NCBI RefSeq assembly: GCF_020171525.1
Contig: NZ_JAIVAI010000001.1
Location: 372,001 to 436,000 of the forward strand
From: Halobacillus yeomjeoni
GTDB taxonomy: Bacteria > Bacillota > Bacilli > Bacillales > Halobacillaceae
Direction: 5' to 3'
Length of the DNA stretch: 64,000 bases
In this document: piece by piece, positions 1-64,000 of the stretch
How positions within the stretch are numbered: the first letter of the stretch is position 1
How the letters are laid out: each line of letters opens with the position of its first letter
Position numbers and translations under genes: made by a program
Notes under the pieces: model-generated
Database searches by the model: none
Told to the model about the DNA's origin: nothing
Seen by the model: the letters and a program-made list of their open reading frames with translations, nothing else

Positions 1-1
1 G

Positions 2-493
2 GAAATGAATACAAGGATTCAAGTCGAACATCCGGTCACTGAAATGGTCACAGGAGTCGATCTGATTAAAGAAATGCTTCTGATTGCCAATGATGAAAAG
101 CTTACTTTCAAACAGGAAGACATCAAATTCGAAGGCTGGTCTATAGAGTGTAGAATCAACGCTGAAGATCCATTCAAGAATTTCATGCCTTCAGCAGGCC
201 GCATCGATATGTACCTGCCACCTGGTGGTTTCGGCGTTCGTGTTGATTCTGCAGCTTATCCTGGTTATATGATTCCTCCATATTATGATTCTATGGTAGC
301 CAAGCTCATCACATATGGACGTGATCGCGATGAAGCGATAAAGAGAATGAGAAGAGCCTTAGATGAATTCGTAGTTGAAGGTGTTCATACAACGATTCCA
401 TTCCATCAACGAATGATGGAGCATGAAATTTTTGTAGGTGGAGATTTCAACACGAAGTTTCTAGAAAAATATTCCATTATGAAAGATGAATAA
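2..493 (+). CDS. accC: Biotin carboxylase subunit of acetyl-CoA carboxylase, 3' part only
   Basis: The reading frame is open from the window edge, so the gene begins upstream and only about the last 164 codons of a protein usually near 450 are present. The product uses ATP and bicarbonate to carboxylate the biotin on AccB, the first step of malonyl-CoA and fatty acid synthesis in the cytoplasm. The family signature [12 protein letters not shown], which closes the ATP-grasp domain, is at the start of the visible part; the rest is the biotin carboxylase C-terminal domain ([26 protein letters not shown]). The asp23-type gene follows 17 bases later, as in the B. subtilis accB-accC-yqhY cluster. 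Confidence 0.97.
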
Positions 494-510
494 GACAAGG
501 AGTGGTCGAC

Positions 511-912
511 ATGAGTGAAAAACAATTATTGAATGTAACTGATGGTTCTACTCTTGGAAATATTGAGATTGCTCCTGAAGTTATAGAGGTAATTGCTGGA
601 ATTGCTGTTTCTGAAGTAGCTGGTGTGGCTGCTATGCGAGGAAATTTTGCATCAGGGGTTGCAGAGCGCTTAGGAAAGAAAGATCACGGCAAGGGCGTTA
701 AAGTTGAATTGACAGAGCAAGGGATTTTAATCGATGCTTATGTTGTCATGGATTACGGTATCTCTATTCCAGATACCGCTCAAAAGATCCAAGATAATAC
801 TAGACAAGCTTTGAAAAACATGACTGCTCTTGAAATTAAAGAAATCAACGTCCACATCGTTGGCGTGCAGATGGACGTCAAAGAAGAAGAGTCCGACCTG
901 GAGGAAATGTAA
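511..912 (+). CDS. yqhY: Asp23/Gls24 (DUF322) family envelope stress protein, YqhY-like
   Basis: A 133-residue protein of the Asp23/Gls24 family, small cytoplasmic proteins linked to cell-envelope homeostasis. Visible features are the N-terminal GNIEIAPEVIEVIAGIAVSEVAGVAAM stretch (split here only in the text: GNIEIAPEVI then EVIAGIAVSEVAGV), typical of the family, and an acidic tail (KEEESDLEEM). I start at the ATG at 511 because AAGGAG lies about ten bases upstream; the in-frame GTG at 502 would be too close to it. It sits directly behind accC and ends at a strong terminator, so it is probably the last gene of the acc transcript. In B. subtilis the homologue is associated with tuning acetyl-CoA carboxylase activity; that role here is inference. 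Confidence 0.93.
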   Translation: MSEKQLLNVTDGSTLGNIEIAPEVIEVIAGIAVSEVAGVAAMRGNFASGVAERLGKKDHGKGVKVELTEQGILIDAYVVMDYGISIPDTAQKIQDNTRQALKNMTALEIKEINVHIVGVQMDVKEEESDLEEM

Positions 913-923
913 CGGGGAGGTTC

Positions 924-957
924 AGCCGGAAAGGGTTTACACCCTTTCTGGCTTTTT
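924..957 (+). terminator. Rho-independent terminator after the asp23-type gene
   Basis: A stem of AGCCGGAAAGGGT against the CACCCTTTCTGGCT side with a three-base loop, followed by TTTTTG. It separates the accC/asp23 transcript from nusB. Confidence 0.9.
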
Positions 958-1058
958 GTTTATCATCAAAACAATAGCATTCTATAAAAGAACGTGAATG
1001 GCTTTTATCCATTTTAAATGTTATTATTCAAACGGATATTACTTAAAGGAGAATGAAG

Positions 1059-1436
1059 ATGAAACGACGAACTGCAAGAGAAAAAGCTTTTCAAGCTCTT
1101 TTCCAAATTAACAACAATGATATAAATACAGATGAAGCGATTCAACACGTGGTGGAGGATGCAGCTGTAGATGAATTTCTGCATCAACTTGTCCACGGGG
1201 TCATTGATCACAGAGACGAACTTGATGAATGGATATCTGACAACCTTGATAACTGGTCGTTCAACCGGTTGCCAAAAGTGGAGAAGACAGTCTTACGTAT
1301 GGCCGCTTACGAGTTTAAGTACAATGATGATGTACCTGGCCAAGTTGCCATCAATGAAGCTGTAGAGCTCGCTAAAATTTTCGGTGAAGAAGACTCCGGA
1401 AAGTTCGTCAATGGTGTTTTGTCAAAAATGATTTAA
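1059..1436 (+). CDS. nusB: Transcription antitermination factor NusB
   Basis: A 125-residue all-helical RNA-binding protein that, with NusE (S10), binds boxA RNA and supports rRNA antitermination. Family motifs visible are [14 protein letters not shown] at the N-terminus, [17 protein letters not shown] in the middle and [25 protein letters not shown] at the C-terminus (quoted as key segments [11 protein letters not shown] and KFVNGVL). The ATG at 1059 is chosen over the one at 1053 because AAAGGAG lies eight bases before it. First gene of a tight nusB-folD-xseA-xseB-ispA run, as in B. subtilis. Confidence 0.96.
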
Positions 1437-1459
1437 TTTAAAACGGGGGGATTACGAGA

Positions 1460-2314
1460 ATGTCTGCTGAAGTAATTTACGGGAAACAACTAGCTGAAGA
1501 CTTGAGGCAAGAAATGAAGCAAGAAGTAAGTGAACTGCATAAACAAAATATCTTTCCTAAACTTGTAGTCATTATTATAGGAGAAGATCCTGCTTCTAAG
1601 TCTTATGTGAAAGGGAAGCAGAAAGCTTCTGAGAAGATTGGAATGGATTCCGATTTGGTTGAGTTACCTGAGGAGACTTCTGAGGAGGAACTTCTGAATT
1701 TGATCGACCGTTTTAATCAAGATCGAACCGTTCACGGAATTCTCGTTCAACTTCCTCTGCCTGAACATATTCATGAACAAAAAGTGATTGAAGCTATAGA
1801 CCCTTCTAAAGATGTCGATGGCTTTCATCCTATTAATGTAGGAAAAATGCTTACAGGGCAGGATACTTTTTATCCTTGTACACCTTTCGGCATTTTGGTC
1901 ATGCTCAAGCGTGCTGAAATTGAATTAGAAGGAAAACATGTCGTCATTATTGGCAGAAGTAATTTGGTAGGAAAACCGGTGGGGCAGTTACTCTTAAATG
2001 AAAACGCGACAGTAACCCACTGTCATTCCCGGACGAAAAACTTGAGAGATCATACGAAGCGGGCAGACATCATTATTGTTGCTGCAGGGAAACCGGATCT
2101 GATTACTGGAGAAGACATAAAAGAAGGTACTGTCGTAATCGATGTGGGAGTCAACAGGGTAGATGGTCAACTGACCGGAGATGTCGAGTTTGAATCAGCC
2201 AGTGAGAAAGCTTCTCATATCACCCCTGTACCTAAAGGAGTGGGTCCTATGACCATAACAATGCTCCTTCACAATACGATTAAAGCAGCAAAACAGATTC
2301 ACAATCATCAATAA
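1460..2314 (+). CDS. folD: Bifunctional methylenetetrahydrofolate dehydrogenase/cyclohydrolase FolD
   Basis: A 284-residue cytoplasmic enzyme, full family length, that interconverts 5,10-methylene-THF, methenyl-THF and 10-formyl-THF with NADP. Family signatures seen: KSYVKGKQKASEKIG with the catalytic Tyr/Lys pair near residues 50-55, VHGILVQLPLPEH near 90, DVDGFHPINVG near 120 and the Rossmann segment VVIIGRSNLVGKPVGQLL near 160; the C-terminus has TPVPKGVGPMT. GGGGGG precedes the ATG. Co-directional and closely spaced with nusB and xseA. Confidence 0.97.
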   Translation: MSAEVIYGKQLAEDLRQEMKQEVSELHKQNIFPKLVVIIIGEDPASKSYVKGKQKASEKIGMDSDLVELPEETSEEELLNLIDRFNQDRTVHGILVQLPLPEHIHEQKVIEAIDPSKDVDGFHPINVGKMLTGQDTFYPCTPFGILVMLKRAEIELEGKHVVIIGRSNLVGKPVGQLLLNENATVTHCHSRTKNLRDHTKRADIIIVAAGKPDLITGEDIKEGTVVIDVGVNRVDGQLTGDVEFESASEKASHITPVPKGVGPMTITMLLHNTIKAAKQIHNHQ

Positions 2315-2326
2315 GGAGATTTTTTT

Positions 2327-3676
2327 GTGAATGACCAATACCTTACTGTTACAGCACTGACAAAATATATCAAGCGTAAACTCTCAAGTGATCAACATTT
2401 GAAAAGTGTTTGGCTGAGAGGAGAAATATCCAATTTCAAGCACCACAGCCGGGGGCATATGTATTTTTCTTTAAAGGATGAACAGTCGAGAATTCAGGCT
2501 GTTATGTTTGCTGGTAATAACAGGAGTTTAAAATTCGCACCGGAAAACGGGATGAATGTCCTGATCAAAGGTGAGATCAACGTTTATGAACCGATGGGGC
2601 AGTATCAACTTTATGTCAAAGAAATGCAGCCTGACGGTATCGGTGCTTTGTACATGGCTTTTGAACAATTGAAAGATAAGCTGGAAAAAGAAGGGTTGTT
2701 CTCCTTAGAGCGAAAGAAAGAGATCCCTACATACCCGAAGCATGTCGGAGTCATCACTTCCCCGACCGGCGCAGCGGTGCGTGATATTTTAACGACTATC
2801 AACCGCCGTTACCCAATTGTTCCTGTATCAATCTTACCTGTGCTTGTGCAGGGAGAGCGCGCGGCTTCATCAGTCGTGAATGCTATTCAATACGCCAATC
2901 AACATTTGGATTGTGATGTGCTGATCGTTGGTAGAGGCGGAGGTTCTATTGAAGACTTGTGGGGATTTAATGAAGAAGTGGTAGCAAGAGCGATTGCTGA
3001 TTCTCATATTCCTGTCATTTCGGCTGTAGGACATGAAACCGATACCACCATCAGTGATTTTGTAGCTGATGTGAGAGCTGCTACGCCAACAGGTGCCGCA
3101 GAGCTTGCGGTCCCTTCGATTGTTGAACTGCGCGAACAAGTTCGGGCTCATCAGCATCGTCTACAACGGGCAATGGATAATAAACATCTGGAATCCCGAC
3201 AGCGCTTGAAGCGGTTGCAGAAATCCTACGCGTTCAAATATCCTGAGCAGTTGATGAGACAAAAAGAACAAGATTTGGACCGCTTACTTGAAAGGCTTTC
3301 AAAGCAGATGGTCCATACGCATAATCAAACAAATGAAAAATGGCGGAACCTTCATAACCGATTGCTGCTGCAAGGACCTGATAAACAGATCAGAGATGGA
3401 TCACAACAATTGAAAAAACAGACGAAGCAGCTTCAAATGAGGTTTCAGGATATCTTGAAAGCGAAAAAGGAACGATTCCATTCCAATATCGATAAGTTAA
3501 CTTTATTGAACCCCTTGGAAATTATGAAACGTGGATACGCAATTCCCTTTTCAGAAGATGGAGAAGTCATTAAACATGTCAGCCATGTTGAAAAAGGAAG
3601 TGCACTATCGTTAAAAGTACAGGATGGATCTATAGAATGTGAAGTCAAGGGGTTGAAGGAGGATGAACATGTCTGA
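2327..3676 (+). CDS. xseA: Exodeoxyribonuclease VII large subunit
   Basis: A 449-residue protein matching XseA, the catalytic subunit of the single-strand exonuclease made with XseB. An N-terminal OB-fold ([20 protein letters not shown], residues about 25-44, given as VWLRGEISN and [12 protein letters not shown]) is followed by the catalytic domain with [34 protein letters not shown] ([12 protein letters not shown]) and [14 protein letters not shown]. The C-terminal third is long, charged and probably coiled coil. The start is GTG with AAGGAG upstream. Its 3' end overlaps xseB by eight bases, suggesting translational coupling. Confidence 0.96.
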
Positions 3677-3905
3677 GAAACAAGAAGAACTAAGTTTCGA
3701 AGAAGCAATGAAACAATTGGAAGAATTGGTTGAGAAACTTGAGACCGGTGAAGTCCCTCTTGAAAAAGCGATTCAATATTATCAAGAGGGGATGAAGCTG
3801 TCCAAGGAATGCAATGAGAAATTGGGCAATGTAGAAAAGCAAATGCAGCAAATCATGAATGAGCACGGGGAATTCGAACCATTTTCCATCCAGGAGGAAG
3901 AATAA
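3669..3905 (+). CDS. xseB: Exodeoxyribonuclease VII small subunit
   Basis: A 78-residue helical protein that binds the XseA tail. Family signature: [26 protein letters not shown], seen here as [14 protein letters not shown] and [18 protein letters not shown]. The ATG at 3669 is preferred to the one at 3663 because GAAGGAGG sits seven bases before it and only one base before the other. The gene overlaps the end of xseA and is followed two bases later by ispA. Confidence 0.95.
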
Positions 3906-3907
3906 CT

Positions 3908-4786
3908 GTGCAACTGACCGACTATCTCACTGAGAAACGTAAAATGATTAATGCTCAATTGAAAATGTATGTACGCGATTATTCTACACCAGGAAGAATT
4001 CAAGATGCCATGCTTTACTCAATAGAAGCAGGTGGGAAAAGGGTTCGTCCTATTTTACTACTTGCAACTGCAAAAGCCTTCGGTGCGAGCGAGGAAAAAG
4101 CACTAGCCGTTGCTTGCAGTTTAGAGATGATCCACACTTATTCTTTGATACATGATGATCTGCCTGCGATGGATGATGATGACTTGAGAAGAGGAATGCC
4201 TACAAATCATCGTAAATTTGATGAGGCTACTGCGATTCTGGCAGGAGATGCATTGTTGACATTGAGCTCTTTGGTTATTGCTGAAGACTCCCACCTGACA
4301 GATCAAGAAAGGGTTTTCTTAATTCGTGAGCTTTCTAAAGCGAGCGGAGCAAAAGGCATGGTCGGAGGGCAGATGCAGGATATGCTTTCTGAAAACACCG
4401 AAGTGTCTTTAGAACAATTGGAGAACATTCATCGAAACAAAACCGGTCAACTGCTCCGTTTTTCAATTATCGCTGGAGCATATGTAGGGAATTCCACTGA
4501 AGAAAGCTTGGAGGAAATGACGAGGATGGGGGAAGCCCTCGGACTCATTTTTCAAATTCAGGATGATATTTTGGACGTTACAGGGGACGCCGAGGTGATC
4601 GGTAAACCGATCGGAAGTGATGAAGGGAATGCCAAGAGTACTTATCCCAAGCTTCTTGGGCTGGAAGGCGCAAAACGACAGAAAGAGCGATACGTACAGG
4701 AAGCACAAGACGCCTTAAGGAATGCTGGTGTGGATCAGACAATTTTATCTGAATTGATTGATTACCTAAGCAGCCGGGATCATTGA
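3908..4786 (+). CDS. ispA: Farnesyl diphosphate synthase (short-chain prenyltransferase)
   Basis: A 292-residue trans-prenyltransferase that condenses IPP with DMAPP and GPP to make farnesyl diphosphate, feeding quinone, undecaprenyl and terpenoid synthesis. The first aspartate-rich motif DDLPAMDDDDLRRG is at residues 83-96 and the second, QIQDDILDVTGD, near 217; GGKRVRP binds diphosphate near 42. The start is GTG with AGGAGGAA upstream. The gene ends just before the OLE RNA promoter, so dxs, in the same pathway, is separated from it by the ole and oapA genes. Confidence 0.96.
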   Translation: MQLTDYLTEKRKMINAQLKMYVRDYSTPGRIQDAMLYSIEAGGKRVRPILLLATAKAFGASEEKALAVACSLEMIHTYSLIHDDLPAMDDDDLRRGMPTNHRKFDEATAILAGDALLTLSSLVIAEDSHLTDQERVFLIRELSKASGAKGMVGGQMQDMLSENTEVSLEQLENIHRNKTGQLLRFSIIAGAYVGNSTEESLEEMTRMGEALGLIFQIQDDILDVTGDAEVIGKPIGSDEGNAKSTYPKLLGLEGAKRQKERYVQEAQDALRNAGVDQTILSELIDYLSSRDH

Positions 4787-4799
4787 TGTGACGTTTAGA

Positions 4800-4828
4800 T
4801 TGAGGACCAATTCATAATATGGTATATT
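4800..4828 (+). promoter_or_regulatory. Sigma-A type promoter for OLE RNA
   Basis: TTGAGG at 4800-4805 and TATATT at 4823-4828 are separated by exactly 17 bases, 14 bases after the ispA stop codon. The predicted transcription start is about 4835, which matches the 5' edge of the OLE RNA region. Confidence 0.75.
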
Positions 4829-4834
4829 AGGGTT

Positions 4835-5445
4835 ACAAAAGGAATGGTGCAGTATCCTAGTCGGCCCTCCGTTCCTGAAGGCGGGCCTAAAAATCCGCCA
4901 AAGGGCACATCGATGAAGTTCCTTGTGTTGGCTTGAGGCGCCCAGCCTTGGGTCGATGCTGGGAGTTAAGGTCGCAGGGCGATCCACAAAGGCATGTGGG
5001 CGTTGACCCTGCTTCCGCGGAGGCCCATCTTTGTAAGAGTCTCTGAGCCAGAGGCTCTTATGAAATGGGGTATGAACCTGCAGCATATGGAGTAATATCT
5101 ATATGCGCAGCGTAGCCTGCCTTGAGTGGTTTTGAGGGGATTACAGTCATGTGAACATCAAGCAACTTCGGATGGCCACTGAAGTTTTGATGTGTTAACT
5201 GTATGAAATCATCACTGCAAAAGAGGCTAAGGAACGGTCAAAGGCTGTCGGGGAAATCCCCTAGGCTGTTCACGTAATGGACATGATACAGGAATTATAG
5301 TGCGGACTAAGTGGCAATCTAGTCCAGCTTTCGGAGACGGAGCTGAGTCAAGTTTAAAGGGGAACCGCCAGAGTGGTGACACTCGGTACTTGATTGGGAA
5401 AACCTACTAGACCTAAGCCGCAATTTTTACCTGTATCATGACCAT
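4835..5445 (+). ncRNA. ole: OLE RNA (ornate, large, extremophilic)
   Basis: A roughly 610-base GC-rich non-coding stretch between ispA and a gene for a small membrane protein, immediately upstream of dxs. This is the size, place and neighbour set known for OLE RNA in Bacillus halodurans and other Gram-positive extremophiles. OLE forms a membrane-bound ribonucleoprotein with OapA and other Oap proteins; its loss is known to cause sensitivity to cold, short-chain alcohols and magnesium. Seen here: a closing helix of CATGATACAGG (5282-5292) with CCTGTATCATG (5430-5440), a long two-part hairpin at about 5142-5204 (AACATCAA/AACTTC with GAAGTT/TTGATGT), GGACTA/TAGTCC at 5304-5325, AAGAG/CTCTG with CAGAG/CTCTT at about 5035-5059, and GTGGGC/GCCCAT near 4997-5031. 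No good ORF is present. Ends are estimates from the promoter and the last helix. Confidence 0.95.
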
Positions 5446-5489
5446 TCCTTTCCATACATAAAATAATCAGTTATATATAGAGGTTGAGA

Positions 5490-6089
5490 ATGGACAATAA
5501 ATTAAAAAAATCCTTAAAATTCAGTTTAAGTATTGCCGTTATCACATTCGTGTTAGCGGCTATTTTTTCAATCATATCTTCTTCCGTCCTTAGCGAAGTC
5601 ATATGGATTTTCGGTCTGATCATCGTATTCATCATCGTTTTTACCGGGGTCATCTTCGATATGTTAGGGATAGCTGCTACGGCAGCGGAAGAAACCCCTT
5701 TCCATGCCATGGCTTCAGAGAAAGTCACAGGAGCAAAAGAAGCGATTACAATCGTGCGTAATGCCGACAGATTCGCTAGTTTCTGTAATGATGTAATAGG
5801 GGATATATCAGGTATAGTTAGTGGAACAGCATCCGCCGTCGTCGTACTTCAATTGACGCAGGTAATGGGTTACGGCGAAGGTTCCAGTATTCAAATTGCA
5901 ATATCAGTGGTGCTGACAAGTATCGTAGCCGCTCTGACTGTAGGAGGAAAGGCTCTAGGGAAGTTTTTCGCCATTCACTCATCAACGAAAATCATATTTT
6001 TCGCTGCAAGAGTCATTTCCTGGTTAGAAACCAAGTTGAAGGTAAAACTGTTAACAAATGCTACTACATCCACTAAAAAAACTAGATAA
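5490..6089 (+). CDS. oapA: OLE-associated membrane protein OapA
   Basis: A 199-residue integral membrane protein located between OLE RNA and dxs, as known for OapA, the protein that binds OLE RNA and brings it to the membrane. Hydrophobic segments lie at about residues 10-30, 38-58, 104-122 and 135-152. A DxxxD motif (DVIGD, residues 101-105) is present; an aspartate motif of this form is, to my knowledge, conserved in OapA. The stretch FDMLGIAATAAEETPFHAMAS (begins residue 56) looks conserved, and the C-terminus is basic (KLKVKLLTN..KKTR), fitting RNA contact. The ATG at 5490 is chosen because AGAGG lies seven bases before it; a TTG at 5484 is too close. dxs follows 18 bases later. Confidence 0.93.
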   Translation: MDNKLKKSLKFSLSIAVITFVLAAIFSIISSSVLSEVIWIFGLIIVFIIVFTGVIFDMLGIAATAAEETPFHAMASEKVTGAKEAITIVRNADRFASFCNDVIGDISGIVSGTASAVVVLQLTQVMGYGEGSSIQIAISVVLTSIVAALTVGGKALGKFFAIHSSTKIIFFAARVISWLETKLKVKLLTNATTSTKKTR

Positions 6090-6107
6090 ATACAAGGGGG
6101 TCCTTTA

Positions 6108-8000
6108 ATGGATCTGAGCAAAATTCAAGACCCTTCAATTTTGAAGGATATGACTACAAATCAGCTAGAAGAAATGGCAGAGGAAGTCAGGCAGTTTCTT
6201 ATCAAGAACTTAGCCGTTACCGGAGGACATTTAGGTGCAAACCTGGGTGTCGTAGAGCTTACGCTTGCTTTGCATAAAGTATATAACAGTCCAGTAGACC
6301 GTTTCTTATGGGATGTGGGTCACCAGTCCTATATCCATAAAATCTTGACTGGGCGGGGCAATCAGTTCGAAACTCTTCGTCAATATCGCGGGTTGTGCGG
6401 TTTCCCTAAAAGGGATGAAAGTGAGCATGATGTGTGGGAGACAGGACATAGCTCAACTTCGTTGTCTGCAGCCATGGGTATGGCTATTGCACGCGATTTG
6501 AAGGATGAAAAGCATTCCATTCTTCCTATTATCGGTGATGGCGCTTTGACCGGCGGAATGGCCCTGGAAGCCTTGAATCATATTGGACATGAGAAAAAAA
6601 ATGTAACCGTTATCCTCAATGATAATGAAATGTCAATCGCCAAAAATGTGGGGGCTCTTCACGGTGCATTGGGACGAATGAGGAGTGCAGGTAAATATCA
6701 TAGAGCTAAAGATGATTTAGAGTGGTTACTTAAAAAAGTACCAGCTGTCGGCGGTAAATTAGCTCAAGCAGCTGAGCGTCTGAAAGACAGCATGAAATAC
6801 TTCGTCGTGCCTGGCATGTTTTTTGAAGAATTAGGTTTTACGTATTACGGTCCTGTGGATGGTCACGACTTTGAAGATCTTATCGATAACCTGAACTATG
6901 CCAAGAAAACGGATGGTCCGGTAATTGTCCATGTCATGACACAAAAAGGAAAAGGGTATCACCCAGCTGAGACAGATGTAAAAGATAAGTGGCATGGTGT
7001 AGGTCCTTATAAAATCGAATCTGGAGAAAAAATCAAACCGACCGATGCTCCACCTGCCTGGAGTTCGGTAATAAGTGAAGCCCTTCGTAAAGAAGCGCGG
7101 GAGGATTCCCGTATCGTTGCTATAACACCAGCTATGATTCTTGGTTCTAAGCTGGATAAATTCGGTGAAGAATTCCCTGACCGTTTATATGATGTGGGTA
7201 TTGCAGAACAGCATGCCACAACTTTATCAGCCGGAATGGCTACGCAAGGCATGAAACCATTTCTAGCTATATATTCCACTTTCCTGCAAAGGGGATACGA
7301 TCAAGTTATTCATGACGTAGCAAGACAAAAATTGAATGTCATATTTGGTATTGATCGTGCCGGGCTCGTAGGAGCCGATGGTGAAACACACCAAGGTGTC
7401 TTTGATGTTGCCTTCCTGCGTTCTGTACCGAATATGGTAATCACTATGCCAAAAGATGAAAACGAAGCCCAGCATCTCGTTCATACAGCTGTCCATTATG
7501 ATGATGGTCCTATTGCCATCCGTTATCCGAGAGGCAATGCTAAAGGTGTAGAGACGGATGAAGAACTACGGACAATTCCGATCGGCAGCTGGGAAGTTCT
7601 GAAAGATGGAAATGACGCAGTGATTTTAACTTTCGGAACGACCATAGATATGGCACTTGAAGCCAGTCGCAATTTGGAAAAAACAGGTCAATCGATCCGG
7701 GTAGTCAACGCAAGGTTCATCAAACCTATGGATGATGCCATGCTGCATGACATCATGAAATCAGGCATGCCGATTTTGACGGTTGAAGAAGCTGTTTTAC
7801 AAGGCGGATTTGGATCAAGCGTTCTCGAATTTGCCGAAGAAAATGGTTATACCCATCAGGTTGTCAAACGTATGGGCGTCCCTGATCGTTTCATCGAACA
7901 CGGCAGCGTCAACAAGCTGTGGGAAGAAATCGGCTTAACAGAAGAAAATATTGTGAAGCATGTGAAGGAATTGCTTCCAACCAAACAGCAAAGGGCATAG
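6108..8000 (+). CDS. dxs: 1-deoxy-D-xylulose-5-phosphate synthase
   Basis: A 630-residue thiamine diphosphate enzyme joining pyruvate and glyceraldehyde-3-phosphate to DXP, the entry step of the MEP isoprenoid pathway. The TPP motif starts at GDGALTGG (143-150); GHQSYIHK (near 71), TGHSSTSLS (near 112) and [15 protein letters not shown] (near 365, catalytic Glu) are all present, followed by the transketolase C-terminal domain ([14 protein letters not shown]). Length fits the family. It has a GGGGGT ribosome binding site and lies four bases before tlyA, forming an oapA-dxs-tlyA transcription unit. Confidence 0.97.
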
Positions 8001-8003
8001 CTT

Positions 8004-8828
8004 ATGGGAAGAAAAATTCGTTTAGATGTATTACTCGTTGAAAAAGGATACTTGGAAACACGGGAAAAGGCGAAACGAACTATTATGGCCGGGTTGGTGT
8101 ACTCAGAGCAAGTCCGCTTGGACAAACCAGGTCAAAAAATCGATGAAGATGCGCCAATCACTGTTAAAGGGAAAGCTATTCCTTATGTAAGCCGCGGAGG
8201 ATTGAAGCTTGAAAAAGCTTTAAAGAGCTTCCACTTAGATCTTCAGGATAAAATAATGATCGATATAGGATCATCTACTGGTGGATTCACGGATTGTGGC
8301 CTGCAAAACGGAGTAAAGTTGAGTTACGCCATTGATGTAGGATACAACCAGCTGGATTGGTCCTTACGAAACCATCCCCAGGTAGTCGTCATGGAGCGTA
8401 CCAATTTCCGTTATGTAACGGAAGAGGATTTGACTTATGGAGAACCCGAATTTGCATCCATTGATGTTTCGTTCATATCTCTAAAGATTATACTGCCGGT
8501 CCTTGCTCAATTGCTTGCTGAAGACGGAGATGTCGCCATGTTGATCAAACCTCAATTCGAAGCCGGGCGTGAACAAGTAGGCAAGAAAGGAATCGTCAAG
8601 GATCCTCATGTTCATACAGAAGTACTTAGGAAAATCCTGGACTTCTCCACTGAACACGGCTATTCCATTGAAGGGTTGACATATTCCCCGATTACCGGAG
8701 GAGACGGAAATATAGAATTTCTTGCGCATTTGCGTCTTGTTGGCGAAAAAGAAGGAAAAAACAAGACGGATGTCGAAATTAGTGATGTTGTAAAAGAAGC
8801 GCATGAAGCTCATAAAAAACACTCATAA
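8004..8828 (+). CDS. tlyA: TlyA family rRNA methyltransferase (YqxC)
   Basis: A 274-residue protein with an N-terminal S4 RNA-binding domain (RKIRLDVLLVEKGYLETREKAKR, cited as RLDVLLVEKGY and TREKAKRTIMAGLV) and a C-terminal FtsJ/RrmJ methyltransferase domain with the SAM-binding motif DIGSSTGGFTDCGL near residue 85. TlyA proteins 2'-O-methylate rRNA in some bacteria; the exact target here is not known from sequence. The same dxs-tlyA-argR-recN order occurs in B. subtilis. A terminator follows. Confidence 0.93.
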   Translation: MGRKIRLDVLLVEKGYLETREKAKRTIMAGLVYSEQVRLDKPGQKIDEDAPITVKGKAIPYVSRGGLKLEKALKSFHLDLQDKIMIDIGSSTGGFTDCGLQNGVKLSYAIDVGYNQLDWSLRNHPQVVVMERTNFRYVTEEDLTYGEPEFASIDVSFISLKIILPVLAQLLAEDGDVAMLIKPQFEAGREQVGKKGIVKDPHVHTEVLRKILDFSTEHGYSIEGLTYSPITGGDGNIEFLAHLRLVGEKEGKNKTDVEISDVVKEAHEAHKKHS

Positions 8829-8835
8829 TGTAAGG

Positions 8836-8863
8836 AGAAGGGCTTGAAACAGCCCTTTTCTTA
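8836..8863 (+). terminator. Rho-independent terminator after tlyA
   Basis: AGAAGGGCT pairs with AGCCCTTTTCT around a TGAAAC loop, giving the needed U-rich end. It separates tlyA from argR. Confidence 0.85.
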
Positions 8864-8901
8864 TCGTTTAGGCTTTTTTTGTTTGGAACGGAGGTTTACT
8901 G

Positions 8902-9351
8902 ATGAACAAAGGGCAGCGTCATATTAAAATCAGAGAATTAATTACGAATGATGATATTGAAACACAAGATGAGTTAGTTTCCCGTTTAAAGGGTATGGGA
9001 TATAACGTGACTCAAGCTACAGTTTCTCGAGACATTAAGGAACTTCACTTAGTTAAAGTACCAATGATGGATGGGCGTTATAAATATAGTTTACCTGCAG
9101 ACCAGCGTTTCAACCCTTTTGAAAAATTGAAACGGCTGATGATGGATGCATTTGTAAGTATCGATCGAGCAGGTCACTTCATCATCTTGAAAACTCTTCC
9201 TGGTAATGCAAATGCTGTAGGAGCTTTGATTGATAACCTGGAATGGGAAGAAATTATGGGTACGATTTGTGGAGATGATACTTGTTTGATTATTTGCCGT
9301 AGTGAAGATCAAACGGAAACCATAAGTGAACAATTGCTAAATATGCTATAA
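8902..9351 (+). CDS. argR: Arginine repressor ArgR/AhrC
   Basis: A 149-residue hexameric regulator that senses arginine, represses arginine synthesis and activates catabolism. The N-terminal winged helix contains the recognition segment [21 protein letters not shown] (cited as [16 protein letters not shown], residues about 34-49); the C-terminal oligomerisation and arginine-binding domain contains [14 protein letters not shown] and [14 protein letters not shown], with the paired Asp residues of the ligand pocket. GGAGGT precedes the ATG. Followed 17 bases later by recN. Confidence 0.97.
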
Positions 9352-9368
9352 CTGAGGTGGATTGTTTC

Positions 9369-11093
9369 ATGCTTACTGAATTATCAATTCGTGATTTTGC
9401 TATTATCAATCAAATTTCAATTACGTTTAAAGAGGGATTGACTGTACTTACAGGTGAAACAGGGGCAGGTAAATCCATCATCATCGACGCGATTCAACTG
9501 CTTGCGGGTGGCCGTGGTTCCGTAGAGTTCGTGCGACATGGTACAAAAAAAGCAGAAATTGAAGGATTATTTACTGTAGATGATGATCACCCCGTTTTTT
9601 CTAAAGGTAAACAGTTCGGAGTGGAAATCGATGAGGACGGAATGGTGGTCTTACATAGGACAATCACCCATCAAGGGAAAAGCATATGCCGTGTCAACGG
9701 AAAATTGGTGACCTTGGCTATACTGAAAGAATTTGGACATACGTTGATTGATATACACAGCCAGCACGAAACTCAATCCCTTATGGATCCCGATCGGCAT
9801 ATTGAATTATTGGATATGTTTGCAGGTGAAGAACTCGCTGCATCGAAAAGTGAGTACAGTGAGGTATATGGTAAATACAAAAGCTTGATGAAGAGGTACA
9901 AAGAACTGAGTGAAAATGAGCAGGAAATGGCTCAGCGTTTAGACCTGCTTGATTTTCAACTGCATGAATTACAAGAAGCGAAACTCCAGCCTCATGAAGA
10001 TGATGAACTGAGTGAAGAACGTAAAAAACTTATGAATTACGAGAAAATTTATCAAGGAATTCATGATGCTTATTACTCTCTTTATGGTGAACAAAAAGGG
10101 CTTGATTGGCTCAGTCATGCAATGACATCGTTAGAAAGTACATCGGATTATGATGAATCCCTGGCAAAGATGTCCGAAGAACTCAGCAACTCTTATTACT
10201 TAATCGAAGAAATGACCTTTCAATTAAGCAGTCAAATGGCTGATCTGGAATTTGATCCTGAACGGTTGAACGAAATAGAAGCGCGGTTGAATGAATTGAA
10301 TCGCTTGAAGAAGAAATATGGAGCAACGGTCGAGGATATGCTGGAATATTCAGCAACAATAGAAGAAGAGATCGATGAGATACGCAATAAGGATTCACAC
10401 CTTTCTAAAATGGAAAATCAAATTCATGAATTAAGTCAGGACGCTGTCTTAGAAGCGAAAAATATTCATGATATCCGCCTGAATGCTTCTGAAAAACTTT
10501 CCGGCTATATCCATGAAGAATTAAAAGACTTATACTTGGAAAAAGCTTCATTTGCTGCAGAGATTGAAGTGAAAGAGGGGCGACCGAACGATCCAGTGTT
10601 TGAAGGGCGTCCAGTTCAGCTGAATTCATCAGGATTCGATATCGTTAAATTCCTCATTACGACGAACCCGGGAGAGCCATTGAAAGAATTACATAAAGTC
10701 GCTTCCGGGGGTGAAATGTCGAGGATCATGCTTGCATTAAAACGAATTTTCAGCAGGCACCAAGGGGTGACCAGCGTGATTTTTGACGAAGTAGACACGG
10801 GAGTCAGCGGGCGCGTCGCCCAGTCGATTGCTGAGAAAATCTATGGCATTTCCCAAGGCTCACAAGTATTATGCATTTCCCACCTGCCACAAGTTGCTGC
10901 CATGTCTGATACTCATGTAAGAATAGAAAAAAAAGTGGATAATGACCGGACGTTCACTGCTGTCAAAGAATTGAGTGAAGAAGAAAAAGCAGACGAGCTA
11001 TCCCGTATGATGACAGGAGCCGAATTGACTGAAACAACATTAGAGCATGCAAGAGAACTATTGGAAATGGCTGAAAAACATAAAAATAAGTAA
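9369..11093 (+). CDS. recN: DNA repair protein RecN
   Basis: A 574-residue SMC-like ATPase that acts early at double-strand breaks. Walker A GETGAGKS is near residue 33; a long central coiled coil follows; the ABC signature ASGGEMSRIMLALKR and Walker B VIFDEVDTGVSG are near 445-480, then CISHLPQVAAMSD. The ATG at 9369 is used because GAGGTGG lies ten bases upstream; an in-frame GTG at 9357 overlaps that site. I saw no LexA box upstream. A near-perfect hairpin terminates the gene. Confidence 0.96.
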   Translation: MLTELSIRDFAIINQISITFKEGLTVLTGETGAGKSIIIDAIQLLAGGRGSVEFVRHGTKKAEIEGLFTVDDDHPVFSKGKQFGVEIDEDGMVVLHRTITHQGKSICRVNGKLVTLAILKEFGHTLIDIHSQHETQSLMDPDRHIELLDMFAGEELAASKSEYSEVYGKYKSLMKRYKELSENEQEMAQRLDLLDFQLHELQEAKLQPHEDDELSEERKKLMNYEKIYQGIHDAYYSLYGEQKGLDWLSHAMTSLESTSDYDESLAKMSEELSNSYYLIEEMTFQLSSQMADLEFDPERLNEIEARLNELNRLKKKYGATVEDMLEYSATIEEEIDEIRNKDSHLSKMENQIHELSQDAVLEAKNIHDIRLNASEKLSGYIHEELKDLYLEKASFAAEIEVKEGRPNDPVFEGRPVQLNSSGFDIVKFLITTNPGEPLKELHKVASGGEMSRIMLALKRIFSRHQGVTSVIFDEVDTGVSGRVAQSIAEKIYGISQGSQVLCISHLPQVAAMSDTHVRIEKKVDNDRTFTAVKELSEEEKADELSRMMTGAELTETTLEHARELLEMAEKHKNK

Positions 11094-11120
11094 TTTGAAA
11101 GCTATTCGCAGCTGAACAAG

Positions 11121-11150
11121 AAAACGTATGGTGTACACCATACGTTTTTT
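11121..11150. terminator. Perfect 28-bp palindromic terminator after recN
   Basis: AAAACGTATGGTGT is followed at once by its exact reverse complement ACACCATACGTTTT, then TT. The T run on one side and A run on the other would allow use in either direction. Confidence 0.85.
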
Positions 11151-11191
11151 CTATCTATAGTGTTTTCATGTGTTTAAAAAATATACGATGG

Positions 11192-11222
11192 TGAATGTTT
11201 CAAAACAAGGCAAACGATACTA
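11192..11222 (+). promoter_or_regulatory. Candidate sigma-F/G promoter of spoIVB
   Basis: TGAATG at 11192-11197 and GATACTA at 11216-11222, spaced by 18 bases, resemble the forespore sigma-G pattern (about TGAATA then CATACTA). In B. subtilis spoIVB is transcribed by sigma-F and sigma-G. A TATAAT overlaps at 11221-11226 but lacks a good -35. Confidence 0.55.
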
Positions 11223-11320
11223 TAATTACTCAGATTATGCTCGTTTAAAAACTCCTCTTGAAGACCACATTATTAGTAAGCCAATTAAGTTGGTATTGGA
11301 GTGAGAAGGAGTGTGAACCC

Positions 11321-12565
11321 GTGAATCAAAGAGATAAAATAAAATATATATGTGGTTCTGTTCTCCTGCTGTTCATGCTGAGTTTACCTATTATGAGCCC
11401 CGTTCAAAATTATTTATCAATTCCTACGGAAGTGAAAGTTTCATCCCATAATTCAGCAATCCCTGTTTCGAATGGTCCAGACGAGGCCTGGACTGCATTT
11501 TCTTCAGCGAATGACCAACAAGTGTTTTACGAACTTGCAGGTGTACCGCTGAAGAAAACTGAAATCAAGGCAATGAGGGATATTCGTTTAATTCCAGGTG
11601 GACAGTCTGTCGGTGTGGAATTACACACCAAAGGCGTTTTAGTTGTAGGACACCACCTTGTCAATAAAGATGAGGAAACACGATCATCTCCCGGGGAAGA
11701 GGCGGACGTGCAAGTTGGGGATATCCTTTTAAAGGGAAACGGTCATGAGCTCAATAGCATGGAAGACTTGTCTGAATTAGTCAAACAATCAGGTAAAGGT
11801 GGAAAAGCAATTGAGTTTACGATTAAACGTGGAGAAAAAATCCTTACGACCTCTCTGAGCCCTGCATTTAACCGTCAAGAAAATGAATATCAAATAGGTC
11901 TGTATATTCGTGATTCTGCAGCTGGTATTGGAACAATGACTTTTTATCATCCGGAAAGTAAAAGATACGGTGCCTTAGGTCATGTAATATCTGATATGGA
12001 TACAAAAAAACCGATCGAAATTCATGAAGGAACCATTGTAAGGTCCCGTGTAACCTCTATTGAAAAAGGTAGTCAGGGCGTCCCGGGTGAGAAGAAAGCA
12101 AGCTTTTCAATGGAAGATGATCGACTAGGTAATATTACCAAAAATACTCCATTTGGAATTTTTGGGAAGCTCGATCATCATATGAAGAATTCTGAATTCC
12201 CCAAAGGAATTCCTGTCGGCTATGCTGAGCAAGTCGAAGAAGGGCCTGCAAAAATATTAACTGTTTTAAATGGGGAAGAGATGCAGACTTTCGACGTAGA
12301 AATTGTCAGTAACATGCCCAAGCAGACCCCTGTAACAAAAGGAATGATTGTCAAAATCACTGATCCGGAACTGTTGGAAAAAACAGGTGGAATCGTTCAA
12401 GGTATGAGCGGTAGTCCGATCATACAAAACGGTAAAATTATAGGAGCCGTTACTCACGTATTCGTCAATGATCCAACAAGTGGTTATGGCGTTCATATTG
12501 AGTGGATGCTTCAAGAAGCCGGAATTGATTTGTACCAAAATGAAGAAGAAAAGAAAGCAAGCTAA
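11321..12565 (+). CDS. spoIVB: SpoIVB peptidase
   Basis: A 414-residue forespore-secreted serine peptidase (family S55) that cleaves SpoIVFA and so triggers pro-sigma-K processing. An N-terminal membrane anchor (YICGSVLLLFMLSLPIMSP) is followed by a PDZ domain (about residues 95-185: GVELHTKGVLVVG, VQVGDILLKGNG) and the S55 catalytic domain with the nucleophile motif GIVQGMSGSPIIQNGKIIGAVTH (cited as GMSGSPIIQNGKI). The GTG at 11321 has AGAAGGAG nine bases upstream, a better fit than the first possible start at 11258. The gene lies between recN and spo0A as in B. subtilis. Confidence 0.96.
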   Translation: MNQRDKIKYICGSVLLLFMLSLPIMSPVQNYLSIPTEVKVSSHNSAIPVSNGPDEAWTAFSSANDQQVFYELAGVPLKKTEIKAMRDIRLIPGGQSVGVELHTKGVLVVGHHLVNKDEETRSSPGEEADVQVGDILLKGNGHELNSMEDLSELVKQSGKGGKAIEFTIKRGEKILTTSLSPAFNRQENEYQIGLYIRDSAAGIGTMTFYHPESKRYGALGHVISDMDTKKPIEIHEGTIVRSRVTSIEKGSQGVPGEKKASFSMEDDRLGNITKNTPFGIFGKLDHHMKNSEFPKGIPVGYAEQVEEGPAKILTVLNGEEMQTFDVEIVSNMPKQTPVTKGMIVKITDPELLEKTGGIVQGMSGSPIIQNGKIIGAVTHVFVNDPTSGYGVHIEWMLQEAGIDLYQNEEEKKAS

Positions 12566-12589
12566 AGAGCTCAAAAGGGCTCTTTTTTT
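12564..12589 (+). terminator. Rho-independent terminator after spoIVB
   Basis: AGAGC pairs with GCTCT around TCAAAAGG, followed by seven Ts. It overlaps the stop codon of spoIVB and ends just before the first 0A-like box of the spo0A control region. Confidence 0.85.
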
Positions 12590-12591
12590 CA

Positions 12592-12731
12592 TTCGACAAT
12601 ATTCGACAAACATACATATTTTATGTCGAATATTCGTGAATTATTAAGTATTTTTAAGCATTTTGAAGATAAACTCAAATTTCGAAAAAATTTTGTTATA
12701 ATGAAAAGGGGTAAATATGTTGAATGTCGAA
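12592..12731 (+). promoter_or_regulatory. spo0A control region with four 0A boxes
   Basis: Four exact copies of the Spo0A-binding core TGTCGAA occur: 12592-12598 and 12602-12608 on the minus strand, 12624-12630 and 12725-12731 on the plus strand. An extended -10 promoter, TGTTATAAT (12694-12702), lies between the third and fourth. In B. subtilis such boxes control the switch between vegetative and sporulation promoters of spo0A. I could not pick out a convincing sigma-H promoter. A small hairpin, AAGAGT/ACTCTT (12763-12778), stands directly before the ribosome binding site GGAGG. Confidence 0.8.
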
Positions 12732-12792
12732 TATAACCATTCAAGGAGAAAGAAAAAACTGGAAGAGTTAATACTCTTAAGGAGGAACATAA

Positions 12793-13572
12793 ATGGAAAA
12801 GATACAAGTATGTTTGGCTGATGACAATCGTGAATTGGTGAAGCTGTTGGAGGAATACTTTAATGATACAAATGACATTGATGTAATTGGGGTATCCTAC
12901 AATGGAAAAGACTGCTTGCAGATGGTTGAGGAAAAACGTCCTGAAGTGTTGATTCTTGATATCATTATGCCTCACCTGGATGGACTGGCTGTTTTGACGA
13001 AACTCAGAGAAATGGAAAAGCCTCCTGAGGTCATTATGCTGACAGCATTCGGACAGGAAGAAGTAACGAAAAAAGCCGTCGATCTTGGAGCAGCCTACTT
13101 CATGATGAAGCCATTCGATCTTGACCATTTAGGAGAACAAGTACGCCAGATCAAGCATGCCGGAGATCCAATCAATCGTGCGATCGGAAGCAGCTATTCC
13201 TCTACAAAATCCAAAAAGCCGGATTTGGATACGAGTATTACACACATCATCCATGAAGTCGGTGTACCCGCTCACATCAAAGGGTATCAATACTTGCGTG
13301 AAGCCATCACAATGGTCTATAACGACTTGGAGCTTTTAGGATCCATTACTAAAGTTCTTTATCCTGACATTGCTTCCAAGTATAATACGACAGCCTCTCG
13401 TGTAGAAAGAGCGATTCGTCACGCGATTGAAGTTGCTTGGAACAGGGGTAATATCGATGCTATCTCTTCCTTGTTCGGTTATACAATTTCTAATACAAAA
13501 GCGAAACCAACCAACAGTGAGTTTATTGCAATGGTCGCCGATCGTTTACGCTTAGAGCATAAAGCGAGCTGA
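12793..13572 (+). CDS. spo0A: Master sporulation response regulator Spo0A
   Basis: A 259-residue response regulator that, when phosphorylated by the phosphorelay, binds 0A boxes and starts sporulation. The receiver domain (1-125) has the acidic pocket ADDN (9-12), phospho-acceptor D56 in LILDIIMPH, the conserved Thr in MLTAFG and Lys in MMKPFD. The C-terminal effector domain (about 145-259) contains [32 protein letters not shown] (recognition helix region) and ends [22 protein letters not shown] (last residues RLRLEHKAS). The TTAAGGAGG ribosome binding site is strong. A decayed copy of the 3' end lies 440 bases downstream. Confidence 0.98.
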
Positions 13573-13650
13573 CGCGGTTTATAGTGATTCAGCTACGCAA
13601 ATTTAGCGATAAACTGTAAGCTGACTAACGTTACAACGAAAGCCTGTTAA

Positions 13651-13693
13651 GGCCCTGATTTATCGGTTATCCGATAGAGAGGGGCTTTTTTTT
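13651..13693 (+). terminator. Rho-independent terminator after spo0A
   Basis: An inner stem TATCGG-TTAT-CCGATA is stacked on GCCC/GGGC, followed by eight Ts and a G. The upstream 13580-13640 stretch also has GTTTAT/ATAAAC complementarity. Confidence 0.85.
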
Positions 13694-13696
13694 GTT

Positions 13697-14008
13697 GTGT
13701 AAACATATTTAATAACTTCGAATGGTCTTCTTAGTTAAATGGAGGCTGACGCAATCCTTAACAACTTGGATATATAGACATAAAAAAAGGGCGCAACCGT
13801 CGAAGAATGGACTTGCCACTCTTGACGGTATGCACCACTAGCCTAAACTAAGTATATCGAAAAAGTTACGGGATTTCAATATTTTACTTCTGTCCAATTT
13901 TTGGGAAAGCTCGTTTGAGTGATGCGTCCGCAAATAGAAGGGCACATCCGGTTAAATTATGGAAAAACAAGACTACAAATAGAACTTTTAAGTATACAGA
14001 AAGCCTAT
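13697..14008. other. Gene-poor stretch downstream of spo0A
   Basis: About 310 bases with no ORF I can support. The only structure noted is an imperfect inverted repeat at about 13797-13831 (ACCGTCGAAGA against TCTTGACGGT). The stretch leads into a decayed copy of the spo0A 3' end and may be the remainder of a duplication or deletion. Confidence 0.5.
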
Positions 14009-14078
14009 TGAAACCAGCCAACAGAGAGTTTATCGCAATGGTGCCGTTCGCTTACGTTTAGAACATAAAGCTTCCTAA
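14009..14078 (+). pseudogene. Remnant of a second spo0A 3' end
   Basis: These 70 bases match the last 70-odd bases of spo0A (13505-13572) with scattered substitutions. Translation gives KPANREFIAMV, then after a missing base in the next codons, [11 protein letters not shown] followed by a stop; intact Spo0A ends [22 protein letters not shown]. The break in frame and lack of the rest of the gene show it is not functional. It is probably what is left of a tandem or transferred spo0A-like gene. Confidence 0.8.
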
Positions 14079-14163
14079 AAGAAAAAATCTCCGTCTTTTC
14101 TTTTGCTCATTTTTGTTCTTCCGGTAAAGATGTGATTAAAGGAAAATTTTATATGACATTTCA

Positions 14164-14442
14164 TCAAGCTATAATCTTTTGTATTGATTCCGCCATTCTT
14201 TCATCATCATAAACCCCTCGATCTATATCATTCAGGTATGGGGAAAGGTGGTTATACGCTTGATCATCAATTAGCTCTACGCCGTCCCTTTTCACAATCC
14301 TATAACAAAAGGGTAAATCCAAGTATTGTATGATGATATATCGATGACCTGAGCACTTATACGTGCATGTAATTTTAATATCGCTGTTCATCGGGTAGAA
14401 TCTGCCGCCACCAAGACCATCTCTTCTATATACCAGCACCCG
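14164..14442 (-). CDS. Hypothetical protein, 92 residues
   Basis: I do not recognise this protein. It is mixed in character, with a central CTYKCSGHRYIIIQYLDLPFC segment (cited as TYKCSGHRYIIIQYL) containing three cysteines, FCYRIVKRDG, and a charged C-terminal helix (DDERMAESIQKII). No signal peptide or membrane segment is seen. I place the start at the GTG at 14442, because AAGGTGG lies eight bases upstream; the frame is open to 14451. It stands alone on the minus strand between the spo0A remnant and the aspartokinase gene. Confidence 0.6.
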   Translation of the reverse strand, partial: RVLVYRRDGLGGGRFYPMNSDIKITCTYKCSGHRYIIIQYLDLPFCYRIVKRDGVELIDDQAYNHLSPYLNDIDRGVYDDERMAESIQKIIA

Positions 14443-14635
14443 AATCACCACCTTTTTTTCAACATTTTCATAAGAATTCTGACACTATTATACAATACCC
14501 GTGAAACAAATGTGAAAACTTAATTGGAAATAATTATTTTTAAATTTTTCGAAATTTTTGGTTCAATTCATTGTCGTATTTATGGTACAATTCTAAATTA
14601 TTAAATGCTTTTATACATTAATGGGGTGTTGCGAA

Positions 14636-16006
14636 ATGAAAGTAGTCAAGTTTGGTGGTAGTTCTGTAGCTAATGGTGAACAAATTAAAAAAATTACAAA
14701 TATTATACATGCAGACATTGAAAGAAGAATTGTGGTCGTTTCTGCACCAGGAAAGCGTTATAGCGAAGACGTGAAAGTGACGGACTTGTTAATTCAATTA
14801 GGTGAGACTATTCGTGATGGGGGAAAGTATGATGAAGTTTATGATTGGATAATGGGAAGGTTTCAATCGATCATTGATGAACTCGAAATTCCCCAGGAGG
14901 TTTATCATACCATCAATAAAAAAATTGATGCTTCGATACAACATGTAATAGAAGAAGGAGAAAGAGGGCTCGATGCCCTTAAAGCATGTGGTGAAGATGG
15001 TGCTGCTCTGCTGGTCAGTGCTTATTTGAATCAAAGTGGTTTGGATGCTGCTTATGTTAATCCAAGTGAAGCTGGAATCGTTGTCAGGGATCAACCGGGA
15101 GGAGCATTGGTGTTAGAAGAAAGTTTCGAACGACTTTATCAACTGAGAGAGCGCTCAGAAGTGTTAGTCATCCCGGGTTTTTTTGGGTTCACGCCCGAAG
15201 AAAAACTAGTCACATTTTCCCGGGGAGGATCCGATATTACAGGGTCCATCGTCGCGGCAGGAGTAAAAGCAGATCTATATGAGAATTTCACTGATGTAGA
15301 TTCAGTATTCAGTGTAAATCCCATGTTAGTTGATAATCCTCAGCCGATGACCTCTTTGACTTACCGTGAGATGAGGGAGCTTTCTTATGCAGGTTTTACG
15401 GTATTTCATGATGAGGCCTTAATTCCTGCGGTAAAAGCTAAAATCCCAGTTTGTATAAAAAACACAAATAACCCTTCGGCCCCCGGTACGATGATTGTAT
15501 CTGAATTGGAAGACAGGGAGAGAGATGTTGTTGGGATTGCAAGTGATTCTGGATTCTTGAACATTTATGTCAGCAAGTTCTTGATGAACAGAGAAATTGG
15601 ATTTGGCCGGCGTCTGCTGCAAATTTTAGAAGACGAAGGGGTATCCTTTGAACATGCGCCATCAGGAATAGATGATATGTCAGTAATTTTACGTGAACAT
15701 CAACTTCCGCCAGAAAAAGAGAGCATCGTTTTGAAAAGGATCAAAGATGAATTGGAAGTGGATACAGTGCTCATTGAAAGAGGTATGGCGCTGATTATGA
15801 TCGTTGGTGAAGGGATGAACCATAACATAGGAATGGCAAGCCGGGCAGCGACAGCTTTTCGGGAAGCTCAAGTAAATATTGAAATGATTAACCAGGGCTC
15901 ATCGGAAGTCTCTATGATGTTCGGAGTCAAATCCTCTGGGCTTCCTGCAGCCGTCCGATCTTTATATCGTACCTTTTTCCAAGAAGAAAAAGTGAAGCAG
16001 TCATAG
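14636..16006 (+). CDS. Aspartate kinase (YclM/ThrD type)
   Basis: A 456-residue aspartokinase phosphorylating aspartate at the entry to lysine, threonine, methionine and diaminopimelate synthesis. The N-terminus MKVVKFGGSSVANGEQIKK is the kinase signature; the catalytic region continues with FSRGGSDITGSIVAAGV (residues about 196-212) and YENFTDVDSVFSVNP. Two ACT domains make up the C-terminal third (FLNIYVSKFL, ALIMIVGEGMNHNIGMAS). The ATG at 14636 has GGGGTG before it. Of the three B. subtilis isozymes it looks most like YclM. I found no lysine riboswitch in the 190-base leader. The terminator overlaps the stop codon. Confidence 0.9.
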   Translation: MKVVKFGGSSVANGEQIKKITNIIHADIERRIVVVSAPGKRYSEDVKVTDLLIQLGETIRDGGKYDEVYDWIMGRFQSIIDELEIPQEVYHTINKKIDASIQHVIEEGERGLDALKACGEDGAALLVSAYLNQSGLDAAYVNPSEAGIVVRDQPGGALVLEESFERLYQLRERSEVLVIPGFFGFTPEEKLVTFSRGGSDITGSIVAAGVKADLYENFTDVDSVFSVNPMLVDNPQPMTSLTYREMRELSYAGFTVFHDEALIPAVKAKIPVCIKNTNNPSAPGTMIVSELEDRERDVVGIASDSGFLNIYVSKFLMNREIGFGRRLLQILEDEGVSFEHAPSGIDDMSVILREHQLPPEKESIVLKRIKDELEVDTVLIERGMALIMIVGEGMNHNIGMASRAATAFREAQVNIEMINQGSSEVSMMFGVKSSGLPAAVRSLYRTFFQEEKVKQS

Positions 16007-16025
16007 ACTGCTTCACTTTTTTTGT
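15991..16025. terminator. Bidirectional terminator between aspartokinase and exonuclease genes
   Basis: AGTGAAGCAGT pairs with ACTGCTTCACT around CATAG, with TTTTTTTG after it and an A-rich run before it. It contains the aspartokinase stop codon and serves two convergent genes. Confidence 0.88.
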
Positions 16026-16744
16026 TGATTGAGCTTGTATTGTAATTCTTCAAGAGTTTGAACTTCTTCTTCAAGCGATTTGGAGAGCAGGAATCGGTAC
16101 AGCTCTGCTGTCATGATTGCATCATTCAAGGCATGGTGTCGATCTCTTTTTTCTATGCCGAGATGCCTTAGCAATGGATCGAGTTGGTGCCTTACATTGG
16201 GAAGCAGCCACTGCGCCATTTTTTGGGAATCAATCACAGGTGGATTGTAGTCTGGAAGCTTCCACCTTTTCAACATCGTTTGTAAAAAACGCATATCAAA
16301 TTTCGCAGGGTGGGCAACTAATACTGAACCTTCACTGAATTCCATGAAGTTACTGAAAGCTTCAATAAACGGACTTGCATTATTGAGTTGATCCCTCGTT
16401 AACCCTGTCAACTTTAACGTGTGATTGTTCACTCGTCGAACAGGACGAACAATTTGGTGGAAGGTTTTGCGATGGCATGCATCTTGACCTTCCAACCGGA
16501 CAGCGCCTATGGAAATCACTTCATGACCAATTTCAGGGAGAAACCCTGTCGTCTCCAAGTCAAAAATGGTAAAATCTAAATTTTTCAAGTGTTCCTGTCC
16601 GATATTTGGGTCAGGTTCATGTGAATTTAATTTCTCTTCTAACTGCTTATATGTGTTCCATTGGAAATAAGGTCTGATTTTCATCTGAAATCTTGGCTTT
16701 TCATAAAGAAAATATTTAAAAATTTGTAAGTCGACAGGTAACAT
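16013..16744 (-). CDS. DnaQ-like 3'-5' exonuclease
   Basis: A 243-residue protein with a DEDDh exonuclease domain, like the epsilon subunit/PolC proofreading domain. FTIFDLETTGF gives the first Asp/Glu pair near residue 58; VAHPAKFDMRFL gives the second motif and HHALNDAIMTAELY the final His and Asp. The N-terminal 50 residues are extra to the core fold. Its start overlaps by one base the stop of the upstream cNMP/CBS/nucleotidyltransferase gene, so the two are translationally coupled. The substrate is unknown. Confidence 0.88.
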   Translation of the reverse strand: MLPVDLQIFKYFLYEKPRFQMKIRPYFQWNTYKQLEEKLNSHEPDPNIGQEHLKNLDFTIFDLETTGFLPEIGHEVISIGAVRLEGQDACHRKTFHQIVRPVRRVNNHTLKLTGLTRDQLNNASPFIEAFSNFMEFSEGSVLVAHPAKFDMRFLQTMLKRWKLPDYNPPVIDSQKMAQWLLPNVRHQLDPLLRHLGIEKRDRHHALNDAIMTAELYRFLLSKSLEEEVQTLEELQYKLNQQKK

Positions 16745-18651
16745 CAGACCACCCGATTTCGGTTGTAGCTTAACTCAAGGACCTGCTGCAACCGTTTCGC
16801 TATAATCAACGCTTCCCGGAGTGAGCGACGTTCATCTTTTTTCATATGCGTTAACTTCAGGTCATTGGATAGAGGCTCATCGTTTTTTAGTTGGTTCAAA
16901 TTTTCTTTTAAACGGAACAGCATCAGTCTATGCAACGCAGTTTTAGCATTTTCTACATCACGAGGGTGGAAACGCTCTTGTTCTGCCAACGAATCTAACC
17001 GATTAATGGTATTGATGGACTCAATCCCGTACTTCATGCTGTATATGCGAATTGCATTAACGATCTGCATAATGGCAGACTTCTTTAAATTCAGCGTTCT
17101 CTTTTTTCCTACTCCGGATATTCTTCCGAATGGTTGCAGGGGTACGCGGAACCTCAACGTATCTTTCATAAGCAGTTGGTGAAGGTTAAGTGATTTCTGA
17201 ACCCGTTTTGTGACGTGCTTCTTTAACTCGTAAGCTAAAGAGTAATCTCCAAAAATCGGCCTGAAATCCATGAAAATCGTAAAGTCACGGACTTCTTCAG
17301 CATCCATTTTTTCGATCCATCGATCCACGCTCTTATACCAATCACTGACTTGTTGGCGCCATTTATCTTCTTTAGCCATAATGCCTCCCGTACAATAAGG
17401 GAAGCCACACTCATCAAGCATGCCGTTAATTTTTTTAGCGAACGCCAGGAAATATTGGTCGATTTGCTCTTTGTTTCTTGAGTTGCTGTAGTCAGACAAA
17501 ATCATCCCATTGTCCTGATCTGTGGAGAACCCTTGTTCTTTACGTCCTTCACTCCCCATGACCAGGAAGCAGTAATTGATTGGAGGAGGCCCGTGTCCCT
17601 CCGCGATCATTTCATCTTCGGCGATTTGAACGATTTGTTTATGAATCCGATCGTTGTAATTCGTTATTAATTCAGCGATGTCATAAGCAAACATGTTTTC
17701 TTTGATAAGACTTTCAACGAATTGTTGGAATCTTACGTTGTAAACAGGCGCAAGATCTTTGATTTCAGATACGCGCGTAGCATTGGATATGCGGTACGTC
17801 AGATCGAAATAGACGGAATTCTTAATTGTGAAAAATGAAGACTGCCGGAGAATCCCTACGATTTTATCTTTATGCAGTACAGGGATAATCTCAGTAGGGT
17901 GGTGCTTCAAGTAGCTCAAGGCGTCATAAATGAATTCCTGCTCGTTAATTTCATAGGCTTCTTCTGCCATATAGGCTTTAACGGGATTTCGATGGTCATT
18001 TTCGAAATAAGCACGCAAAATTTGTGCGTAGCCGATCATACCAAGCATCGATTGTTGGTCTTCACTTACGATCAACGCTTCAATCTTTTGCTGCTCGAGC
18101 ATTCGGGCAGCTTTTTCTATGGGCGCGTCAGGATGGATGAACGTCGGCGGCTCCATATAGGCATCGGCTCTTTTTTTGTACAGTTCGCGATCGTCTTGTT
18201 CGTCTGTCGTAGAACTTTTGTATTTCACTTCATCATACAAGCTTTTCATCAGATGACTGATTCCATCCATGACCACTTTTGAAAATCGGGTATTTTCAGA
18301 CATCACTTTCAAGAATGATTCTCTTTCGAAGCACAGGGTTTTGACAGGTTCAAGTGCCTGTACGGAGAAACGCATTTCTCCACTAGTGAGCAAAATCATG
18401 ACCCCGACTAAATCCCCTGGATAGTAGAAACGTACGGATAACTGCCTTCCAGAAGATCGGTGCATAATATTTTTTGCTAACCCTGAAACTAAAAAGTGGA
18501 TATCGATTTTATCATCTGTCTCATCTTCATGGATGATAAATTCGTTCGTGCTATATTCTTTCACGACCGCTTTACCGAATACTTCTTCGTACTCTTCATC
18601 GGTAAGCAGGTCGAAAGGATATTGATTTTTGAATAAATCAAACTCTGTCAC
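16744..18651 (-). CDS. cNMP-binding, CBS and DUF294 nucleotidyltransferase-like signalling protein
   Basis: A 635-residue multidomain cytoplasmic protein. In order: a cyclic-nucleotide-binding fold (about 10-130, VKEYSTNEFIIHEDETDDKIDIHFLVSG, cited as NEFIIHEDE and YPGDLVGVM), two CBS motifs (about 165-280), a GlnD-like nucleotidyltransferase domain (about 300-440) with MGSEGRKEQGFSTDQDNGMI, and a DUF294 C-terminal helical domain. The G-S-E..D-x-D pattern suggests metal and nucleotide binding. Such proteins are often paired with a DnaQ-like exonuclease, as here, but their function is unsettled. AAGGAG precedes the start. Confidence 0.88.
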   Translation of the reverse strand: MTEFDLFKNQYPFDLLTDEEYEEVFGKAVVKEYSTNEFIIHEDETDDKIDIHFLVSGLAKNIMHRSSGRQLSVRFYYPGDLVGVMILLTSGEMRFSVQALEPVKTLCFERESFLKVMSENTRFSKVVMDGISHLMKSLYDEVKYKSSTTDEQDDRELYKKRADAYMEPPTFIHPDAPIEKAARMLEQQKIEALIVSEDQQSMLGMIGYAQILRAYFENDHRNPVKAYMAEEAYEINEQEFIYDALSYLKHHPTEIIPVLHKDKIVGILRQSSFFTIKNSVYFDLTYRISNATRVSEIKDLAPVYNVRFQQFVESLIKENMFAYDIAELITNYNDRIHKQIVQIAEDEMIAEGHGPPPINYCFLVMGSEGRKEQGFSTDQDNGMILSDYSNSRNKEQIDQYFLAFAKKINGMLDECGFPYCTGGIMAKEDKWRQQVSDWYKSVDRWIEKMDAEEVRDFTIFMDFRPIFGDYSLAYELKKHVTKRVQKSLNLHQLLMKDTLRFRVPLQPFGRISGVGKKRTLNLKKSAIMQIVNAIRIYSMKYGIESINTINRLDSLAEQERFHPRDVENAKTALHRLMLFRLKENLNQLKNDEPLSNDLKLTHMKKDERRSLREALIIAKRLQQVLELSYNRNRVV

Positions 18652-18675
18652 AGAGCAAAACTCCTTTTTTTACAA

Positions 18676-18912
18676 CTATTCCTTCTGTTTAAATCGGCCT
18701 TTGGTAAGATTTCTCTTCCGGTCTCTGTGTAATATAAAGCCTCCGATGAATGCTATACCACCGATGACAAATAATACACCTGCGATGCCTTGTAGGGCAA
18801 TATGAAAATAAATCGGGTGGAACTTCCCGAATAATGCATCCCGGATCAACTTAATCCCATATACAGCTATGATTCCCGGTGTAACTAATAATAGTAAAGC
18901 AATTAAACGCAT
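18676..18912 (-). CDS. yqzF: DUF2627 membrane protein (YqzF-like)
   Basis: A 78-residue protein with two membrane helices (MRLIALLLLVTPGIIAVYGIK, residues 1-20, and IALQGIAGVLFVIGGIAFIGGF, about 38-60) and a basic C-terminus (HRDRKRNLTKGRFKQKE). Gene position next to bkdR matches yqzF in B. subtilis. I use the ATG at 18912 with AAGGAG eight bases upstream. Function unknown. Confidence 0.85.
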   Translation of the reverse strand: MRLIALLLLVTPGIIAVYGIKLIRDALFGKFHPIYFHIALQGIAGVLFVIGGIAFIGGFILHRDRKRNLTKGRFKQKE

Positions 18913-18984
18913 GATGATATCTCCTTTATTTGCAATCATCATTAAGTATATCAAATTCAATAATGTGAGGGAATTAGTTGAGAC

Positions 18985-19033
18985 TTGCTAAATCGTGCAG
19001 AATAAAGTAAGATTAAGATACGCAAATTTTTGC
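18985..19033 (+). promoter_or_regulatory. bkdR promoter with a small palindrome
   Basis: TTGCTA at 18985-18990 and TAAGAT at 19008-19013 have a 17-base spacer. GCAAATTTTTGC (19022-19033) sits at the expected transcription start and has symmetric arms GCAAA/TTTGC; it could be an operator, perhaps for self-control by BkdR. A related TGCA-armed site precedes ptb. Confidence 0.55.
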
Positions 19034-19046
19034 AGGGTGTGATGTA

Positions 19047-21125
19047 ATGAAACGTGTGTTAATTGTCGGGGCTGGCAAAGGCGGCACTGCCCTGTTGAAA
19101 TTGCTTCATCAGACAGAGTGGATGGACATTGTAGCTGTCATTGATAACAACCCTGAGGCAGAAGGGGTCTCTCTTGCTCGTTCGTTCCGAATACCTACAG
19201 GATCCAATTGGGAAGAGTGGATACATAAAGAGATCGATATCATTATTGAAGCGACAGGAGATACTGACGTGTTCAATAAAATCAGGGAAGAACGAGATGG
19301 AAATACAGTAGTCATTCCAGGATCGGTTGCTTATATTACCTCGGAGTTGTTGGAAGAGAAAGAATCCTTGGTTCAAAAATTGAAGCAGCAGACGGAAAAT
19401 CAACACTTGATACTTAATAGTATCCATGACGGGATGATTGTCATATCCAGTGATGAAAATATTTCATTTATTAACCGAAGTGCAGAAAGCATACTCGGGA
19501 TGAAGAGGGAAGATGTTGTGGGTCACCCCATCAACAAAATCATTCCTACTTCAAGGCTGCCGCAAGTATTGAAGTCCAGAAAAAAAGAAGTGAATCAGAA
19601 GCTTCATTTAGATAATGGAAAGAAAGTGATTACGACAAGAATTCCTATGATCGGTCAAAACGATCGTGTAATAGGAGCATATGCCGTTTTTCAGGATATA
19701 ACCGAAGTTCTTAACCTTGCAGAAGAAGTGACGGACCTTAAAGAAGTTAAAACCATGCTTGAAGCGATCATCCATTCTTCAGATGAAGCAATTTCAGTCG
19801 TAGATGAAAATGGAAGCGGTTTAGTAATCAATCCGGCCTATACGAAAATTACAGGGCTGACAGAAGATGATATCGTTGGGAAACCAGCGACAGTCGATAT
19901 TTATGAAGGCGAAAGTATGCACATGAAGGTCTTGAAAACGAGACGTGCTGTGAGAGGGGTCAGGATGAAAGTCGGCCCTTCGAAGAAGGATGTGCTTGTT
20001 AATGTAGCACCTGTCATCGTAGATGGAAAGTTGAAGGGAAGTGTCGGTGTACTTCACGACGTCTCTGAAATAAAAGCCCTTACCACCGAATTGAAGAGGG
20101 CACGCCAAATCATCAGAAGTTTGGAAGCGAAATACACGTTCGATGATATCATCGGTGATTCCGCTGAACTGACATTGGCTCTTGAACAAGCGAAAGTGGG
20201 AGCGAGAACGCCTGCGACGGTATTGTTAAGAGGGGAGTCCGGCACTGGTAAAGAACTATTTGCTCATGCCATTCATAATGAGAGTAAGCGGCGCCATAAT
20301 AAGTTTATCCGAGTGAATTGTGCAGCGATTGCAGAGTCATTATTAGAGAGTGAACTATTCGGTTATGAAGACGGTGCGTTTTCAGGTGCTAAACGTGGTG
20401 GGAAGAAAGGGTTGTTTGAAGAAGCGAATTACGGAAGTATCTTTCTAGATGAAATCGGAGAATTGACCCTCCCTATGCAGGCGAAGCTGCTCCGTGTCCT
20501 TCAAGAAAATGAAATCCTGAGAGTAGGCGGGACAAAACCGGTACACGTTGATGTGAGAGTCATTGCAGCTACGAATATTAACTTGGAAAAAGCGATAATG
20601 AACAAATCTTTCAGAGAAGATCTTTATTATCGTTTGAACCGGCTGCCGATATATATCCCCCCTCTACGAGAAAGAAAAGATGATTTACCACTATTGTGTG
20701 AGCATTTGATACAAAAGCTTAATGAAGATTATGGACGTCACGTGACAAAAGTTAATGAAGCAGCATTTCAAAAGCTTGAAAGTTATGATTGGCCGGGGAA
20801 TGTCCGGGAACTTGAAAATATTATCGGTCGTGCAATGATTTACATGGAGAATCTGGAAGAAGAGATCCTGCCGAAGCATATTCCGCCTTTAGTAAAAGAA
20901 AATGTAGAAGGGGTGGAAACCTCTGAAAAAGGAGTCTCTTGGTTAGGTGAGACCCTTCAACAAGCGGTAGATGAGTATGAAAAGAAACTCCTGGCCGATG
21001 CGTTCAAATCTCATGACTTCAATAAAACGAAAACAGCCAAAGCATTAGGGATTTCAATCAGGAATCTATATTACAAGCTTGAAAAGTATAATTTAGATAA
21101 AAATAGCATGCAAGATTATTCATAA
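19047..21125 (+). CDS. bkdR: Sigma-54 dependent activator of the bkd operon
   Basis: A 692-residue enhancer-binding protein, same length as B. subtilis BkdR. An N-terminal Rossmann-type domain ([15 protein letters not shown], residues about 3-17) is followed by two PAS domains (about 112-225 and 235-345), the AAA+ domain with Walker A GESGTGKE (near 393), the sigma-54 contact loop as GAFSGA (usually GAFTGA), and [20 protein letters not shown]; a Fis-type helix-turn-helix ([19 protein letters not shown]) ends it. It should activate the sigma-54 promoter directly downstream of its gene in response to branched-chain amino acid metabolites; the ligand cannot be read from sequence. Confidence 0.95.
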
Positions 21126-21140
21126 TGCAAAATCCTGCAT
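21125..21140 (+). promoter_or_regulatory. Candidate BkdR upstream activating site
   Basis: ATGCAAAATCCTGCAT is an interrupted palindrome (ATGCA, six bases, TGCAT) about 75 bases upstream of the expected sigma-54 transcription start. Its placement suits an enhancer, and its arms resemble the palindrome at the bkdR promoter. This assignment is inference. Confidence 0.4.
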
Positions 21141-21181
21141 CGTGAAAACAGGCAAAAAAAGTGTGTGTCCGTGGTTCAGAA

Positions 21182-21198
21182 TTGGCATGATTCTTGCT
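21182..21198 (+). promoter_or_regulatory. Sigma-54 promoter of the ptb-bcd-buk-bkd operon
   Basis: TTGGCATGATTCTTGCT matches the -24/-12 pattern TTGGCACG-N4-TTGCT with one mismatch and exact spacing. It stands 26 bases before the ptb start codon and directly follows bkdR. Confidence 0.92.
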
Positions 21199-21223
21199 GT
21201 TAATCTAGTGAAGAGGTGACAGA

Positions 21224-22126
21224 ATGAAAACTTTAGATGAGATGCTTCAACGAGTCGATGGCTCCGATCCAAAGACTGTCGCTGTAGCTCAAGCGGGGAA
21301 TACAGAAGTACTTAAAGCTGTAAAAAAAGCGTTTGAATTAGGTCTTTCCAAATTCCTGCTGGTCGGTAATGAAGATGAAATCAACCAAATGTCTAAAGAT
21401 ATCGACTTCGATTTAAATCAGGAAGGGATAGAAGTAAGGCACTGCCCGGTGGAACAAGCAGCTGAGAAAGCAGTCAGAGCTGTCCACGATCAAGAAGCTC
21501 ATGTAGTTATGAAAGGGCATATAGATACAAAGTCGCTTTTAAAAGCAGTGCTGGATAAACAATACGGGCTTAGGGCTAAAGGGGCTCTCTCCCATGTAGC
21601 TTTGTTCGAAGTGCCTGGAAGGGAACATTTAATCTTTTTAACTGATGCAGGGATGAATATTGCCCCTACATTGGAAGAAAAGGTTCACATAATAAATAAT
21701 GCTGTAACAGTTGCCAACCGCACAGGTTTAGATAAGCCGAAAGTAGCTCTCTTGGCTGCGGTGGAAGTGGTCAACCCTGCTATGCAGGCGACTCAGGATG
21801 CAGCCATATTGACACAGATGAATCGACGTGGGCAAATAAAAAACTGTATCATTGATGGTCCTTTGGCTTTTGACAACGCTGTCGACAAAAGAGCAGCGGA
21901 AGAAAAAGGAATTGATTCAGAGGTTGCTGGAGAAGCAGATATACTGGTAGTTCCAACAATTGAAGTAGCCAATGCGTTATACAAATCATTCATGTATTTT
22001 GCCAATGCAAAAGTGGCGGCTGTAATAAGTGGAGCAAAAGCACCTATAGTACTGACTTCAAGAGCAGATACAGCCGAAAGTAAAGTTTATTCATTAGCTC
22101 TTGCCTTACAATCAAACAATCAATAG
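21224..22126 (+). CDS. ptb: Phosphate butyryltransferase
   Basis: A 300-residue enzyme of the phosphate acetyl/butyryltransferase family that swaps CoA for phosphate on branched or straight short acyl-CoA. Visible features include VAVAQAGNTEVLKAVKKAFE at the N-terminus, HVVMKGHIDTKSLLKAVL near residue 92, and GPLAFDNAVDKRAAEEKGI (cited as GPLAFDNAVD) near 212, all typical. First gene of the bkd operon; works with Buk to conserve energy as ATP from acyl-CoA. GAAGAGGTG precedes the ATG. Confidence 0.95.
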   Translation: MKTLDEMLQRVDGSDPKTVAVAQAGNTEVLKAVKKAFELGLSKFLLVGNEDEINQMSKDIDFDLNQEGIEVRHCPVEQAAEKAVRAVHDQEAHVVMKGHIDTKSLLKAVLDKQYGLRAKGALSHVALFEVPGREHLIFLTDAGMNIAPTLEEKVHIINNAVTVANRTGLDKPKVALLAAVEVVNPAMQATQDAAILTQMNRRGQIKNCIIDGPLAFDNAVDKRAAEEKGIDSEVAGEADILVVPTIEVANALYKSFMYFANAKVAAVISGAKAPIVLTSRADTAESKVYSLALALQSNNQ

Positions 22127-22138
22127 GAGGAATTTACA

Positions 22139-23233
22139 ATGGAAATTTTCACTTATATGAAAGAATACGATTATGAGCAGTTGGTATTTTGTCAGGATGA
22201 ACAATCTGGATTGAAAGCGATCATCGCGATTCATGACACGACGCTGGGACCTGCACTTGGTGGTACACGTATGTGGACATATGATTCCGAAGAAGCTGCA
22301 ATTGAAGATGCTCTTCGTCTTGCAAAAGGCATGACTTACAAAAATGCGGCTGCCGGATTGAACTTAGGTGGAGGGAAAACCGTAATCATCGGCGATCCTA
22401 AGAAAGACAAAAACGAAGAGATGTTCCGTGCATTTGGACGTTACATCCAAGGTCTCAACGGTCGTTACATAACCGCTGAGGACGTTGGAACAACAGTTCA
22501 GGATATGGATACGATCCATTCTGAGACCGACTACGTAACAGGGATCTCTCCTGCATTCGGTTCTTCCGGAAACCCTTCCCCGGTCACTGCTTATGGAGTG
22601 TACCGAGGTATGAAAGCTGCTGCTAAAGAAGGATTCGGTACAGATTCTCTTGATGGAAAAACTGTAGCCGTACAGGGTGTAGGAAATGTAGCATTTAATT
22701 TATGCCGTCATTTACACGAAGAGGGAGCAAACTTGATCGTAACCGATATTAATGAAGAAGCTGTTCAACGTGCAGTAGAAGAGTTCGGAGCTAAAGCCGT
22801 AAGCACAGAGGAAATCTACAGTGTTGATTGTGACATTTACGCACCATGCGCGCTTGGAGCTACAATCAATGATGAAACGATTCCTCAATTAAAAGCCAAA
22901 GTCATCGCCGGTGCTGCCAACAACCAATTGAAAGATACATCTCATGGGGATATTCTTCATGAAAAAGGAATCGTATATACCCCGGATTATGTCATCAATG
23001 CCGGCGGAGTAATCAATGTTGCAGATGAGCTTCACGGGTATAACAAAGATCGTGCAATGAAGCGGGTTGAAAAGATTTATGACAACGTGGAACGAGTTTT
23101 TGAAATTTCCCGTCGTGATAATATTCCTACGTACGTTGCAGCAGATCGTTTGGCTGAAGAGCGTATTGAACGCATGCGTCGTTCCCGCAGCCAGTTCCTG
23201 CAGAACGAACATCACATCCTAAGCAGAAAATAA
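22139..23233 (+). CDS. bcd: Leucine dehydrogenase
   Basis: A 364-residue NAD-dependent dehydrogenase that oxidatively deaminates leucine, valine and isoleucine to keto acids, the substrates of the BKD complex encoded downstream. Family signature [16 protein letters not shown] with catalytic Lys near residue 80, [13 protein letters not shown] just before it, and the NAD-binding segment [17 protein letters not shown] near 180. GGAGG precedes the ATG. Twelve bases separate it from ptb. Confidence 0.97.
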
Positions 23234-23258
23234 GATCACATAACGGAGGTCAAAGACA

Positions 23259-24344
23259 GTGCGCACACATCGAATACTTGTGATCAATCCTGGCTCTACA
23301 TCAACGAAAATTGGCGTCTTTGACGATGAGGACGTAGTTTTAGAAAAAACGATTCGTCACCAACCGGATGAGGTCAATCAATATAAGAGGGTCATTGATC
23401 AATATGAATTCAGAAAGCAAGTCATTTTAGACGTCTTGGATCAAGAAGGGATCAATATCAGCAAGCTGAGTGCCGTCTGCGGACGGGGCGGCTTGCTGCG
23501 CCCGATTGAAGGCGGAACCTATGAAGTCAATAATGCGATGCTTGAAGATTTGAGAAATGGATACAATGGAGAGCATGCGTCGAACCTGGGTGGAATCATC
23601 GCTCATGAAATTGCGAAAGGGCTGAACATCGGTGCTTACATCGTGGATCCTGTAGTGGTGGATGAGCTTCATGATCTAGCCCGGGTTTCCGGAGTTCCTG
23701 AAATTCCAAGAAAAAGTATCTTTCATGCCTTGAACCAAAAAGCTGTGGCAAGAAGAGCTGCGAAAGATTTACAACAATCATATAAAGAATCGCGTTTGAT
23801 AGTAACGCACATGGGTGGAGGAATCACTGTCGGCGCTCACGCCAACGGGCGCGTTATTGACGTGAATAACGGACTGCACGGTGATGGACCCTTCTCCCCG
23901 GAGCGTGCTGGCACCGTTCCCGCGGGAGATCTTGTTTCCCTTTGCTTCTCTGGTCAGTATTACAGAGATGAAGTGATGAAAAAGCTGGTCGGTCAAGGTG
24001 GATTGATGGCTTATCTGGATACTAATGATGCAAGAGAAGTCGAGAAAATGGTCGAGCATGGAGATAAGAAGGCAAAATTGGTTTTTGATGCGATGGCCTA
24101 CCAAATCGCTAAGGAAATCGGCAGCATGAGTGCTGTTTTGGAAGGGAAAGTCGACGCTATTGCTTTGACAGGCGGTCTTGCTTATGGAAAAGGATTTGTA
24201 GAAGAAATTTCGAAAAGAATCCACTGGATTGCTGATGTCCTCGTATATCCAGGAGAAAATGAGTTAGAAGCTTTGAACGAAGGGACACTGCGTATTTTGA
24301 ATAATGAAGAAGTCCCTAAACAATATCCGAACTTTGCAGAATAG
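23259..24344 (+). CDS. buk: Butyrate kinase (branched-chain acyl kinase)
   Basis: A 361-residue acetokinase-family enzyme forming acyl-phosphate/ATP with short-chain and branched acids. The phosphate-binding [12 protein letters not shown] is at residues about 9-20; [17 protein letters not shown] is near 75, [18 protein letters not shown] near 186 and ALTGGLAYG near 305. The start is GTG with GGAGGT upstream. It lies between bcd and lpdV in the usual order. Confidence 0.96.
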
Positions 24345-24358
24345 GAAGGAGAATTCCG

Positions 24359-25780
24359 ATGGCTCAAGAGTATGATTTGGTCGTTCTGGGCGGAGGAACG
24401 GGTGGTTATGTAGCTGCCATCCGTGCTTCCAAGCTTGGCTTGAAAGTGGCCATGGTAGAAAAACAGGAACTTGGTGGAACCTGCCTCCACCGGGGCTGCA
24501 TCCCCTCTAAAGCTTTACTAAGAAGTGCAGAAGTATTCAGGCAGACGAAGGAAGCCGAAAACTTCGGCGTAAGTACAGGACAACCAACTTTGAATTTCAC
24601 AAAAGTTCAAGAGCGGAAGCAATCCATCGTGGACACTTTACATAAAGGTGTTCAAGGACTCATGAAGAAAGGGAAGGTCGACGTTTATGAAGGGTTTGGA
24701 CGTATTTTAGGACCTTCCATTTTTTCTCCGACAGCAGGGACCATTTCCGTGGAAATGAATAGCGGAGAAGAAAATGAAATGTTAATTCCGAAAAACGTGT
24801 TGATCGCAACAGGTTCAAGTCCAAAAACACTACCCGGTCTTGAAATTGACGGGGAACAAGTCATGACTTCTGATGAAGCTCTATCGATGGAAGAACTGCC
24901 TCAATCATTAATTATCGTCGGCGGGGGAGTCATTGGCATAGAATGGGCTTCCATGATGGCTGATTTTGGTGTCGAAGTGACCGTTCTTGAGTATTTACCG
25001 AACATTCTTCCTACCGAAGATCAGGACATTCAGAAAGAAATGTTAAAACAAATGAAAAACAAAGGTGTCAACATCGTAACGAATGCAAAGGTGATGGCTG
25101 ATACTTTAGAAAAATCTGAAGGCGTTTCCATTCAGGCTGAGGTGGATGGCGAAATGACCACTTATGAAGCTGAGAAAATGCTGGTGTCGGTCGGACGCTC
25201 TGCAAATGTAAAAAATATCGGCTTGGAAAATACCGATATCATCGTTGATAACGGTGTCATCCAAACGAATAAATATTATCAGACTAAAGAGAGTCACATT
25301 TATGCAATCGGAGATGTAATCGGAGGTATGCAGCTTGCTCATGTCGCTTCTCATGAAGGGATTATTGCTGTAGAGCATATGGATGACCAAACCCCTCATC
25401 CAATGAACCCGGAGCAGGTCCCTACTTGTATTTATTCCAATCCAGAAGTGGCGAGTGTCGGTCTGACAGAAGCGCAGGCAAATGAGCAGGGATACGAAGT
25501 GAAAGTAGGTAAGTTTCCGTTCAAAGCCATCGGTAAAGCACTTGTGTATGGTGAAACAGACGGGTTCGTCAAAATCATAGCTGATAAAAAGACAGACGAT
25601 TTACTAGGTGTGCATATGGTCGGTCCACATGTGACTGATATGATTTCTGAAGCAGGACTCGCCAAAGTACTGGATGCGACACCTTGGGAGATCGCTGAAA
25701 GTATCCACCCTCACCCGACGCTTGCAGAAGCGATAGGGGAAGCGGCAATGGCTGTTGATGGCAACCAAATTCATGGATAA
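24359..25780 (+). CDS. lpdV: Dihydrolipoamide dehydrogenase of the BKD complex (E3)
   Basis: A 473-residue FAD flavoprotein reoxidising the lipoyl group of the E2 subunit with NAD. The FAD motif GGGTGGYVAAIRASKLG is at the N-terminus, the redox disulfide in GGTCLHRGCIPSKALL near residue 40, the NAD motif IIVGGGVIGIEWASMMADFG (cited as VGGGVIGIEWAS) near 185, and the C-terminal catalytic HPHPTLAEA. AGGAAGGAG precedes the ATG. Confidence 0.97.
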   Translation: MAQEYDLVVLGGGTGGYVAAIRASKLGLKVAMVEKQELGGTCLHRGCIPSKALLRSAEVFRQTKEAENFGVSTGQPTLNFTKVQERKQSIVDTLHKGVQGLMKKGKVDVYEGFGRILGPSIFSPTAGTISVEMNSGEENEMLIPKNVLIATGSSPKTLPGLEIDGEQVMTSDEALSMEELPQSLIIVGGGVIGIEWASMMADFGVEVTVLEYLPNILPTEDQDIQKEMLKQMKNKGVNIVTNAKVMADTLEKSEGVSIQAEVDGEMTTYEAEKMLVSVGRSANVKNIGLENTDIIVDNGVIQTNKYYQTKESHIYAIGDVIGGMQLAHVASHEGIIAVEHMDDQTPHPMNPEQVPTCIYSNPEVASVGLTEAQANEQGYEVKVGKFPFKAIGKALVYGETDGFVKIIADKKTDDLLGVHMVGPHVTDMISEAGLAKVLDATPWEIAESIHPHPTLAEAIGEAAMAVDGNQIHG

Positions 25781-25800
25781 GGATCAAAGGAGGGAACAAC

Positions 25801-26793
25801 ATGGCTGAAAACCGCCATAAATCATTAGGATTAAGTGATGAAGAAGTATTGGACATGTATCGCACAATGTTGCTAGCGAGAAAAATTGACGAACGGATGT
25901 GGTTGTTGAACCGCGCTGGGAAAATTCCTTTCGTCATCTCTTGTCAGGGCCAGGAAGCAGCGCAAGTAGGCGCATCTTACGCCTTGGACCGTGAAAAGGA
26001 CTATGCACTTCCTTATTATCGGGACATGGGTGTAGTTCTATCTTTCGGGATGACTGCGCAGGACCTTATGTTGTCAGGTTTTGCTAAAGCGGAAGATCCT
26101 AACTCCGGTGGACGCCAAATGCCTGGTCACTTCGGCCAAAAGAAGAACCGCATTGTAACAGGCTCATCCCCTGTAACTACGCAAGTTCCTCACGCTGTAG
26201 GGATTGCGCTTGCAGGAAAGATGGAAAAGAAAGATTTTGTTTCACTCGTTACTTTCGGAGAAGGTTCATCCAACCAGGGAGATTTCCACGAAGGTGCAAA
26301 CTTCGCAGGTGTGCATAAGCTCCCGGTCATCTTCATGGTAGAAAACAACAAATATGCAATTTCTGTACCTGTTTCCAAGCAGCTGGCCTGTGAAAAAGTT
26401 TCTGACCGTGCTATCGGTTATGGCATGCCGGGACATACGGTGGATGGGAACGACCCACTTGCTGTATATGAAGCTGTGAAAGAAGCGGCGGATCGCGGAC
26501 GTAGAGGCGAAGGGCCGACACTGATCGAAACGGTTTCCTACCGCTTGACACCACACTCAAGTGATGATGACGACCGGACGTACCGTGAGCGTGAAGAAGT
26601 CGAAGAAGCGAAGAAGAAGGATTCGATCGTCACGTTTGCCAATTACCTTCGCGAACAAGGTATTTTGACTGAAGAAAAAGAGACGGAAATGAACCAAGAG
26701 ATTGATAAGATCGTAAATGATGCAACGGATTACGCAGAAAACGCGGAATATGCAGATGCTGAATCTGCATTGCGTTATGTGTACGAAGAGTAA
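25801..26793 (+). CDS. bkdAA: Branched-chain alpha-keto acid dehydrogenase E1 alpha
   Basis: A 330-residue TPP-dependent subunit that decarboxylates branched keto acids together with BkdAB. MLLARKIDERMWLLNRAGKI near residue 22, the TPP-binding GEGSSNQGDFHEGANFAGVH near 156 (cited as GEGSSNQGDFHEG) and NNKYAISVPV are typical; the phosphorylation-loop region YRLTPHSSDDD is retained. AAGGAGG precedes the ATG, and bkdAB follows after 15 bases. Confidence 0.97.
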   Translation: MAENRHKSLGLSDEEVLDMYRTMLLARKIDERMWLLNRAGKIPFVISCQGQEAAQVGASYALDREKDYALPYYRDMGVVLSFGMTAQDLMLSGFAKAEDPNSGGRQMPGHFGQKKNRIVTGSSPVTTQVPHAVGIALAGKMEKKDFVSLVTFGEGSSNQGDFHEGANFAGVHKLPVIFMVENNKYAISVPVSKQLACEKVSDRAIGYGMPGHTVDGNDPLAVYEAVKEAADRGRRGEGPTLIETVSYRLTPHSSDDDDRTYREREEVEEAKKKDSIVTFANYLREQGILTEEKETEMNQEIDKIVNDATDYAENAEYADAESALRYVYEE

Positions 26794-26808
26794 GGAGGGG
26801 GAGAAAAA

Positions 26809-27792
26809 ATGGCTGTAATATCTTATATTCAAGCAGTAACCCAAGCTTTGAGAGAAGAAATGCAAAGAGATGAAAAAGTGTTCGTCCTGGGTGAAGATGT
26901 CGGAAAACGAGGCGGTGTATTCCGTGCTACAGATGGTTTGTATGACGAATTCGGAGAAGATCGAGTGTTGGACACACCACTTGCTGAATCAGCGATTGCA
27001 GGTGTAGGAATCGGTGCTGCCATGTATGGTATGCGCCCGGTGGCTGAAATGCAGTTCGCCGATTTCATCATGCCTGCCGTGAACCAAATCATTTCAGAAG
27101 CGGCTAAGACCCGTTATCGTTCCAACAACGACTGGAGTGTACCGATGACGATCCGGGCACCATACGGCGGTGGAGTTCACGGAGCTTTATATCACTCTCA
27201 ATCCGTAGAAGCGGTTTTCGCTAACCAGCCTGGCTTGAAAATCGTCATGCCTTCCACTCCTTATGATGTGAAAGGGCTTCTGAAAGCTTCAATCCGTGAC
27301 AATGACCCTGTACTTTTCTTTGAACACAAACGTGCGTATCGTTTGATCAAAGGAGAGGTGCCGGAAGAGGATTATACATTGCCGTTAGGAAAAGCTGATG
27401 TAAAACGGGAAGGATCGGACATTACGGTCATCACGTATGGTCTTTGTGTACACTTTGCCCTTCAAGCAGCTGAAAAGCTTGAAGAAGAGGGAATCGATGC
27501 CCATATCCTTGATCTTAGAACCGTTTATCCATTGGATAAAGAAGGCATTATCGAAGCGGCTTCTAAAACAGGAAAAGTTTTATTGGTCACGGAAGATAAT
27601 AAAGAAGGTGGAATTATCTCTGAAGTTTCAGCGATAATCAGTGAAAACTGTCTATTCGATTTGGACGCGCCTGTTCAACGTCTGGCAGGTCCCGATGTTC
27701 CTGCGATGCCGTATGCACCGACGATGGAGAAATATTTCATGATGAATCCAGATAAAGTTGAAAAAGCGATGCGTGATCTCGCTGAATTTTAA
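26809..27792 (+). CDS. bkdAB: Branched-chain alpha-keto acid dehydrogenase E1 beta
   Basis: A 327-residue transketolase-like subunit forming the E1 heterotetramer with BkdAA. Signatures: VFVLGEDVGKRGGVFRAT near residue 25, DTPLAESAIAGVGIGAAMYG near 60 (cited as DTPLAESAIAG), PYGGGVHGALYHSQS near 120 and the C-terminal transketolase segment VTEDNKEGGIISEV. AAGGAGGGGG precedes the ATG. Confidence 0.97.
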   Translation: MAVISYIQAVTQALREEMQRDEKVFVLGEDVGKRGGVFRATDGLYDEFGEDRVLDTPLAESAIAGVGIGAAMYGMRPVAEMQFADFIMPAVNQIISEAAKTRYRSNNDWSVPMTIRAPYGGGVHGALYHSQSVEAVFANQPGLKIVMPSTPYDVKGLLKASIRDNDPVLFFEHKRAYRLIKGEVPEEDYTLPLGKADVKREGSDITVITYGLCVHFALQAAEKLEEEGIDAHILDLRTVYPLDKEGIIEAASKTGKVLLVTEDNKEGGIISEVSAIISENCLFDLDAPVQRLAGPDVPAMPYAPTMEKYFMMNPDKVEKAMRDLAEF

Positions 27793-27810
27793 TGAGAAGG
27801 AGGAATTCCT

Positions 27811-29133
27811 ATGGGATTAGAAAAAATTAAAATGCCCCAGCTTGGTGAAAGTGTGACTGAGGGGACAATCAGTTCCTGGTTGGTCAAACCCGGCGATCAA
27901 GTGAACAAGTATGACCCAATTGCTGAAGTCATGACAGACAAAGTCAACGCAGAAGTCCCATCTTCCTATACTGGAGTCATCAAAGAACTTATTGCAGAAG
28001 AAGGCGACACGCTGGAAGTCGGAGATTTCATGTGTCATATCGAAGTGGAAGGCGCCGGTTCTGCGGATGAAGAAGAAACGAAACAAGAAGAGCCTAAACA
28101 AGAAACCGCTCCTAAGAAAGAAACGAAGCCTGCCGCCGAAAAGAAACCGGCAAAGCAGTCTAAAAATGATCAAGGCAGTAAAAAGCGTTATTCCCCAGCT
28201 GTCATGACACTTGCACAAGAACATGACATCGACTTGAACCAAGTGGAAGGGTCAGGACGCGGGGGTCGTATCACTCGTAAAGACTTGGAAAAAATCATCG
28301 AGAGTGGAGAAATTCCTACAGCTGATCAAGAGCAGGCAGTTGAACCGAGTGCAGCACCACAGCAGCCAGCAGCTTCTGAACAGCCTGCTGCTTCTCAAAA
28401 ACCTGCAGCACAAACAAACATTCAATCTGCTGAAGGAGATGTAGAGATCCCTGTTACAGGCGTTCGTAAAGCCATCGCCTCTAATATGGTGAAATCCAAA
28501 ACTGAAATTCCTCATGCCTGGATGATGGTGGAAGTCGATGTTACGAACTTGGTACAACTCCGTAATGCCAAGAAGAATCAATTCAAGCAACAAGAGGGAT
28601 ACAGCCTGACTTACTTCGCTTTCTTCGTTAAAGCAGTAGCTCAAGCATTAAAAGAGTATCCTCAATTGAACAGTCAATGGGCTGGCGATAAGATCATCCA
28701 GAAGAAAGCGATCAATTTGAATATCGCTGTCGCTAAAGATGATGAGCTTTTCGTTCCAGTCATCCGGGATGCTGACGAAAAGAGCATCAAAGGAATTGCC
28801 AAAGACATCACAGAGCTTGCAAATAAAGCTCGTCAAGGCAAACTGACTTCAAAAGATATGGAAGGTGGAACCTTCACGGTCAACAATACGGGCTCCTTTG
28901 GTTCGGTACAGTCCATGGGCGTGATCAATCACCCACAAGCTGCGATACTTCAAGTCGAATCCATTGTTAAGAAGCCTGTATTCCAGGACGGAATGTTCGG
29001 AGCTCGTGACATGGTCAATCTATGTCTATCTCTGGACCATAGAGTGTTAGACGGTCTTGTGGCAGGCAACTTCCTTGCGCGAGTTAAAGAAATTCTTGAA
29101 AAAATGTCAGAAGAACATACATCCATCTATTAA
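27811..29133 (+). CDS. bkdB: Branched-chain alpha-keto acid dehydrogenase E2 (lipoamide acyltransferase)
   Basis: A 440-residue acyltransferase core of the BKD complex. The lipoyl domain (1-80) has the lipoylated Lys in EVMTDKVNAEVPS; a Glu/Lys/Pro linker follows; the E3-binding domain (about 130-165) has YSPAVMTLAQEHDIDL and GRGGRITRKDL; a second Ala/Pro linker with repeated QPAAS units leads to the catalytic domain (about 210-440) ending with LSLDHRVLDGLVAG, which has the active-site His and Asp. It yields branched acyl-CoA for branched fatty acids and energy. Last gene of the operon; a terminator follows. Confidence 0.97.
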   Translation: MGLEKIKMPQLGESVTEGTISSWLVKPGDQVNKYDPIAEVMTDKVNAEVPSSYTGVIKELIAEEGDTLEVGDFMCHIEVEGAGSADEEETKQEEPKQETAPKKETKPAAEKKPAKQSKNDQGSKKRYSPAVMTLAQEHDIDLNQVEGSGRGGRITRKDLEKIIESGEIPTADQEQAVEPSAAPQQPAASEQPAASQKPAAQTNIQSAEGDVEIPVTGVRKAIASNMVKSKTEIPHAWMMVEVDVTNLVQLRNAKKNQFKQQEGYSLTYFAFFVKAVAQALKEYPQLNSQWAGDKIIQKKAINLNIAVAKDDELFVPVIRDADEKSIKGIAKDITELANKARQGKLTSKDMEGGTFTVNNTGSFGSVQSMGVINHPQAAILQVESIVKKPVFQDGMFGARDMVNLCLSLDHRVLDGLVAGNFLARVKEILEKMSEEHTSIY

Positions 29134-29146
29134 TAACGAGACTGAT

Positions 29147-29175
29147 CCCCCTGGCCAATCCAGGGGGTTATTTTT
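29147..29175 (+). terminator. Rho-independent terminator of the bkd operon
   Basis: CCCCCTGG pairs perfectly with CCAGGGGG around CCAAT, followed by TTATTTTT. Confidence 0.92.
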
Positions 29176-29251
29176 GCTCACATACGCTTCCTCCATCCCT
29201 CTGTACTTCCAGGGAGTAAAAGTGCATTGAGGTAAAGAGGGGACAATTGAA

Positions 29252-29280
29252 TTGAAAGGTAATCAATTACTTGGTAAAAT
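29252..29280 (+). promoter_or_regulatory. Sigma-A promoter of brxB
   Basis: TTGAAA at 29252-29257 and TAAAAT at 29275-29280 with a 17-base spacer, about 33 bases before the brxB start codon. Confidence 0.65.
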
Positions 29281-29312
29281 GTTGATAGTCTACATAAAAA
29301 GGAGCCATGTAA

Positions 29313-29744
29313 ATGGATTTTAATATCTTCATGAACGACGTAGTTACTAAAGCGAGAGAAGAAATTACACAAGCAGGCTACACAGAGTTGACAACGCCGG
29401 AAGAGGTTGATGACGCTTTAAACAAAGACGGTACGACTCTTGTCATGATCAATTCCGTATGTGGTTGTGCCGGCGGTATAGCACGTCCCGCAGCAGCTCA
29501 TGCCATTCATTATGATAAACGTCCGGATCATTTAGTCACAGTATTTGCAGGTCAAGACCGTGAAGCTACTGACCGTGCCCGCGAATACTTTGAAGGGTAC
29601 CCTCCATCTTCACCTTCATTCGCTCTACTTAAAGATGGAAAAATACAGACAATGGTAGAGCGTCACGATATCGAAGGATTTGAACCGATGGAAGTGATCG
29701 GTAAGCTTCAACGTCAATTTGAAGAATACTGTGAAGAAGTATAA
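29313..29744 (+). CDS. brxB: Bacilliredoxin BrxB (YqiW)
   Basis: A 143-residue thioredoxin-like protein of the DUF1094 family that removes bacillithiol from oxidised proteins. The active-site CGC motif appears in [18 protein letters not shown] near residue 50. [14 protein letters not shown]-type C-terminal segment ([16 protein letters not shown]) is typical. AAAGGAG precedes the ATG. Position between bkdB and yqjA agrees with B. subtilis yqiW. It has its own promoter and terminator. Confidence 0.95.
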
Positions 29745-29760
29745 ACTTGTATCACTAACG

Positions 29761-29790
29761 GGACCTTTGTACTGACAAAGGTCCTTTTTT
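29761..29790 (+). terminator. Rho-independent terminator after brxB
   Basis: GGACCTTTGT pairs perfectly with ACAAAGGTCC around ACTG, followed by TTTTTT. Confidence 0.93.
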
Positions 29791-29826
29791 CATCAGAAAA
29801 CACATGTATAGAGGTGAAAAAGACAA

Positions 29827-30777
29827 TTGAAGATAGGATATAGAACAGTAAAAACTGCTTTAGGAACCCCTTTTGCTATTTGGGTTGCTCAAATGCTGCA
29901 ACTGAATAATTTCGCCTCTGCAGGAATTCTGACGATTCTTTGTATACAGATTACGAGGAAACGGTCTTTTTTATCCGCCTGGCACCGCGTGGCTGCATGT
30001 TTAGTGGCTATGGGATTCTCCTATCTATTCTTTGAGTTTATCGGCTACCATCCTCTATCCATCGGTTTAATGCTGTTTGCTTTCATACCTGTGACCGTTT
30101 GGTTGAAAGTAACACCTGGCATTGTCACGAGCTCGGTCATTATTCTTCATTTATATGACTCAGGAGATATTGGATGGGGAACGATTTTTAACGAAACATT
30201 ATTGATTGTCGTAGGAATCGGCACGGCGTTATTATTAAACCTTTATATGCCTAGTCTTGAAAATAAGCTTGTGGAGTACCAGGAAGAAGTGGAACACAAT
30301 TTCTCAGTCATCTTGAAAGAAGTATCCACGTACCTGCGTGATGGTACGGATTCATGGGCCGGAACAGAACTGACGGATACAGCCGCATTATTGGAAAAAG
30401 CGAAATCCCTCTCTTATCGTGACGTTGAAAATCACGTATTACAGGCTCACAACCGCTATTATCACTATTTTCATATGCGGATGAAGCAGTTCGAACTGCT
30501 GGAGCGGATGGTACCTTTAGCAAGTCGGATCTCTTCAAGCTATGAACAGAGAATATTGATCGCTGATTTTTTCGATGATTTATCTAAAGCTGTCCACCCA
30601 GGGAATACAGCTGTTATTTTTTTGAAGAAATTAAAAGAATTAAAAGAGTATTTCCGCAATGACAAACTTCCAGAAACCAGGGAAGAATTTGAAGTTCGGG
30701 CCAACCTTTTCCATTTATTGAATGAGATTGAAGAATACTTGGTTATAAAACGATCGTTCAGGAAAAGTGATGTATAG
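29827..30777 (+). CDS. yqjA: Aromatic acid exporter family membrane protein (YqjA-like)
   Basis: A 316-residue protein with about four membrane helices in the first 140 residues (e.g. FAIWVAQMLQLNNFASAGIL, VAACLVAMGFSYLFFEFIG, LLIVVGIGTALLLNLYMPSL) and a long soluble helical C-terminus, the layout of the ArAE_1/DUF939 family. The transported substrate is unknown. The start is TTG, with GAGGTG ten bases upstream. It precedes an L,D-transpeptidase gene and matches yqjA by gene order. Confidence 0.85.
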   Translation: MKIGYRTVKTALGTPFAIWVAQMLQLNNFASAGILTILCIQITRKRSFLSAWHRVAACLVAMGFSYLFFEFIGYHPLSIGLMLFAFIPVTVWLKVTPGIVTSSVIILHLYDSGDIGWGTIFNETLLIVVGIGTALLLNLYMPSLENKLVEYQEEVEHNFSVILKEVSTYLRDGTDSWAGTELTDTAALLEKAKSLSYRDVENHVLQAHNRYYHYFHMRMKQFELLERMVPLASRISSSYEQRILIADFFDDLSKAVHPGNTAVIFLKKLKELKEYFRNDKLPETREEFEVRANLFHLLNEIEEYLVIKRSFRKSDV

Positions 30778-30821
30778 GAAGGAATTCCTGGGGGAAACTT
30801 TGACTAAAAGAGGGATGGATC

Positions 30822-31334
30822 ATGAAGGTATTTGCCTTGATATTCGTTCTGTTTCTTCCCCCATATGTAAGTGGAGATTCAGTCATTATAGTCAATAAAT
30901 CAAGCCACGAGTTGGTTCTTTATCAACACGGTATACAACAATTTTCAGCCCCTGCTGCGGTAGGGAAAACGGAAGATTTGACCCCTGAAGGGCGGTTTCA
31001 GGTATTAGTCAAAGCAAAAGATCCTTATTACAGGAAAAAAGATATTCCTGGAGGCGACAGCCGCAATCCCCTTGGAAGCCGCTGGATCGGTTTCGATGCA
31101 CGAGGAACAGATGGAAGGGTTTATGGTATTCATGGAACTAATCAGCCGGAATCAATCGGGAAGTCTGTATCTGCGGGGTGCATCCGTTTAAAGAATGAAG
31201 ACGTTCAAGCATTATTTGATTTAATACCGATGGGGGCGGATGTTTTCATCGTGAACGATTCATCAACTATGGAAGAGACTTATGAGAAATGGGAAAAGCA
31301 GCGACTTCACAAGTTTTTGAATTCGGCCCCATAG
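30822..31334 (+). CDS. Secreted L,D-transpeptidase (YkuD domain)
   Basis: A 170-residue protein with a short signal peptide (MKVFALIFVLFLPPYVSG) and one YkuD domain. The catalytic segment YGIHGTNQPESIGKSVSAGCIRLKN (cited as IHGTNQPESIG and SAGCIRLKNED) contains the conserved His and the Cys nucleophile near residue 125. Such enzymes form 3-3 peptidoglycan cross-links or act on spore or cell wall peptides outside the membrane. No LysM or other wall-binding domain is present. It ends at a bidirectional terminator shared with the Prli42-like gene. Confidence 0.92.
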   Translation: MKVFALIFVLFLPPYVSGDSVIIVNKSSHELVLYQHGIQQFSAPAAVGKTEDLTPEGRFQVLVKAKDPYYRKKDIPGGDSRNPLGSRWIGFDARGTDGRVYGIHGTNQPESIGKSVSAGCIRLKNEDVQALFDLIPMGADVFIVNDSSTMEETYEKWEKQRLHKFLNSAP

Positions 31335-31374
31335 AAAAAAGCCGAGAGAAACGATTTCTCTCGGCTTTTATTTT
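31335..31374. terminator. Bidirectional terminator between L,D-transpeptidase and Prli42-like genes
   Basis: AAAAAAGCCGAGAGAAA pairs with TTTCTCTCGGCTTTT around a CGA loop, then ATTTT. The A run on the left supplies Ts for the minus strand. Confidence 0.9.
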
Positions 31375-31385
31375 ACATCTCCAAT

Positions 31386-31520
31386 TTATAGGAAGAAACT
31401 TGCGCCAGCAAGAAGACTCGATAGGACCATGGAAAGAATCATCAGGTAAATGACCACTTTCATCCTGCGCTCACGTTTTGATTTTTTCTTCTTCATCGGT
31501 TGTTGTTTGTTCGTAGCCAA
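31386..31520 (-). CDS. prli42: Prli42-like stressosome-associated miniprotein
   Basis: A 44-residue protein: basic N-terminus (TNKQQPMKKKKSKRERRMK), then a single membrane helix VVIYLMILSMVLSSLLAGAS and FFL. This layout and the L-M-x-x-M-x-x-S-x-L-L-A-G pattern closely resemble Prli42, the tiny membrane protein that anchors the stressosome through RsbR in Listeria, with homologues across Bacilli. The start is TTG at 31520 with AAGGAGG nine bases upstream; an in-frame ATG at 31496 would give 36 residues. Too short for normal ORF filters. A PAS-STAS protein gene lies at 54811. Confidence 0.8.
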   Translation of the reverse strand: MATNKQQPMKKKKSKRERRMKVVIYLMILSMVLSSLLAGASFFL

Positions 31521-31601
31521 GGTTAGAAACCTCCTTCTTAAGCAATCCTATAAATAGTTTACCGAAAAAACAAAAATCGGACAAGTATCGGAGGGATAGA
31601 G

Positions 31602-32051
31602 TTGGAGAATTTACATAAAAAAATCGATCCATCAGTTCCGAAGAAAATTGCTCACATCGGAATCGCCGTGGAAAATCTTGAAGAAGCAATGGCTTTCTAT
31701 GAGAAATCACTGGGAGTATCTGCAGAGTCCATTGAAAAAGTGCCCATGGATCATGTGGAGGTCGCTTTTTTGAAAGTAGGAGAAACCATGCTTGAGTTGA
31801 TTCAACCGTTAAACGAAAAATCACCTGTATTTACGTTTATCCAGAAACGAGGGCAGGGCATCCATCATATCGCTTTTGAAATCGAAGACTTACAAAGACG
31901 CATCGATATCCTTCAAAACGAAGGAATACGTATGATTGATAATAGTCCTAGAAGGGGAGCCGGCGGACATGATGTGGCTTTTGCGCATCCTTCTTCCTCT
32001 TACGGTGTACTATTGGAATACGTCCAGTCTCAGCATAGAGGTGAGTTGTAG
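31602..32051 (+). CDS. mce: Methylmalonyl-CoA epimerase (YqjC)
   Basis: A 149-residue glyoxalase-fold (VOC) protein interconverting R- and S-methylmalonyl-CoA. KIAHIGIAVENLEEAMAFYE at the N-terminus holds the first metal-binding His; VEVAFLKVGETMLELIQP-type strand (EVAFLKVGETMLELIQ) and IHHIAFEIEDL carry others, and LLEYVQ the last Glu. Starts with TTG after GGAGGGA. The stop overlaps the start of the carboxyltransferase gene by one base, so the pair forms a propionate/methylmalonate module. Confidence 0.92.
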   Translation: MENLHKKIDPSVPKKIAHIGIAVENLEEAMAFYEKSLGVSAESIEKVPMDHVEVAFLKVGETMLELIQPLNEKSPVFTFIQKRGQGIHHIAFEIEDLQRRIDILQNEGIRMIDNSPRRGAGGHDVAFAHPSSSYGVLLEYVQSQHRGEL

Positions 32052-33586
32052 TGGACAGCTTTGATAAGTTAAGTCAATTATATGAAAAACGTCAGCAAAT
32101 CCGCTTAGGCGGAGGAGAAGAACGCATTGCAAGACAACATGAAAAAGGGAAGTTGACGGCAAGGGAACGAATTGATTATTTGCTGGATCAAGATACGTTT
32201 GTTGAATTAAACACCCATATGAGGAGCAGAGGCTCTGATGATGACCCATCCCCGTGTGAAGGCGTCGTTACGGGTTATGGGAAAATAGATGGACGGAAGG
32301 TCTATCTTTATGCACAGGATTTTACGGTCAATGGGGGATCCTTGGGGGAAGTACATGCACAGAAAATTTGTGCAGTCATGGATTTGGCTGCAAAAACAGG
32401 AGTTCCTATCATCGGATTGAATGATTCGGGTGGCGCCCGCATCCAGGAAGGTGTATCAGCTCTGGATGGCTACGGAAAAGTCTTTTACAGAAATGCCATT
32501 TACTCAGGGGTCATTCCGCAGATTTCTGTCATCATGGGACCATGTGCAGGAGGTGCTGTTTACTCTCCAGCATTGACTGATTTCGTCATTATGGTGGAGC
32601 AGACATCCCAAATGTTCGTGACGGGGCCAAAAGTATTAAAGGCGATTACTGGTGAAGAAATTTCAGCGGAAGATCTTGGGGGAGCGGCAGTCCATAACAA
32701 AGTGAGCGGAAGTGCCCATTTAAAAGCTCCTAGTGAAAAGGAAGCGTTGGATCAGGTGAAAGTATTGATTGATTATTTCCCGCAAAATAACCGGGAAACT
32801 CCTGGAGAAGATAAGTCTGAAGGTGAAAAAAAGGACCCTACAATGATAGCTTCCATTGTCCCGGAGAATCCAACTCGTCCATATGATGTCCGAAATGTGA
32901 TTAAAGAAGTTGTGGATAATGATACATTTTTTGAAATTCATCCTTCATTTGCCAAATGCATCGTAGTTGGTTTTGCTCGTATGAATGGTAAGGTCATAGG
33001 GCTCGTATGTAATCAGCCGAAGTGTATGGCAGGAGGACTCGATATTGATGCCAGTGATAAAGCGGCACGATTTATCCGTTTTTGTGATGCTTTCAATATT
33101 CCACTGGTTACGTTGGAAGATGTAACAGGATTCTTCCCTGGTGTGAAGCAGGAGCATGGGGGCATTATTCGTCATGGAGCGAAACTGCTTTATGCTTTTT
33201 CAGAAGCGACGGTACCTAAAGTTACAGTGATATTAAGAAAAGCTTATGGTGGAGCCTATGTAGCGATGAATAGCAAAGCGATCGGAGCTGATCTTGTCTT
33301 TGCATGGCCGAATGCTGAAATCGCCGTTATGGGACCTGAAGGTGCTGCGAGTGTCATTTATGCGAAAGAAATACAACAAAGTGATGATCCTGAAACTACA
33401 AAACAAAAGAAAATCGAGGAATACCGAAGCCGTTTTGCGACTCCTTACCATGCCGCTGGTTTAGGGATGGTGGATGAAGTCATTACGCCGGAGGAGACTC
33501 GAAGCAGCATCATACAGGCTTTGGATATGCTGGAAGGCAAATCCGAGGCACGTCCTTTTAAGAAGCATGGAAACATTCCTCTTTGA
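32051..33586 (+). CDS. yqjD: Acyl-CoA carboxylase carboxyltransferase subunit (YqjD)
   Basis: A 511-residue carboxyltransferase of the propionyl-CoA carboxylase beta/methylmalonyl-CoA decarboxylase alpha family, made of two crotonase-like halves. Seen are ARERIDYLLD near residue 38, SGGARIQEGVSALDGYG near 125, the acyl-CoA oxyanion segment GPCAGGAVYSPALTDF near 163, and in the second half CDAFNIPLVTLEDVTGFFPG (cited as LVTLEDVTGFFPG) and AYGGAYVAMNSK. No biotin carboxylase partner is next to it; it may share one encoded elsewhere. GTG start, GAGGTG upstream. Confidence 0.92.
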   Translation: MDSFDKLSQLYEKRQQIRLGGGEERIARQHEKGKLTARERIDYLLDQDTFVELNTHMRSRGSDDDPSPCEGVVTGYGKIDGRKVYLYAQDFTVNGGSLGEVHAQKICAVMDLAAKTGVPIIGLNDSGGARIQEGVSALDGYGKVFYRNAIYSGVIPQISVIMGPCAGGAVYSPALTDFVIMVEQTSQMFVTGPKVLKAITGEEISAEDLGGAAVHNKVSGSAHLKAPSEKEALDQVKVLIDYFPQNNRETPGEDKSEGEKKDPTMIASIVPENPTRPYDVRNVIKEVVDNDTFFEIHPSFAKCIVVGFARMNGKVIGLVCNQPKCMAGGLDIDASDKAARFIRFCDAFNIPLVTLEDVTGFFPGVKQEHGGIIRHGAKLLYAFSEATVPKVTVILRKAYGGAYVAMNSKAIGADLVFAWPNAEIAVMGPEGAASVIYAKEIQQSDDPETTKQKKIEEYRSRFATPYHAAGLGMVDEVITPEETRSSIIQALDMLEGKSEARPFKKHGNIPL

Positions 33587-33653
33587 TTGACACACCTTTG
33601 TTCTTTCGCTAACGTACTAAGAGGAATGGGTTTACATATAAGGAGGAAACCAT

Positions 33654-34781
33654 ATGCTGAAGATTAATAAAGAACGTCTGCTTGATGAATTTCTGGAGTT
33701 GGTTCAAATTGACTCTGAAACCGGAGAAGAATCTGAAATCGCAGAAATCCTAAAAAGAAAATTTGAAGACCTCGGCGTAGAGGTTGTTGAAGATGACGCA
33801 AAAAACATAACCGGCCATGGAGCAAACAATCTGATATGTACATTGAAAGGGACGAAAGAAGGAGTAGATACGATTTACTTCACTTCTCATATGGATACAG
33901 TCGTTCCGGGTAAAGGAGTCAGTCCATCGATCGAAGATGGTTATGTCATCACAGATGGAACAACCATTCTTGGTGCTGATGATAAAACGGGTTTGGCTGC
34001 GATTTTTGAAGCGGTTCGTTCTCTTAAAGAGAATGATGTAGAGCATGGGGATATCCAATTTGTCATCACTGTCGGCGAAGAGAGTGGTCTTGTAGGTGCA
34101 AAAGCTTTGGATGCTTCCATGTTGAAAGCGAAATACGGATACGCTCTTGATAGTGACGGTCAAGTCGGTAATATCATCGTCGCAGCACCGACACAAGCGA
34201 AAATCAATGCGATCGTAAAAGGTAAAACTGCGCATGCCGGCGTGGCCCCTGAAAAGGGAGTGTCTGCAATTACACTCGCTTCCCGCGCAATCGCTAAAAT
34301 GCCTCTAGGACGAATCGATGATGAGACAACAGCTAACATCGGAAGCTTTGAAGGTGGTCAAAAGACAAACATTGTATGTGATCATGTAGAAATTCTGGCA
34401 GAGGCTCGCTCTTTGGTTCCTGAAAAGATGGAAGAGCAAGTAGAAAAGATGAAAAAAGCATTTATAGAAACAGCTGAAGAAATGGGCGGAGAGGTCGAAC
34501 TTGATGTTCAAGTCATGTACCCAGGATTCAAGCAGCAAGCGGGTGACCAAGTAGTGGAAGTGGCACGTACCGCCGCGGCTAAAATCGGCAGAGAAAGTGA
34601 GTTGTTGACAAGCGGTGGAGGCAGCGATGCCAACATCATCGCCGGACACGGAGTGCCGACTGTCAACCTGGCCGTCGGGTACGAAGAGATTCATACGACG
34701 AATGAACGTATGCCGGTAGCTGAATTAGAAAAAACAGCTGAGCTGGTAGCAGCAATCATTCAAGAGGTGGCTGAGCAATAA
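33654..34781 (+). CDS. yqjE: M20 family peptidase, peptidase T-like (YqjE)
   Basis: A 375-residue zinc metallopeptidase of the M20 clan. FTSHMDTVVPGKG (near residue 78) contains the first metal His and Asp, GADDKTGLAAIFEA near 110 the bridging Asp, VGEESGLVGAKAL near 140 the catalytic Glu pair, and SGGGSDANIIAGHG near 320 a later ligand region; the middle holds a dimerisation domain. Probably an aminotripeptidase-type enzyme; substrate not certain. AAGGAGG precedes the ATG. Confidence 0.92.
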   Translation: MLKINKERLLDEFLELVQIDSETGEESEIAEILKRKFEDLGVEVVEDDAKNITGHGANNLICTLKGTKEGVDTIYFTSHMDTVVPGKGVSPSIEDGYVITDGTTILGADDKTGLAAIFEAVRSLKENDVEHGDIQFVITVGEESGLVGAKALDASMLKAKYGYALDSDGQVGNIIVAAPTQAKINAIVKGKTAHAGVAPEKGVSAITLASRAIAKMPLGRIDDETTANIGSFEGGQKTNIVCDHVEILAEARSLVPEKMEEQVEKMKKAFIETAEEMGGEVELDVQVMYPGFKQQAGDQVVEVARTAAAKIGRESELLTSGGGSDANIIAGHGVPTVNLAVGYEEIHTTNERMPVAELEKTAELVAAIIQEVAEQ

Positions 34782-34789
34782 AGACTGTC

Positions 34790-34818
34790 AGAGCGGACGG
34801 ATGTCCGCTCTCTTTTTA
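34790..34818 (+). terminator. Rho-independent terminator after yqjE
   Basis: AGAGCGGAC pairs with GTCCGCTCT around GGAT, followed by CTTTTT. Confidence 0.9.
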
Positions 34819-34899
34819 TTCCTGTATTAGATTTTGTTGTTCGTTCAGACGGTTTTAATCTAATTCTTCTTGTCACTGATAACGGTTTTCCTGCCGTGT

Positions 34900-34922
34900 T
34901 ATAATAGAAGAACAAGAGTTCG
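34900..34922 (+). promoter_or_regulatory. dinB promoter with LexA-like box
   Basis: A TATAAT at 34900-34905 is followed at 34909-34922 by AGAACAAGAGTTCG, which differs at one base from the Bacillus LexA (DinR) pattern CGAAC-N4-GTTCG. The box covers the expected transcription start, a good position for repression. The -35 is weak. Confidence 0.75.
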
Positions 34923-34940
34923 AGTAAAGGAAGGGTTATT

Positions 34941-36188
34941 GTGTCGAAGTGGTATCCTAAAAAAGGCCGGGTCATCTTTCATGTGGATATGAATAGTTTC
35001 TATGCGTCTGTCGAAATGGCATTTGACCCTTCTTTGAAGGGAAAACCACTGGCGATTGCAGGCAATCCTGAAGAGCGCAGGGGTATTGTAGTCACCAGCA
35101 GCTACGAGGCGCGGAAGTTCGGAGTTAAAACGACAATGCCGCTTTGGGAGGCGAGAAAACTCTGTCCGGATTTAATTGTAATGAGACCGAACTTTGAAAG
35201 GTATCGAACAGCATCTAAAGAAATGTTTAAAATTTTAGCGGATGTCACTCCCCTCGTCCAGCCTGTGAGCATCGACGAGGGATACATGGATGTCACTGAT
35301 TGTGCGGATCAGGGATCTCCTCCTCAAATTGCTGAACGAATTCAGAAAAGGATATATGAAGAACTTGATCTTCCGTGCAGTATCGGGATCGCACCTAATA
35401 AATTTTTGGCAAAAATGGCTTCGGATATGAAAAAGCCTATGGGAATCACCATTTTGAGAAAGCGTGACTTAAGTCATAAATTATGGCCCCTGCCGATTGA
35501 AGAAATGTATGGCGTAGGAGAAAAAACAGGGGAAAAGCTGCGAAAATTAAAAATAGAGACGATTGAAGACTTGGCGAAGCATCCAGTCCTTGATCTTAAA
35601 AAAGTGCTTGGTATCAATGGTGAGCGCCTGCAAAACCGTGCCAATGGTCAAGACGACCGCCCCGTGGATCCTGATGCTGTTCATGATTTCAAAAGCATAG
35701 GTACATCAACCACCCTGCCGCAGGACACGACAGAAGATACAGAAATTCAGTCGGTACTCCGGCGTTTGTGCAATAAAGTGGAAGCTCGAATGAAGAATAA
35801 GAAAGTTCTCACCAAAAATATTCAACTGATGATTCGTTACCACGATCGCAAAACGGTGACAAGAAGCAGGCAGTTAAGTGATTTCATCAGTAAGTCAGAT
35901 GACTTGTTTCAAGTAGCTCTACAGTTGTTTGATGAACATTGGAATCAAAATCCGGTGAGGCTGCTGGGAGTGACAGCATCCGATTTGGCTGAAAAATCAG
36001 AGGTGACCCAGCAATTGGACTTGTTCAATTACGAACAATATGCGGATAAAGAAAAATTGTATCAGGCCATAGACAATTTGACTGAAAAATACGGAAGCAA
36101 TCCATTCCGCACCATTTCCATGCCTTCTGAAGGTAAGGTTTCCACGAGCTTTCAAAAAGATTTTCTTGATGATTATAAAAAAGATTAA
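34941..36188 (+). CDS. dinB: DNA polymerase IV (YqjH)
   Basis: A 415-residue Y-family translesion polymerase. FHVDMNSFYASVEMA (near residue 13) carries the first catalytic Asp, PVSIDEGYMDVT near 107 the later Asp-Glu pair, IGIAPNKFLAKMASDMKKP near 150 the fingers/palm element, and a little-finger domain occupies the C-terminal third. A motif QLDLFNYEQY near residue 358 looks like a beta-clamp binding peptide (QLDLF). The start is the ATG of MSKWYPKK or equivalent TTG/GTG codon at 34941 after GGAAGG. A LexA-like box in the promoter suggests SOS control. Confidence 0.95.
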   Translation: MSKWYPKKGRVIFHVDMNSFYASVEMAFDPSLKGKPLAIAGNPEERRGIVVTSSYEARKFGVKTTMPLWEARKLCPDLIVMRPNFERYRTASKEMFKILADVTPLVQPVSIDEGYMDVTDCADQGSPPQIAERIQKRIYEELDLPCSIGIAPNKFLAKMASDMKKPMGITILRKRDLSHKLWPLPIEEMYGVGEKTGEKLRKLKIETIEDLAKHPVLDLKKVLGINGERLQNRANGQDDRPVDPDAVHDFKSIGTSTTLPQDTTEDTEIQSVLRRLCNKVEARMKNKKVLTKNIQLMIRYHDRKTVTRSRQLSDFISKSDDLFQVALQLFDEHWNQNPVRLLGVTASDLAEKSEVTQQLDLFNYEQYADKEKLYQAIDNLTEKYGSNPFRTISMPSEGKVSTSFQKDFLDDYKKD

Positions 36189-36266
36189 AACCATATTTGG
36201 CAAAGATATCATCGTATGCCTCGCTCCCTTTATTTCATACTAAATAGGGAAGGGAGGCTTTTTCTA

Positions 36267-36395
36267 ATGGGCAGAGACCGTCAAGAAAAGAAATTGAAGA
36301 AATCGGGGCGAGTAGAGTCTGACAGAAATCAAAGCTTAAGCTACCCTGGTGCCACCACAATGGAGGGACCAGAGGAAGCACGTAAGCGCAGATAG
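36267..36395 (+). CDS. Tiny basic hypothetical protein, 42 residues
   Basis: An ORF from 36267 encoding a very basic protein beginning MGRDRQEKKLKKSGRVE and ending PEEARKRR. GGGAGG lies about ten bases before the ATG. I do not recognise it with certainty; it resembles the small basic spore proteins of Bacillaceae (for example SspL-like), and it precedes an sspP-like gene by 22 bases, which supports a sporulation role. An imperfect inverted repeat CTCCCTTTATTT/AAATAGGGAAGGGAG precedes it. Confidence 0.65.
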   Translation: MGRDRQEKKLKKSGRVESDRNQSLSYPGATTMEGPEEARKRR

Positions 36396-36417
36396 CACCT
36401 TCAGAGGAGGATGACCT

Positions 36418-36570
36418 ATGCCGGGCAGAAGAATGGGACCGAAACAACAACGCAGACCGAAGTTGCCGAAATCCCCTGAGCAAGGGATGGGCGAAGCGAT
36501 GTCTGGTTCACATAAAGTTAAAACAGCGAATCATTCTCGTGACAAACAAAAATCTTCACACGATTTATAA
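36418..36570 (+). CDS. sspP: Small acid-soluble spore protein P-like
   Basis: A 50-residue hydrophilic protein starting MPGRRMGPKQQRRPKLPKSP and ending with SGSHKVKTANHSRDKQKSSHDL (cited as SGSHKVKTANHSR and SSHDL). The C-terminal half matches the SspP pattern, G-S-x-K-V-K-x-x-N-H-(T/S)-R, ending S-H-D-hydrophobic. SspP belongs to the minor SASPs made in the forespore. AGAGGAGG precedes the ATG. A terminator follows directly. Confidence 0.82.
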   Translation: MPGRRMGPKQQRRPKLPKSPEQGMGEAMSGSHKVKTANHSRDKQKSSHDL

Positions 36571-36572
36571 AA

Positions 36573-36606
36573 GAAAAGGCAGCTGGGATGAGCTGCCTTT
36601 TCTTTA
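36573..36606 (+). terminator. Rho-independent terminator after sspP-like gene
   Basis: GAAAAGGCAGCT pairs with AGCTGCCTTTTC around GGGATG, followed by TTTAC. Confidence 0.9.
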
Positions 36607-36630
36607 CTTCTTATCAGGGAGGTGAGGAGT

Positions 36631-36855
36631 ATGCCTGAACGAATAGTAGCAGTCAGAAAAAATGGTCAAGGAAGCATCAAAGAGATGAAATTGTCTTCAG
36701 GAACAGTCGTGGATTACAAAACAGCCCACGAAATGGCTAAGAATGGTGAAATTGAACACGTTCAGCTGATAAACGGAAAAGACGGAGAGCTGCACCTTAG
36801 AAGTCAGCCTGATGGAGATCCGACGAACAATTTGGATAACATGCCTTCTTTTTGA
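36631..36855 (+). CDS. DUF3892 domain protein
   Basis: A 74-residue protein with the DUF3892 pattern: ERIVAVRKNGQGSIKEMKLSSG at the N-terminus, VDYKTAHEMAKNGEIEHVQLING in the centre (cited as AHEMAKNGEIEHVQ), then GELHLRSQPDGDPTNNLDNMP. Its function is unknown. The ATG at 36631 has GGGAGGTGAGGAG just upstream; a GTG at 36622 overlaps this site. Followed by a terminator. Confidence 0.85.
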   Translation: MPERIVAVRKNGQGSIKEMKLSSGTVVDYKTAHEMAKNGEIEHVQLINGKDGELHLRSQPDGDPTNNLDNMPSF

Positions 36856-36886
36856 GAGCCGTCTCAATAACTCTTAACTGATCTTT

Positions 36887-36917
36887 AACCCGGAACTTGT
36901 TTCCGGGTTCTTTTTTT
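36887..36917 (+). terminator. Rho-independent terminator after DUF3892 gene
   Basis: AACCCGGAA pairs with TTCCGGGTT around CTTGT, followed by CTTTTTTT. Confidence 0.92.
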
Positions 36918-37044
36918 GTGATTACGTAAGGAACAATAGGAAGATTTGGTTTTACATAAAGTCGTTGTAGGTGATGGGATTGTAAAGTAAACTTAAATGA
37001 AGTACACATTTTAGTCAAAAATTTAAATGATGAGGGATGAGGCT

Positions 37045-37746
37045 ATGACGATCAACGTGGAGAACGTAACGAAAACCTATGAAAGTGGAGAAGTAACGAT
37101 TCACGCGCTTAGAGAAGCTACCTTGAAGATTCCCGATCATAAAATCGTAACCATCCTCGGCCCTTCAGGATCAGGAAAGTCTACATTACTCAACGTTATT
37201 GGAGGTATTGACCGATTTGATTCCGGAACGTTAGTGGTAGCTGGTCAACAGCTGGAATTTTTGAAAGACCATCAACTGACTGATTTCAGACGCAAATATG
37301 CCGGATTCATATTCCAACAATACAATCTCATTCCCACATTAACCGTTCAGGAAAACGTGGAGGTCGGTAGAGAACTGAGCGAAAATCCTCTTGATATGAA
37401 AAGCATGTTGGAGAAGGTGGGCATGTATGATAAAAAGGATAAGTTTCCCTACCAGTTGAGTGGTGGTGAGCAGCAGCGAGTAGCCATAGCTAGAGCGTTG
37501 ATAAAGAACCCACAATTTTTACTCTGTGATGAGCCGACAGGAGCGTTGGACGAGGTGACAGGAAAAAAGATTCTTCGTTTATTAAAGTACGTGAATGAAG
37601 AGTTCGGAACAACAGTATTAATCATCACCCATAACCACGGAATCGGTGCAATGGCGCATAAAATCATAAAAATGAGCAGTGGTTCTATCGTTGAATCTTT
37701 TGATAATGAATCACCGGTCGATCCTGAGAAGGTGACTTGGGCGTGA
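37045..37746 (+). CDS. ABC transporter ATP-binding protein (MacB/LolD type)
   Basis: A 233-residue ATPase. Walker A GPSGSGKSTLLNVIGG is near residue 40, the Q-loop FIFQQYNLIPTLT near 92, the signature LSGGEQQRVAIARAL near 142 and Walker B LLCDEPTGALD near 162, with the H-loop His in ITHN. The NLIPTLTVQENVEVG pattern is typical of the LolD/MacB group that pairs with FtsX-type permeases, and such a permease follows with overlap. The ATG at 37045 is chosen for spacing to GAGGG; the frame is open from 37027. Substrate unknown, possibly an envelope lipid, peptide or stress role. Confidence 0.92.
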   Translation: MTINVENVTKTYESGEVTIHALREATLKIPDHKIVTILGPSGSGKSTLLNVIGGIDRFDSGTLVVAGQQLEFLKDHQLTDFRRKYAGFIFQQYNLIPTLTVQENVEVGRELSENPLDMKSMLEKVGMYDKKDKFPYQLSGGEQQRVAIARALIKNPQFLLCDEPTGALDEVTGKKILRLLKYVNEEFGTTVLIITHNHGIGAMAHKIIKMSSGSIVESFDNESPVDPEKVTWA

Positions 37747-40001
37747 TACTAAGAAAGTCCATTCTCCGTACAATCAAAGAGAAAAAATTCCAATATATCG
37801 GCGTTGTTTTTCTTCTTGTATTGGCGGTGACTTTGTATACATCGTTATCGATGGCCATCAGCACTCTCGACCAACGAAACCGCATATTCAAGAATGATTA
37901 TAAGCAGGAAACGTTCCATTTTATGACTAGAGAGCCGCTTAAAAACAGTCAACTCCAGGAACTAGAGTCTGAATATGATGTCACTCTTGAAGAAAGAAGA
38001 TTTCAGGATCTGGATATCGATCAAGACGCTGTATTGCGGCTGTTCAATACTTCTGAGGAAGTGAACGTTCCTTTCGTTTCTCAGGGTGTGATGCCTCAAG
38101 GAAAAAACGAAATTGCTCTGGCAAAAGTTTTTGCTGAGCAGCATGGGTACGAAATTGGAGATTCGATTACACTGGCAGGTACAAAAGCTGAAGTGACAGG
38201 TTATGTATATCTGCCGGATTACATCTATATGATTCAGCAGCAATCTGATCTTTTGAGTAACCCTGATCAATTCGGGTTCGGGATTACATCAAAGGAAACG
38301 CTGGTAAACATTCAAGGGGAAGAACAAATTCAAGTAATTGGATGGTCAGAAACGAATAGTGTTCCTGAGGGCATGCGCGCGAGTGTAAATGAAAAATCGA
38401 CGTTGCTGCAATTTGTCGGTCATGAAGATAATGCTCGTATTCAATTTGTTGAGAATGAAATCGAAGGAGCACAAACGACGATAACGACACTTCCATTATT
38501 CGTTTTAGCATTATCTATAGCGATGGTACTCCTGCTGATGAAGAGGCGGCTTGATTTACAGCGTAAGGAAATCGGGACACTCATGGCTATAGGCTACAGG
38601 AAGAATGAATTGATTCGTCATTACTTAGGCTATGCCTGGTTTGTAGGACTTTCAGGCACAGTTTTAGGAACTCTTGCTGGTATCGGTCTTTCGATTCCGC
38701 TTTCTAATTTATATGCCCAATTCTTCAATCTGCCTTCCTTATCCTTGTTTGACTGGGATCCGATGGTATTGGTGCTCGGGGTAGCGACTCCTTTAGGGCT
38801 TCTGCTTGTGCTGACATTTATAGTGATATGGAGAGCTTTGAAGGTGGATCCTTTGACCCTGCTTCGCCCGAAAGAAATGGCGACCGGGAAAAAGTCATGG
38901 CTTGAAAAGCTGCCAGTATTGAACAGTGGAAACTTTATCAAGAGATTCCGTCTACGTCTGATGGTAAGAAGTAAGTGGCGGAGTTTCTATATTTTCCTTG
39001 GTGTCATGTTTTCAACTGTCTTATTGTTTTTCGGATTAATCATGTTCAACTCCATGGACCGGCTTGTGGAAACGACTTATGAAGAGATTTATACCTACGA
39101 CTATGCGATCCATTACAAAACGCTGATGACAGATACAGATGAAACAAAGGATGGCATAAGCCCCTATACCTCAAGTGAAGTGGAAGTCACTACAGAAAAC
39201 GATACAAACAAAGCTCTTATTTATGGGATCGAACCTGGAACGGAATATTTGAACTTATCTTCAGAAGGTGAAAAATTGAATGATCGTTTAAGCGAAGGAG
39301 CAGTTCTCAGTAAACCACTCGCTGCAATCTTAGGAGTCAGTGAAGAAGATGAAATCACCTTGACGAACTCTTTGAATGATGAGAAACGGACGATTGAAGT
39401 CGCAGGTATTGCTGATGTCTTTATAGGCACAAGCATCTACCTTCCAAAATCCGAAGTGAATGAATTTTTAGGATTCCCTGGAAATGCCTACACTTCTATA
39501 TGGCAGGGTCAGAAACCGAAGATGAATGAAAATATATTCATGATAGAAGATAAGCAGAAGGTCATTGAAAGCTTTGAATCCAATTCTGGAGCGACCAAGT
39601 CTTCTGTCATAGGAATGGCTGTTTTTGCTGTCATCATCGGAGTGATCGTTCTCACTTTGTTGACGAATTTGATTGTAGAAGAGAATTCTCCTTCGATATC
39701 TTTGTTCAAAGTCATGGGCTATCACGATAAAGAAGTTTCAAAGCTGGTTTTGAGCGTATATACGCCTGTCGTAATGCTTTCCTTTTTTGCTTCCATTCCT
39801 CTCGCTGTTCTCAGCTTGGAGGGTACGATGAACAGTCTTGTAAAAGAAACAGGCTTTCTTATGCCGACAGAGGTTTCATGGTGGATGGTTTTGATAGGCT
39901 TTTCGGTCATTACCTTGACTTATGCTCTATCTTTAACTTTATCGAAACAAAAATTGAAAAAAGTCTCTTTACAAGAGGCTTTGAAAAAGCAGCAGGATTA
40001 A
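37743..40001 (+). CDS. FtsX-like ABC transporter permease
   Basis: A 752-residue membrane protein with two FtsX domains. Membrane segments are seen near residues 17-40 (YIGVVFLLVLAVTLYTSL), 255-275, 300-330 and 355-375 for the first half, and near 420-440, 625-650, 680-705 and 720-745 for the second; large extracytoplasmic loops lie at about 45-250 and 445-620. The start overlaps the ATPase stop by four bases (GTG at 37743, AGAAGG ten bases upstream). It resembles YtrF/YknZ/SalY-like permeases in layout, but the substrate cannot be told. A terminator follows. Confidence 0.9.
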   Translation: MILRKSILRTIKEKKFQYIGVVFLLVLAVTLYTSLSMAISTLDQRNRIFKNDYKQETFHFMTREPLKNSQLQELESEYDVTLEERRFQDLDIDQDAVLRLFNTSEEVNVPFVSQGVMPQGKNEIALAKVFAEQHGYEIGDSITLAGTKAEVTGYVYLPDYIYMIQQQSDLLSNPDQFGFGITSKETLVNIQGEEQIQVIGWSETNSVPEGMRASVNEKSTLLQFVGHEDNARIQFVENEIEGAQTTITTLPLFVLALSIAMVLLLMKRRLDLQRKEIGTLMAIGYRKNELIRHYLGYAWFVGLSGTVLGTLAGIGLSIPLSNLYAQFFNLPSLSLFDWDPMVLVLGVATPLGLLLVLTFIVIWRALKVDPLTLLRPKEMATGKKSWLEKLPVLNSGNFIKRFRLRLMVRSKWRSFYIFLGVMFSTVLLFFGLIMFNSMDRLVETTYEEIYTYDYAIHYKTLMTDTDETKDGISPYTSSEVEVTTENDTNKALIYGIEPGTEYLNLSSEGEKLNDRLSEGAVLSKPLAAILGVSEEDEITLTNSLNDEKRTIEVAGIADVFIGTSIYLPKSEVNEFLGFPGNAYTSIWQGQKPKMNENIFMIEDKQKVIESFESNSGATKSSVIGMAVFAVIIGVIVLTLLTNLIVEENSPSISLFKVMGYHDKEVSKLVLSVYTPVVMLSFFASIPLAVLSLEGTMNSLVKETGFLMPTEVSWWMVLIGFSVITLTYALSLTLSKQKLKKVSLQEALKKQQD

Positions 40002-40006
40002 TAGAA

Positions 40007-40038
40007 GAACCCCACTCATAGTCGAGTGGGGTTTCTTT
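40007..40038. terminator. Bidirectional terminator between permease and aldehyde dehydrogenase genes
   Basis: AACCCCACTC pairs with GAGTGGGGTT around ATAGTC, then TCTTT; on the other strand the run is AGAAG. Two convergent genes end here. Confidence 0.85.
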
Positions 40039-41401
40039 ATCCTAAAATCCGTTTGATTAAGGCCAGCCCTAATGTTGACCCGGGATAGCGGAAGTTTTGA
40101 TCGAATTTCGTCGTTTGTTTCATTATGCTCTTCTTATGGGTGAATGTATCGAAACTCGCTTTTCCGTGGTACTGACCAATTCCGCTTTCTCCGACGCCTC
40201 CGAATGGGAGGTTGGGGTTCAATATATGATAAAGGGTATCATTGATGCAGCCACCGCCAAATGATATGGAGTTCGTGATTTTTTCCTGTTCCGTTTCATC
40301 GTTCCCGAAATAATATAAGGCAAGCGGCTTTGGACGGCGGTTGATTTGTTCTATGACTTCATCGAGATGATCGAAGGTCAAGATAGGCAGGATGGGACCA
40401 AAAATTTCATCCTGCATGATAGGGTCTGCCCATGTAACTTGATCGAGAATCGTAGGCTCCATCTTTTCGAATTCTGAGTTCATGCTTCCACCAGAGACGA
40501 CAGTTCCCGTTTCAAGGTAGGAGGAAAGACGGTCGAAATGTTCCTTGTTAATGATTTTTACGTAATCCGGGTTATCTAATGGACGCTCTCCATAAAATTC
40601 TTTGATGTACTTCTTCATAGCATGAATCAATGGAGCTTTCACTTCATGGTGGACAAACAGATAGTCCGGAGCAATGCAGGTTTGACCTGCATTCGTATAT
40701 TTTCCCCAGACAATCCGTTTTGCCGACAACTCTATGGATGCATCCTTTTGAACGATAGCAGGGCTTTTGCCCCCCAGCTCAAGCGTGACAGGGATGAGTT
40801 GCTGGCTTGCTTTTTCCATGATGATTTTTCCGACTTTTACACTACCTGTGAAAAATACATAATCAAGCGGTTCCTCTAACAGTTTCTGGGTGACTTCTTT
40901 TCCACCTTCGACCACGGATATGATATAAGGGGGGAAGTAATGTTCAATCATTTTTTTCGTCACCCAGGCGACTGTCGGAGTCAATTCTGAAGGTTTGATG
41001 ATGACCGTATTTCCAGCAGCAATCGCTCCTATTACAGGAGCAAGCGCAAGCTGAAAAGGGTAATTCCATGGACCGATGACCAGCACAGTCCCATATGGCT
41101 CTTTATGTATGAAATTTTTCGTCCCTGTATGCGTAAAAGGGGCTTTCACTTTTTCAGGCGTCATCCAATGCTTAAGATTTTTCAAATGATGATCGATTTC
41201 ACTTTTCAGAAAAGCGATTTCTGATGCGTATGCCTCATATTCGGATTTGTTCAAGTCGAATTTTAAAGCATTGATAATCGGCTTTTCGAAGGTGTCCAGC
41301 ATTTTTCTCATCTTCTGCAATTGTTCTTTACGGAAAGAGTATTCCTTCGTGTGTCCTTCACTGAACCATTTTTTTTGCTGCTGTACAATCGGATGCATCA
41401 T
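40037..41401 (-). CDS. Aldehyde dehydrogenase (YwdH/AldH3-like)
   Basis: A 454-residue NAD(P)-dependent aldehyde dehydrogenase of the class 3 type. The active-site Glu is in VTLELGGKSPAIV near residue 208, the Cys nucleophile in NAGQTCIAPDY near 242, and the NAD loop in FTGSVKVGKIIMEKASQQL (cited as FFTGSVKVGK). IGPWNYPFQLALAPVIGA near 110 and the C-terminal PFGGVGESGIGQYHG are typical. Probably detoxifies fatty or aromatic aldehydes. It is 11 bases downstream of rnz and likely shares its transcript. Confidence 0.93.
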   Translation of the reverse strand: MMHPIVQQQKKWFSEGHTKEYSFRKEQLQKMRKMLDTFEKPIINALKFDLNKSEYEAYASEIAFLKSEIDHHLKNLKHWMTPEKVKAPFTHTGTKNFIHKEPYGTVLVIGPWNYPFQLALAPVIGAIAAGNTVIIKPSELTPTVAWVTKKMIEHYFPPYIISVVEGGKEVTQKLLEEPLDYVFFTGSVKVGKIIMEKASQQLIPVTLELGGKSPAIVQKDASIELSAKRIVWGKYTNAGQTCIAPDYLFVHHEVKAPLIHAMKKYIKEFYGERPLDNPDYVKIINKEHFDRLSSYLETGTVVSGGSMNSEFEKMEPTILDQVTWADPIMQDEIFGPILPILTFDHLDEVIEQINRRPKPLALYYFGNDETEQEKITNSISFGGGCINDTLYHILNPNLPFGGVGESGIGQYHGKASFDTFTHKKSIMKQTTKFDQNFRYPGSTLGLALIKRILG

Positions 41402-41412
41402 AAAAAAACCTC

Positions 41413-42339
41413 CTAGTTATTACGTGGAATCGAATGTCTGTAAAAATCGTAAGCGATAACGGTGTTTTTAAAGATTTCTTTTGCTTCAGCTTCCAGTTTT
41501 TCTATGGCATCTCCCTGGTATCTGGAAGAAATATGATTGAGAACGAGCTGCTTGACTTGCGCCTCTTTTGCGAGCGTTGCTGCTTGTTGGACGGTGGAGT
41601 GATAATAGTCGTGAGCCATCTCTGTTTCTTCACTTGCAAAAGTTGCTTCATGGACTAATACATCAGCCTCTTTCACATGGTGTTTCAATTCCGGAATGTA
41701 GCGGGTGTCACCTAGAATGGCGATTTTACGCCCTTTTTTTGGCGGTCCGATCACGTCGTCACGCTGAATGACGCGCCCATCTTCCAATTTGGTTTCCAGC
41801 TGACTTTTAATTTTTTGATAGATAGGACCCGGCTGGATTCCGAGCGCTTGTAATTTATCGGGCTGCAGTTCACCGATTTGATCTTTCTCTTTTAGAATAT
41901 ACCCAAAGCTTTCCAATCCATGCTCGAGTTTGACTGCTTCCACAGAACAATTATCATCTTCAAATAGAATTCCTTCATCCACTTCCTTTATATGCAGCGG
42001 GTAGCGCAAATGCGTCCCACTCAGTTTTAGACTAATGTCGATATATTCTTTTAACCCTCTTGGTCCAAACACGGTAACCGGAGTTTCCCCGCCCTGGAAA
42101 GAGCGGCTGCTCAATAGGCCGGGAAGACCGTATATATGGTCTCCGTGCAGATGTGTGATGAAGATCATTTCTATCCGTCGAGGTCGAATTGGTGTGTTGA
42201 GAATTTGGTGTTGGGTTCCTTCTCCACAATCAAAAACCCATGTCGTCCCTCGATCTTCCAGCATGCGGAGGACGAGCGAGGACACATTCCGTTCTTTTGA
42301 TGGGACACCGGATCCCGTGCCTAAAAAAAATAGTTCCAT
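41413..42339 (-). CDS. rnz: Ribonuclease Z
   Basis: A 308-residue metallo-beta-lactamase endonuclease that trims the 3' trailer of tRNA precursors lacking [20 protein letters not shown] opens the protein, [17 protein letters not shown] near residue 60 has the HxHxDH metal motif, [21 protein letters not shown] near 210 (cited as GDTRYIPEL) and [12 protein letters not shown] near 268 hold the rest of the site. AGGAGG precedes the ATG. The position matches B. subtilis yqjK next to namA. Confidence 0.96.
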
Positions 42340-42394
42340 ATGTACAACCTCCTATTATGTACCATCATACCACCCGTACTTGTTCTATACACTC

Positions 42395-42435
42395 CATAAG
42401 AAAAAAAACTGCCGAATTAGATCGACAGTTTTTAT
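42395..42435 (-). terminator. Terminator of the namA transcript
   Basis: On the minus strand AAAAACTGTCG pairs, with one mismatch, with CGGCAGTTTTT around ATCTAATT, followed by TTTC. It lies 135 bases past the namA stop, with the three 42-bp repeats between. Confidence 0.78.
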
Positions 42436-42443
42436 AAAGAGTG

Positions 42444-42564
42444 GAAAATACGCAAAGTTGAGCTGAAATCCTGCAATCAACAGATGAAAATACGCAAAGT
42501 TGAGCTGAAAAACTGCAATCACCTGAGGAAAATACGCAATACTTGGCTGAAATCCCGCAATACC
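42444..42564. repeat. Three tandem 42-bp repeats in the namA 3' region
   Basis: Units start at 42444, 42486 and 42528, each 42 bases apart, with the shared start GAAAATACGCAA, a middle (AGTTGAGCTGAAA in units 1 and 2, TACTTGGCTGAAA in unit 3) and a TGCAAT or CGCAAT end. The first two are near identical. They are placed between the namA stop codon and its terminator, so they would be in the mRNA tail. Similar repeats may be scattered in related genomes, which I could not check. Confidence 0.85.
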
Positions 42565-42568
42565 TTCT

Positions 42569-43585
42569 TTACCAAGCTCTCGTATATTGACGTGGACCTT
42601 CCAAAGGGAAGTCCATTTCATCTGCGGCCTGCTTCGGCCAGTAAGGGTTTTTCAGTAACGCACGTGCAAGGAATATCAAATCTGCACGGTCATTTTGCAG
42701 AATCTCTTCTGCTTGAATACCGCTGGTGATCAGCCCGACTGCTCCTGTAGCAATTTCGGCCCCTTCTTTTATTTGTTCGGCGTATTTCACTTGGTAACCA
42801 GGGTAAGGTTCAATAGCCGCCGGAACGACGCCCCCTGAACTGACATCTATCAGGTCGACGCCTTGTGCCTTCATTTCTTTTGAAAAGAAGATGAAATCAT
42901 CCATCGTGTTGCCATCTTCTTGATATTCGTCGCCGGAAATCCTCACAAACAATGGTCCTTCCCATACTTCCTTCACAGCTTCAATGATTTCCCGCAGGAA
43001 GCGGTATCGTTCTTCACGATCACCACCGTATTCATCTGTTCGGTCGTTCGTCAAAGGAGATAAAAACTGATTGATGAGATACCCATGAGCTCCGTGCAAT
43101 TCAATGATGTCAAACCCTGCTTCCTTCGAACGCCTTGCCCCTTCTTTGAAGGCTTGTATTGTCCGCCTGATATCGTTCTCAGACATTTCAGTCGGCTCTT
43201 TCAAAGATTCATTGAATGCTTTTGGGCTTGGAGCGAAAATTTCATCATTCAGATTCGCCTTACGCCCCGCATGAGCGAGCTGGATGGCAGCTTTAGCATC
43301 ATGGCGGTGAATGGAGGCTGTGATATCTCTTAAACCTTCTATATGCGCATCCTCCCATATCCCTAAATCTTCGTGGGAAATCCGTCCTTCCGGCAGAACA
43401 GATGTCGCTTCTGTCATGACTAGGCCGACTTGTCCGGCCGCCCTGCTTTCATAGTGGGCTATATGGAACGGCTGTGTATGACCATCTTGATCATAAGCGG
43501 AATACATGCACATCGGTGACATGACGATGCGGTTCTTCAAGGTAACATTTTTTATGGTAAAAGGTGAAAAGAGTTGGTGCTTCAA
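42569..43585 (-). CDS. namA: NADPH dehydrogenase NamA (YqjM, old yellow enzyme)
   Basis: A 338-residue FMN flavoprotein that reduces activated C=C bonds using NADPH, linked to oxidative stress defence. [19 protein letters not shown] near residue 18 has the Cys and Tyr of the YqjM class, [12 protein letters not shown] near 100, [28 protein letters not shown] near 162 (cited as [14 protein letters not shown]) with the active-site residues, and the FMN phosphate segment near 300 ([14 protein letters not shown] then [12 protein letters not shown]). Four bases separate it from the upstream glycosyltransferase gene. Confidence 0.96.
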
Positions 43586-43588
43586 TGA

Positions 43589-44749
43589 TTAGTCCTCCTC
43601 ATTATTTCGGAAATGCTGCTTCAATTCTTTTAATGTATAACGGCTTCCTCGCCATTCAATCCCTCCACGAATCCACGTCAGAACCAGTGCACGCGCTAAC
43701 ATATACACGAACAACAGGGCGAAAATGGGAAGAGCGAACACGAGACGCAGCGGATAAGTGGTCAGCCGTTTTGTCGATAAGGCATACAAATAAAATAACA
43801 AAACGACGTTCAAACCGCTAATGATTTGAACTGCACCAACCGGGCTGAACAGAAACAGGAACGGAAACAGATGGGAGACAAAGACCCCGGCTAAGGCTGT
43901 CAGGGCGAGGGGGATGGAGTAATTCAGGCCCGCAAAAGCATTTTTCTCAAAACCTCGCAAAGCCGCTTTTGTATTCGGATACCACTCGACAGACAAGCTG
44001 TTCAGAGCTGTAACGAGGTTTTGTCGGTACCCTTTTCTTTTAATACGCATGCCAAGGGCAAGGTCATCGTCAGGACGCATTTTGATCGCTTCATGTCCGC
44101 CGATGGACTGATAACAGTCCTGAGTAAGCAGTTGGAATGCGCCTACACCCATTCCGCCTTTATTATTTTTTAGATTCGCTGTCCATGGACGTTTCAAATA
44201 ATTGAAGCCGAATAGGAAAAAGGAAATGAGCCCTCTCAATAAGAAGGAATTTCCCCTCAAGTCTGGAGCGGCAGTCAAATGGTCAAGCTCTTTCTCTTTC
44301 ATATAAGTCAAGGCTTTTGCAAGGGCTTGACTTTCGAACTTTATGTCTGCGTCTGTGAAAAGTAAATGAGTACCAGCAGCTGCTGATACTCCACGGGAAA
44401 GAGCATGATTTTTGCCAAGCCAACCAGAAGGAAGGTGTTCAATATTCATCATTTTTACATTGGGATAGACCTCAGCTAAATCTTTCATAATTGCACCTGT
44501 CTGGTCCTCGGATCTGTCATTGACTGCAATAACCTCCAGGTTGACTTTCCTCTGATTCAGTAATGACATAATGGTTTGTCGGATGGATTCCTGTTCATCC
44601 TTCGCAGGGATGATCACCGAAACAAACTCGTCCATTTCTACAGCCTCTACATTATCAATGGAAGGAATTTTCTTAAGACCAATCAAAAAATCGACCAGAA
44701 TGACGGTCCAAAAGATGGCCAATAACAATAGTAACCAAAACATATACAT
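43589..44749 (-). CDS. Family 2 glycosyltransferase with membrane helices
   Basis: A 386-residue protein with an N-terminal membrane segment (FWLLLLLAIFWTVILVDFLIG), a GT-A fold domain (about 45-270: VSVIIPAKDEQESIRQTI, NDRSEDQTG, LLFTDADIKF with the metal DxD, RPDDDLALGMRIKRKG) and three or four C-terminal helices. This layout is shared by carotenoid (CrtQ-like) and hopanoid-associated (HpnB-like) glycosyltransferases. The acceptor here cannot be told. It lies between namA and a GDPD gene in one minus-strand run, and its start touches the GDPD stop. Confidence 0.85.
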   Translation of the reverse strand: MYMFWLLLLLAIFWTVILVDFLIGLKKIPSIDNVEAVEMDEFVSVIIPAKDEQESIRQTIMSLLNQRKVNLEVIAVNDRSEDQTGAIMKDLAEVYPNVKMMNIEHLPSGWLGKNHALSRGVSAAAGTHLLFTDADIKFESQALAKALTYMKEKELDHLTAAPDLRGNSFLLRGLISFFLFGFNYLKRPWTANLKNNKGGMGVGAFQLLTQDCYQSIGGHEAIKMRPDDDLALGMRIKRKGYRQNLVTALNSLSVEWYPNTKAALRGFEKNAFAGLNYSIPLALTALAGVFVSHLFPFLFLFSPVGAVQIISGLNVVLLFYLYALSTKRLTTYPLRLVFALPIFALLFVYMLARALVLTWIRGGIEWRGSRYTLKELKQHFRNNEED

Positions 44750-45498
44750 TATCCTTTTCTATTTTCTTTGTACAACTGTCGATATTCCAGCGCCTGATGG
44801 GGAACATCGGTGAAAAAAGCGTCCACGCCGAGTTTGAAGCACTTTTTCATCATCGCAGGTCTGTTGACAGTATAAATTCTTAAGTCAAGCTTTTGTTTGT
44901 GACAGCGCTTGACCAGTTTTTTATCTAACAGCCGGTGTTTGACGTGAAGCGCGTCCGTACCGAGTGATTTCGCGTATTGAGGCAGGTTACGCATATTTGT
45001 GGATGTGAGAAAAGCTGTCTCGACAGAGGGGTTGATCTTTTTCATACGGGTGAGGCTGTCCGGATTGAAGCTCGAAATGACCGTCCGATCCAGTACATGG
45101 TGATCTATCAGACAGTCATATACGATTTGTTCGATGTTCTTATACTCGATGACATTGGTTTTCAATTCGACATTCAAAAACATAGGGTGATTTTTAAACC
45201 AACGCAAAAACTCATCGAGTGTTACAATATAAGTGTCAGAAAATTTAGGATTAAACCAGCTGCCGGCATCAAGTAGGCGTAGTTGTGCATATGTATAGTC
45301 TTGTACGAAGCCTGTACCGTTTGTCGTCCGGCGTAAATTTTCATCGTGAATGAGAACAGGGACTTGATCTTTGGTCAGTTGAACATCCGTTTCAATTCCC
45401 TCGGCACCTGCAGCACAGGCAAGTTCAAAAGCTGGCATCGTATTTTCAGGGGCTAGTTTACTTGCTCCTCGGTGGGCATAAATCATAGTTTTGACCAT
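44749..45498 (-). CDS. Glycerophosphodiester phosphodiesterase
   Basis: A 249-residue cytoplasmic TIM-barrel enzyme that hydrolyses glycerophosphodiesters to glycerol-3-phosphate and an alcohol. The catalytic segment is IYAHRGASKLAPENTMPAF (residues about 6-24), with metal ligands in GIETDVQLTKDQVPVLIHDENLRRTTNG (cited as ETDVQLTKD and HDENLRRTTNG). No signal peptide. First gene of a GDPD-glycosyltransferase-namA run, divergent from the yqjN-like gene. Confidence 0.93.
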   Translation of the reverse strand: MVKTMIYAHRGASKLAPENTMPAFELACAAGAEGIETDVQLTKDQVPVLIHDENLRRTTNGTGFVQDYTYAQLRLLDAGSWFNPKFSDTYIVTLDEFLRWFKNHPMFLNVELKTNVIEYKNIEQIVYDCLIDHHVLDRTVISSFNPDSLTRMKKINPSVETAFLTSTNMRNLPQYAKSLGTDALHVKHRLLDKKLVKRCHKQKLDLRIYTVNRPAMMKKCFKLGVDAFFTDVPHQALEYRQLYKENRKG

Positions 45499-45582
45499 CG
45501 GAAATCACCTCTTTTTTTCCAGTGGGACTTGATTTTGATTGTGTTCGATTATTTAAGAAAAGTCAATGAAGGAGTGTCGCAA

Positions 45583-47205
45583 ATGAGAAAGTGGCAGACG
45601 AAGGAACAATTGACCGATCTCCTTTGTTCTCTTGTAGAACATCCGAGTATCACACACAGTAACGCAGAAATCGCAATCATGGAATACTTATATTATATTT
45701 TAGAAGATCGTAAATATTATCAAAACCATCCTGAACACTTGAATTTGCATCCTTTGGAAGATGGGCGCCAGTTATTGACAGCTCTTGTGAAAAAAGGCGA
45801 TGCCAAGGAAACGATCGTCCTCATTGCTCATGCTGATGTCGTCGGTGTAGAGGATTACGGTTCGTTTGAAAACCTGGCTTTTTATCCGAAAGAGCTCACT
45901 CAGGAGTTACATAAAATCATTGATGACCTTCCAAAGGAAGCTGCCCGGGATCTTTTGTCCGGTAATTGGCTTTTCGGCAGGGGAACGATGGATATGAAGG
46001 CAGGGTTGACGGTGCACTTATCCTTGTTGGAGAAAGCTATGGACGGGGATTTCGAAGGGAACCTGCTTCTTGTCGCCGTACCGGACGAAGAAGTCAATTC
46101 GGAGGGGATGCTTGCAGCTCTGCCTGTACTGAAAGAAATCAAAGACCGGGAGAGCCTCGACTATAAAGTTTGTATGAATGGGGAGCCGATGTTCAGTAAA
46201 TACCCAGGAGATCCTGCTTACTATCTTTATACCGGTTCCATCGGTAAAGTCCTTCCCGGTTTTTTATGTTATGGAAAAGAAACGCATGCTGGTGAACCGT
46301 TCGCGGGGTTGAATGCAAACTTGATGGTCAGTTATCTGGCGCAGGAGATGGAGTTGAATGAAGCATTCATCGAGCAGGTTGATGACGAGAGGACACCACC
46401 TCCGATCAGCTTGATGCTTCGCGATCTGAAACATGAGTACTCCGTCCAGACGCCGCAGGCAGCGGTTGCCATGTATAACGTGCTGTACATGAAACAAACC
46501 ATTCAGGATATCAATGAAAAATTATTGCAGGCGGCGCAGAGAGCAAGAGCAAAAATCATCAACCACTATCATCACCAGGCTGCTTTTTACTTAAGTGGAA
46601 CTCAGACTTCAGCCTATTCGCCCGATATTAGAATTTTAACGTTCGATCAATTGTATAAAGAAGCGGTGATAAGGTATGGGGCACAAGAAGTTGAGCGCCG
46701 CCAAAACCGGTTAATCAATCAGCGCGATCAAGGAGATCGAGATTTTTCAACGACACTTGTCCAATCGCTGGCTTCCTTGTGTAAGGATATCAGCCCGATG
46801 ATCGTTTTATTTTATAGTCCACCTTTCTACCCGTCTGTGTCATCCCATCATGATGAATGGATCCAAGCAGGTGCAAAAGTAGCGATGGACTATGCGAAAG
46901 AAAAGTTCTCCGTCGATTTGGCAGAGGTGCAATTCTTTACTGGGTTATCGGATTTGAGCTTCGTCGGACCGGTTCCGAACAAGTCTCCGATGGAAGACTT
47001 GTTGAAACAAATGCCGCTACAGGGGAATGGATATGAACTGCCGACGGAGGCGATGGAGTCCGTCACTATGCCGATCATCAATATCGGACCTGTAGGCAGG
47101 GACCCGCATCAGTGGACGGAACGGCTGGAGTTGACGTACAGTTTCGAAAAACTGCCTGAAATTATGACGAAAACTATCCAGTATTTCTTTCAAACTAATC
47201 AATAA
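45583..47205 (+). CDS. RocB-like M20 family peptidase (YqjN type)
   Basis: A 540-residue protein of the M20 metallopeptidase clan, similar to RocB of arginine utilisation. Metal-site segments: VLIAHADVVGVEDYG near residue 82, LFGRGTMDMKAGLTVHLSLLE near 128 (cited as GRGTMDMKAGLT), AVPDEEVNSEGML near 160. The order next to namA and yqjP/yqjQ matches yqjN in B. subtilis. I start at the ATG at 45583 because GAAGGAG lies upstream; the frame is open from 45472. Substrate unknown, likely a peptide or acylated amino acid. Its terminator hosts the MITE insertion. Confidence 0.87.
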   Translation: MRKWQTKEQLTDLLCSLVEHPSITHSNAEIAIMEYLYYILEDRKYYQNHPEHLNLHPLEDGRQLLTALVKKGDAKETIVLIAHADVVGVEDYGSFENLAFYPKELTQELHKIIDDLPKEAARDLLSGNWLFGRGTMDMKAGLTVHLSLLEKAMDGDFEGNLLLVAVPDEEVNSEGMLAALPVLKEIKDRESLDYKVCMNGEPMFSKYPGDPAYYLYTGSIGKVLPGFLCYGKETHAGEPFAGLNANLMVSYLAQEMELNEAFIEQVDDERTPPPISLMLRDLKHEYSVQTPQAAVAMYNVLYMKQTIQDINEKLLQAAQRARAKIINHYHHQAAFYLSGTQTSAYSPDIRILTFDQLYKEAVIRYGAQEVERRQNRLINQRDQGDRDFSTTLVQSLASLCKDISPMIVLFYSPPFYPSVSSHHDEWIQAGAKVAMDYAKEKFSVDLAEVQFFTGLSDLSFVGPVPNKSPMEDLLKQMPLQGNGYELPTEAMESVTMPIINIGPVGRDPHQWTERLELTYSFEKLPEIMTKTIQYFFQTNQ

Positions 47206-47224
47206 ATCCTGGCATTTCACGAAA

Positions 47225-47252
47225 AGGGCTTCTTTAACAGGAAGCCTTTTTT
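47225..47252 (+). terminator. Terminator of the yqjN-like gene, interrupted in its T tract
   Basis: GGGCTTC pairs with GAAGCC(C-side) around TTTAACAG, followed by six Ts. The MITE-like element begins in this T tract, at 47256. Confidence 0.8.
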
Positions 47253-47328
47253 ATTGGCTCTGTTATTGCTTGCTGTTGTCATTTCACATGTGAGCTCATA
47301 TCAGCTTTTTCCGACCTGGGTATTGTAT

Positions 47329-47452
47329 GAGGCAGCCTTTTAGAATGCCTCCCTTTCCGTAGGGTACCGTGAGCCTCCTCAGGCTGCGCCTTCCGGGGTC
47401 TCACGATGTACCTTTCTCCTACAGGAGTCTCGCCATTCTAAAAGGCCGCCTC
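47329..47452 (-). repeat. Structured intergenic repeat, left copy
   Basis: Read on the minus strand it has outer arms GGCCTTTTAGAATG and CATTCTAAAAGGC, then a core with GACTCCTGTAGG, GGTAC, GTGAGACCCCGGA, GAGGAGGCTCAC, GTACC and CTAC. The GTAG/CTAC and GGTAC/GTACC pairs correspond to different bases in the right copy that still pair. Such repeats are, from memory, common in Bacillaceae intergenic regions. Confidence 0.85.
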
Positions 47453-47509
47453 TTCAAAGTAGGAGGATCGGAAAGACCATAACTGAAGTCCGTTACACCA
47501 ACTACGAAC

Positions 47510-47631
47510 GGGATGGCAGGGAAAACAGGTAGACTCCTGCGGGAAAAAGGAACAAGGTGAGACCCCGGAGAACGAAGTTTGAGGAGGCTCAGCGTTCCCC
47601 GCGGAAAGCGGACTGTTTTCCCTGCCATCCC
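47510..47631 (+). repeat. Structured intergenic repeat, right copy
   Basis: Outer arms GGGATGGCAGGGAAAACAG and CTGTTTTCCCTGCCATCCC are a perfect 19-bp inverted repeat. The core has GACTCCTGCGGG, GGAAC, GTGAGACCCCGGAG, GAGGAGGCTCA, GTTCC and CCGCGG. Its outer arms share no sequence with those of the left copy, but the core matches and the paired positions change together. A further GTCCGTTA/TAACGGAC pair flanks it (47488-47495, 47646-47653). Confidence 0.87.
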
Positions 47632-47786
47632 ATGCTCTGAGTAAATAACGGACCGGAGACCTAGTCTCAGACCGGGACTATTTAGTAATCGTTTAAAATA
47701 TCAACAACAGACTTTAACAGAGCCTTTTTATTAGGAATGAAGTAGTGGAATAGTAAGAGAAAAGAGATTTTATATTAAAATCATGC

Positions 47787-47816
47787 TACAATAAGTGAAT
47801 AATGAATGATCATTCA
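47787..47816 (+). promoter_or_regulatory. Promoter -10 with 14-bp palindromic operator
   Basis: TACAAT at 47787-47792 is a likely -10; about eleven bases later a perfect palindrome TGAATGATCATTCA spans 47803-47816, at or just past the expected start of transcription. TGAATGA/TCATTCA half-sites are typical of TetR-family regulators such as Bacillus FadR, where a 4-base spacer separates the halves; here there is none. It would control the MBL-hydrolase/SDR pair. Confidence 0.6.
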
Positions 47817-47834
47817 GTGTGTGGAGGATACGTG

Positions 47835-48800
47835 ATGCAGACCATGAAAGATACCATTAAAAAAATCACTTTACCAACGCCTTATGCCGTAGGGGATGTC
47901 CATGTATACTTATTGGAAGGGGACCGTCTGACCTTGATCGATGCCGGAGTGAAAACGGATGATGCGTGGCAGGCTCTAGTAAAACAGCTTGCAGAATGTA
48001 GCTATACACCGGAAGACATCGAACAAGTCGTTTTGACTCATCATCATCCCGATCATATGGGACTTGTGGAAAAGCTTCCGAATGTGAGCAGTGTAGCCGG
48101 ACATCCGAAACTACGACCCTGGCTGGAAAGAGATGAAACTTTTTTCAAACGTTACGAACAATTCTTCTATGAAATGTATCAGGAATCAGGGGTGCCGGAA
48201 CAGTACTATCCTTTGCTGAAACGGTTGAAAAAGCCACTTGAATTCAGTTCCAAAGGATCGCTTACGAAAGAGCTGACGGATGGGGGAGTCATTCCAGGTC
48301 ACGATGAATGGGTGACAGTGGAGACACCAGGGCATGCTCAAAGTCATATATCTTTTTACAGGGAAGCGGACGGCGCATTCATCGGAGGAGATCATCTGCT
48401 CGAGCCCATTTCGTCTAATCCTTTGTTGGAACCGCCTTATGAAGAAGGTGAAGAGCGTCCTCGTCCTTTGCTTCAATACCGCGCATCCATGGAAAAGTTA
48501 TTGAATTTCGATATTCAGATTGTATATCCCGGTCATGGCAAGGTCTTCGATCAAGCTCATGCATTGATTCGCAGACGCTTGAAAAAGCAGGTGGAACGCG
48601 CTGAAAAGGTTTTAAAAATGTTTGAAGACGGTCCTTTAGGTGCATATGAAGTGTGTAAACAACTTTTTCCGAAACATATCGAAAGCCAATTCGGCTTGAC
48701 GATGTCAGAGACCATTGGTCAATTGGATTACTTAGAACATACCGGACAATTAAAAACGTCTTATTCTGGTCTGCAGAAATTATATTATGTAAACAGGTGA
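47835..48800 (+). CDS. yqjP: MBL-fold metallo-hydrolase (YqjP-like)
   Basis: A 321-residue metallo-beta-lactamase fold hydrolase. VVLTHHHPDHMGLVEKL near residue 70 has the HxHxDH metal motif, VETPGHAQSHISFY near 165 the next His, FIGGDHLL near 185 the bridging Asp, and IVYPGHGKVFDQAH near 230 the final His, as in glyoxalase II. A C-terminal winged-helix-like extension is present. I use the ATG at 47835 because GTGGAGG lies just upstream; an upstream in-frame ATG at 47802 falls inside the palindrome. Co-transcribed with an SDR gene. Confidence 0.88.
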   Translation: MQTMKDTIKKITLPTPYAVGDVHVYLLEGDRLTLIDAGVKTDDAWQALVKQLAECSYTPEDIEQVVLTHHHPDHMGLVEKLPNVSSVAGHPKLRPWLERDETFFKRYEQFFYEMYQESGVPEQYYPLLKRLKKPLEFSSKGSLTKELTDGGVIPGHDEWVTVETPGHAQSHISFYREADGAFIGGDHLLEPISSNPLLEPPYEEGEERPRPLLQYRASMEKLLNFDIQIVYPGHGKVFDQAHALIRRRLKKQVERAEKVLKMFEDGPLGAYEVCKQLFPKHIESQFGLTMSETIGQLDYLEHTGQLKTSYSGLQKLYYVNR

Positions 48801-48807
48801 TGCTTTT

Positions 48808-49602
48808 ATGAATCGATTGGTAAAAGAGAAGAAAGTGATGATAACCGGAGCTTCGAGCGGAATCGGCCAATTCCTGGCCATCCACGTAGCGCGTCAAGGT
48901 GGTGTGCCGATCTTAATTGCAAGGTCCGGGGAAAGACTGCATATCATCTCAGAAAAGATTGAAGAGACGTTTGGTGTATCCTGCTATTGGTATAAGGCGG
49001 ATCTTTCTAATGATGCAGAATGGAAGGACGTCATCGACCGTATCTGCTATGAACATGGATCGTTGGATGCTTTGATCAATAATGCAGGAATGGCTGTGTT
49101 CGATCTTGTTTCTGAAGCGAAGTGGCAGGATATCGACCGGATGCTCTCTGTCAATGTGAAATCATTGTTTCGGGCGACACATCAATTGCTGCCTCATTTC
49201 CTACAGCAGGGGAACGGCCACATTGTAAACATCGCTTCACAGGCTGGAAAGATGGCAACACCCAAGTCTGCCGTATACGCTGCCACTAAACATGCAGTCA
49301 TAGGCTTCACCAACGGATTGAGGATGGAAGTCGAAAAAGACGGCATTTTTGTCACATCCGTCAACCTTGGTCCAGTGAGGACGAATTTCTTCCAACAAGC
49401 TGATCCTTCAGGCAATTACGAAAGGGCTGTCGATCGATTCATGCTGGATCCGAATCATGTTGCACTGAAAATCGTCGATTCCCTATTTACGAAACAACGG
49501 GAAATCAACCTTCCTGTGTGGATGGATTCAGGGAGCAAAGTTTATTCACTCGCCCCTGTATTGATGGAAAAAGCGATGGGACGACAATTCAATAAGAAAT
49601 GA
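48808..49602 (+). CDS. yqjQ: Short-chain dehydrogenase/reductase (YqjQ-like)
   Basis: A 264-residue NAD(P)-dependent oxidoreductase. Cofactor motif TGASSGIGQFLA near residue 15, NNAGMAVFDLV near 91, catalytic Ser in NIASQAGKMATPKSA and Tyr/Lys in YAATKHAVIGF near 155. Arg next to the cofactor motif region (RSGERLHII) suggests NADP preference. It begins seven bases after the MBL-hydrolase gene. Substrate unknown; homologue position matches yqjQ. Confidence 0.92.
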   Translation: MNRLVKEKKVMITGASSGIGQFLAIHVARQGGVPILIARSGERLHIISEKIEETFGVSCYWYKADLSNDAEWKDVIDRICYEHGSLDALINNAGMAVFDLVSEAKWQDIDRMLSVNVKSLFRATHQLLPHFLQQGNGHIVNIASQAGKMATPKSAVYAATKHAVIGFTNGLRMEVEKDGIFVTSVNLGPVRTNFFQQADPSGNYERAVDRFMLDPNHVALKIVDSLFTKQREINLPVWMDSGSKVYSLAPVLMEKAMGRQFNKK

Positions 49603-49607
49603 TGATG

Positions 49608-49640
49608 AACCATAGACGATTACGTCTATGGTTTTTTATT
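49608..49640 (+). terminator. Rho-independent terminator after SDR gene
   Basis: AACCATAGAC pairs with GTCTATGGTT around GATTAC, followed by TTTTATT. Confidence 0.92.
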
Positions 49641-49661
49641 GCGCAAGGAAACGATTCCCTC

Positions 49662-49690
49662 TTGAAAATACGAACATATATTCGCATAAT
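49662..49690 (+). promoter_or_regulatory. LexA-controlled promoter of the second Y-family polymerase
   Basis: TTGAAA at 49662-49667 and CATAAT at 49685-49690 are 17 bases apart. Between them, at 49671-49684, lies CGAACATATATTCG, one base off the LexA pattern CGAAC-N4-GTTCG. A box in the spacer would block RNA polymerase directly. Confidence 0.8.
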
Positions 49691-49725
49691 AAGGATATAC
49701 TAAAAATAAAGAGGGGGTGCAGAAC

Positions 49726-51000
49726 GTGAACAATCCGAAGATCGATTATTCGAAATACCCGGACCGTGGCATTTTGTGTGTCGATATGAAAAGTTTTTAT
49801 GCCAGCTGTGCTGCGGTCGATCGTGGTCTCGATCCGCTCACCTGTCCACTTGCTGTTGTTGCTGATATGAACCGGAAAGGAAGTGTTGTGCTTGCAGCAA
49901 CCCCTGCGATGAAAAAACAATACGGGATCCGTACCGGGAGCCGGTTATTCGAAATTCCTTCGTCACCGGATATCGTCATCGTTTCTGCGCAAATGAGAAA
50001 ATACCTGGAAATCTCTACGCAAGTAACCAACCTTTTTCATAAATTCGTACCGAAAGAATCCATCCACACGTACAGCGTTGATGAAAGTTTTTTGGAAGTC
50101 GGTGAAAACCGAGGGAAGTTCGGGAACCCGGAAGAAACGGCTGAAATGATCATTCGTGAATTAAAGGAGACGTTTCACCTTGATGCCGCCATCGGCATTG
50201 GTCCGAATATGCTTCTCTCTAAACTATGCCTGGATCTTGAAGCGAAGAAAGTCGGTGTGGCTCGCTGGACGTTTGATAATTTCAAAGATCGTTTGTGGCC
50301 TGTCGCTCCCCTGGGAGAAATGTGGGGGATCGGTCCGAGGCTTGAATACCGGTTGAATCGAATGGGGATCTGGTCGGTCGGACAATTGGCCAATTACTCG
50401 CTGGACCGGTTGGAAAAAACATTTGGTGTCATTGGGAACCAGTTGTTCTACCATGCGAATGGAATCGATTTGTCCGATCCAGGTGCTCCGATCATCCATG
50501 GGCAGGTCAGCTATGGAAAAAGCCAAATTCTCCTTCGTGACTACCATCGTCCAGAAGATGTCAAGTATGTCATTCTTGAAATGTGTGAAGAAGTGGCGCG
50601 GAGAGCGAGGAAAAAAGGCCACGCCGGCCGTACGATCTCCCTTGGAATCGGCTACAGTAAAGCTGAAGCAGGAGGAGGATTCCATCGATCCATCACAATC
50701 GATCACCCGACGAGCATTACGATGGACATCTATCACGCCTGCCTCACCTTGTTCGATCGCTTTTATAATGGAGGTACCGTCCGTAAAATATCAATTTCTC
50801 TCGGCAACATTACAGAGGACTCCGATATCCAGCTCGACTTGTTTGATACGGAGCGGGATAAAAAGAGAGATCTCGGTTATGTAATGGATGAGATCCGCGA
50901 TCGGTATGGACAGGATATGCTGCTGCGCGCGGTTTCCTGGACAGAAGCAGGTACAGCCCGTCACCGAAGCCGTCTCGTTGGCGGCCATTACGCAGAGTAG
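49726..51000 (+). CDS. yqjW: Y-family DNA polymerase (UvrX/YqjW type)
   Basis: A 424-residue UmuC-like translesion polymerase. ILCVDMKSFYASCAAVDRG near residue 15 has the first Asp, TYSVDESFLEVGENRG near 114 the Asp-Glu pair, and IGIGPNMLLSKLCLDLEAKK near 148 follows; the C-terminal little finger ends with a QLDLFD beta-clamp motif near 377. It differs from DinB at 34941 and is closer to the UvrX/YqjW plasmid/phage-linked group. The GTG at 49726 follows GAGGGGGTG; an in-frame GTG at 49717 lies within that site. Confidence 0.92.
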   Translation: MNNPKIDYSKYPDRGILCVDMKSFYASCAAVDRGLDPLTCPLAVVADMNRKGSVVLAATPAMKKQYGIRTGSRLFEIPSSPDIVIVSAQMRKYLEISTQVTNLFHKFVPKESIHTYSVDESFLEVGENRGKFGNPEETAEMIIRELKETFHLDAAIGIGPNMLLSKLCLDLEAKKVGVARWTFDNFKDRLWPVAPLGEMWGIGPRLEYRLNRMGIWSVGQLANYSLDRLEKTFGVIGNQLFYHANGIDLSDPGAPIIHGQVSYGKSQILLRDYHRPEDVKYVILEMCEEVARRARKKGHAGRTISLGIGYSKAEAGGGFHRSITIDHPTSITMDIYHACLTLFDRFYNGGTVRKISISLGNITEDSDIQLDLFDTERDKKRDLGYVMDEIRDRYGQDMLLRAVSWTEAGTARHRSRLVGGHYAE

Positions 51001-51063
51001 AGACAAAAGGATTGCGCAAGCGCCCAGGATTTCTTATCATAGAGTCCATAGGAGGGGTGTCCG

Positions 51064-51396
51064 ATGAAATTGAGGATGACCGACAAAGCAAAACAACAAT
51101 TAGAACAAATGAAAGATCCAAATCGACCGATGATCCGGTTATTCTATGATACAGAAGGCTGCGGGTGTGGCGTTAATGGTCTGCCTACGATCCGGTTGGA
51201 GAGCGAACGCCGTGCCACTGACGAGGAGGTAGAAAATGAGGATTATCCCGTCGTCATCGATCACCAGCAGGCCACTTTTTTCAAACCTGACATGAAGCTT
51301 GACTTTGTGAAAAACAGCTTCCGCTTAAGCAGTCCTGATGGCATCTTGAATCCGATCATCTCGACGAAAGATGTCAAAGAAGGTGCGACGATATGA
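51064..51396 (+). CDS. yqkB: HesB-like Fe-S biosynthesis family protein (YqkB)
   Basis: A 110-residue HesB/YneR-like domain protein. LRMTDKAKQQLEQM begins it; TEGCGCGVNGLPTIRLES near residue 34 has two cysteines in a C-x-C pattern, and the fold continues with DYPVVIDHQQATFFKPDMKLDFV (cited as VVIDHQQATFF). Typical HesB proteins carry Fe-S via three Cys; the third is not obvious, so a metal role is uncertain. GGAGGGG precedes the ATG. The stop overlaps yqkC by four bases. Confidence 0.87.
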   Translation: MKLRMTDKAKQQLEQMKDPNRPMIRLFYDTEGCGCGVNGLPTIRLESERRATDEEVENEDYPVVIDHQQATFFKPDMKLDFVKNSFRLSSPDGILNPIISTKDVKEGATI

Positions 51397-51617
51397 GTAA
51401 GAAGAAGCAGGAACAAGGTTCCCTCGGAGATCATTTGAATGCGGATGTATTGAAAAAGCTCCGGTCGAAGAAATCAGAGCTGAAAGAACAGGAGGAAGTG
51501 CGTCAGGAAGAAGAGCGCAAACGCCGTCTTGAAGAGAAAAAAAGGAAAGAAGCGAATAAAAGCTTTGAAGAGCTGCTGAATGAGAGTGACCTGGACTGGA
51601 AATCATATAAGGAATAA
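51393..51617 (+). CDS. yqkC: YqkC family (DUF3886) small charged protein
   Basis: A 74-residue highly charged helical protein: SLGDHLNADVLKKLRSKKSELKEQEE then a Glu/Arg/Lys-rich coiled-coil stretch and SFEELLNESDLDWKSYKE at the C-terminus (cited as SLGDHLNADVLKKL and LLNESDLDWKSYK). The ATGA overlap with yqkB shows coupling; the yqkB-yqkC pair is conserved in Bacillus. Function unknown. Confidence 0.87.
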   Translation: MSKKKQEQGSLGDHLNADVLKKLRSKKSELKEQEEVRQEEERKRRLEEKKRKEANKSFEELLNESDLDWKSYKE

Positions 51618-51621
51618 GTGA

Positions 51622-51650
51622 AGAGCGCCCCTCAGTGGGCGCTTTTTTTA
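51622..51650 (+). terminator. Rho-independent terminator after yqkC
   Basis: AGCGCCC pairs with GGGCGCT around CTCAGT, then TTTTTTT. It also lies at the 3' side of the convergent DUF2515 gene. Confidence 0.92.
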
Positions 51651-51671
51651 ATTTTTGTGCCATGAACATTA

Positions 51672-52769
51672 CTATTCACGACGGAAGAACACCTTTTTGG
51701 TGAACACGGCGAACTCCAGTTTTTCAATGGTGTCACAATAATGTTCTTCGATGTCTCCTGTATGTCCTTTGCCATCCTTTTTAAAATAAGGGAATACTTT
51801 CATATCTTTAAACCAATCCCCGGGTTTGGCTGACTGATGGGTCCAGTCTTCCCAAGCCTTCTCCAATGTCGGGCTGAAGATACGAGGAGCCCCTGCCCCC
51901 ATCTTACAAGGTTTTTCAGCAGATTCACCTGGTAAAGTCTCTTTTACGTCGTTAAAAACTTCAGGCCAGTAATCTTTGCGTGATCCCGTGTGAGGATGAT
52001 CTCCAGCCCAAGATACAATGGCCTCTAACTTTTCTGAAAATAACAGCTTATATAGGACGATTCCAATCGATATGCGGTCATGCAGAGACGAAAAGTGGTG
52101 GACAGTATCGCCGACCAACTTCGTTTTCTTTTCATCAAACGGAAATAGAATTTGATTCATGTCAAACAAGTCTTGAAGTTTGAATGAAAGAGTCTCAACA
52201 ACCGTGTCTTTGTATAGGGAATTGTGAACGACACGGTTTTCAATATAGTTTTGCTCGTTGATGATGAGCGCAGTTGTCAATAAGCTGCTTGATTGGTGTT
52301 CCCAAAAATGCTTCCAATTCGGAATCATGAATGAGGAAACACCAATTGCCGGAAGCAAATGAAAGAGAGGTGTACCTGCTTTTTTACTTTCGGCATACAA
52401 CAGTAGTTGTGGATAGGCATCTTGAAAAATAAGCCAGTTGCCTCTTTCCAAAAATACGAAAAAATCAATTTGTTCTTTGCCCGTAATCAGGCGCGGAAGG
52501 AATTCCCCTTTCAAGTCCGTCATGTTCCACCCGGCATTTCTGGATACAAGGTGAGCGAGTAGAGCCCAATGGATTTCTCGGTTCTTTAGATAAAAATTCA
52601 AATAAGCCATTGTTCTGGTCACATTGTTGCGATTTTCGTTTTGAGTAACAACACGGATACGATTGATCAAAGCTTTTTCTTTCATAGAAAGGGAAGGTGT
52701 TTTGGCGGGGTGCTGTAAATAATCCTTCAAATGTTTTTTAAGTTGTTGTATAGGTTTATTCCTCCACAT
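51672..52769 (-). CDS. DUF2515 protein (YppC-like)
   Basis: A 365-residue protein with the DUF2515 pattern: NRIRVVTQNENRNNVTRTMAYLNFYLK near residue 38 (cited as VTQNENRNNVTRT), HWALLAHLVSRNAGWNMTDL near 80, and later GAGAPRIFSPTLEKAWEDW. No signal peptide. Function unknown in any organism to my knowledge. The ATG at 52769 has AAGGAGG eight bases upstream; a GTG at 52775 is too close. It is divergent from the cyclase gene with 74 bases between. Confidence 0.85.
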   Translation of the reverse strand: MWRNKPIQQLKKHLKDYLQHPAKTPSLSMKEKALINRIRVVTQNENRNNVTRTMAYLNFYLKNREIHWALLAHLVSRNAGWNMTDLKGEFLPRLITGKEQIDFFVFLERGNWLIFQDAYPQLLLYAESKKAGTPLFHLLPAIGVSSFMIPNWKHFWEHQSSSLLTTALIINEQNYIENRVVHNSLYKDTVVETLSFKLQDLFDMNQILFPFDEKKTKLVGDTVHHFSSLHDRISIGIVLYKLLFSEKLEAIVSWAGDHPHTGSRKDYWPEVFNDVKETLPGESAEKPCKMGAGAPRIFSPTLEKAWEDWTHQSAKPGDWFKDMKVFPYFKKDGKGHTGDIEEHYCDTIEKLEFAVFTKKVFFRRE

Positions 52770-52843
52770 TGACACTTCCTCCTTCTATCAATTGCTCTTG
52801 TGAATAAGTATGGGGTAATCAACGATGAAATGGGTGGATAGCA

Positions 52844-54724
52844 ATGATCGAACAGGTTCAAATGGAAATGGACAGATTGGTTCGTCAGCTCCAAGCTGAT
52901 CAACGCGAAGATGGCTCATGGGATTATGCATTTGATACTGGGATCATGACAGATGCTTACATGATTATTTTATTGCGGATACTGGAAATCGATGACGAAG
53001 AGTTGGTTTACAAGTTGACACAGCGGATAGAAAGCAAGCAGGAAGATAACGGGAGTTGGAAGCTTTACCATAATGAAAAAGCGGGGAACCTTTCGAGAAC
53101 GATTGAAGCATACATCGCTTTACATGTTTCTGGCGTGTATTCAAAAGAGTATCCTGCCCTGCAAAAATCAAAACAGTTCATCATCGCTCATGGGGGTATT
53201 GGGAAAGCAGGAGCATTTACAAAACTCCTGTTGATTCTTTTAGGGCAGCGCTCTTGGCCCAAACATTTTCCAGTCCCCATCGGTGCTCTTTTATTACCTT
53301 CCTATTTCCCGGTCAATATTTACCGTATTTCTGTTTTCGGCCGTGCCAATATCATTCCTATTCTTCTCTTTGCCCACCAAAAATATCAAGTGGATCTTTC
53401 CATTGACTTATCGGACTTACAAGTTAGAAATCATGAAAGTGATCACACAGAATTCTTTCAAATGGAAGAGTGGCGGGGGTATTTCAATTCTGCTATTGAT
53501 CAGTTCAAGTCCTATTTGCATACTTTTTTTCATTTTAATCAAGCGGCGGTCGACTTCGCCAAAGAGTACATGATGAAAAGAATTGAACCGGATGGCACAT
53601 TTCTAAGTTATTTCAGCTCGACTTTTTACATGATTATCGCTCTTTTATCTACCGGATATGAAAAAACAAGTCCTGTTATTTTAAACGCAGTTGAAGGACT
53701 TAAAGCCATGGAGACGACGATTGATGGGTGGCCTCATATCCAATATACGACGGCAGGTGTGTGGAATACATCCCTGATCAGCAGTGCACTTCAGGAAGCG
53801 GGTGTGGAAGCTGAAAATCCTATGATTGTGAAGGCCAATCACTTTTTATTGACACGCCAGCATACCCTGTTCGGGGACTGGATTCTTCACAATACACGGG
53901 CGCTCCCTGGGGGATGGGGGTTTTCAAATATAAACATGATCAATCCTGATGTTGATGATACGACTGCAAGCTTAAGAGCGGTTATTGGTCATTCGATCCT
54001 TCGTCCTGAATGGATGCAGGCATGGTCCCGGGGGCTGCAATGGACATTAAGTATGCAGAATGATGACGGAGGTTGGCCGGCATTTGAAAGGGGGGTAGGG
54101 GATGAACTTTTGAAGTGGGTGCCTGTGAAAGGAGCAGCATTCGTTTTATCAGATGCTTCCTCTGCGGATCTTACAGGAAGAACATTAGAATTTCTCGGAA
54201 ACACTTCGAAATTGAACAAAGACCACCCTCAAATGATAGCCGGTAAAAAGTGGCTCAAGGAAAATCAACGCGCGGATGGCTCATGGTATGGAAGGTGGGG
54301 GATCTGCTATATCTATGGAACGTGGGCGGCCATGACCGGTTTGATGGCCGCCGGGGAAAAACAGACCACACCTGCCGTTCAAAGAGGTGTGGATTGGCTG
54401 GAGCGTATTCAAAATAAAGATGGGGGATGGGGAGAGTCTTGTGAAAGCGATCTGAAGAAACAATATGTTCCATTGGAAAAAAGCACACTCACCCATACGG
54501 CGTGGGCACTGGAAGCATTAATAGCTGTCTCAGACTTTCCTACTGATCAAATCAATCGAGGGATTCAGTATTTGGTGAAGGAAGGGCAGGGAACAGGATG
54601 GGAGTACGATTACCCGAAAGGGCAGGGGATGGGAGGAGAATTTTATATCCATTATCATAGTTATCGTTACATTTGGCCTCTCCAGACGTTAAGTCGGTAT
54701 ATAAAGAAGTATTCATTTCTGTAA
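52844..54724 (+). CDS. sqhC: Squalene-hopene/sporulenol-type terpene cyclase
   Basis: A 626-residue cyclase with two alpha-barrel domains. The catalytic DxDD motif appears as NPDVDDTTASLRAV near residue 366. QW-type repeats are present: QADQREDGSWDYAF (near 19), QEDNGSWKLYH (near 66), MQNDDGGWPAFERG (near 403), RADGSWYGRWGICYIYGTW (cited as RADGSWYGRWG, near 475) and QNKDGGWGESC. In B. subtilis SqhC makes sporulenol from tetraprenyl-beta-curcumene; other family members make hopene from squalene. Which substrate is used cannot be told. It would use IspA-derived prenyl units. Confidence 0.9.
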   Translation: MIEQVQMEMDRLVRQLQADQREDGSWDYAFDTGIMTDAYMIILLRILEIDDEELVYKLTQRIESKQEDNGSWKLYHNEKAGNLSRTIEAYIALHVSGVYSKEYPALQKSKQFIIAHGGIGKAGAFTKLLLILLGQRSWPKHFPVPIGALLLPSYFPVNIYRISVFGRANIIPILLFAHQKYQVDLSIDLSDLQVRNHESDHTEFFQMEEWRGYFNSAIDQFKSYLHTFFHFNQAAVDFAKEYMMKRIEPDGTFLSYFSSTFYMIIALLSTGYEKTSPVILNAVEGLKAMETTIDGWPHIQYTTAGVWNTSLISSALQEAGVEAENPMIVKANHFLLTRQHTLFGDWILHNTRALPGGWGFSNINMINPDVDDTTASLRAVIGHSILRPEWMQAWSRGLQWTLSMQNDDGGWPAFERGVGDELLKWVPVKGAAFVLSDASSADLTGRTLEFLGNTSKLNKDHPQMIAGKKWLKENQRADGSWYGRWGICYIYGTWAAMTGLMAAGEKQTTPAVQRGVDWLERIQNKDGGWGESCESDLKKQYVPLEKSTLTHTAWALEALIAVSDFPTDQINRGIQYLVKEGQGTGWEYDYPKGQGMGGEFYIHYHSYRYIWPLQTLSRYIKKYSFL

Positions 54725-54810
54725 AACATTATACAAATATAGCAGGGAATTGACTGGAAAACTCGAATTGTAATAGAAAGGAAACCATTTTCAATTAAGG
54801 GTGTGCAGAA

Positions 54811-55551
54811 ATGAAAACACTGATGTCCGAACAAGTGCTGGACCGGTTATCGATAGGCGTGCTGGCCATTGATAATCAATGCAGAGTAACTGAAATCAAC
54901 ACTCAAGGTGAAGAACTTTTACAATTAACAAAAGAAAATGCGCTTGGAAAAAGTATGTTCGAATTGTTTTCTGATGCTCCCGAGGAAGTTCGACACGTGG
55001 AAAGGACGATTGAAACTCAAAAAGAAACCAACATTGCAGCAATGCCCTACCATTGGGGAAAGTACGATATGTACTTATCCATAAAAACGAAGCTTTTACG
55101 GGACCAGGGTGAAATTGTAGGAGCGATGGTCGAATTTGGCGATGTCACTGGTTTTTATGAAGAGCAGCGGAGATTGATCAACCAGATGGAGGATATGTGT
55201 GTAAACATCATACCTTTGTATGATAAAACAGCATTATTTCCTTTACAGCCGGTACTGACGGAGGTTGATTTTTCCCACGTGCTTGACGAAATTTTAAATA
55301 AACTTGCTGATATGGATATTGACTCGCTCATTATCGATTTTTCTACAATCTTTCATATCGATCATGTGCTTTTCGATAAACTGAACAAACTTATTCAGTC
55401 CATTACTTTGATGGGAGTCCAAGTAGTCGTTTCAGGTATGAAACCAGCCCTGGCTAAAGGGTGGGTAGGTTCCAATATCCCTTCTTTGAAGATGCTGTTT
55501 TTCTCTAGTCTGAATGATGCTTTGAAATACCTGGAAAAGGAAGTCGAATAA
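54811..55551 (+). CDS. PAS-STAS regulator (RsbR-like)
   Basis: A 246-residue cytoplasmic protein: a PAS domain at about 8-125 (LSIGVLAIDNQCRVTEINTQGEELL, cited as VLAIDNQCRVTEINTQG, then MVEFGDVTGFYEEQRRLINQM) and a STAS domain at about 145-245 with SLIIDFSTIFHIDHVLFDKL and MGVQVVVSGMKPALAKGWV. RsbR paralogues and BofC-like sensors have this type of STAS tail; the PAS part lacks the LOV Cys motif (NCRFLQ). The Ser in DFST sits where STAS phospho-sites are found. It could be a stressosome subunit; the ATG has GGGTGTG upstream. Confidence 0.85.
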   Translation: MKTLMSEQVLDRLSIGVLAIDNQCRVTEINTQGEELLQLTKENALGKSMFELFSDAPEEVRHVERTIETQKETNIAAMPYHWGKYDMYLSIKTKLLRDQGEIVGAMVEFGDVTGFYEEQRRLINQMEDMCVNIIPLYDKTALFPLQPVLTEVDFSHVLDEILNKLADMDIDSLIIDFSTIFHIDHVLFDKLNKLIQSITLMGVQVVVSGMKPALAKGWVGSNIPSLKMLFFSSLNDALKYLEKEVE

Positions 55552-55651
55552 AGGCCGGAAAGAAAGTTCGGATTTACCTCTAAAAATTCAAGGGGCTGGC
55601 TGTTTTTAGCAAGTCCCTTTTACACGTTTATCAGGAAGGAAGTGTATAACT

Positions 55652-56683
55652 ATGACGGTTACAGCAGGGAGAAAAGGACAACACGTAAGCAGCACCATTG
55701 AAAAAGAGGGTTTTTCAGGTTCTATTGTTGTGAAGGTGAGCAGTGAAACGCGGTTAGCCCAGGCGAACGGAGATGCGGACAGGGCGAATGGCAGAAGAAA
55801 TGGAATTGAAACCAGGTTTGGAATCGCCTCAGGGAGTAAGTTGTTTACAGCGGTTGCGATTGCAAAACTTGTAGAAGAAGGTTCGTTATCTTTCGAGACT
55901 CCTATTAAGGATATTTTAGGGGATGAGTTTCCGAATTTCCACAAAGATTTAACCGTCCATCACTTGTTGACTCATACATCTGGCATACCGGATTATTTTG
56001 ATGAAGCAGTCATGGATAATTATGAGGACCTGTGGAAAGAGATTCCCATGTATCAAATAAGAAAAACCGAAGACTTCTTCCCTTTGTTCAAAGACAAAGC
56101 CATGATGTTTCATCCAGGTGAGAAGTTTCATTATAACAATGCTGGATACATCATGCTCGGATACATAGTGGAAAAATTATCAGGTATGAATATACAACAG
56201 TTTATACAAGAACAAATCTTTATTCCGGCCGGGATGATGGATTCTGGTTATTTCAGGTTGGATCAGCTGCCAGAGCGATGTGCCTGGGGGCACATCCAAC
56301 TTGATGATGGGCGTTGGAAAACGAATATGTATTCCGTTCCAGTCATAGGGGGTGCCGATGGAGGTGCATTTGTGACTGGCCCTGATATGGTTAAGTTTTG
56401 GGAAGCATTCATGGAAAATGCGCTGCTTTCTGAAGAGGTTACCGGGCAAATGTTGAATCCTTTTGTTTCCGTCAAAGAAGGGGTGCAATATGGGTACGGA
56501 ATATGGATAAATTCAAAGGACAATAAAGTAAGCAAATATCACGTTATGGGGTATGACCCTGGTGTGAGTTTTCACTCCGCGTATTATCCGGAGACAAATG
56601 GGATAGCTGTGATTTTATCTAATCAATGCTCAGGGGCTTTCTCCATTACGAAGGCTATTGAAGAATCAGAACGATTATATTAA
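55652..56683 (+). CDS. Serine hydrolase, beta-lactamase class C/esterase family
   Basis: A 343-residue protein. The S-x-x-K pair is seen in FGIASGSKLFTAVAIAKL near residue 64 (SGSK), the Y-x-N motif in HYNNAGYIMLGYIVEKLSG near 165, and a G-Y-G-x-W segment in YGYGIWINS near 283 followed by VMGYDPGVSFHSAYYPE, where a H-x-G motif is usual; here the order is MGYDPG. No signal peptide, so a cytoplasmic esterase or peptidase role is more likely than beta-lactamase. AGGAAGGA precedes the ATG. Confidence 0.88.
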   Translation: MTVTAGRKGQHVSSTIEKEGFSGSIVVKVSSETRLAQANGDADRANGRRNGIETRFGIASGSKLFTAVAIAKLVEEGSLSFETPIKDILGDEFPNFHKDLTVHHLLTHTSGIPDYFDEAVMDNYEDLWKEIPMYQIRKTEDFFPLFKDKAMMFHPGEKFHYNNAGYIMLGYIVEKLSGMNIQQFIQEQIFIPAGMMDSGYFRLDQLPERCAWGHIQLDDGRWKTNMYSVPVIGGADGGAFVTGPDMVKFWEAFMENALLSEEVTGQMLNPFVSVKEGVQYGYGIWINSKDNKVSKYHVMGYDPGVSFHSAYYPETNGIAVILSNQCSGAFSITKAIEESERLY

Positions 56684-56721
56684 CCAAACATCGTTACAAC
56701 CAAAAGAAGAGGAGAAACCCA

Positions 56722-57483
56722 ATGAAAAAAGTCATCGAACATAACTCGAAAATCTGGGATCGGAAAGTAGAAGAAAGCGTAACTTACACCCGTGCGGTCT
56801 CATCTGAAGTCATTGAAAAAAGCAGACGGGGGGATTGGCAGATTGGAGTGACTGCAGATAAGCAGGTGCCTCGTAGTTGGTTCCCGGAAAGTGTAGAAGG
56901 TTTGAAGGTCCTTTGTTTAGCTTCTGGTGGAGGGCAGCAGGGACCGATACTTGCTGCAGCTGGAGCTGAAGTAACCGTGGTCGATATATCAGTGAAGCAG
57001 CTGGAGCAGGACCAAGCAGTTGCAGTTAGGGACAACTTGAAGATTCATACGGTCCAGGCTGAAATGACGAATCTTCCGATGTTTGAGGATAAAAGTTTTG
57101 ATTTAATCGTGCACCCCGTATCCAATGTATTCATAGAGGATGTACACCCTGTTTGGAAAGAATGCGCCCGGGTTCTCAAGGATCAAGGAGTATTGATCTC
57201 CGGGTTTATGAACCCTGCCTTATATTTATTTGATGAACAAAAAGAAGATAAGGGGATACTCGAAGTCGCTTATACCCTTCCTTATTCCTCTTTAGATGAT
57301 GAAAAAGCTGATCCCGATGAAGCACTTGAATTCAGTCATACACTCGAGGATCAGTTGCGAGGGCAGATGGAAGCAGGCTTTGTACTTACCGGTTTTTACG
57401 AAGACGATTTTGGAGGCGGCCGTACGATTGATCGTTATATGAAGTCCATGATGGCCACAAGAGCAGTAAAGTTCAGCGTGTAG
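56722..57483 (+). CDS. Class I SAM-dependent methyltransferase
   Basis: A 253-residue methyltransferase of the methyltransf_11/25 type. The SAM-binding motif I is LKVLCLASGGGQQGPILAAAGAEVTVVDIS (cited as VLCLASGGGQQGPILA, near residue 58), with the acidic post-I VVDISVKQLEQ; FEDKSFDLIVHPVSNVFIEDV is motif II region. SWFPESVEGLKVLCL upstream is common in this subfamily. Target unknown. AGAGGAGAAA precedes the ATG. A separate gene, 38 bases after the serine hydrolase. Confidence 0.9.
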   Translation: MKKVIEHNSKIWDRKVEESVTYTRAVSSEVIEKSRRGDWQIGVTADKQVPRSWFPESVEGLKVLCLASGGGQQGPILAAAGAEVTVVDISVKQLEQDQAVAVRDNLKIHTVQAEMTNLPMFEDKSFDLIVHPVSNVFIEDVHPVWKECARVLKDQGVLISGFMNPALYLFDEQKEDKGILEVAYTLPYSSLDDEKADPDEALEFSHTLEDQLRGQMEAGFVLTGFYEDDFGGGRTIDRYMKSMMATRAVKFSV

Positions 57484-57513
57484 GGATAAATATTTCATAG
57501 AGAGGCTGAAATT

Positions 57514-58170
57514 ATGAAAAAGATGAAAGCGTTTGTAACGGGGTTGTTGGTTACCGGGCTACTTTTTGGATGCCAGTCTGCTGATGCTGTTGGTGACAAA
57601 GAAGGGGAAGTGACGGCAGCCGGTTCAGAAGTAATCAACAAACAAAGTGGAAAGATCGATCATTTGACTGAAGCGAACGATGAGCTGAAGTCTCAAGTCA
57701 AAGCTTTGGAAATGGAACTTGATTTTACTAAAGAAGAAGTTGAAATCTACAGCGGTATCGCGCGTAAAATGGTTAACGATGCAAATGTCAAAGAGTTGAG
57801 TCAATTGGCAGAAATGCTATGGGAATATAAGCTGATGGTCAATGACCAACCCATTCCGAAAAATGGCAAAGTGAAGGTTGATGATGAAAACGTGTCTTTA
57901 TCGATTGTTCAACAACAGCCTTCAGTAAGTATCCTCCCCAATGGAATGTTGTCAGAAGGAAAAATAAGCGGTGAATACTTTGATCATATCGTGGACATGA
58001 ATGCAGAACCGGATAACACCTATGGTTCTGATGGAACGTTAGTAACGGGAATGCACTATGATTTTAATCATGTGGAAAAAGAATTCCCGCTTAAGATCAT
58101 GATCACCGAAGAATTAAAGGAACGGCTTGGGATGACAACTACAAGCATTGTAGTCTCCATCCCTGAATAA
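57514..58170 (+). CDS. Putative lipoprotein, function unknown
   Basis: A 218-residue exported protein. The N-terminus MKKMKAFVTGLLVTGLLFGC is a type II signal peptide with lipobox LFGC, so Cys20 would be lipidated. A coiled coil follows (about 45-75: LTEANDELKSQVKALEMELDFTKEEVE, cited as LTEANDELKSQVKALEMEL), then a soluble domain ending VSIPE. Not recognised beyond that. GAGAGGC precedes the ATG. Confidence 0.85.
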   Translation: MKKMKAFVTGLLVTGLLFGCQSADAVGDKEGEVTAAGSEVINKQSGKIDHLTEANDELKSQVKALEMELDFTKEEVEIYSGIARKMVNDANVKELSQLAEMLWEYKLMVNDQPIPKNGKVKVDDENVSLSIVQQQPSVSILPNGMLSEGKISGEYFDHIVDMNAEPDNTYGSDGTLVTGMHYDFNHVEKEFPLKIMITEELKERLGMTTTSIVVSIPE

Positions 58171-58297
58171 AAGAAACAAAGTTTCGTATGAAGAATCTGG
58201 AATTTCTTAAACAAGTCGAAATAGTAGTGTGTTCTCTCATGATAGGCTGGGTTTTTTGGACTGATTCTAAAACGAGGAAAGCGGGGGAGAAACAAGT

Positions 58298-59029
58298 ATG
58301 AAATTTGCTGTCATCTCTGATATCCACGGCAATGCACCTGCATTGAATGCTGTTTTGGATGAAATCCACCAAATTGGAGGGGTTGGCCACATATATTGTT
58401 TAGGAGATATGATTGGAATCGGTCCACATACCAACGAGGTAATGGATATCTTGTGTAACCGAACGGACGTATCGATGATCACTGGTAATCATGATGAGGC
58501 TGTGCTTGCTCTTCTTAATGACGAAGATTACCCAGGAAGCCACTCGCATATCAGAGAACATCATGAATGGGTGGCAGAGGAACTCGAAAATTCCTATATG
58601 ACTGAATTAAATAAGCTCTCCCGAACGATTGAGGAGCAGATCGAAGGTCATTCTCTATTTTTCACTCATTACCAATACCATGATCAAGATGCTCCTATAC
58701 ATAAAGATCCTTTGAGCTCTATTGTAAAACCCAGCTTGAAAAACATGAAAAAGTTATTCCGGAACTGCCAACATACTTTTATCGGCTTCGGCCATCACCA
58801 CCCGGTTCACTATTATCAAAGTTCAACGACTACTTTTTTAAATGCTGGATCATTAGGGTGCCAAAAGGGCGGCGTTGCACCTTATGCCATCATTGATGTT
58901 AAACAGGGAGATATAAAAGTTGCATTAAAGCGAGCGTCCTATGACAAGACGGATTTTCTTGAATCGTATGAAAAGTTGAACGTCCCGGATCGTTGGAACT
59001 TGTTGAAAATTTTTCATGGGGTGGGTTAG
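58298..59029 (+). CDS. Metallophosphoesterase (YfcE-like)
   Basis: A 243-residue calcineurin-type phosphoesterase. Metal motifs are seen in order: KFAVISDIHGNAPALNAVL (DxH, near residue 8), YCLGDMIGIGPH (GD, near 40), ITGNHDEAVL (GNHD, near 65), FFTHYQYH (near 125) and FIGFGHHHPVHYY (GHxH, near 168). It acts on an unidentified phosphodiester or phosphoprotein; homologues with this build include YvnB-like and ApaH-like proteins. GGGGGAG precedes the ATG. Confidence 0.9.
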   Translation: MKFAVISDIHGNAPALNAVLDEIHQIGGVGHIYCLGDMIGIGPHTNEVMDILCNRTDVSMITGNHDEAVLALLNDEDYPGSHSHIREHHEWVAEELENSYMTELNKLSRTIEEQIEGHSLFFTHYQYHDQDAPIHKDPLSSIVKPSLKNMKKLFRNCQHTFIGFGHHHPVHYYQSSTTTFLNAGSLGCQKGGVAPYAIIDVKQGDIKVALKRASYDKTDFLESYEKLNVPDRWNLLKIFHGVG

Positions 59030-59290
59030 CTGTTGAACATAGAATTCATTCGATGAAAGTTCGCGCGTTATTATCGCAGTGTGGGGATTTTAGATGCTGT
59101 AGCAAACAGGGAGGCTTTCAGGATGATCGCCTTCCTCAAAAATTTCCTTCACATTCTCCCTTTTCCCAATTTCTCCTTAACTTCCGCATCATATACATGC
59201 TTCCACTTATAAACTATTTTCTTTGAAGTGAAACCAAACCAAATCTTACACGTACGTATAGTAGATGTAGCAAAAGGGAGAGTGTTTGAG

Positions 59291-59629
59291 GTGTGGTTCG
59301 GTATCATTGGAATGGTAATTCTATTTGTGGGTATGTTCTTCTTATTCAATTGGCTTATGGGTTATCGAAAAGGTCACATACAAATAGATCTAGATGAAAG
59401 ATATTTCAATCACAAGGAATATATAAAGGCTATACAAGGGGAATTGGAAAAGAGAGGCTACCAAGCGGAGTATCTCGGAAATCATGAGTTTGAGATTGAC
59501 GGAAAATCTTTTCTCTTCCTGGAAAGGAATGTGAGCATGGGAGGAGTCCCTTTACAGCGTACAATCTTGAAGCCGAACAAAAATGAGAGGGAAGAGAACT
59601 TAAATGAACAGCATCGTAACGGCAGTTAA
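59291..59629 (+). CDS. Small membrane protein, hypothetical
   Basis: A 112-residue protein with one N-terminal membrane helix (WFGIIGMVILFVGMFFLFNWLMG) and a soluble tail (QIDLDERYFNHKEYIKAIQGELEKRGYQAEYL) with an alpha-beta look. I place the start at the GTG at 59291 because GGGAG lies about ten bases upstream; the frame is open from 59228. It begins a run of very small membrane-protein genes up to 60582. Not recognised. Confidence 0.6.
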   Translation: MWFGIIGMVILFVGMFFLFNWLMGYRKGHIQIDLDERYFNHKEYIKAIQGELEKRGYQAEYLGNHEFEIDGKSFLFLERNVSMGGVPLQRTILKPNKNEREENLNEQHRNGS

Positions 59630-59759
59630 AGATATGGCATTAGACTTGTATGCCATGATCAGAGGCTTTTTATATGGCTTTCTTTTGGTCACTTTATTCA
59701 TTATAGTCATTGGATTGGTGATCGCAGCGGTAGTTTGGTTGAAAGGTTTAATCTTTTAA
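59604..59759 (+). CDS. 51-residue single-helix membrane protein, hypothetical
   Basis: An ORF overlapping the end of the previous gene. N-terminal amphipathic part (MNSIVTAVKDMALDLYAMIRGF) then a membrane helix (LYGFLLVTLFIIVIGLVIAAVVWL) and a short GLIF end. The ribosome binding site is weak (GAAGAGAA) but the 26-base overlap with its upstream neighbour suggests coupling. Not recognised. Confidence 0.55.
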   Translation: MNSIVTAVKDMALDLYAMIRGFLYGFLLVTLFIIVIGLVIAAVVWLKGLIF

Positions 59760-59847
59760 AAGAGTTGCTGGTGAAAGGGTACATATCCCTTTCTACTGTA
59801 TACCGTAATCAAAAATACCCGGAAAGTGTGGAGAAAGGAGAAACAAA

Positions 59848-60015
59848 ATGGACTTTTTCTTCTATATCACTATAATTGTCGCGTTGTCATTCATTTACGG
59901 AGCTTATGAAAAAAAGAAGAACCATGATTTGAGGAAAAAAGAGATTGAACTGGAGCATCGAAAACTGGATTTACAGATGATAGATGCAGATCGAGATTCA
60001 TTTGATAGAAAGTAA
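59848..60015 (+). CDS. 55-residue membrane protein, hypothetical
   Basis: A protein with an N-terminal membrane helix (MDFFFYITIIVALSFIYGAY) and a strongly charged helical tail (KKKNHDLRKKEIELEHRKLDLQ). GAAAGGAG is eight bases before the ATG, so translation is likely. Not recognised. Confidence 0.65.
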   Translation: MDFFFYITIIVALSFIYGAYEKKKNHDLRKKEIELEHRKLDLQMIDADRDSFDRK

Positions 60016-60075
60016 AAGGGAAGCCAGCCACACTTCCCGAATTCCTAAAAAAACCTTCATAAAGGAGATGTTCAA

Positions 60076-60183
60076 ATGGGTTTCTGGATTCCGATATTGA
60101 CCGGTTTGCTTACGGTCATCGGTCTATTCGGTGCATCTCATTTTTATTTCAGTTCAGAAGAACAATCAAACGAAAAAAAGTGA
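60076..60183 (+). CDS. 35-residue membrane protein, hypothetical
   Basis: MGFWIPILTGLLTVIGLFGASHF is a single membrane helix, followed by a short charged tail (YFSSEEQSNEKK). AAAGGAG precedes the ATG by nine bases. Small and below ordinary ORF cutoffs; the strong ribosome binding site is the main support. Confidence 0.55.
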   Translation: MGFWIPILTGLLTVIGLFGASHFYFSSEEQSNEKK

Positions 60184-60330
60184 ACAAACTTTACTTGTAT
60201 TAAAAGCTAAGAATATCAATGGTCTGATTTATTTGGAAGAGTTCAAGCAGCCAAGTAGTGGAAGTGTGATCTGTATTAATTTTCGTTATGAGAGAGTCTG
60301 AAGCACTTCTTGATATAGGAGGAAAATTCC

Positions 60331-60582
60331 ATGAATTTTATCGTCAACGGTCTGGATTACTTGTTTTCCAATAAAAGAAGACTTATATATATGAGCCTCA
60401 ATCAAAAAGAGTATTATACGGTCATATCCAAACTGAAGGCTGCAGGTATCAAGTACCGAATCACAACGACTTCAAGTTATTCCGGGGGAGGAATATATAG
60501 TGATTATGGTCAGGAGTATAAATTTTATGTCAAAAAGCAGGATGAAGATGAAGCTTTAGAGGCCATACATAAAAAAGTATAA
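60331..60582 (+). CDS. Small soluble protein, hypothetical, 83 residues
   Basis: A protein with an N-terminal LDYLFSNKRRLIYMSLNQKE and a compact alpha-beta part (YYTVISKLKAAGIKYRITTT, YKFYVKKQDEDEALEAIHKK). The latter resembles the DUF2007/PII-like pattern of short proteins that pair a helix with K-x-Y-R strands, but I cannot name it. AGGAGG lies eight bases before the ATG at 60331. Confidence 0.7.
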   Translation: MNFIVNGLDYLFSNKRRLIYMSLNQKEYYTVISKLKAAGIKYRITTTSSYSGGGIYSDYGQEYKFYVKKQDEDEALEAIHKKV

Positions 60583-60758
60583 TAAAGAGAAGGAATCCGT
60601 TTGTTTAAAGCTTGTTATAAATCTGGGGATCCTTCTTAATATAGCTGGTTGCAGTGCTGCATGAAATGAGGAGCATTGGAATGACACAGAAGCGGCTGAC
60701 ATAAATTCCGGAATGAAAAAAAGAGGTAGACATAGAAAAACTTCTATCCATTGAAAGA

Positions 60759-60853
60759 TACAAAGGGGAAACCTTTGTAATATAACGCAGGAGCTCTTGG
60801 GACCGCCGAGCCGCCATTCCCTATTGTAAAGGGAAGCACCATACAATAGGGAG
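60759..60853 (+). promoter_or_regulatory. Structured leader with ribosome-binding-site hairpin
   Basis: Two hairpins precede the gene at 60862: TACAAAGG/CCTTTGTA (60759-60779) with a GGAAA loop, and TCCCTATTGTA/TACAATAGGGA (60818-60828 with 60842-60852). The 3' arm of the second covers GGGAGG, the ribosome binding site. GGGA at 60799-60802 could pair instead with TCCC at 60818-60821, an alternative fold that would free the site. No known riboswitch class is recognised. Confidence 0.5.
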
Positions 60854-60861
60854 GAACGTAA

Positions 60862-61752
60862 TTGAATAAATTCAATCCTTATATATCGCTTTTAATTGGA
60901 GTGTTACTTATCTTAACCGTCATTGTGTGGTCCAGTGTTTTTGTAAATCATCCTAAAAATCTCGGAACATGGATTTGGCATACGTCTATCATTGATGATG
61001 ACCGTGCTGCTGTTATGCAGGCGTTGGAATCAAAAGGAGTTACGGATGTCTTTTTGCAGGTGGATAGGGATATTGAAAAAGAAGTTTATCAATCCTTCAT
61101 CCGAGATGCAGACAGCCGTAATATGAAAGTACATGCTCTGGATGGCTCTCCTATATGGGTCGCAAGTGAGGGGGATGAAGAAGCATCCCTTTTCTTCAAT
61201 TGGCTTGGGAATTATCAAAATGAGGTATCCGACTCTGAGAAGTTTAAAGGAATTCACCTCGATGTGGAGCCTTATTTACATGCTGGCTGGAGAGAGAATT
61301 ACGATCGTACAGTCTCCTCTTATCAATCTTTCATCATGACTGCGGGTAAGCAGGCAGATATTCTCGGAATTCCTTTAGAAGTTGATATTCCATTTTGGTT
61401 CGATAAGAAAAACTATAAAAACGACTTTGGTTCTGGAGTCCTTTCTGAATGGGTGATGGAACATACAGATGCTGTGACCATCATGGCCTATCGTGATAAA
61501 GCAGAAGGTTCCAATGGAATCATTAAGGTGGTACGCAGTGAGATAGAATATGCAGAGAAGTTGAAGAAACCTATTACTATCGCAGTGGAAACGAAACAGT
61601 CCACGGAGTATGATCATGTGTCTTTTCATGAAGAAGGGCAGAGGATCATGATGAAAGAGTTGAAAAAAGTAGAAAAGGAGTATAGGAGCTTCGACAGCTT
61701 CCGAGGGATGGCTATACACTCCTATGATCATTGGATGGAGATGAAACCTTAG
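60862..61752 (+). CDS. Membrane-anchored TIM-barrel-like putative glycosidase
   Basis: A 296-residue protein with an N-terminal signal anchor (ISLLIGVLLILTVIVWSSVFV) and a secreted domain. GIHLDVEPYLHAGW near residue 130 has a D-x-E pattern as seen in glycoside hydrolases, followed by VDIPFWFD and VTIMAYRDKAEGSNGI near 207, which resembles the M-A-Y strand of GH18-like barrels. So an envelope carbohydrate-active role is possible but not proven. TTG start with GGGAGG nine bases upstream, inside a hairpin. Confidence 0.7.
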   Translation: MNKFNPYISLLIGVLLILTVIVWSSVFVNHPKNLGTWIWHTSIIDDDRAAVMQALESKGVTDVFLQVDRDIEKEVYQSFIRDADSRNMKVHALDGSPIWVASEGDEEASLFFNWLGNYQNEVSDSEKFKGIHLDVEPYLHAGWRENYDRTVSSYQSFIMTAGKQADILGIPLEVDIPFWFDKKNYKNDFGSGVLSEWVMEHTDAVTIMAYRDKAEGSNGIIKVVRSEIEYAEKLKKPITIAVETKQSTEYDHVSFHEEGQRIMMKELKKVEKEYRSFDSFRGMAIHSYDHWMEMKP

Positions 61753-61867
61753 AAACACGGTTTCAAGTAAAGTCTTGTCTCTTAGGGTGATAAATAGACT
61801 GGGTTTTAGTAAATCAGCGATTATACTGCTTGCGACAATTATTGTGTGGAGAGCAGCAAAAGCTATT

Positions 61868-61906
61868 AAAAAAGGAACTTCCCTGGATAGGGAAGTTCCT
61901 TTTTCG
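61868..61906. terminator. Bidirectional terminator after the metal ABC operon
   Basis: AAAAAAAGGAACTTCCC pairs with GGGAAGTTCCTTTTT around TGGATA. It serves the minus-strand mnt operon and may also end the plus-strand gene at 60862. Confidence 0.9.
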
Positions 61907-61914
61907 TTCATTCA

Positions 61915-62817
61915 TTAAGAAACACGGGCTTCTTCATTCAGATTCTTTTGCATGTTCTTTCTCCGGACCCACTTAGCAATCAAACCGTGAGAAGGACTGA
62001 AGAAGAAAGCAAGGCCGAATAGGAATCCGGTCGCAGTCGCCATCGATCCTGCAATGGATACATCCATGACAACAGCAAATCCATAGCCCAACAAAGCTGA
62101 TACGGCTCCGATAACGGCACTTAAAATGATCATAAGGCCGAATCGGTCTGTCAGCAAGTATGCGGTCGCTCCCGGAACAATCAACATGGCAACTACAAGG
62201 ATGGCACCGACACTATCGAATGATGCAACCGTTGAAAAAGAAACCATCGACATCAGGAGATAGTGGATGAAGACCACAGGTACACCGATGGAAATCGCCA
62301 TTTGAGGATCGAATGTGCTGATCTTGAACTCTTTATAAAAGATCAAAATAATCGCCAGGTTGAGAAGAAACACACCGCTGAGCATCCACACCGCAACGGG
62401 CCCAGCTTCTTTACCACCCAGGATAAGAGTATCCCATGGCACAAAGGCAATCTCACCCATTAACGCATGCTGCACATCCAAGTGGACACTGTCTCCGATA
62501 AAGGACAATAGGACGACACCGAGTGCAAACAATGAAGTGAATACTACTCCGATGGCTGCACCAGATTGAACACCGCTTGAATCCAGAAGCTGAACGAAAA
62601 AGGCAGTCAGCATTCCAACAATAGCAGCTCCAATCAGCATAGGAATCCCATTTAGCGATTGCGTGACGAAAAATGCGCCGACGATTCCAAGTAAGACGGT
62701 GTGACTGATGGCATCCGCAATCATCGCCATTCTTCTTAAAATGAGCAGGGCACCAGTCATCCCACATGTAACACCGACTAAGACACCGGTCAGGATAATC
62801 CAAGCTGTATAGGTCAT
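61915..62817 (-). CDS. mntD: Manganese/zinc-type ABC transporter permease (MntD)
   Basis: A 300-residue ABC-3 family permease with about eight membrane helices. LILRRMAMIADAISHTVLLGI near residue 25 has the conserved D-A-I-S-H-T pattern; ALMGEIAFVPWDTLIL and the GAILVVAMLIVPGATAYLLTDR segment (near 205) follow. The start overlaps mntC by four bases. Metal preference (Mn, Zn or Fe) cannot be read from sequence, but the two-permease order matches the B. subtilis MntR-controlled mntABCD operon. Confidence 0.92.
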   Translation of the reverse strand: MTYTAWIILTGVLVGVTCGMTGALLILRRMAMIADAISHTVLLGIVGAFFVTQSLNGIPMLIGAAIVGMLTAFFVQLLDSSGVQSGAAIGVVFTSLFALGVVLLSFIGDSVHLDVQHALMGEIAFVPWDTLILGGKEAGPVAVWMLSGVFLLNLAIILIFYKEFKISTFDPQMAISIGVPVVFIHYLLMSMVSFSTVASFDSVGAILVVAMLIVPGATAYLLTDRFGLMIILSAVIGAVSALLGYGFAVVMDVSIAGSMATATGFLFGLAFFFSPSHGLIAKWVRRKNMQKNLNEEARVS

Positions 62818-63707
62818 GTGTGACGTACCCCCTTACTAATGAAGAATCGAGTAATAAGTCCTTTGCTTTTTCCAAAGAGCAAAGATAATAAGAATAGCGC
62901 AGAAGTGACGAGAACGATTAAGGGACCGGTCGGCAGTCCTTCACCAATTGTACTGACGGTCGTACCTACAACTCCGGATAATGCACCGATGATGCCTGAA
63001 ATGAAACTCATCAATCCCAGTCGGTCCGTCCAATAGCGTGCAGCTAATGGAGGAGTGATGAGCAGGGCAGCGATCAGTACGACACCAACCATTTGGATTC
63101 CGACAACGACAACTCCGATAACGAGAGCCATGAGAATGGAGTTGATCAGCCCGACTGGAATGCCGAGGCCTTTCGCGTAGTTCGGGTCAAAAACTGCAAT
63201 CTTGAACTCTTTGAAGAACAAGGAAGTGAACAGGATGATTAAAAACGATCCAACTGCAATGGTTTGTATATCTCCACGAACCATTGATGCAGCCTGACCG
63301 AAGATGAAGTCATCCAATCCACTTTGGTTTCCTCCCATATTTTTAGTGATATAGGTGAGGAGAACGATTCCGATTCCGAAAAATACAGATAAAACGACAC
63401 CGATAGAGGCGTCGGTTTTAATTCTTGAATGTTTGACAATCGCCTGTATGAAATAAGTAGCGAGTAATCCTGTAAGGGCAGCTCCCGTTAAAAAGAGGGG
63501 AGTGGACTTAACCCCTGAGATTATATAAGCAATGCAGACGCCAGGCAAAGTCGCATGTGCCATAGCGTCTCCAATCAAACTTTGTTTTTTCAGTAATACA
63601 AAACTGCCAATCAAACCACTTGCAAAACCTAACAGGATCGACCCCGTTAACACCCACTGAGTATTTGGGTTGGAGAGAAATTCGATTAAACTATTCATAG
63701 TAATCAC
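62814..63707 (-). CDS. mntC: Manganese/zinc-type ABC transporter permease (MntC)
   Basis: A 297-residue ABC-3 permease with about eight membrane helices. SFVLLKKQSLIGDAMAHATLPGV near residue 35 contains the family motif (GDAMAHATLPG); LDDFIFGQAASMVRGDIQ near 130 and VGVVLIAALLITPPLAARYWTDRLG near 215 follow. It overlaps both neighbours by four bases and forms a heterodimeric channel with MntD. Confidence 0.93.
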   Translation of the reverse strand: MITMNSLIEFLSNPNTQWVLTGSILLGFASGLIGSFVLLKKQSLIGDAMAHATLPGVCIAYIISGVKSTPLFLTGAALTGLLATYFIQAIVKHSRIKTDASIGVVLSVFFGIGIVLLTYITKNMGGNQSGLDDFIFGQAASMVRGDIQTIAVGSFLIILFTSLFFKEFKIAVFDPNYAKGLGIPVGLINSILMALVIGVVVVGIQMVGVVLIAALLITPPLAARYWTDRLGLMSFISGIIGALSGVVGTTVSTIGEGLPTGPLIVLVTSALFLLSLLFGKSKGLITRFFISKGVRHT

Positions 63708-64000
63708 CCTTCCTGCAAGAGTGTGGACTCTTGCGTAAGGATGGACAATGCCCCTCCATACGTTTCCTGGAGGTTATCATAGGTGAATACTTTATCGGTC
63801 GGACCGAATTTTACAGGTGTCTTATTCAATAACAAGCAATGGTCGAAATAATCACGGACGGTCTGCAAATCGTGGTGTACAACAAGAACAGTTTTTCCTT
63901 GTTTTTTCCATTCCTGAAGCAGGTTCATTATAGCTTTCTCAGTAGCCGCATCGACACCGGCGAACGGTTCATCCATAAAGTAGATTTGAGCATCTTGAGC
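63704..64000 (-). CDS. mntB: Manganese/zinc-type ABC transporter ATPase, 3' part only
   Basis: The frame is open to the window edge, so only about the last 98 codons are seen. IYFMDEPFAGVDAATEKAI carries Walker B and the D-loop, and VLVVHHDLQTVRDYFDHCLLLN the H-loop His. The stop overlaps the start of the permease gene. The upstream solute-binding gene would lie outside the window. Confidence 0.92.
   Translation of the reverse strand, partial: AQDAQIYFMDEPFAGVDAATEKAIMNLLQEWKKQGKTVLVVHHDLQTVRDYFDHCLLLNKTPVKFGPTDKVFTYDNLQETYGGALSILTQESTLLQEG

Follow-up and report, generated by a model that had tools for sequence, protein, structure and literature searches.

The OLE RNA is one of the largest RNAs of bacteria for which no biochemical function has been established. 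In Halalkalibacterium (Bacillus) halodurans it has been linked to cold, alcohol, and Mg2+ stress (PMC11332333, PMC9723947), and it is bound there by the membrane protein OapA (PMC12265935, citing Block et al. 2011). Helix P5 and its joining segments form the kink turn for OapC in that organism (PMC9723947), the P4 hairpin is a dimer contact in cryo-EM models (PMC12265935), and the site for ribosomal protein bS21, located in P6, contains a CCUCCU motif that the published mutants M1 to M3 showed not to be needed for binding (PMC12054373). The OapA mutant PM1 of H. halodurans, which carries D100A and D104A, is dominant-negative and does more damage than a deletion, except when OLE, OapB, or OapC is defective as well (PMC9723947). 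Replacement of the control part of a CNNM transporter by OLE has already been proposed, and both the linkage of OLE with OapA and an anticorrelation of OLE with MpfA have been reported (PMC11332333). GOLLD and ROOL are likewise large structured RNAs with RNA-only oligomers, but they form cages whereas OLE is a dimer, and the sequences are unrelated (PMC12286853).

The locus described here lies between ispA and dxs on the plus strand of a Halobacillus-group genome (3.27 Mb in 15 contigs), and it is nearly certain that it represents an ordinary, complete copy of the published ole-oapA system; as such, it is one more copy of something already known. Among the papers searched, none named Halobacillus together with OLE RNA, but the scan in PMC11332333 covered the whole of GTDB R214 and is very likely to have included relatives of this genome. 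We suggest that the best reading of the system, with a probability of roughly 0.55, is a membrane complex that resembles CNNM transporters, is controlled by RNA, and serves the homeostasis of metals and stress, the mechanism being inferred. Throughout, the window is the whole 64-kb stretch of DNA that was analyzed.

Identity and layout of the locus

A preliminary description, made from the sequence alone, had identified OLE RNA, and a search with the Rfam covariance model, the check named there, upheld it with a full-length match to RF01071 (Table 1). The score exceeds both the gathering score of 50 bits and the 390-bit full-length limit of PMC11332333, a limit set with that paper's own model. 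This was the sole gathering-level Rfam match within the window, the only other match at an E value of ≤1 between positions 4700 and 6200 being sR39 at 15 bits, below its cutoff of 50, and OLE is present as a single copy in the genome. The region had also been called heavily structured and free of open reading frames. Positions 4835 to 5461 fold with a stability z score of −8.5, and none of 20 dinucleotide shuffles was as good, which bears out the first point; the second is right in substance, a mechanical open reading frame of 106 amino acids on the minus strand (4766 to 5086), antisense to the 5′ part of OLE, having no Pfam match and being most likely due to chance.

Table 1. Coordinates of features at the ole-oapA locus, numbered from the first base of the window
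Feature	Position	Strand	Evidence or remark
ispA (farnesyl diphosphate synthase), upstream neighbor	3908..4786	+	NF045485, 402.2 bits
Candidate sigma-A promoter of ole, TTGAGG-N17-TATATT, TGn before −10	4800..4828	+	consensus scan
OLE RNA (ole)	4828..5461	+	RF01071 model 1-616 of 616, 514.9 bits, E 3.9e-148
P1 5′ arm, closes whole RNA	4838..4848	+	pairs with 5441-5451; absent from RF01071
P3.1 5′ arm	4863..4866	+	pairs with 5243-5246; absent from RF01071
P3 5′ arm	4869..4875	+	pairs with 5231-5237; absent from RF01071
P4 hairpin, A-rich loop	4880..4899	+	RF01071 alignment
P5 and joining segments	4907..4974	+	RF01071 alignment; consensus letters kept; exact limits inferred
3′ arms of P3 (5231-5237) and P3.1 (5243-5246)	5231..5246	+	covariation
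11-bp helix 5′ arm, closes 3′ domain	5282..5292	+	partner 5430-5440
11-bp helix 3′ arm	5430..5440	+	partner 5282-5292
P1 3′ arm	5441..5451	+	covariation with 4838-4848
GAGG, likely oapA ribosome-binding site	5480..5483	+	sequence reading
oapA, 199 amino acids, predicted four-helix membrane protein with DxxxD	5490..6089	+	OapA profile, 161/161 loci
dxs, downstream neighbor	6108..8000	+	TIGR00204, 928.3 bits

The flanking genes were recognized as ispA and dxs by their protein profiles, as had been claimed, and the gene order 3′ of OLE is oapA, dxs, and then tlyA. Further neighbors, which from the look of their sequences we take to be nusB, folD, xseA, and xseB, together with argR, recN, spoIVB, and spo0A, complete the surroundings. 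The start codon of oapA is probably the ATG at 5490, 28 bases from the end of the RNA model and preceded by GAGG at 5480, rather than the TTG at 5484 given by the open reading frame tool.

A promoter belonging to the RNA itself had been proposed from the motif TTGAGG-N17-TATATT. The motif is there, but it is not significant alone, because five promoter-like sites were found in 1.8 kb against 3.1 (standard deviation, 1.6) by chance. Upstream promoter-like sites were present at 100 of the 101 scorable distinct loci (window included), whereas mononucleotide shuffles gave a mean of 54.9; 94 of the sites have TGn. A conserved putative ole promoter, judged by this loose rule, is supported. The RNA would start near position 4835. 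A terminator-like match inside the RNA (5011 to 5024; three found against 1.3 expected) falls in a conserved stem region and was taken for chance.

Scanning of positions 5461 to 5490 revealed nothing that resembles a terminator, which makes read-through into oapA likely, and in H. halodurans the transcript is single and polycistronic (PMC12265935). Both observations would suit a region that is simply a structured cis-regulatory leader of oapA-dxs; we consider this very improbable, given that the full-length conserved OLE architecture, the promoter-like site of its own, the trans-acting partners OapB, OapC, and bS21 encoded in the genome, and the published phenotypes of ole deletion all speak against a mere leader.

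RNA secondary structure

Covariation was assessed in 104 distinct OLE sequences, drawn from 132 loci that all contain the RNA (window included), with the partner arm of each helix slid as a control; the slides retain relatedness, which inflates pair counts, and the helix register was taken from the window sequence, which favors the true register over the slides. The 11-bp helix that had been taken to close the region is real and covaries, with 97.4% of 1,144 cells paired and 231 two-sided changes in 10 of 11 pairs (slide maxima, 48.5% and 89), but it closes the 3′ domain only. The RNA as a whole is closed by P1, in which 89.8% of 1,141 cells were paired, with 68 two-sided changes in 8 of 11 pairs (slide maxima, 60.1% and 35) and with poor conservation of the outermost three pairs. 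P3.1 (99.3% of 416 cells; 55 two-sided changes in three of four pairs; slide maxima, 62.6% and 13) and P3 (96.2% of 728 cells; 64 two-sided changes in all seven pairs; slide maxima, 71.0% and 16) behaved similarly, and P2, which was 100% paired with almost no change, holds little information on covariation. An alignment-free comparison of P3 with its own and with foreign 3′ segments gave mean energies of −18.5 and −13.3 kcal/mol, respectively, the own arms pairing better in 94 of 96 distinct arm pairs. Duplex folding assigned 12 to 18 pairs to P3, a figure that includes a few neighboring pairs, in the 112 sequences that could be parsed from 133, the other 21 having been dropped with unmatched text anchors.

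Since P1, P3, and P3.1 are already named in the published consensus (PMC12265935), this covariation is confirmation rather than discovery, and the gap lies in the Rfam model: approximately the first 53 and last 21 positions of RF01071 are unpaired. The model leaves P1, P3, and P3.1 unpaired despite their strong covariation and could be updated.

Partner proteins and bS21

A search for oapB and oapC, also proposed in the preliminary description, found both to be encoded: an OapB-like protein (L008) matched PDB entry 7k9b, "OLE-associated protein B," with an E value of 1.9e-32, and an OapC/YbxF protein (L004) matched 4lck with an E value of 3.9e-21. The neighbors of the OapB-like gene are presumably map and infA. 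A broken OapC was considered and rejected, the apparent stop inside the match being the normal stop codon. In addition, the genome encodes bS21, a further L7Ae-like protein (L005), and a single CNNM/MpfA-type transporter of 430 amino acids (L002). It thus resembles H. halodurans in its full-length OLE, with oapA directly 3′, and in encoding OapB, OapC, and bS21, whereas H. halodurans is reported to be without mpfA (PMC11332333).

The presence of bS21 bears on a different reading, in which OLE is a scaffold or ribozyme that acts on translation or second messengers (bS21, c-di-AMP) and OapA is its anchor only. The binding of bS21 and the accompanying phenotypes are published (PMC12054373), and the idea of a c-di-AMP synthase is in print (PMC11332333). 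Against this, a perfect anti-Shine-Dalgarno mimic, CCTCCT, as found in P6 of H. halodurans, occurred in P6 of only 1 of 101 parsed distinct sequences and was not found in P6 of the window (4965 to 5020), though, as noted above, it is dispensable for binding. We regard this reading as rather unlikely, and the residues of OapA, to which we now turn, weigh on both sides of it.

Kinship of OapA to CNNM transporters

The proposed four-helix OapA with a DxxxD motif agrees with an AlphaFold2 model built from 37 sequences (pLDDT, 84.9; pTM, 0.74), in which four long helices are predicted, and D101 and D105 are in place; a model from 12 sequences was dropped (mean pLDDT, 59.6). When the model was compared with the PDB by Foldseek, ranks 1 to 4 were occupied by the four chains of MtCorB (probability, 1.00; E value, only 7e-3 to 0.13; query TM score, 0.45 to 0.55; rmsd, 4.3 to 9.2), in agreement with a published comparison; sequence searches of the PDB with OapA, single or as a profile, gave nothing meaningful. 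The OapA of the window scored 22.9 bits against Pfam CNNM (PF01595), below the cutoff of 28.4, and comparisons of profiles gave an E value of 3.1e-5 (probability, 72.9) for 37 phylum-wide OapAs against 13 CNNM domains from relatives, 2.7e-4 (41.7) for 129 distinct OapAs against 15 CNNM domains, and 1.4e-5 (80.3) for the same 129 against 28. OapA has remote sequence similarity to the CNNM/CorB/MpfA family and a predicted membrane fold that comes nearest to that of MtCorB (7M1T/7M1U), but it has an extra N-terminal helix and, at 199 amino acids, no room for CBS or CorC domains.

In MtCorB, the Mg2+ ligands are Ser21, Ser25, Ser71, Gly110, and Glu111, and the neighboring Pro114 and Lys115 are conserved (PMC8242095). 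MtCorB numbering was transferred by alignment to the CNNM domains of relatives, and in all three OapA-CNNM alignments K154-x-x-G157-K158 aligned to Glu111-x-x-Pro114-Lys115 and D57 fell on Ser25, while D105 of the DxxxD motif stood one residue beyond the Ser71 column, beside a gap, its exact place being soft. OapA consequently differs from MtCorB in having Lys for the ligand Glu111, Gly for Pro114, and Asp at the position of Ser25; the Glu and the helix-breaking Pro of the CNNM TM3 motif GExxPK are missing, and GGKxxGK is found instead. D101 and D105 were kept in 161 of 161 loci and GKxx(G/S)K in 160, the one exception having both lysines. D57, D101, D105, K154, and K158 were invariant in all 129 parsed distinct OapAs, and the three of the 161 loci that failed the motif filter, and are absent from the 129, kept all five residues when read by hand. 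The missing Pro and the DxxxD motif were noted in PMC11332333; a replacement of Glu by Lys was not found in searches of the main text of that paper. By motif, D100 and D104 of PM1 are the predicted equivalents of D101 and D105.

The exceptional locus (L077, in genome G049) encodes a divergent OapA that, at 29.4 bits, is the sole OapA over the Pfam CNNM cutoff among 61 genomes. G53 and G153 are replaced in it by Ala and Val, respectively, which shows that neither glycine is universal; it retains all of the pocket Asp and Lys residues and is possibly an intermediate.

These invariant residues suggest that OapA matches the CNNM Mg2+ site with swapped chemistry, and with this comparison the link to Mg2+ transporters, until now a general one, is narrowed to the residues K154, D57, D101, and D105. 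The ion-site detail is our own addition to the published proposal. An anchor-only role for OapA would leave the conservation of D57, D101, and D105 throughout unexplained; the invariant K154 and K158, on the other hand, could hold RNA phosphate rather than serve an ion pocket, as the scaffold or ribozyme reading would have it.

Orientation of OapA in the membrane

Segment limits were drawn manually on the window protein, and start codons were assigned by rule. OapA then averages 3.4 Lys plus Arg residues at the N terminus and 7.0 in the C-terminal tail, whereas loops 1-2, 2-3, and 3-4 have means of 0.2, 4.7, and 0.15, respectively. The inside-minus-outside charge bias ranges from 11 to 22 across all 129 proteins and is at least 5 even without the tail. 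The positive-inside rule relates such bias to membrane orientation and, applied here, predicts a single orientation with both the N and C termini inside. Antiparallel dimers, and OapA sites on either face of the membrane, have been considered (PMC12265935), and the charge bias speaks against both, as an independent sequence argument against an architecture considered in print; if OapA does have a single orientation, antiparallel models would be wrong.

The same bias bears on the proposal that OLE spans the membrane by way of P3, with domain 2 outside to report on the cell wall (PMC12265935). That P3 and P3.1 are genuine covarying helices is in its favor, as is the length of the P3 duplex given above, which is near the 14 bp that the proposal requires (PMC12265935). 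With domain 2 outside, OapB, which binds it, would have to be outside too (PMC12265935), but OapB is without an export- or insertion-like segment, its best 19-residue mean hydropathy being 1.42 against 3.06 for OapA, and the single orientation predicted for OapA runs counter to the two-faced sites or antiparallel dimers of the proposal. We consider a membrane-spanning OLE improbable.

Proposed mechanism

According to the preferred reading of an RNA-controlled, CNNM-like complex, the locus would make an OLE RNA of approximately 620 bases, from its own promoter or within the operon, together with OapA, which by analogy with H. halodurans would anchor the RNA at the membrane. OapB, OapC, and bS21, all encoded in the genome, are expected to join the OLE-OapA complex. 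OapA would be a stripped CNNM/CorB transmembrane domain in which the CBS pair and the CorC domain have been replaced by OLE RNA and proteins, and the ribonucleoprotein would sense metal, energy, or translation state and gate the movement of divalent ions through OapA; gating of this kind would account for the loss phenotypes of H. halodurans (Mg2+, cold, alcohol, and carbon source).

A more specific version of this scheme, which we put forward as tentative and consider rather unlikely, is that OapA is a CNNM domain of single orientation in which the charges of the ion pocket have been placed the opposite way: Asp57 for Ser25 in the first core helix, D101 and D105 next to the ligand Ser71 of the second helix, and Lys154 for Glu111. 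OapA would then work as an ion device, either gated or coupled in a different manner, or as a metal sensor, and would move only once OLE RNA and its proteins undo a Lys-Asp lock. If this were true, the Lys154-Asp pair would be a built-in cation or lock inside the pocket; in PM1 the lysine would have lost its partner and the device would be jammed, and this would account for the dominant harm of the mutant. OapA may be no transporter. It lacks the Glu and Pro of CNNM, and the letters of the pocket do not map simply onto transport, because in TtCorB changes of Ser, Glu, Pro, or Lys near the pi-helix lower transport whereas changes of the Ser and Asn ligands raise it (PMC8242095). Pocket and orientation are modest additions to the published scheme, predicted from sequence and testable: if removal of K154 suppressed PM1 or altered metal flux, the question of function would become an ordinary transport experiment.

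Distribution of OLE, OapA, and CNNM proteins

Among 249 Bacillota genomes, 182 had OLE and 185 had OapA; none had OLE only, and the three with OapA only (G173, G270, and G296) all had the locus at a contig end. The distance from oapA to the contig end was 150 bases in G173 and 214 in G296; in G270, the contig ended 229 bases upstream of oapA, and its final bases are, by eye, the 3′ end of OLE. With these cases at contig ends, no independent OapA or OLE was seen among the 249 genomes. Searches from either side agreed, oapA being present in 52 of 52 loci found first by OLE and OLE in 80 of 80 found first by OapA, these being the best 80 of 466.

OLE was present in 52 of 61 genomes, comprising the window genome and 60 relatives, and in none of 14 control genomes; B. 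subtilis, said in the preliminary description to lack OLE, is among these controls and does so. Relics of OLE were sought in relatives without it, and no trace was found at eight loci (Rfam, E value of ≤1), indicating clean absence; in these eight relatives, the frame before dxs is, by eye, ispA, at a distance of 95 to 575 bases. The ninth, G021, is uninformative on loss of OLE because it is a 1,000-contig assembly with a distant dxs match (E value, 2.4e-17).

A CNNM match over the cutoff was found in 61 of 61 genomes, and exclusion of MpfA by OLE was therefore rejected for this clade. The number of CNNM proteins per genome, counted by CNNM match alone (126 matches, with the OapA of G049 excluded and a 157-amino-acid fragment in G024 kept), averaged 2.02 in the 52 genomes with OLE, each of which had at least one; for the nine OLE-free genomes the average was 2.33 (Mann-Whitney P = 0.11, a test that took in eight of these nine). 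The anticorrelation of OLE with MpfA is weak in this clade, and since all 52 OLE genomes retain a CNNM protein, OLE is not a simple replacement of MpfA here.

Two records deserve separate mention. In the OLE-free genome G053, dxs is split into two overlapping frames (L045 and L047) near residue 165, which reflects either a sequencing error or a real frameshift. A record titled Roseburia sp. 1XD42-34 (L122, 1501 to 2070) contains a Virgibacillus-like ole-oapA locus; its OapA is 73% identical to that of the window and its P3 arms are almost the same as in Virgibacillus proomii (L100), and either an incorrect title or a mixed assembly is probable.
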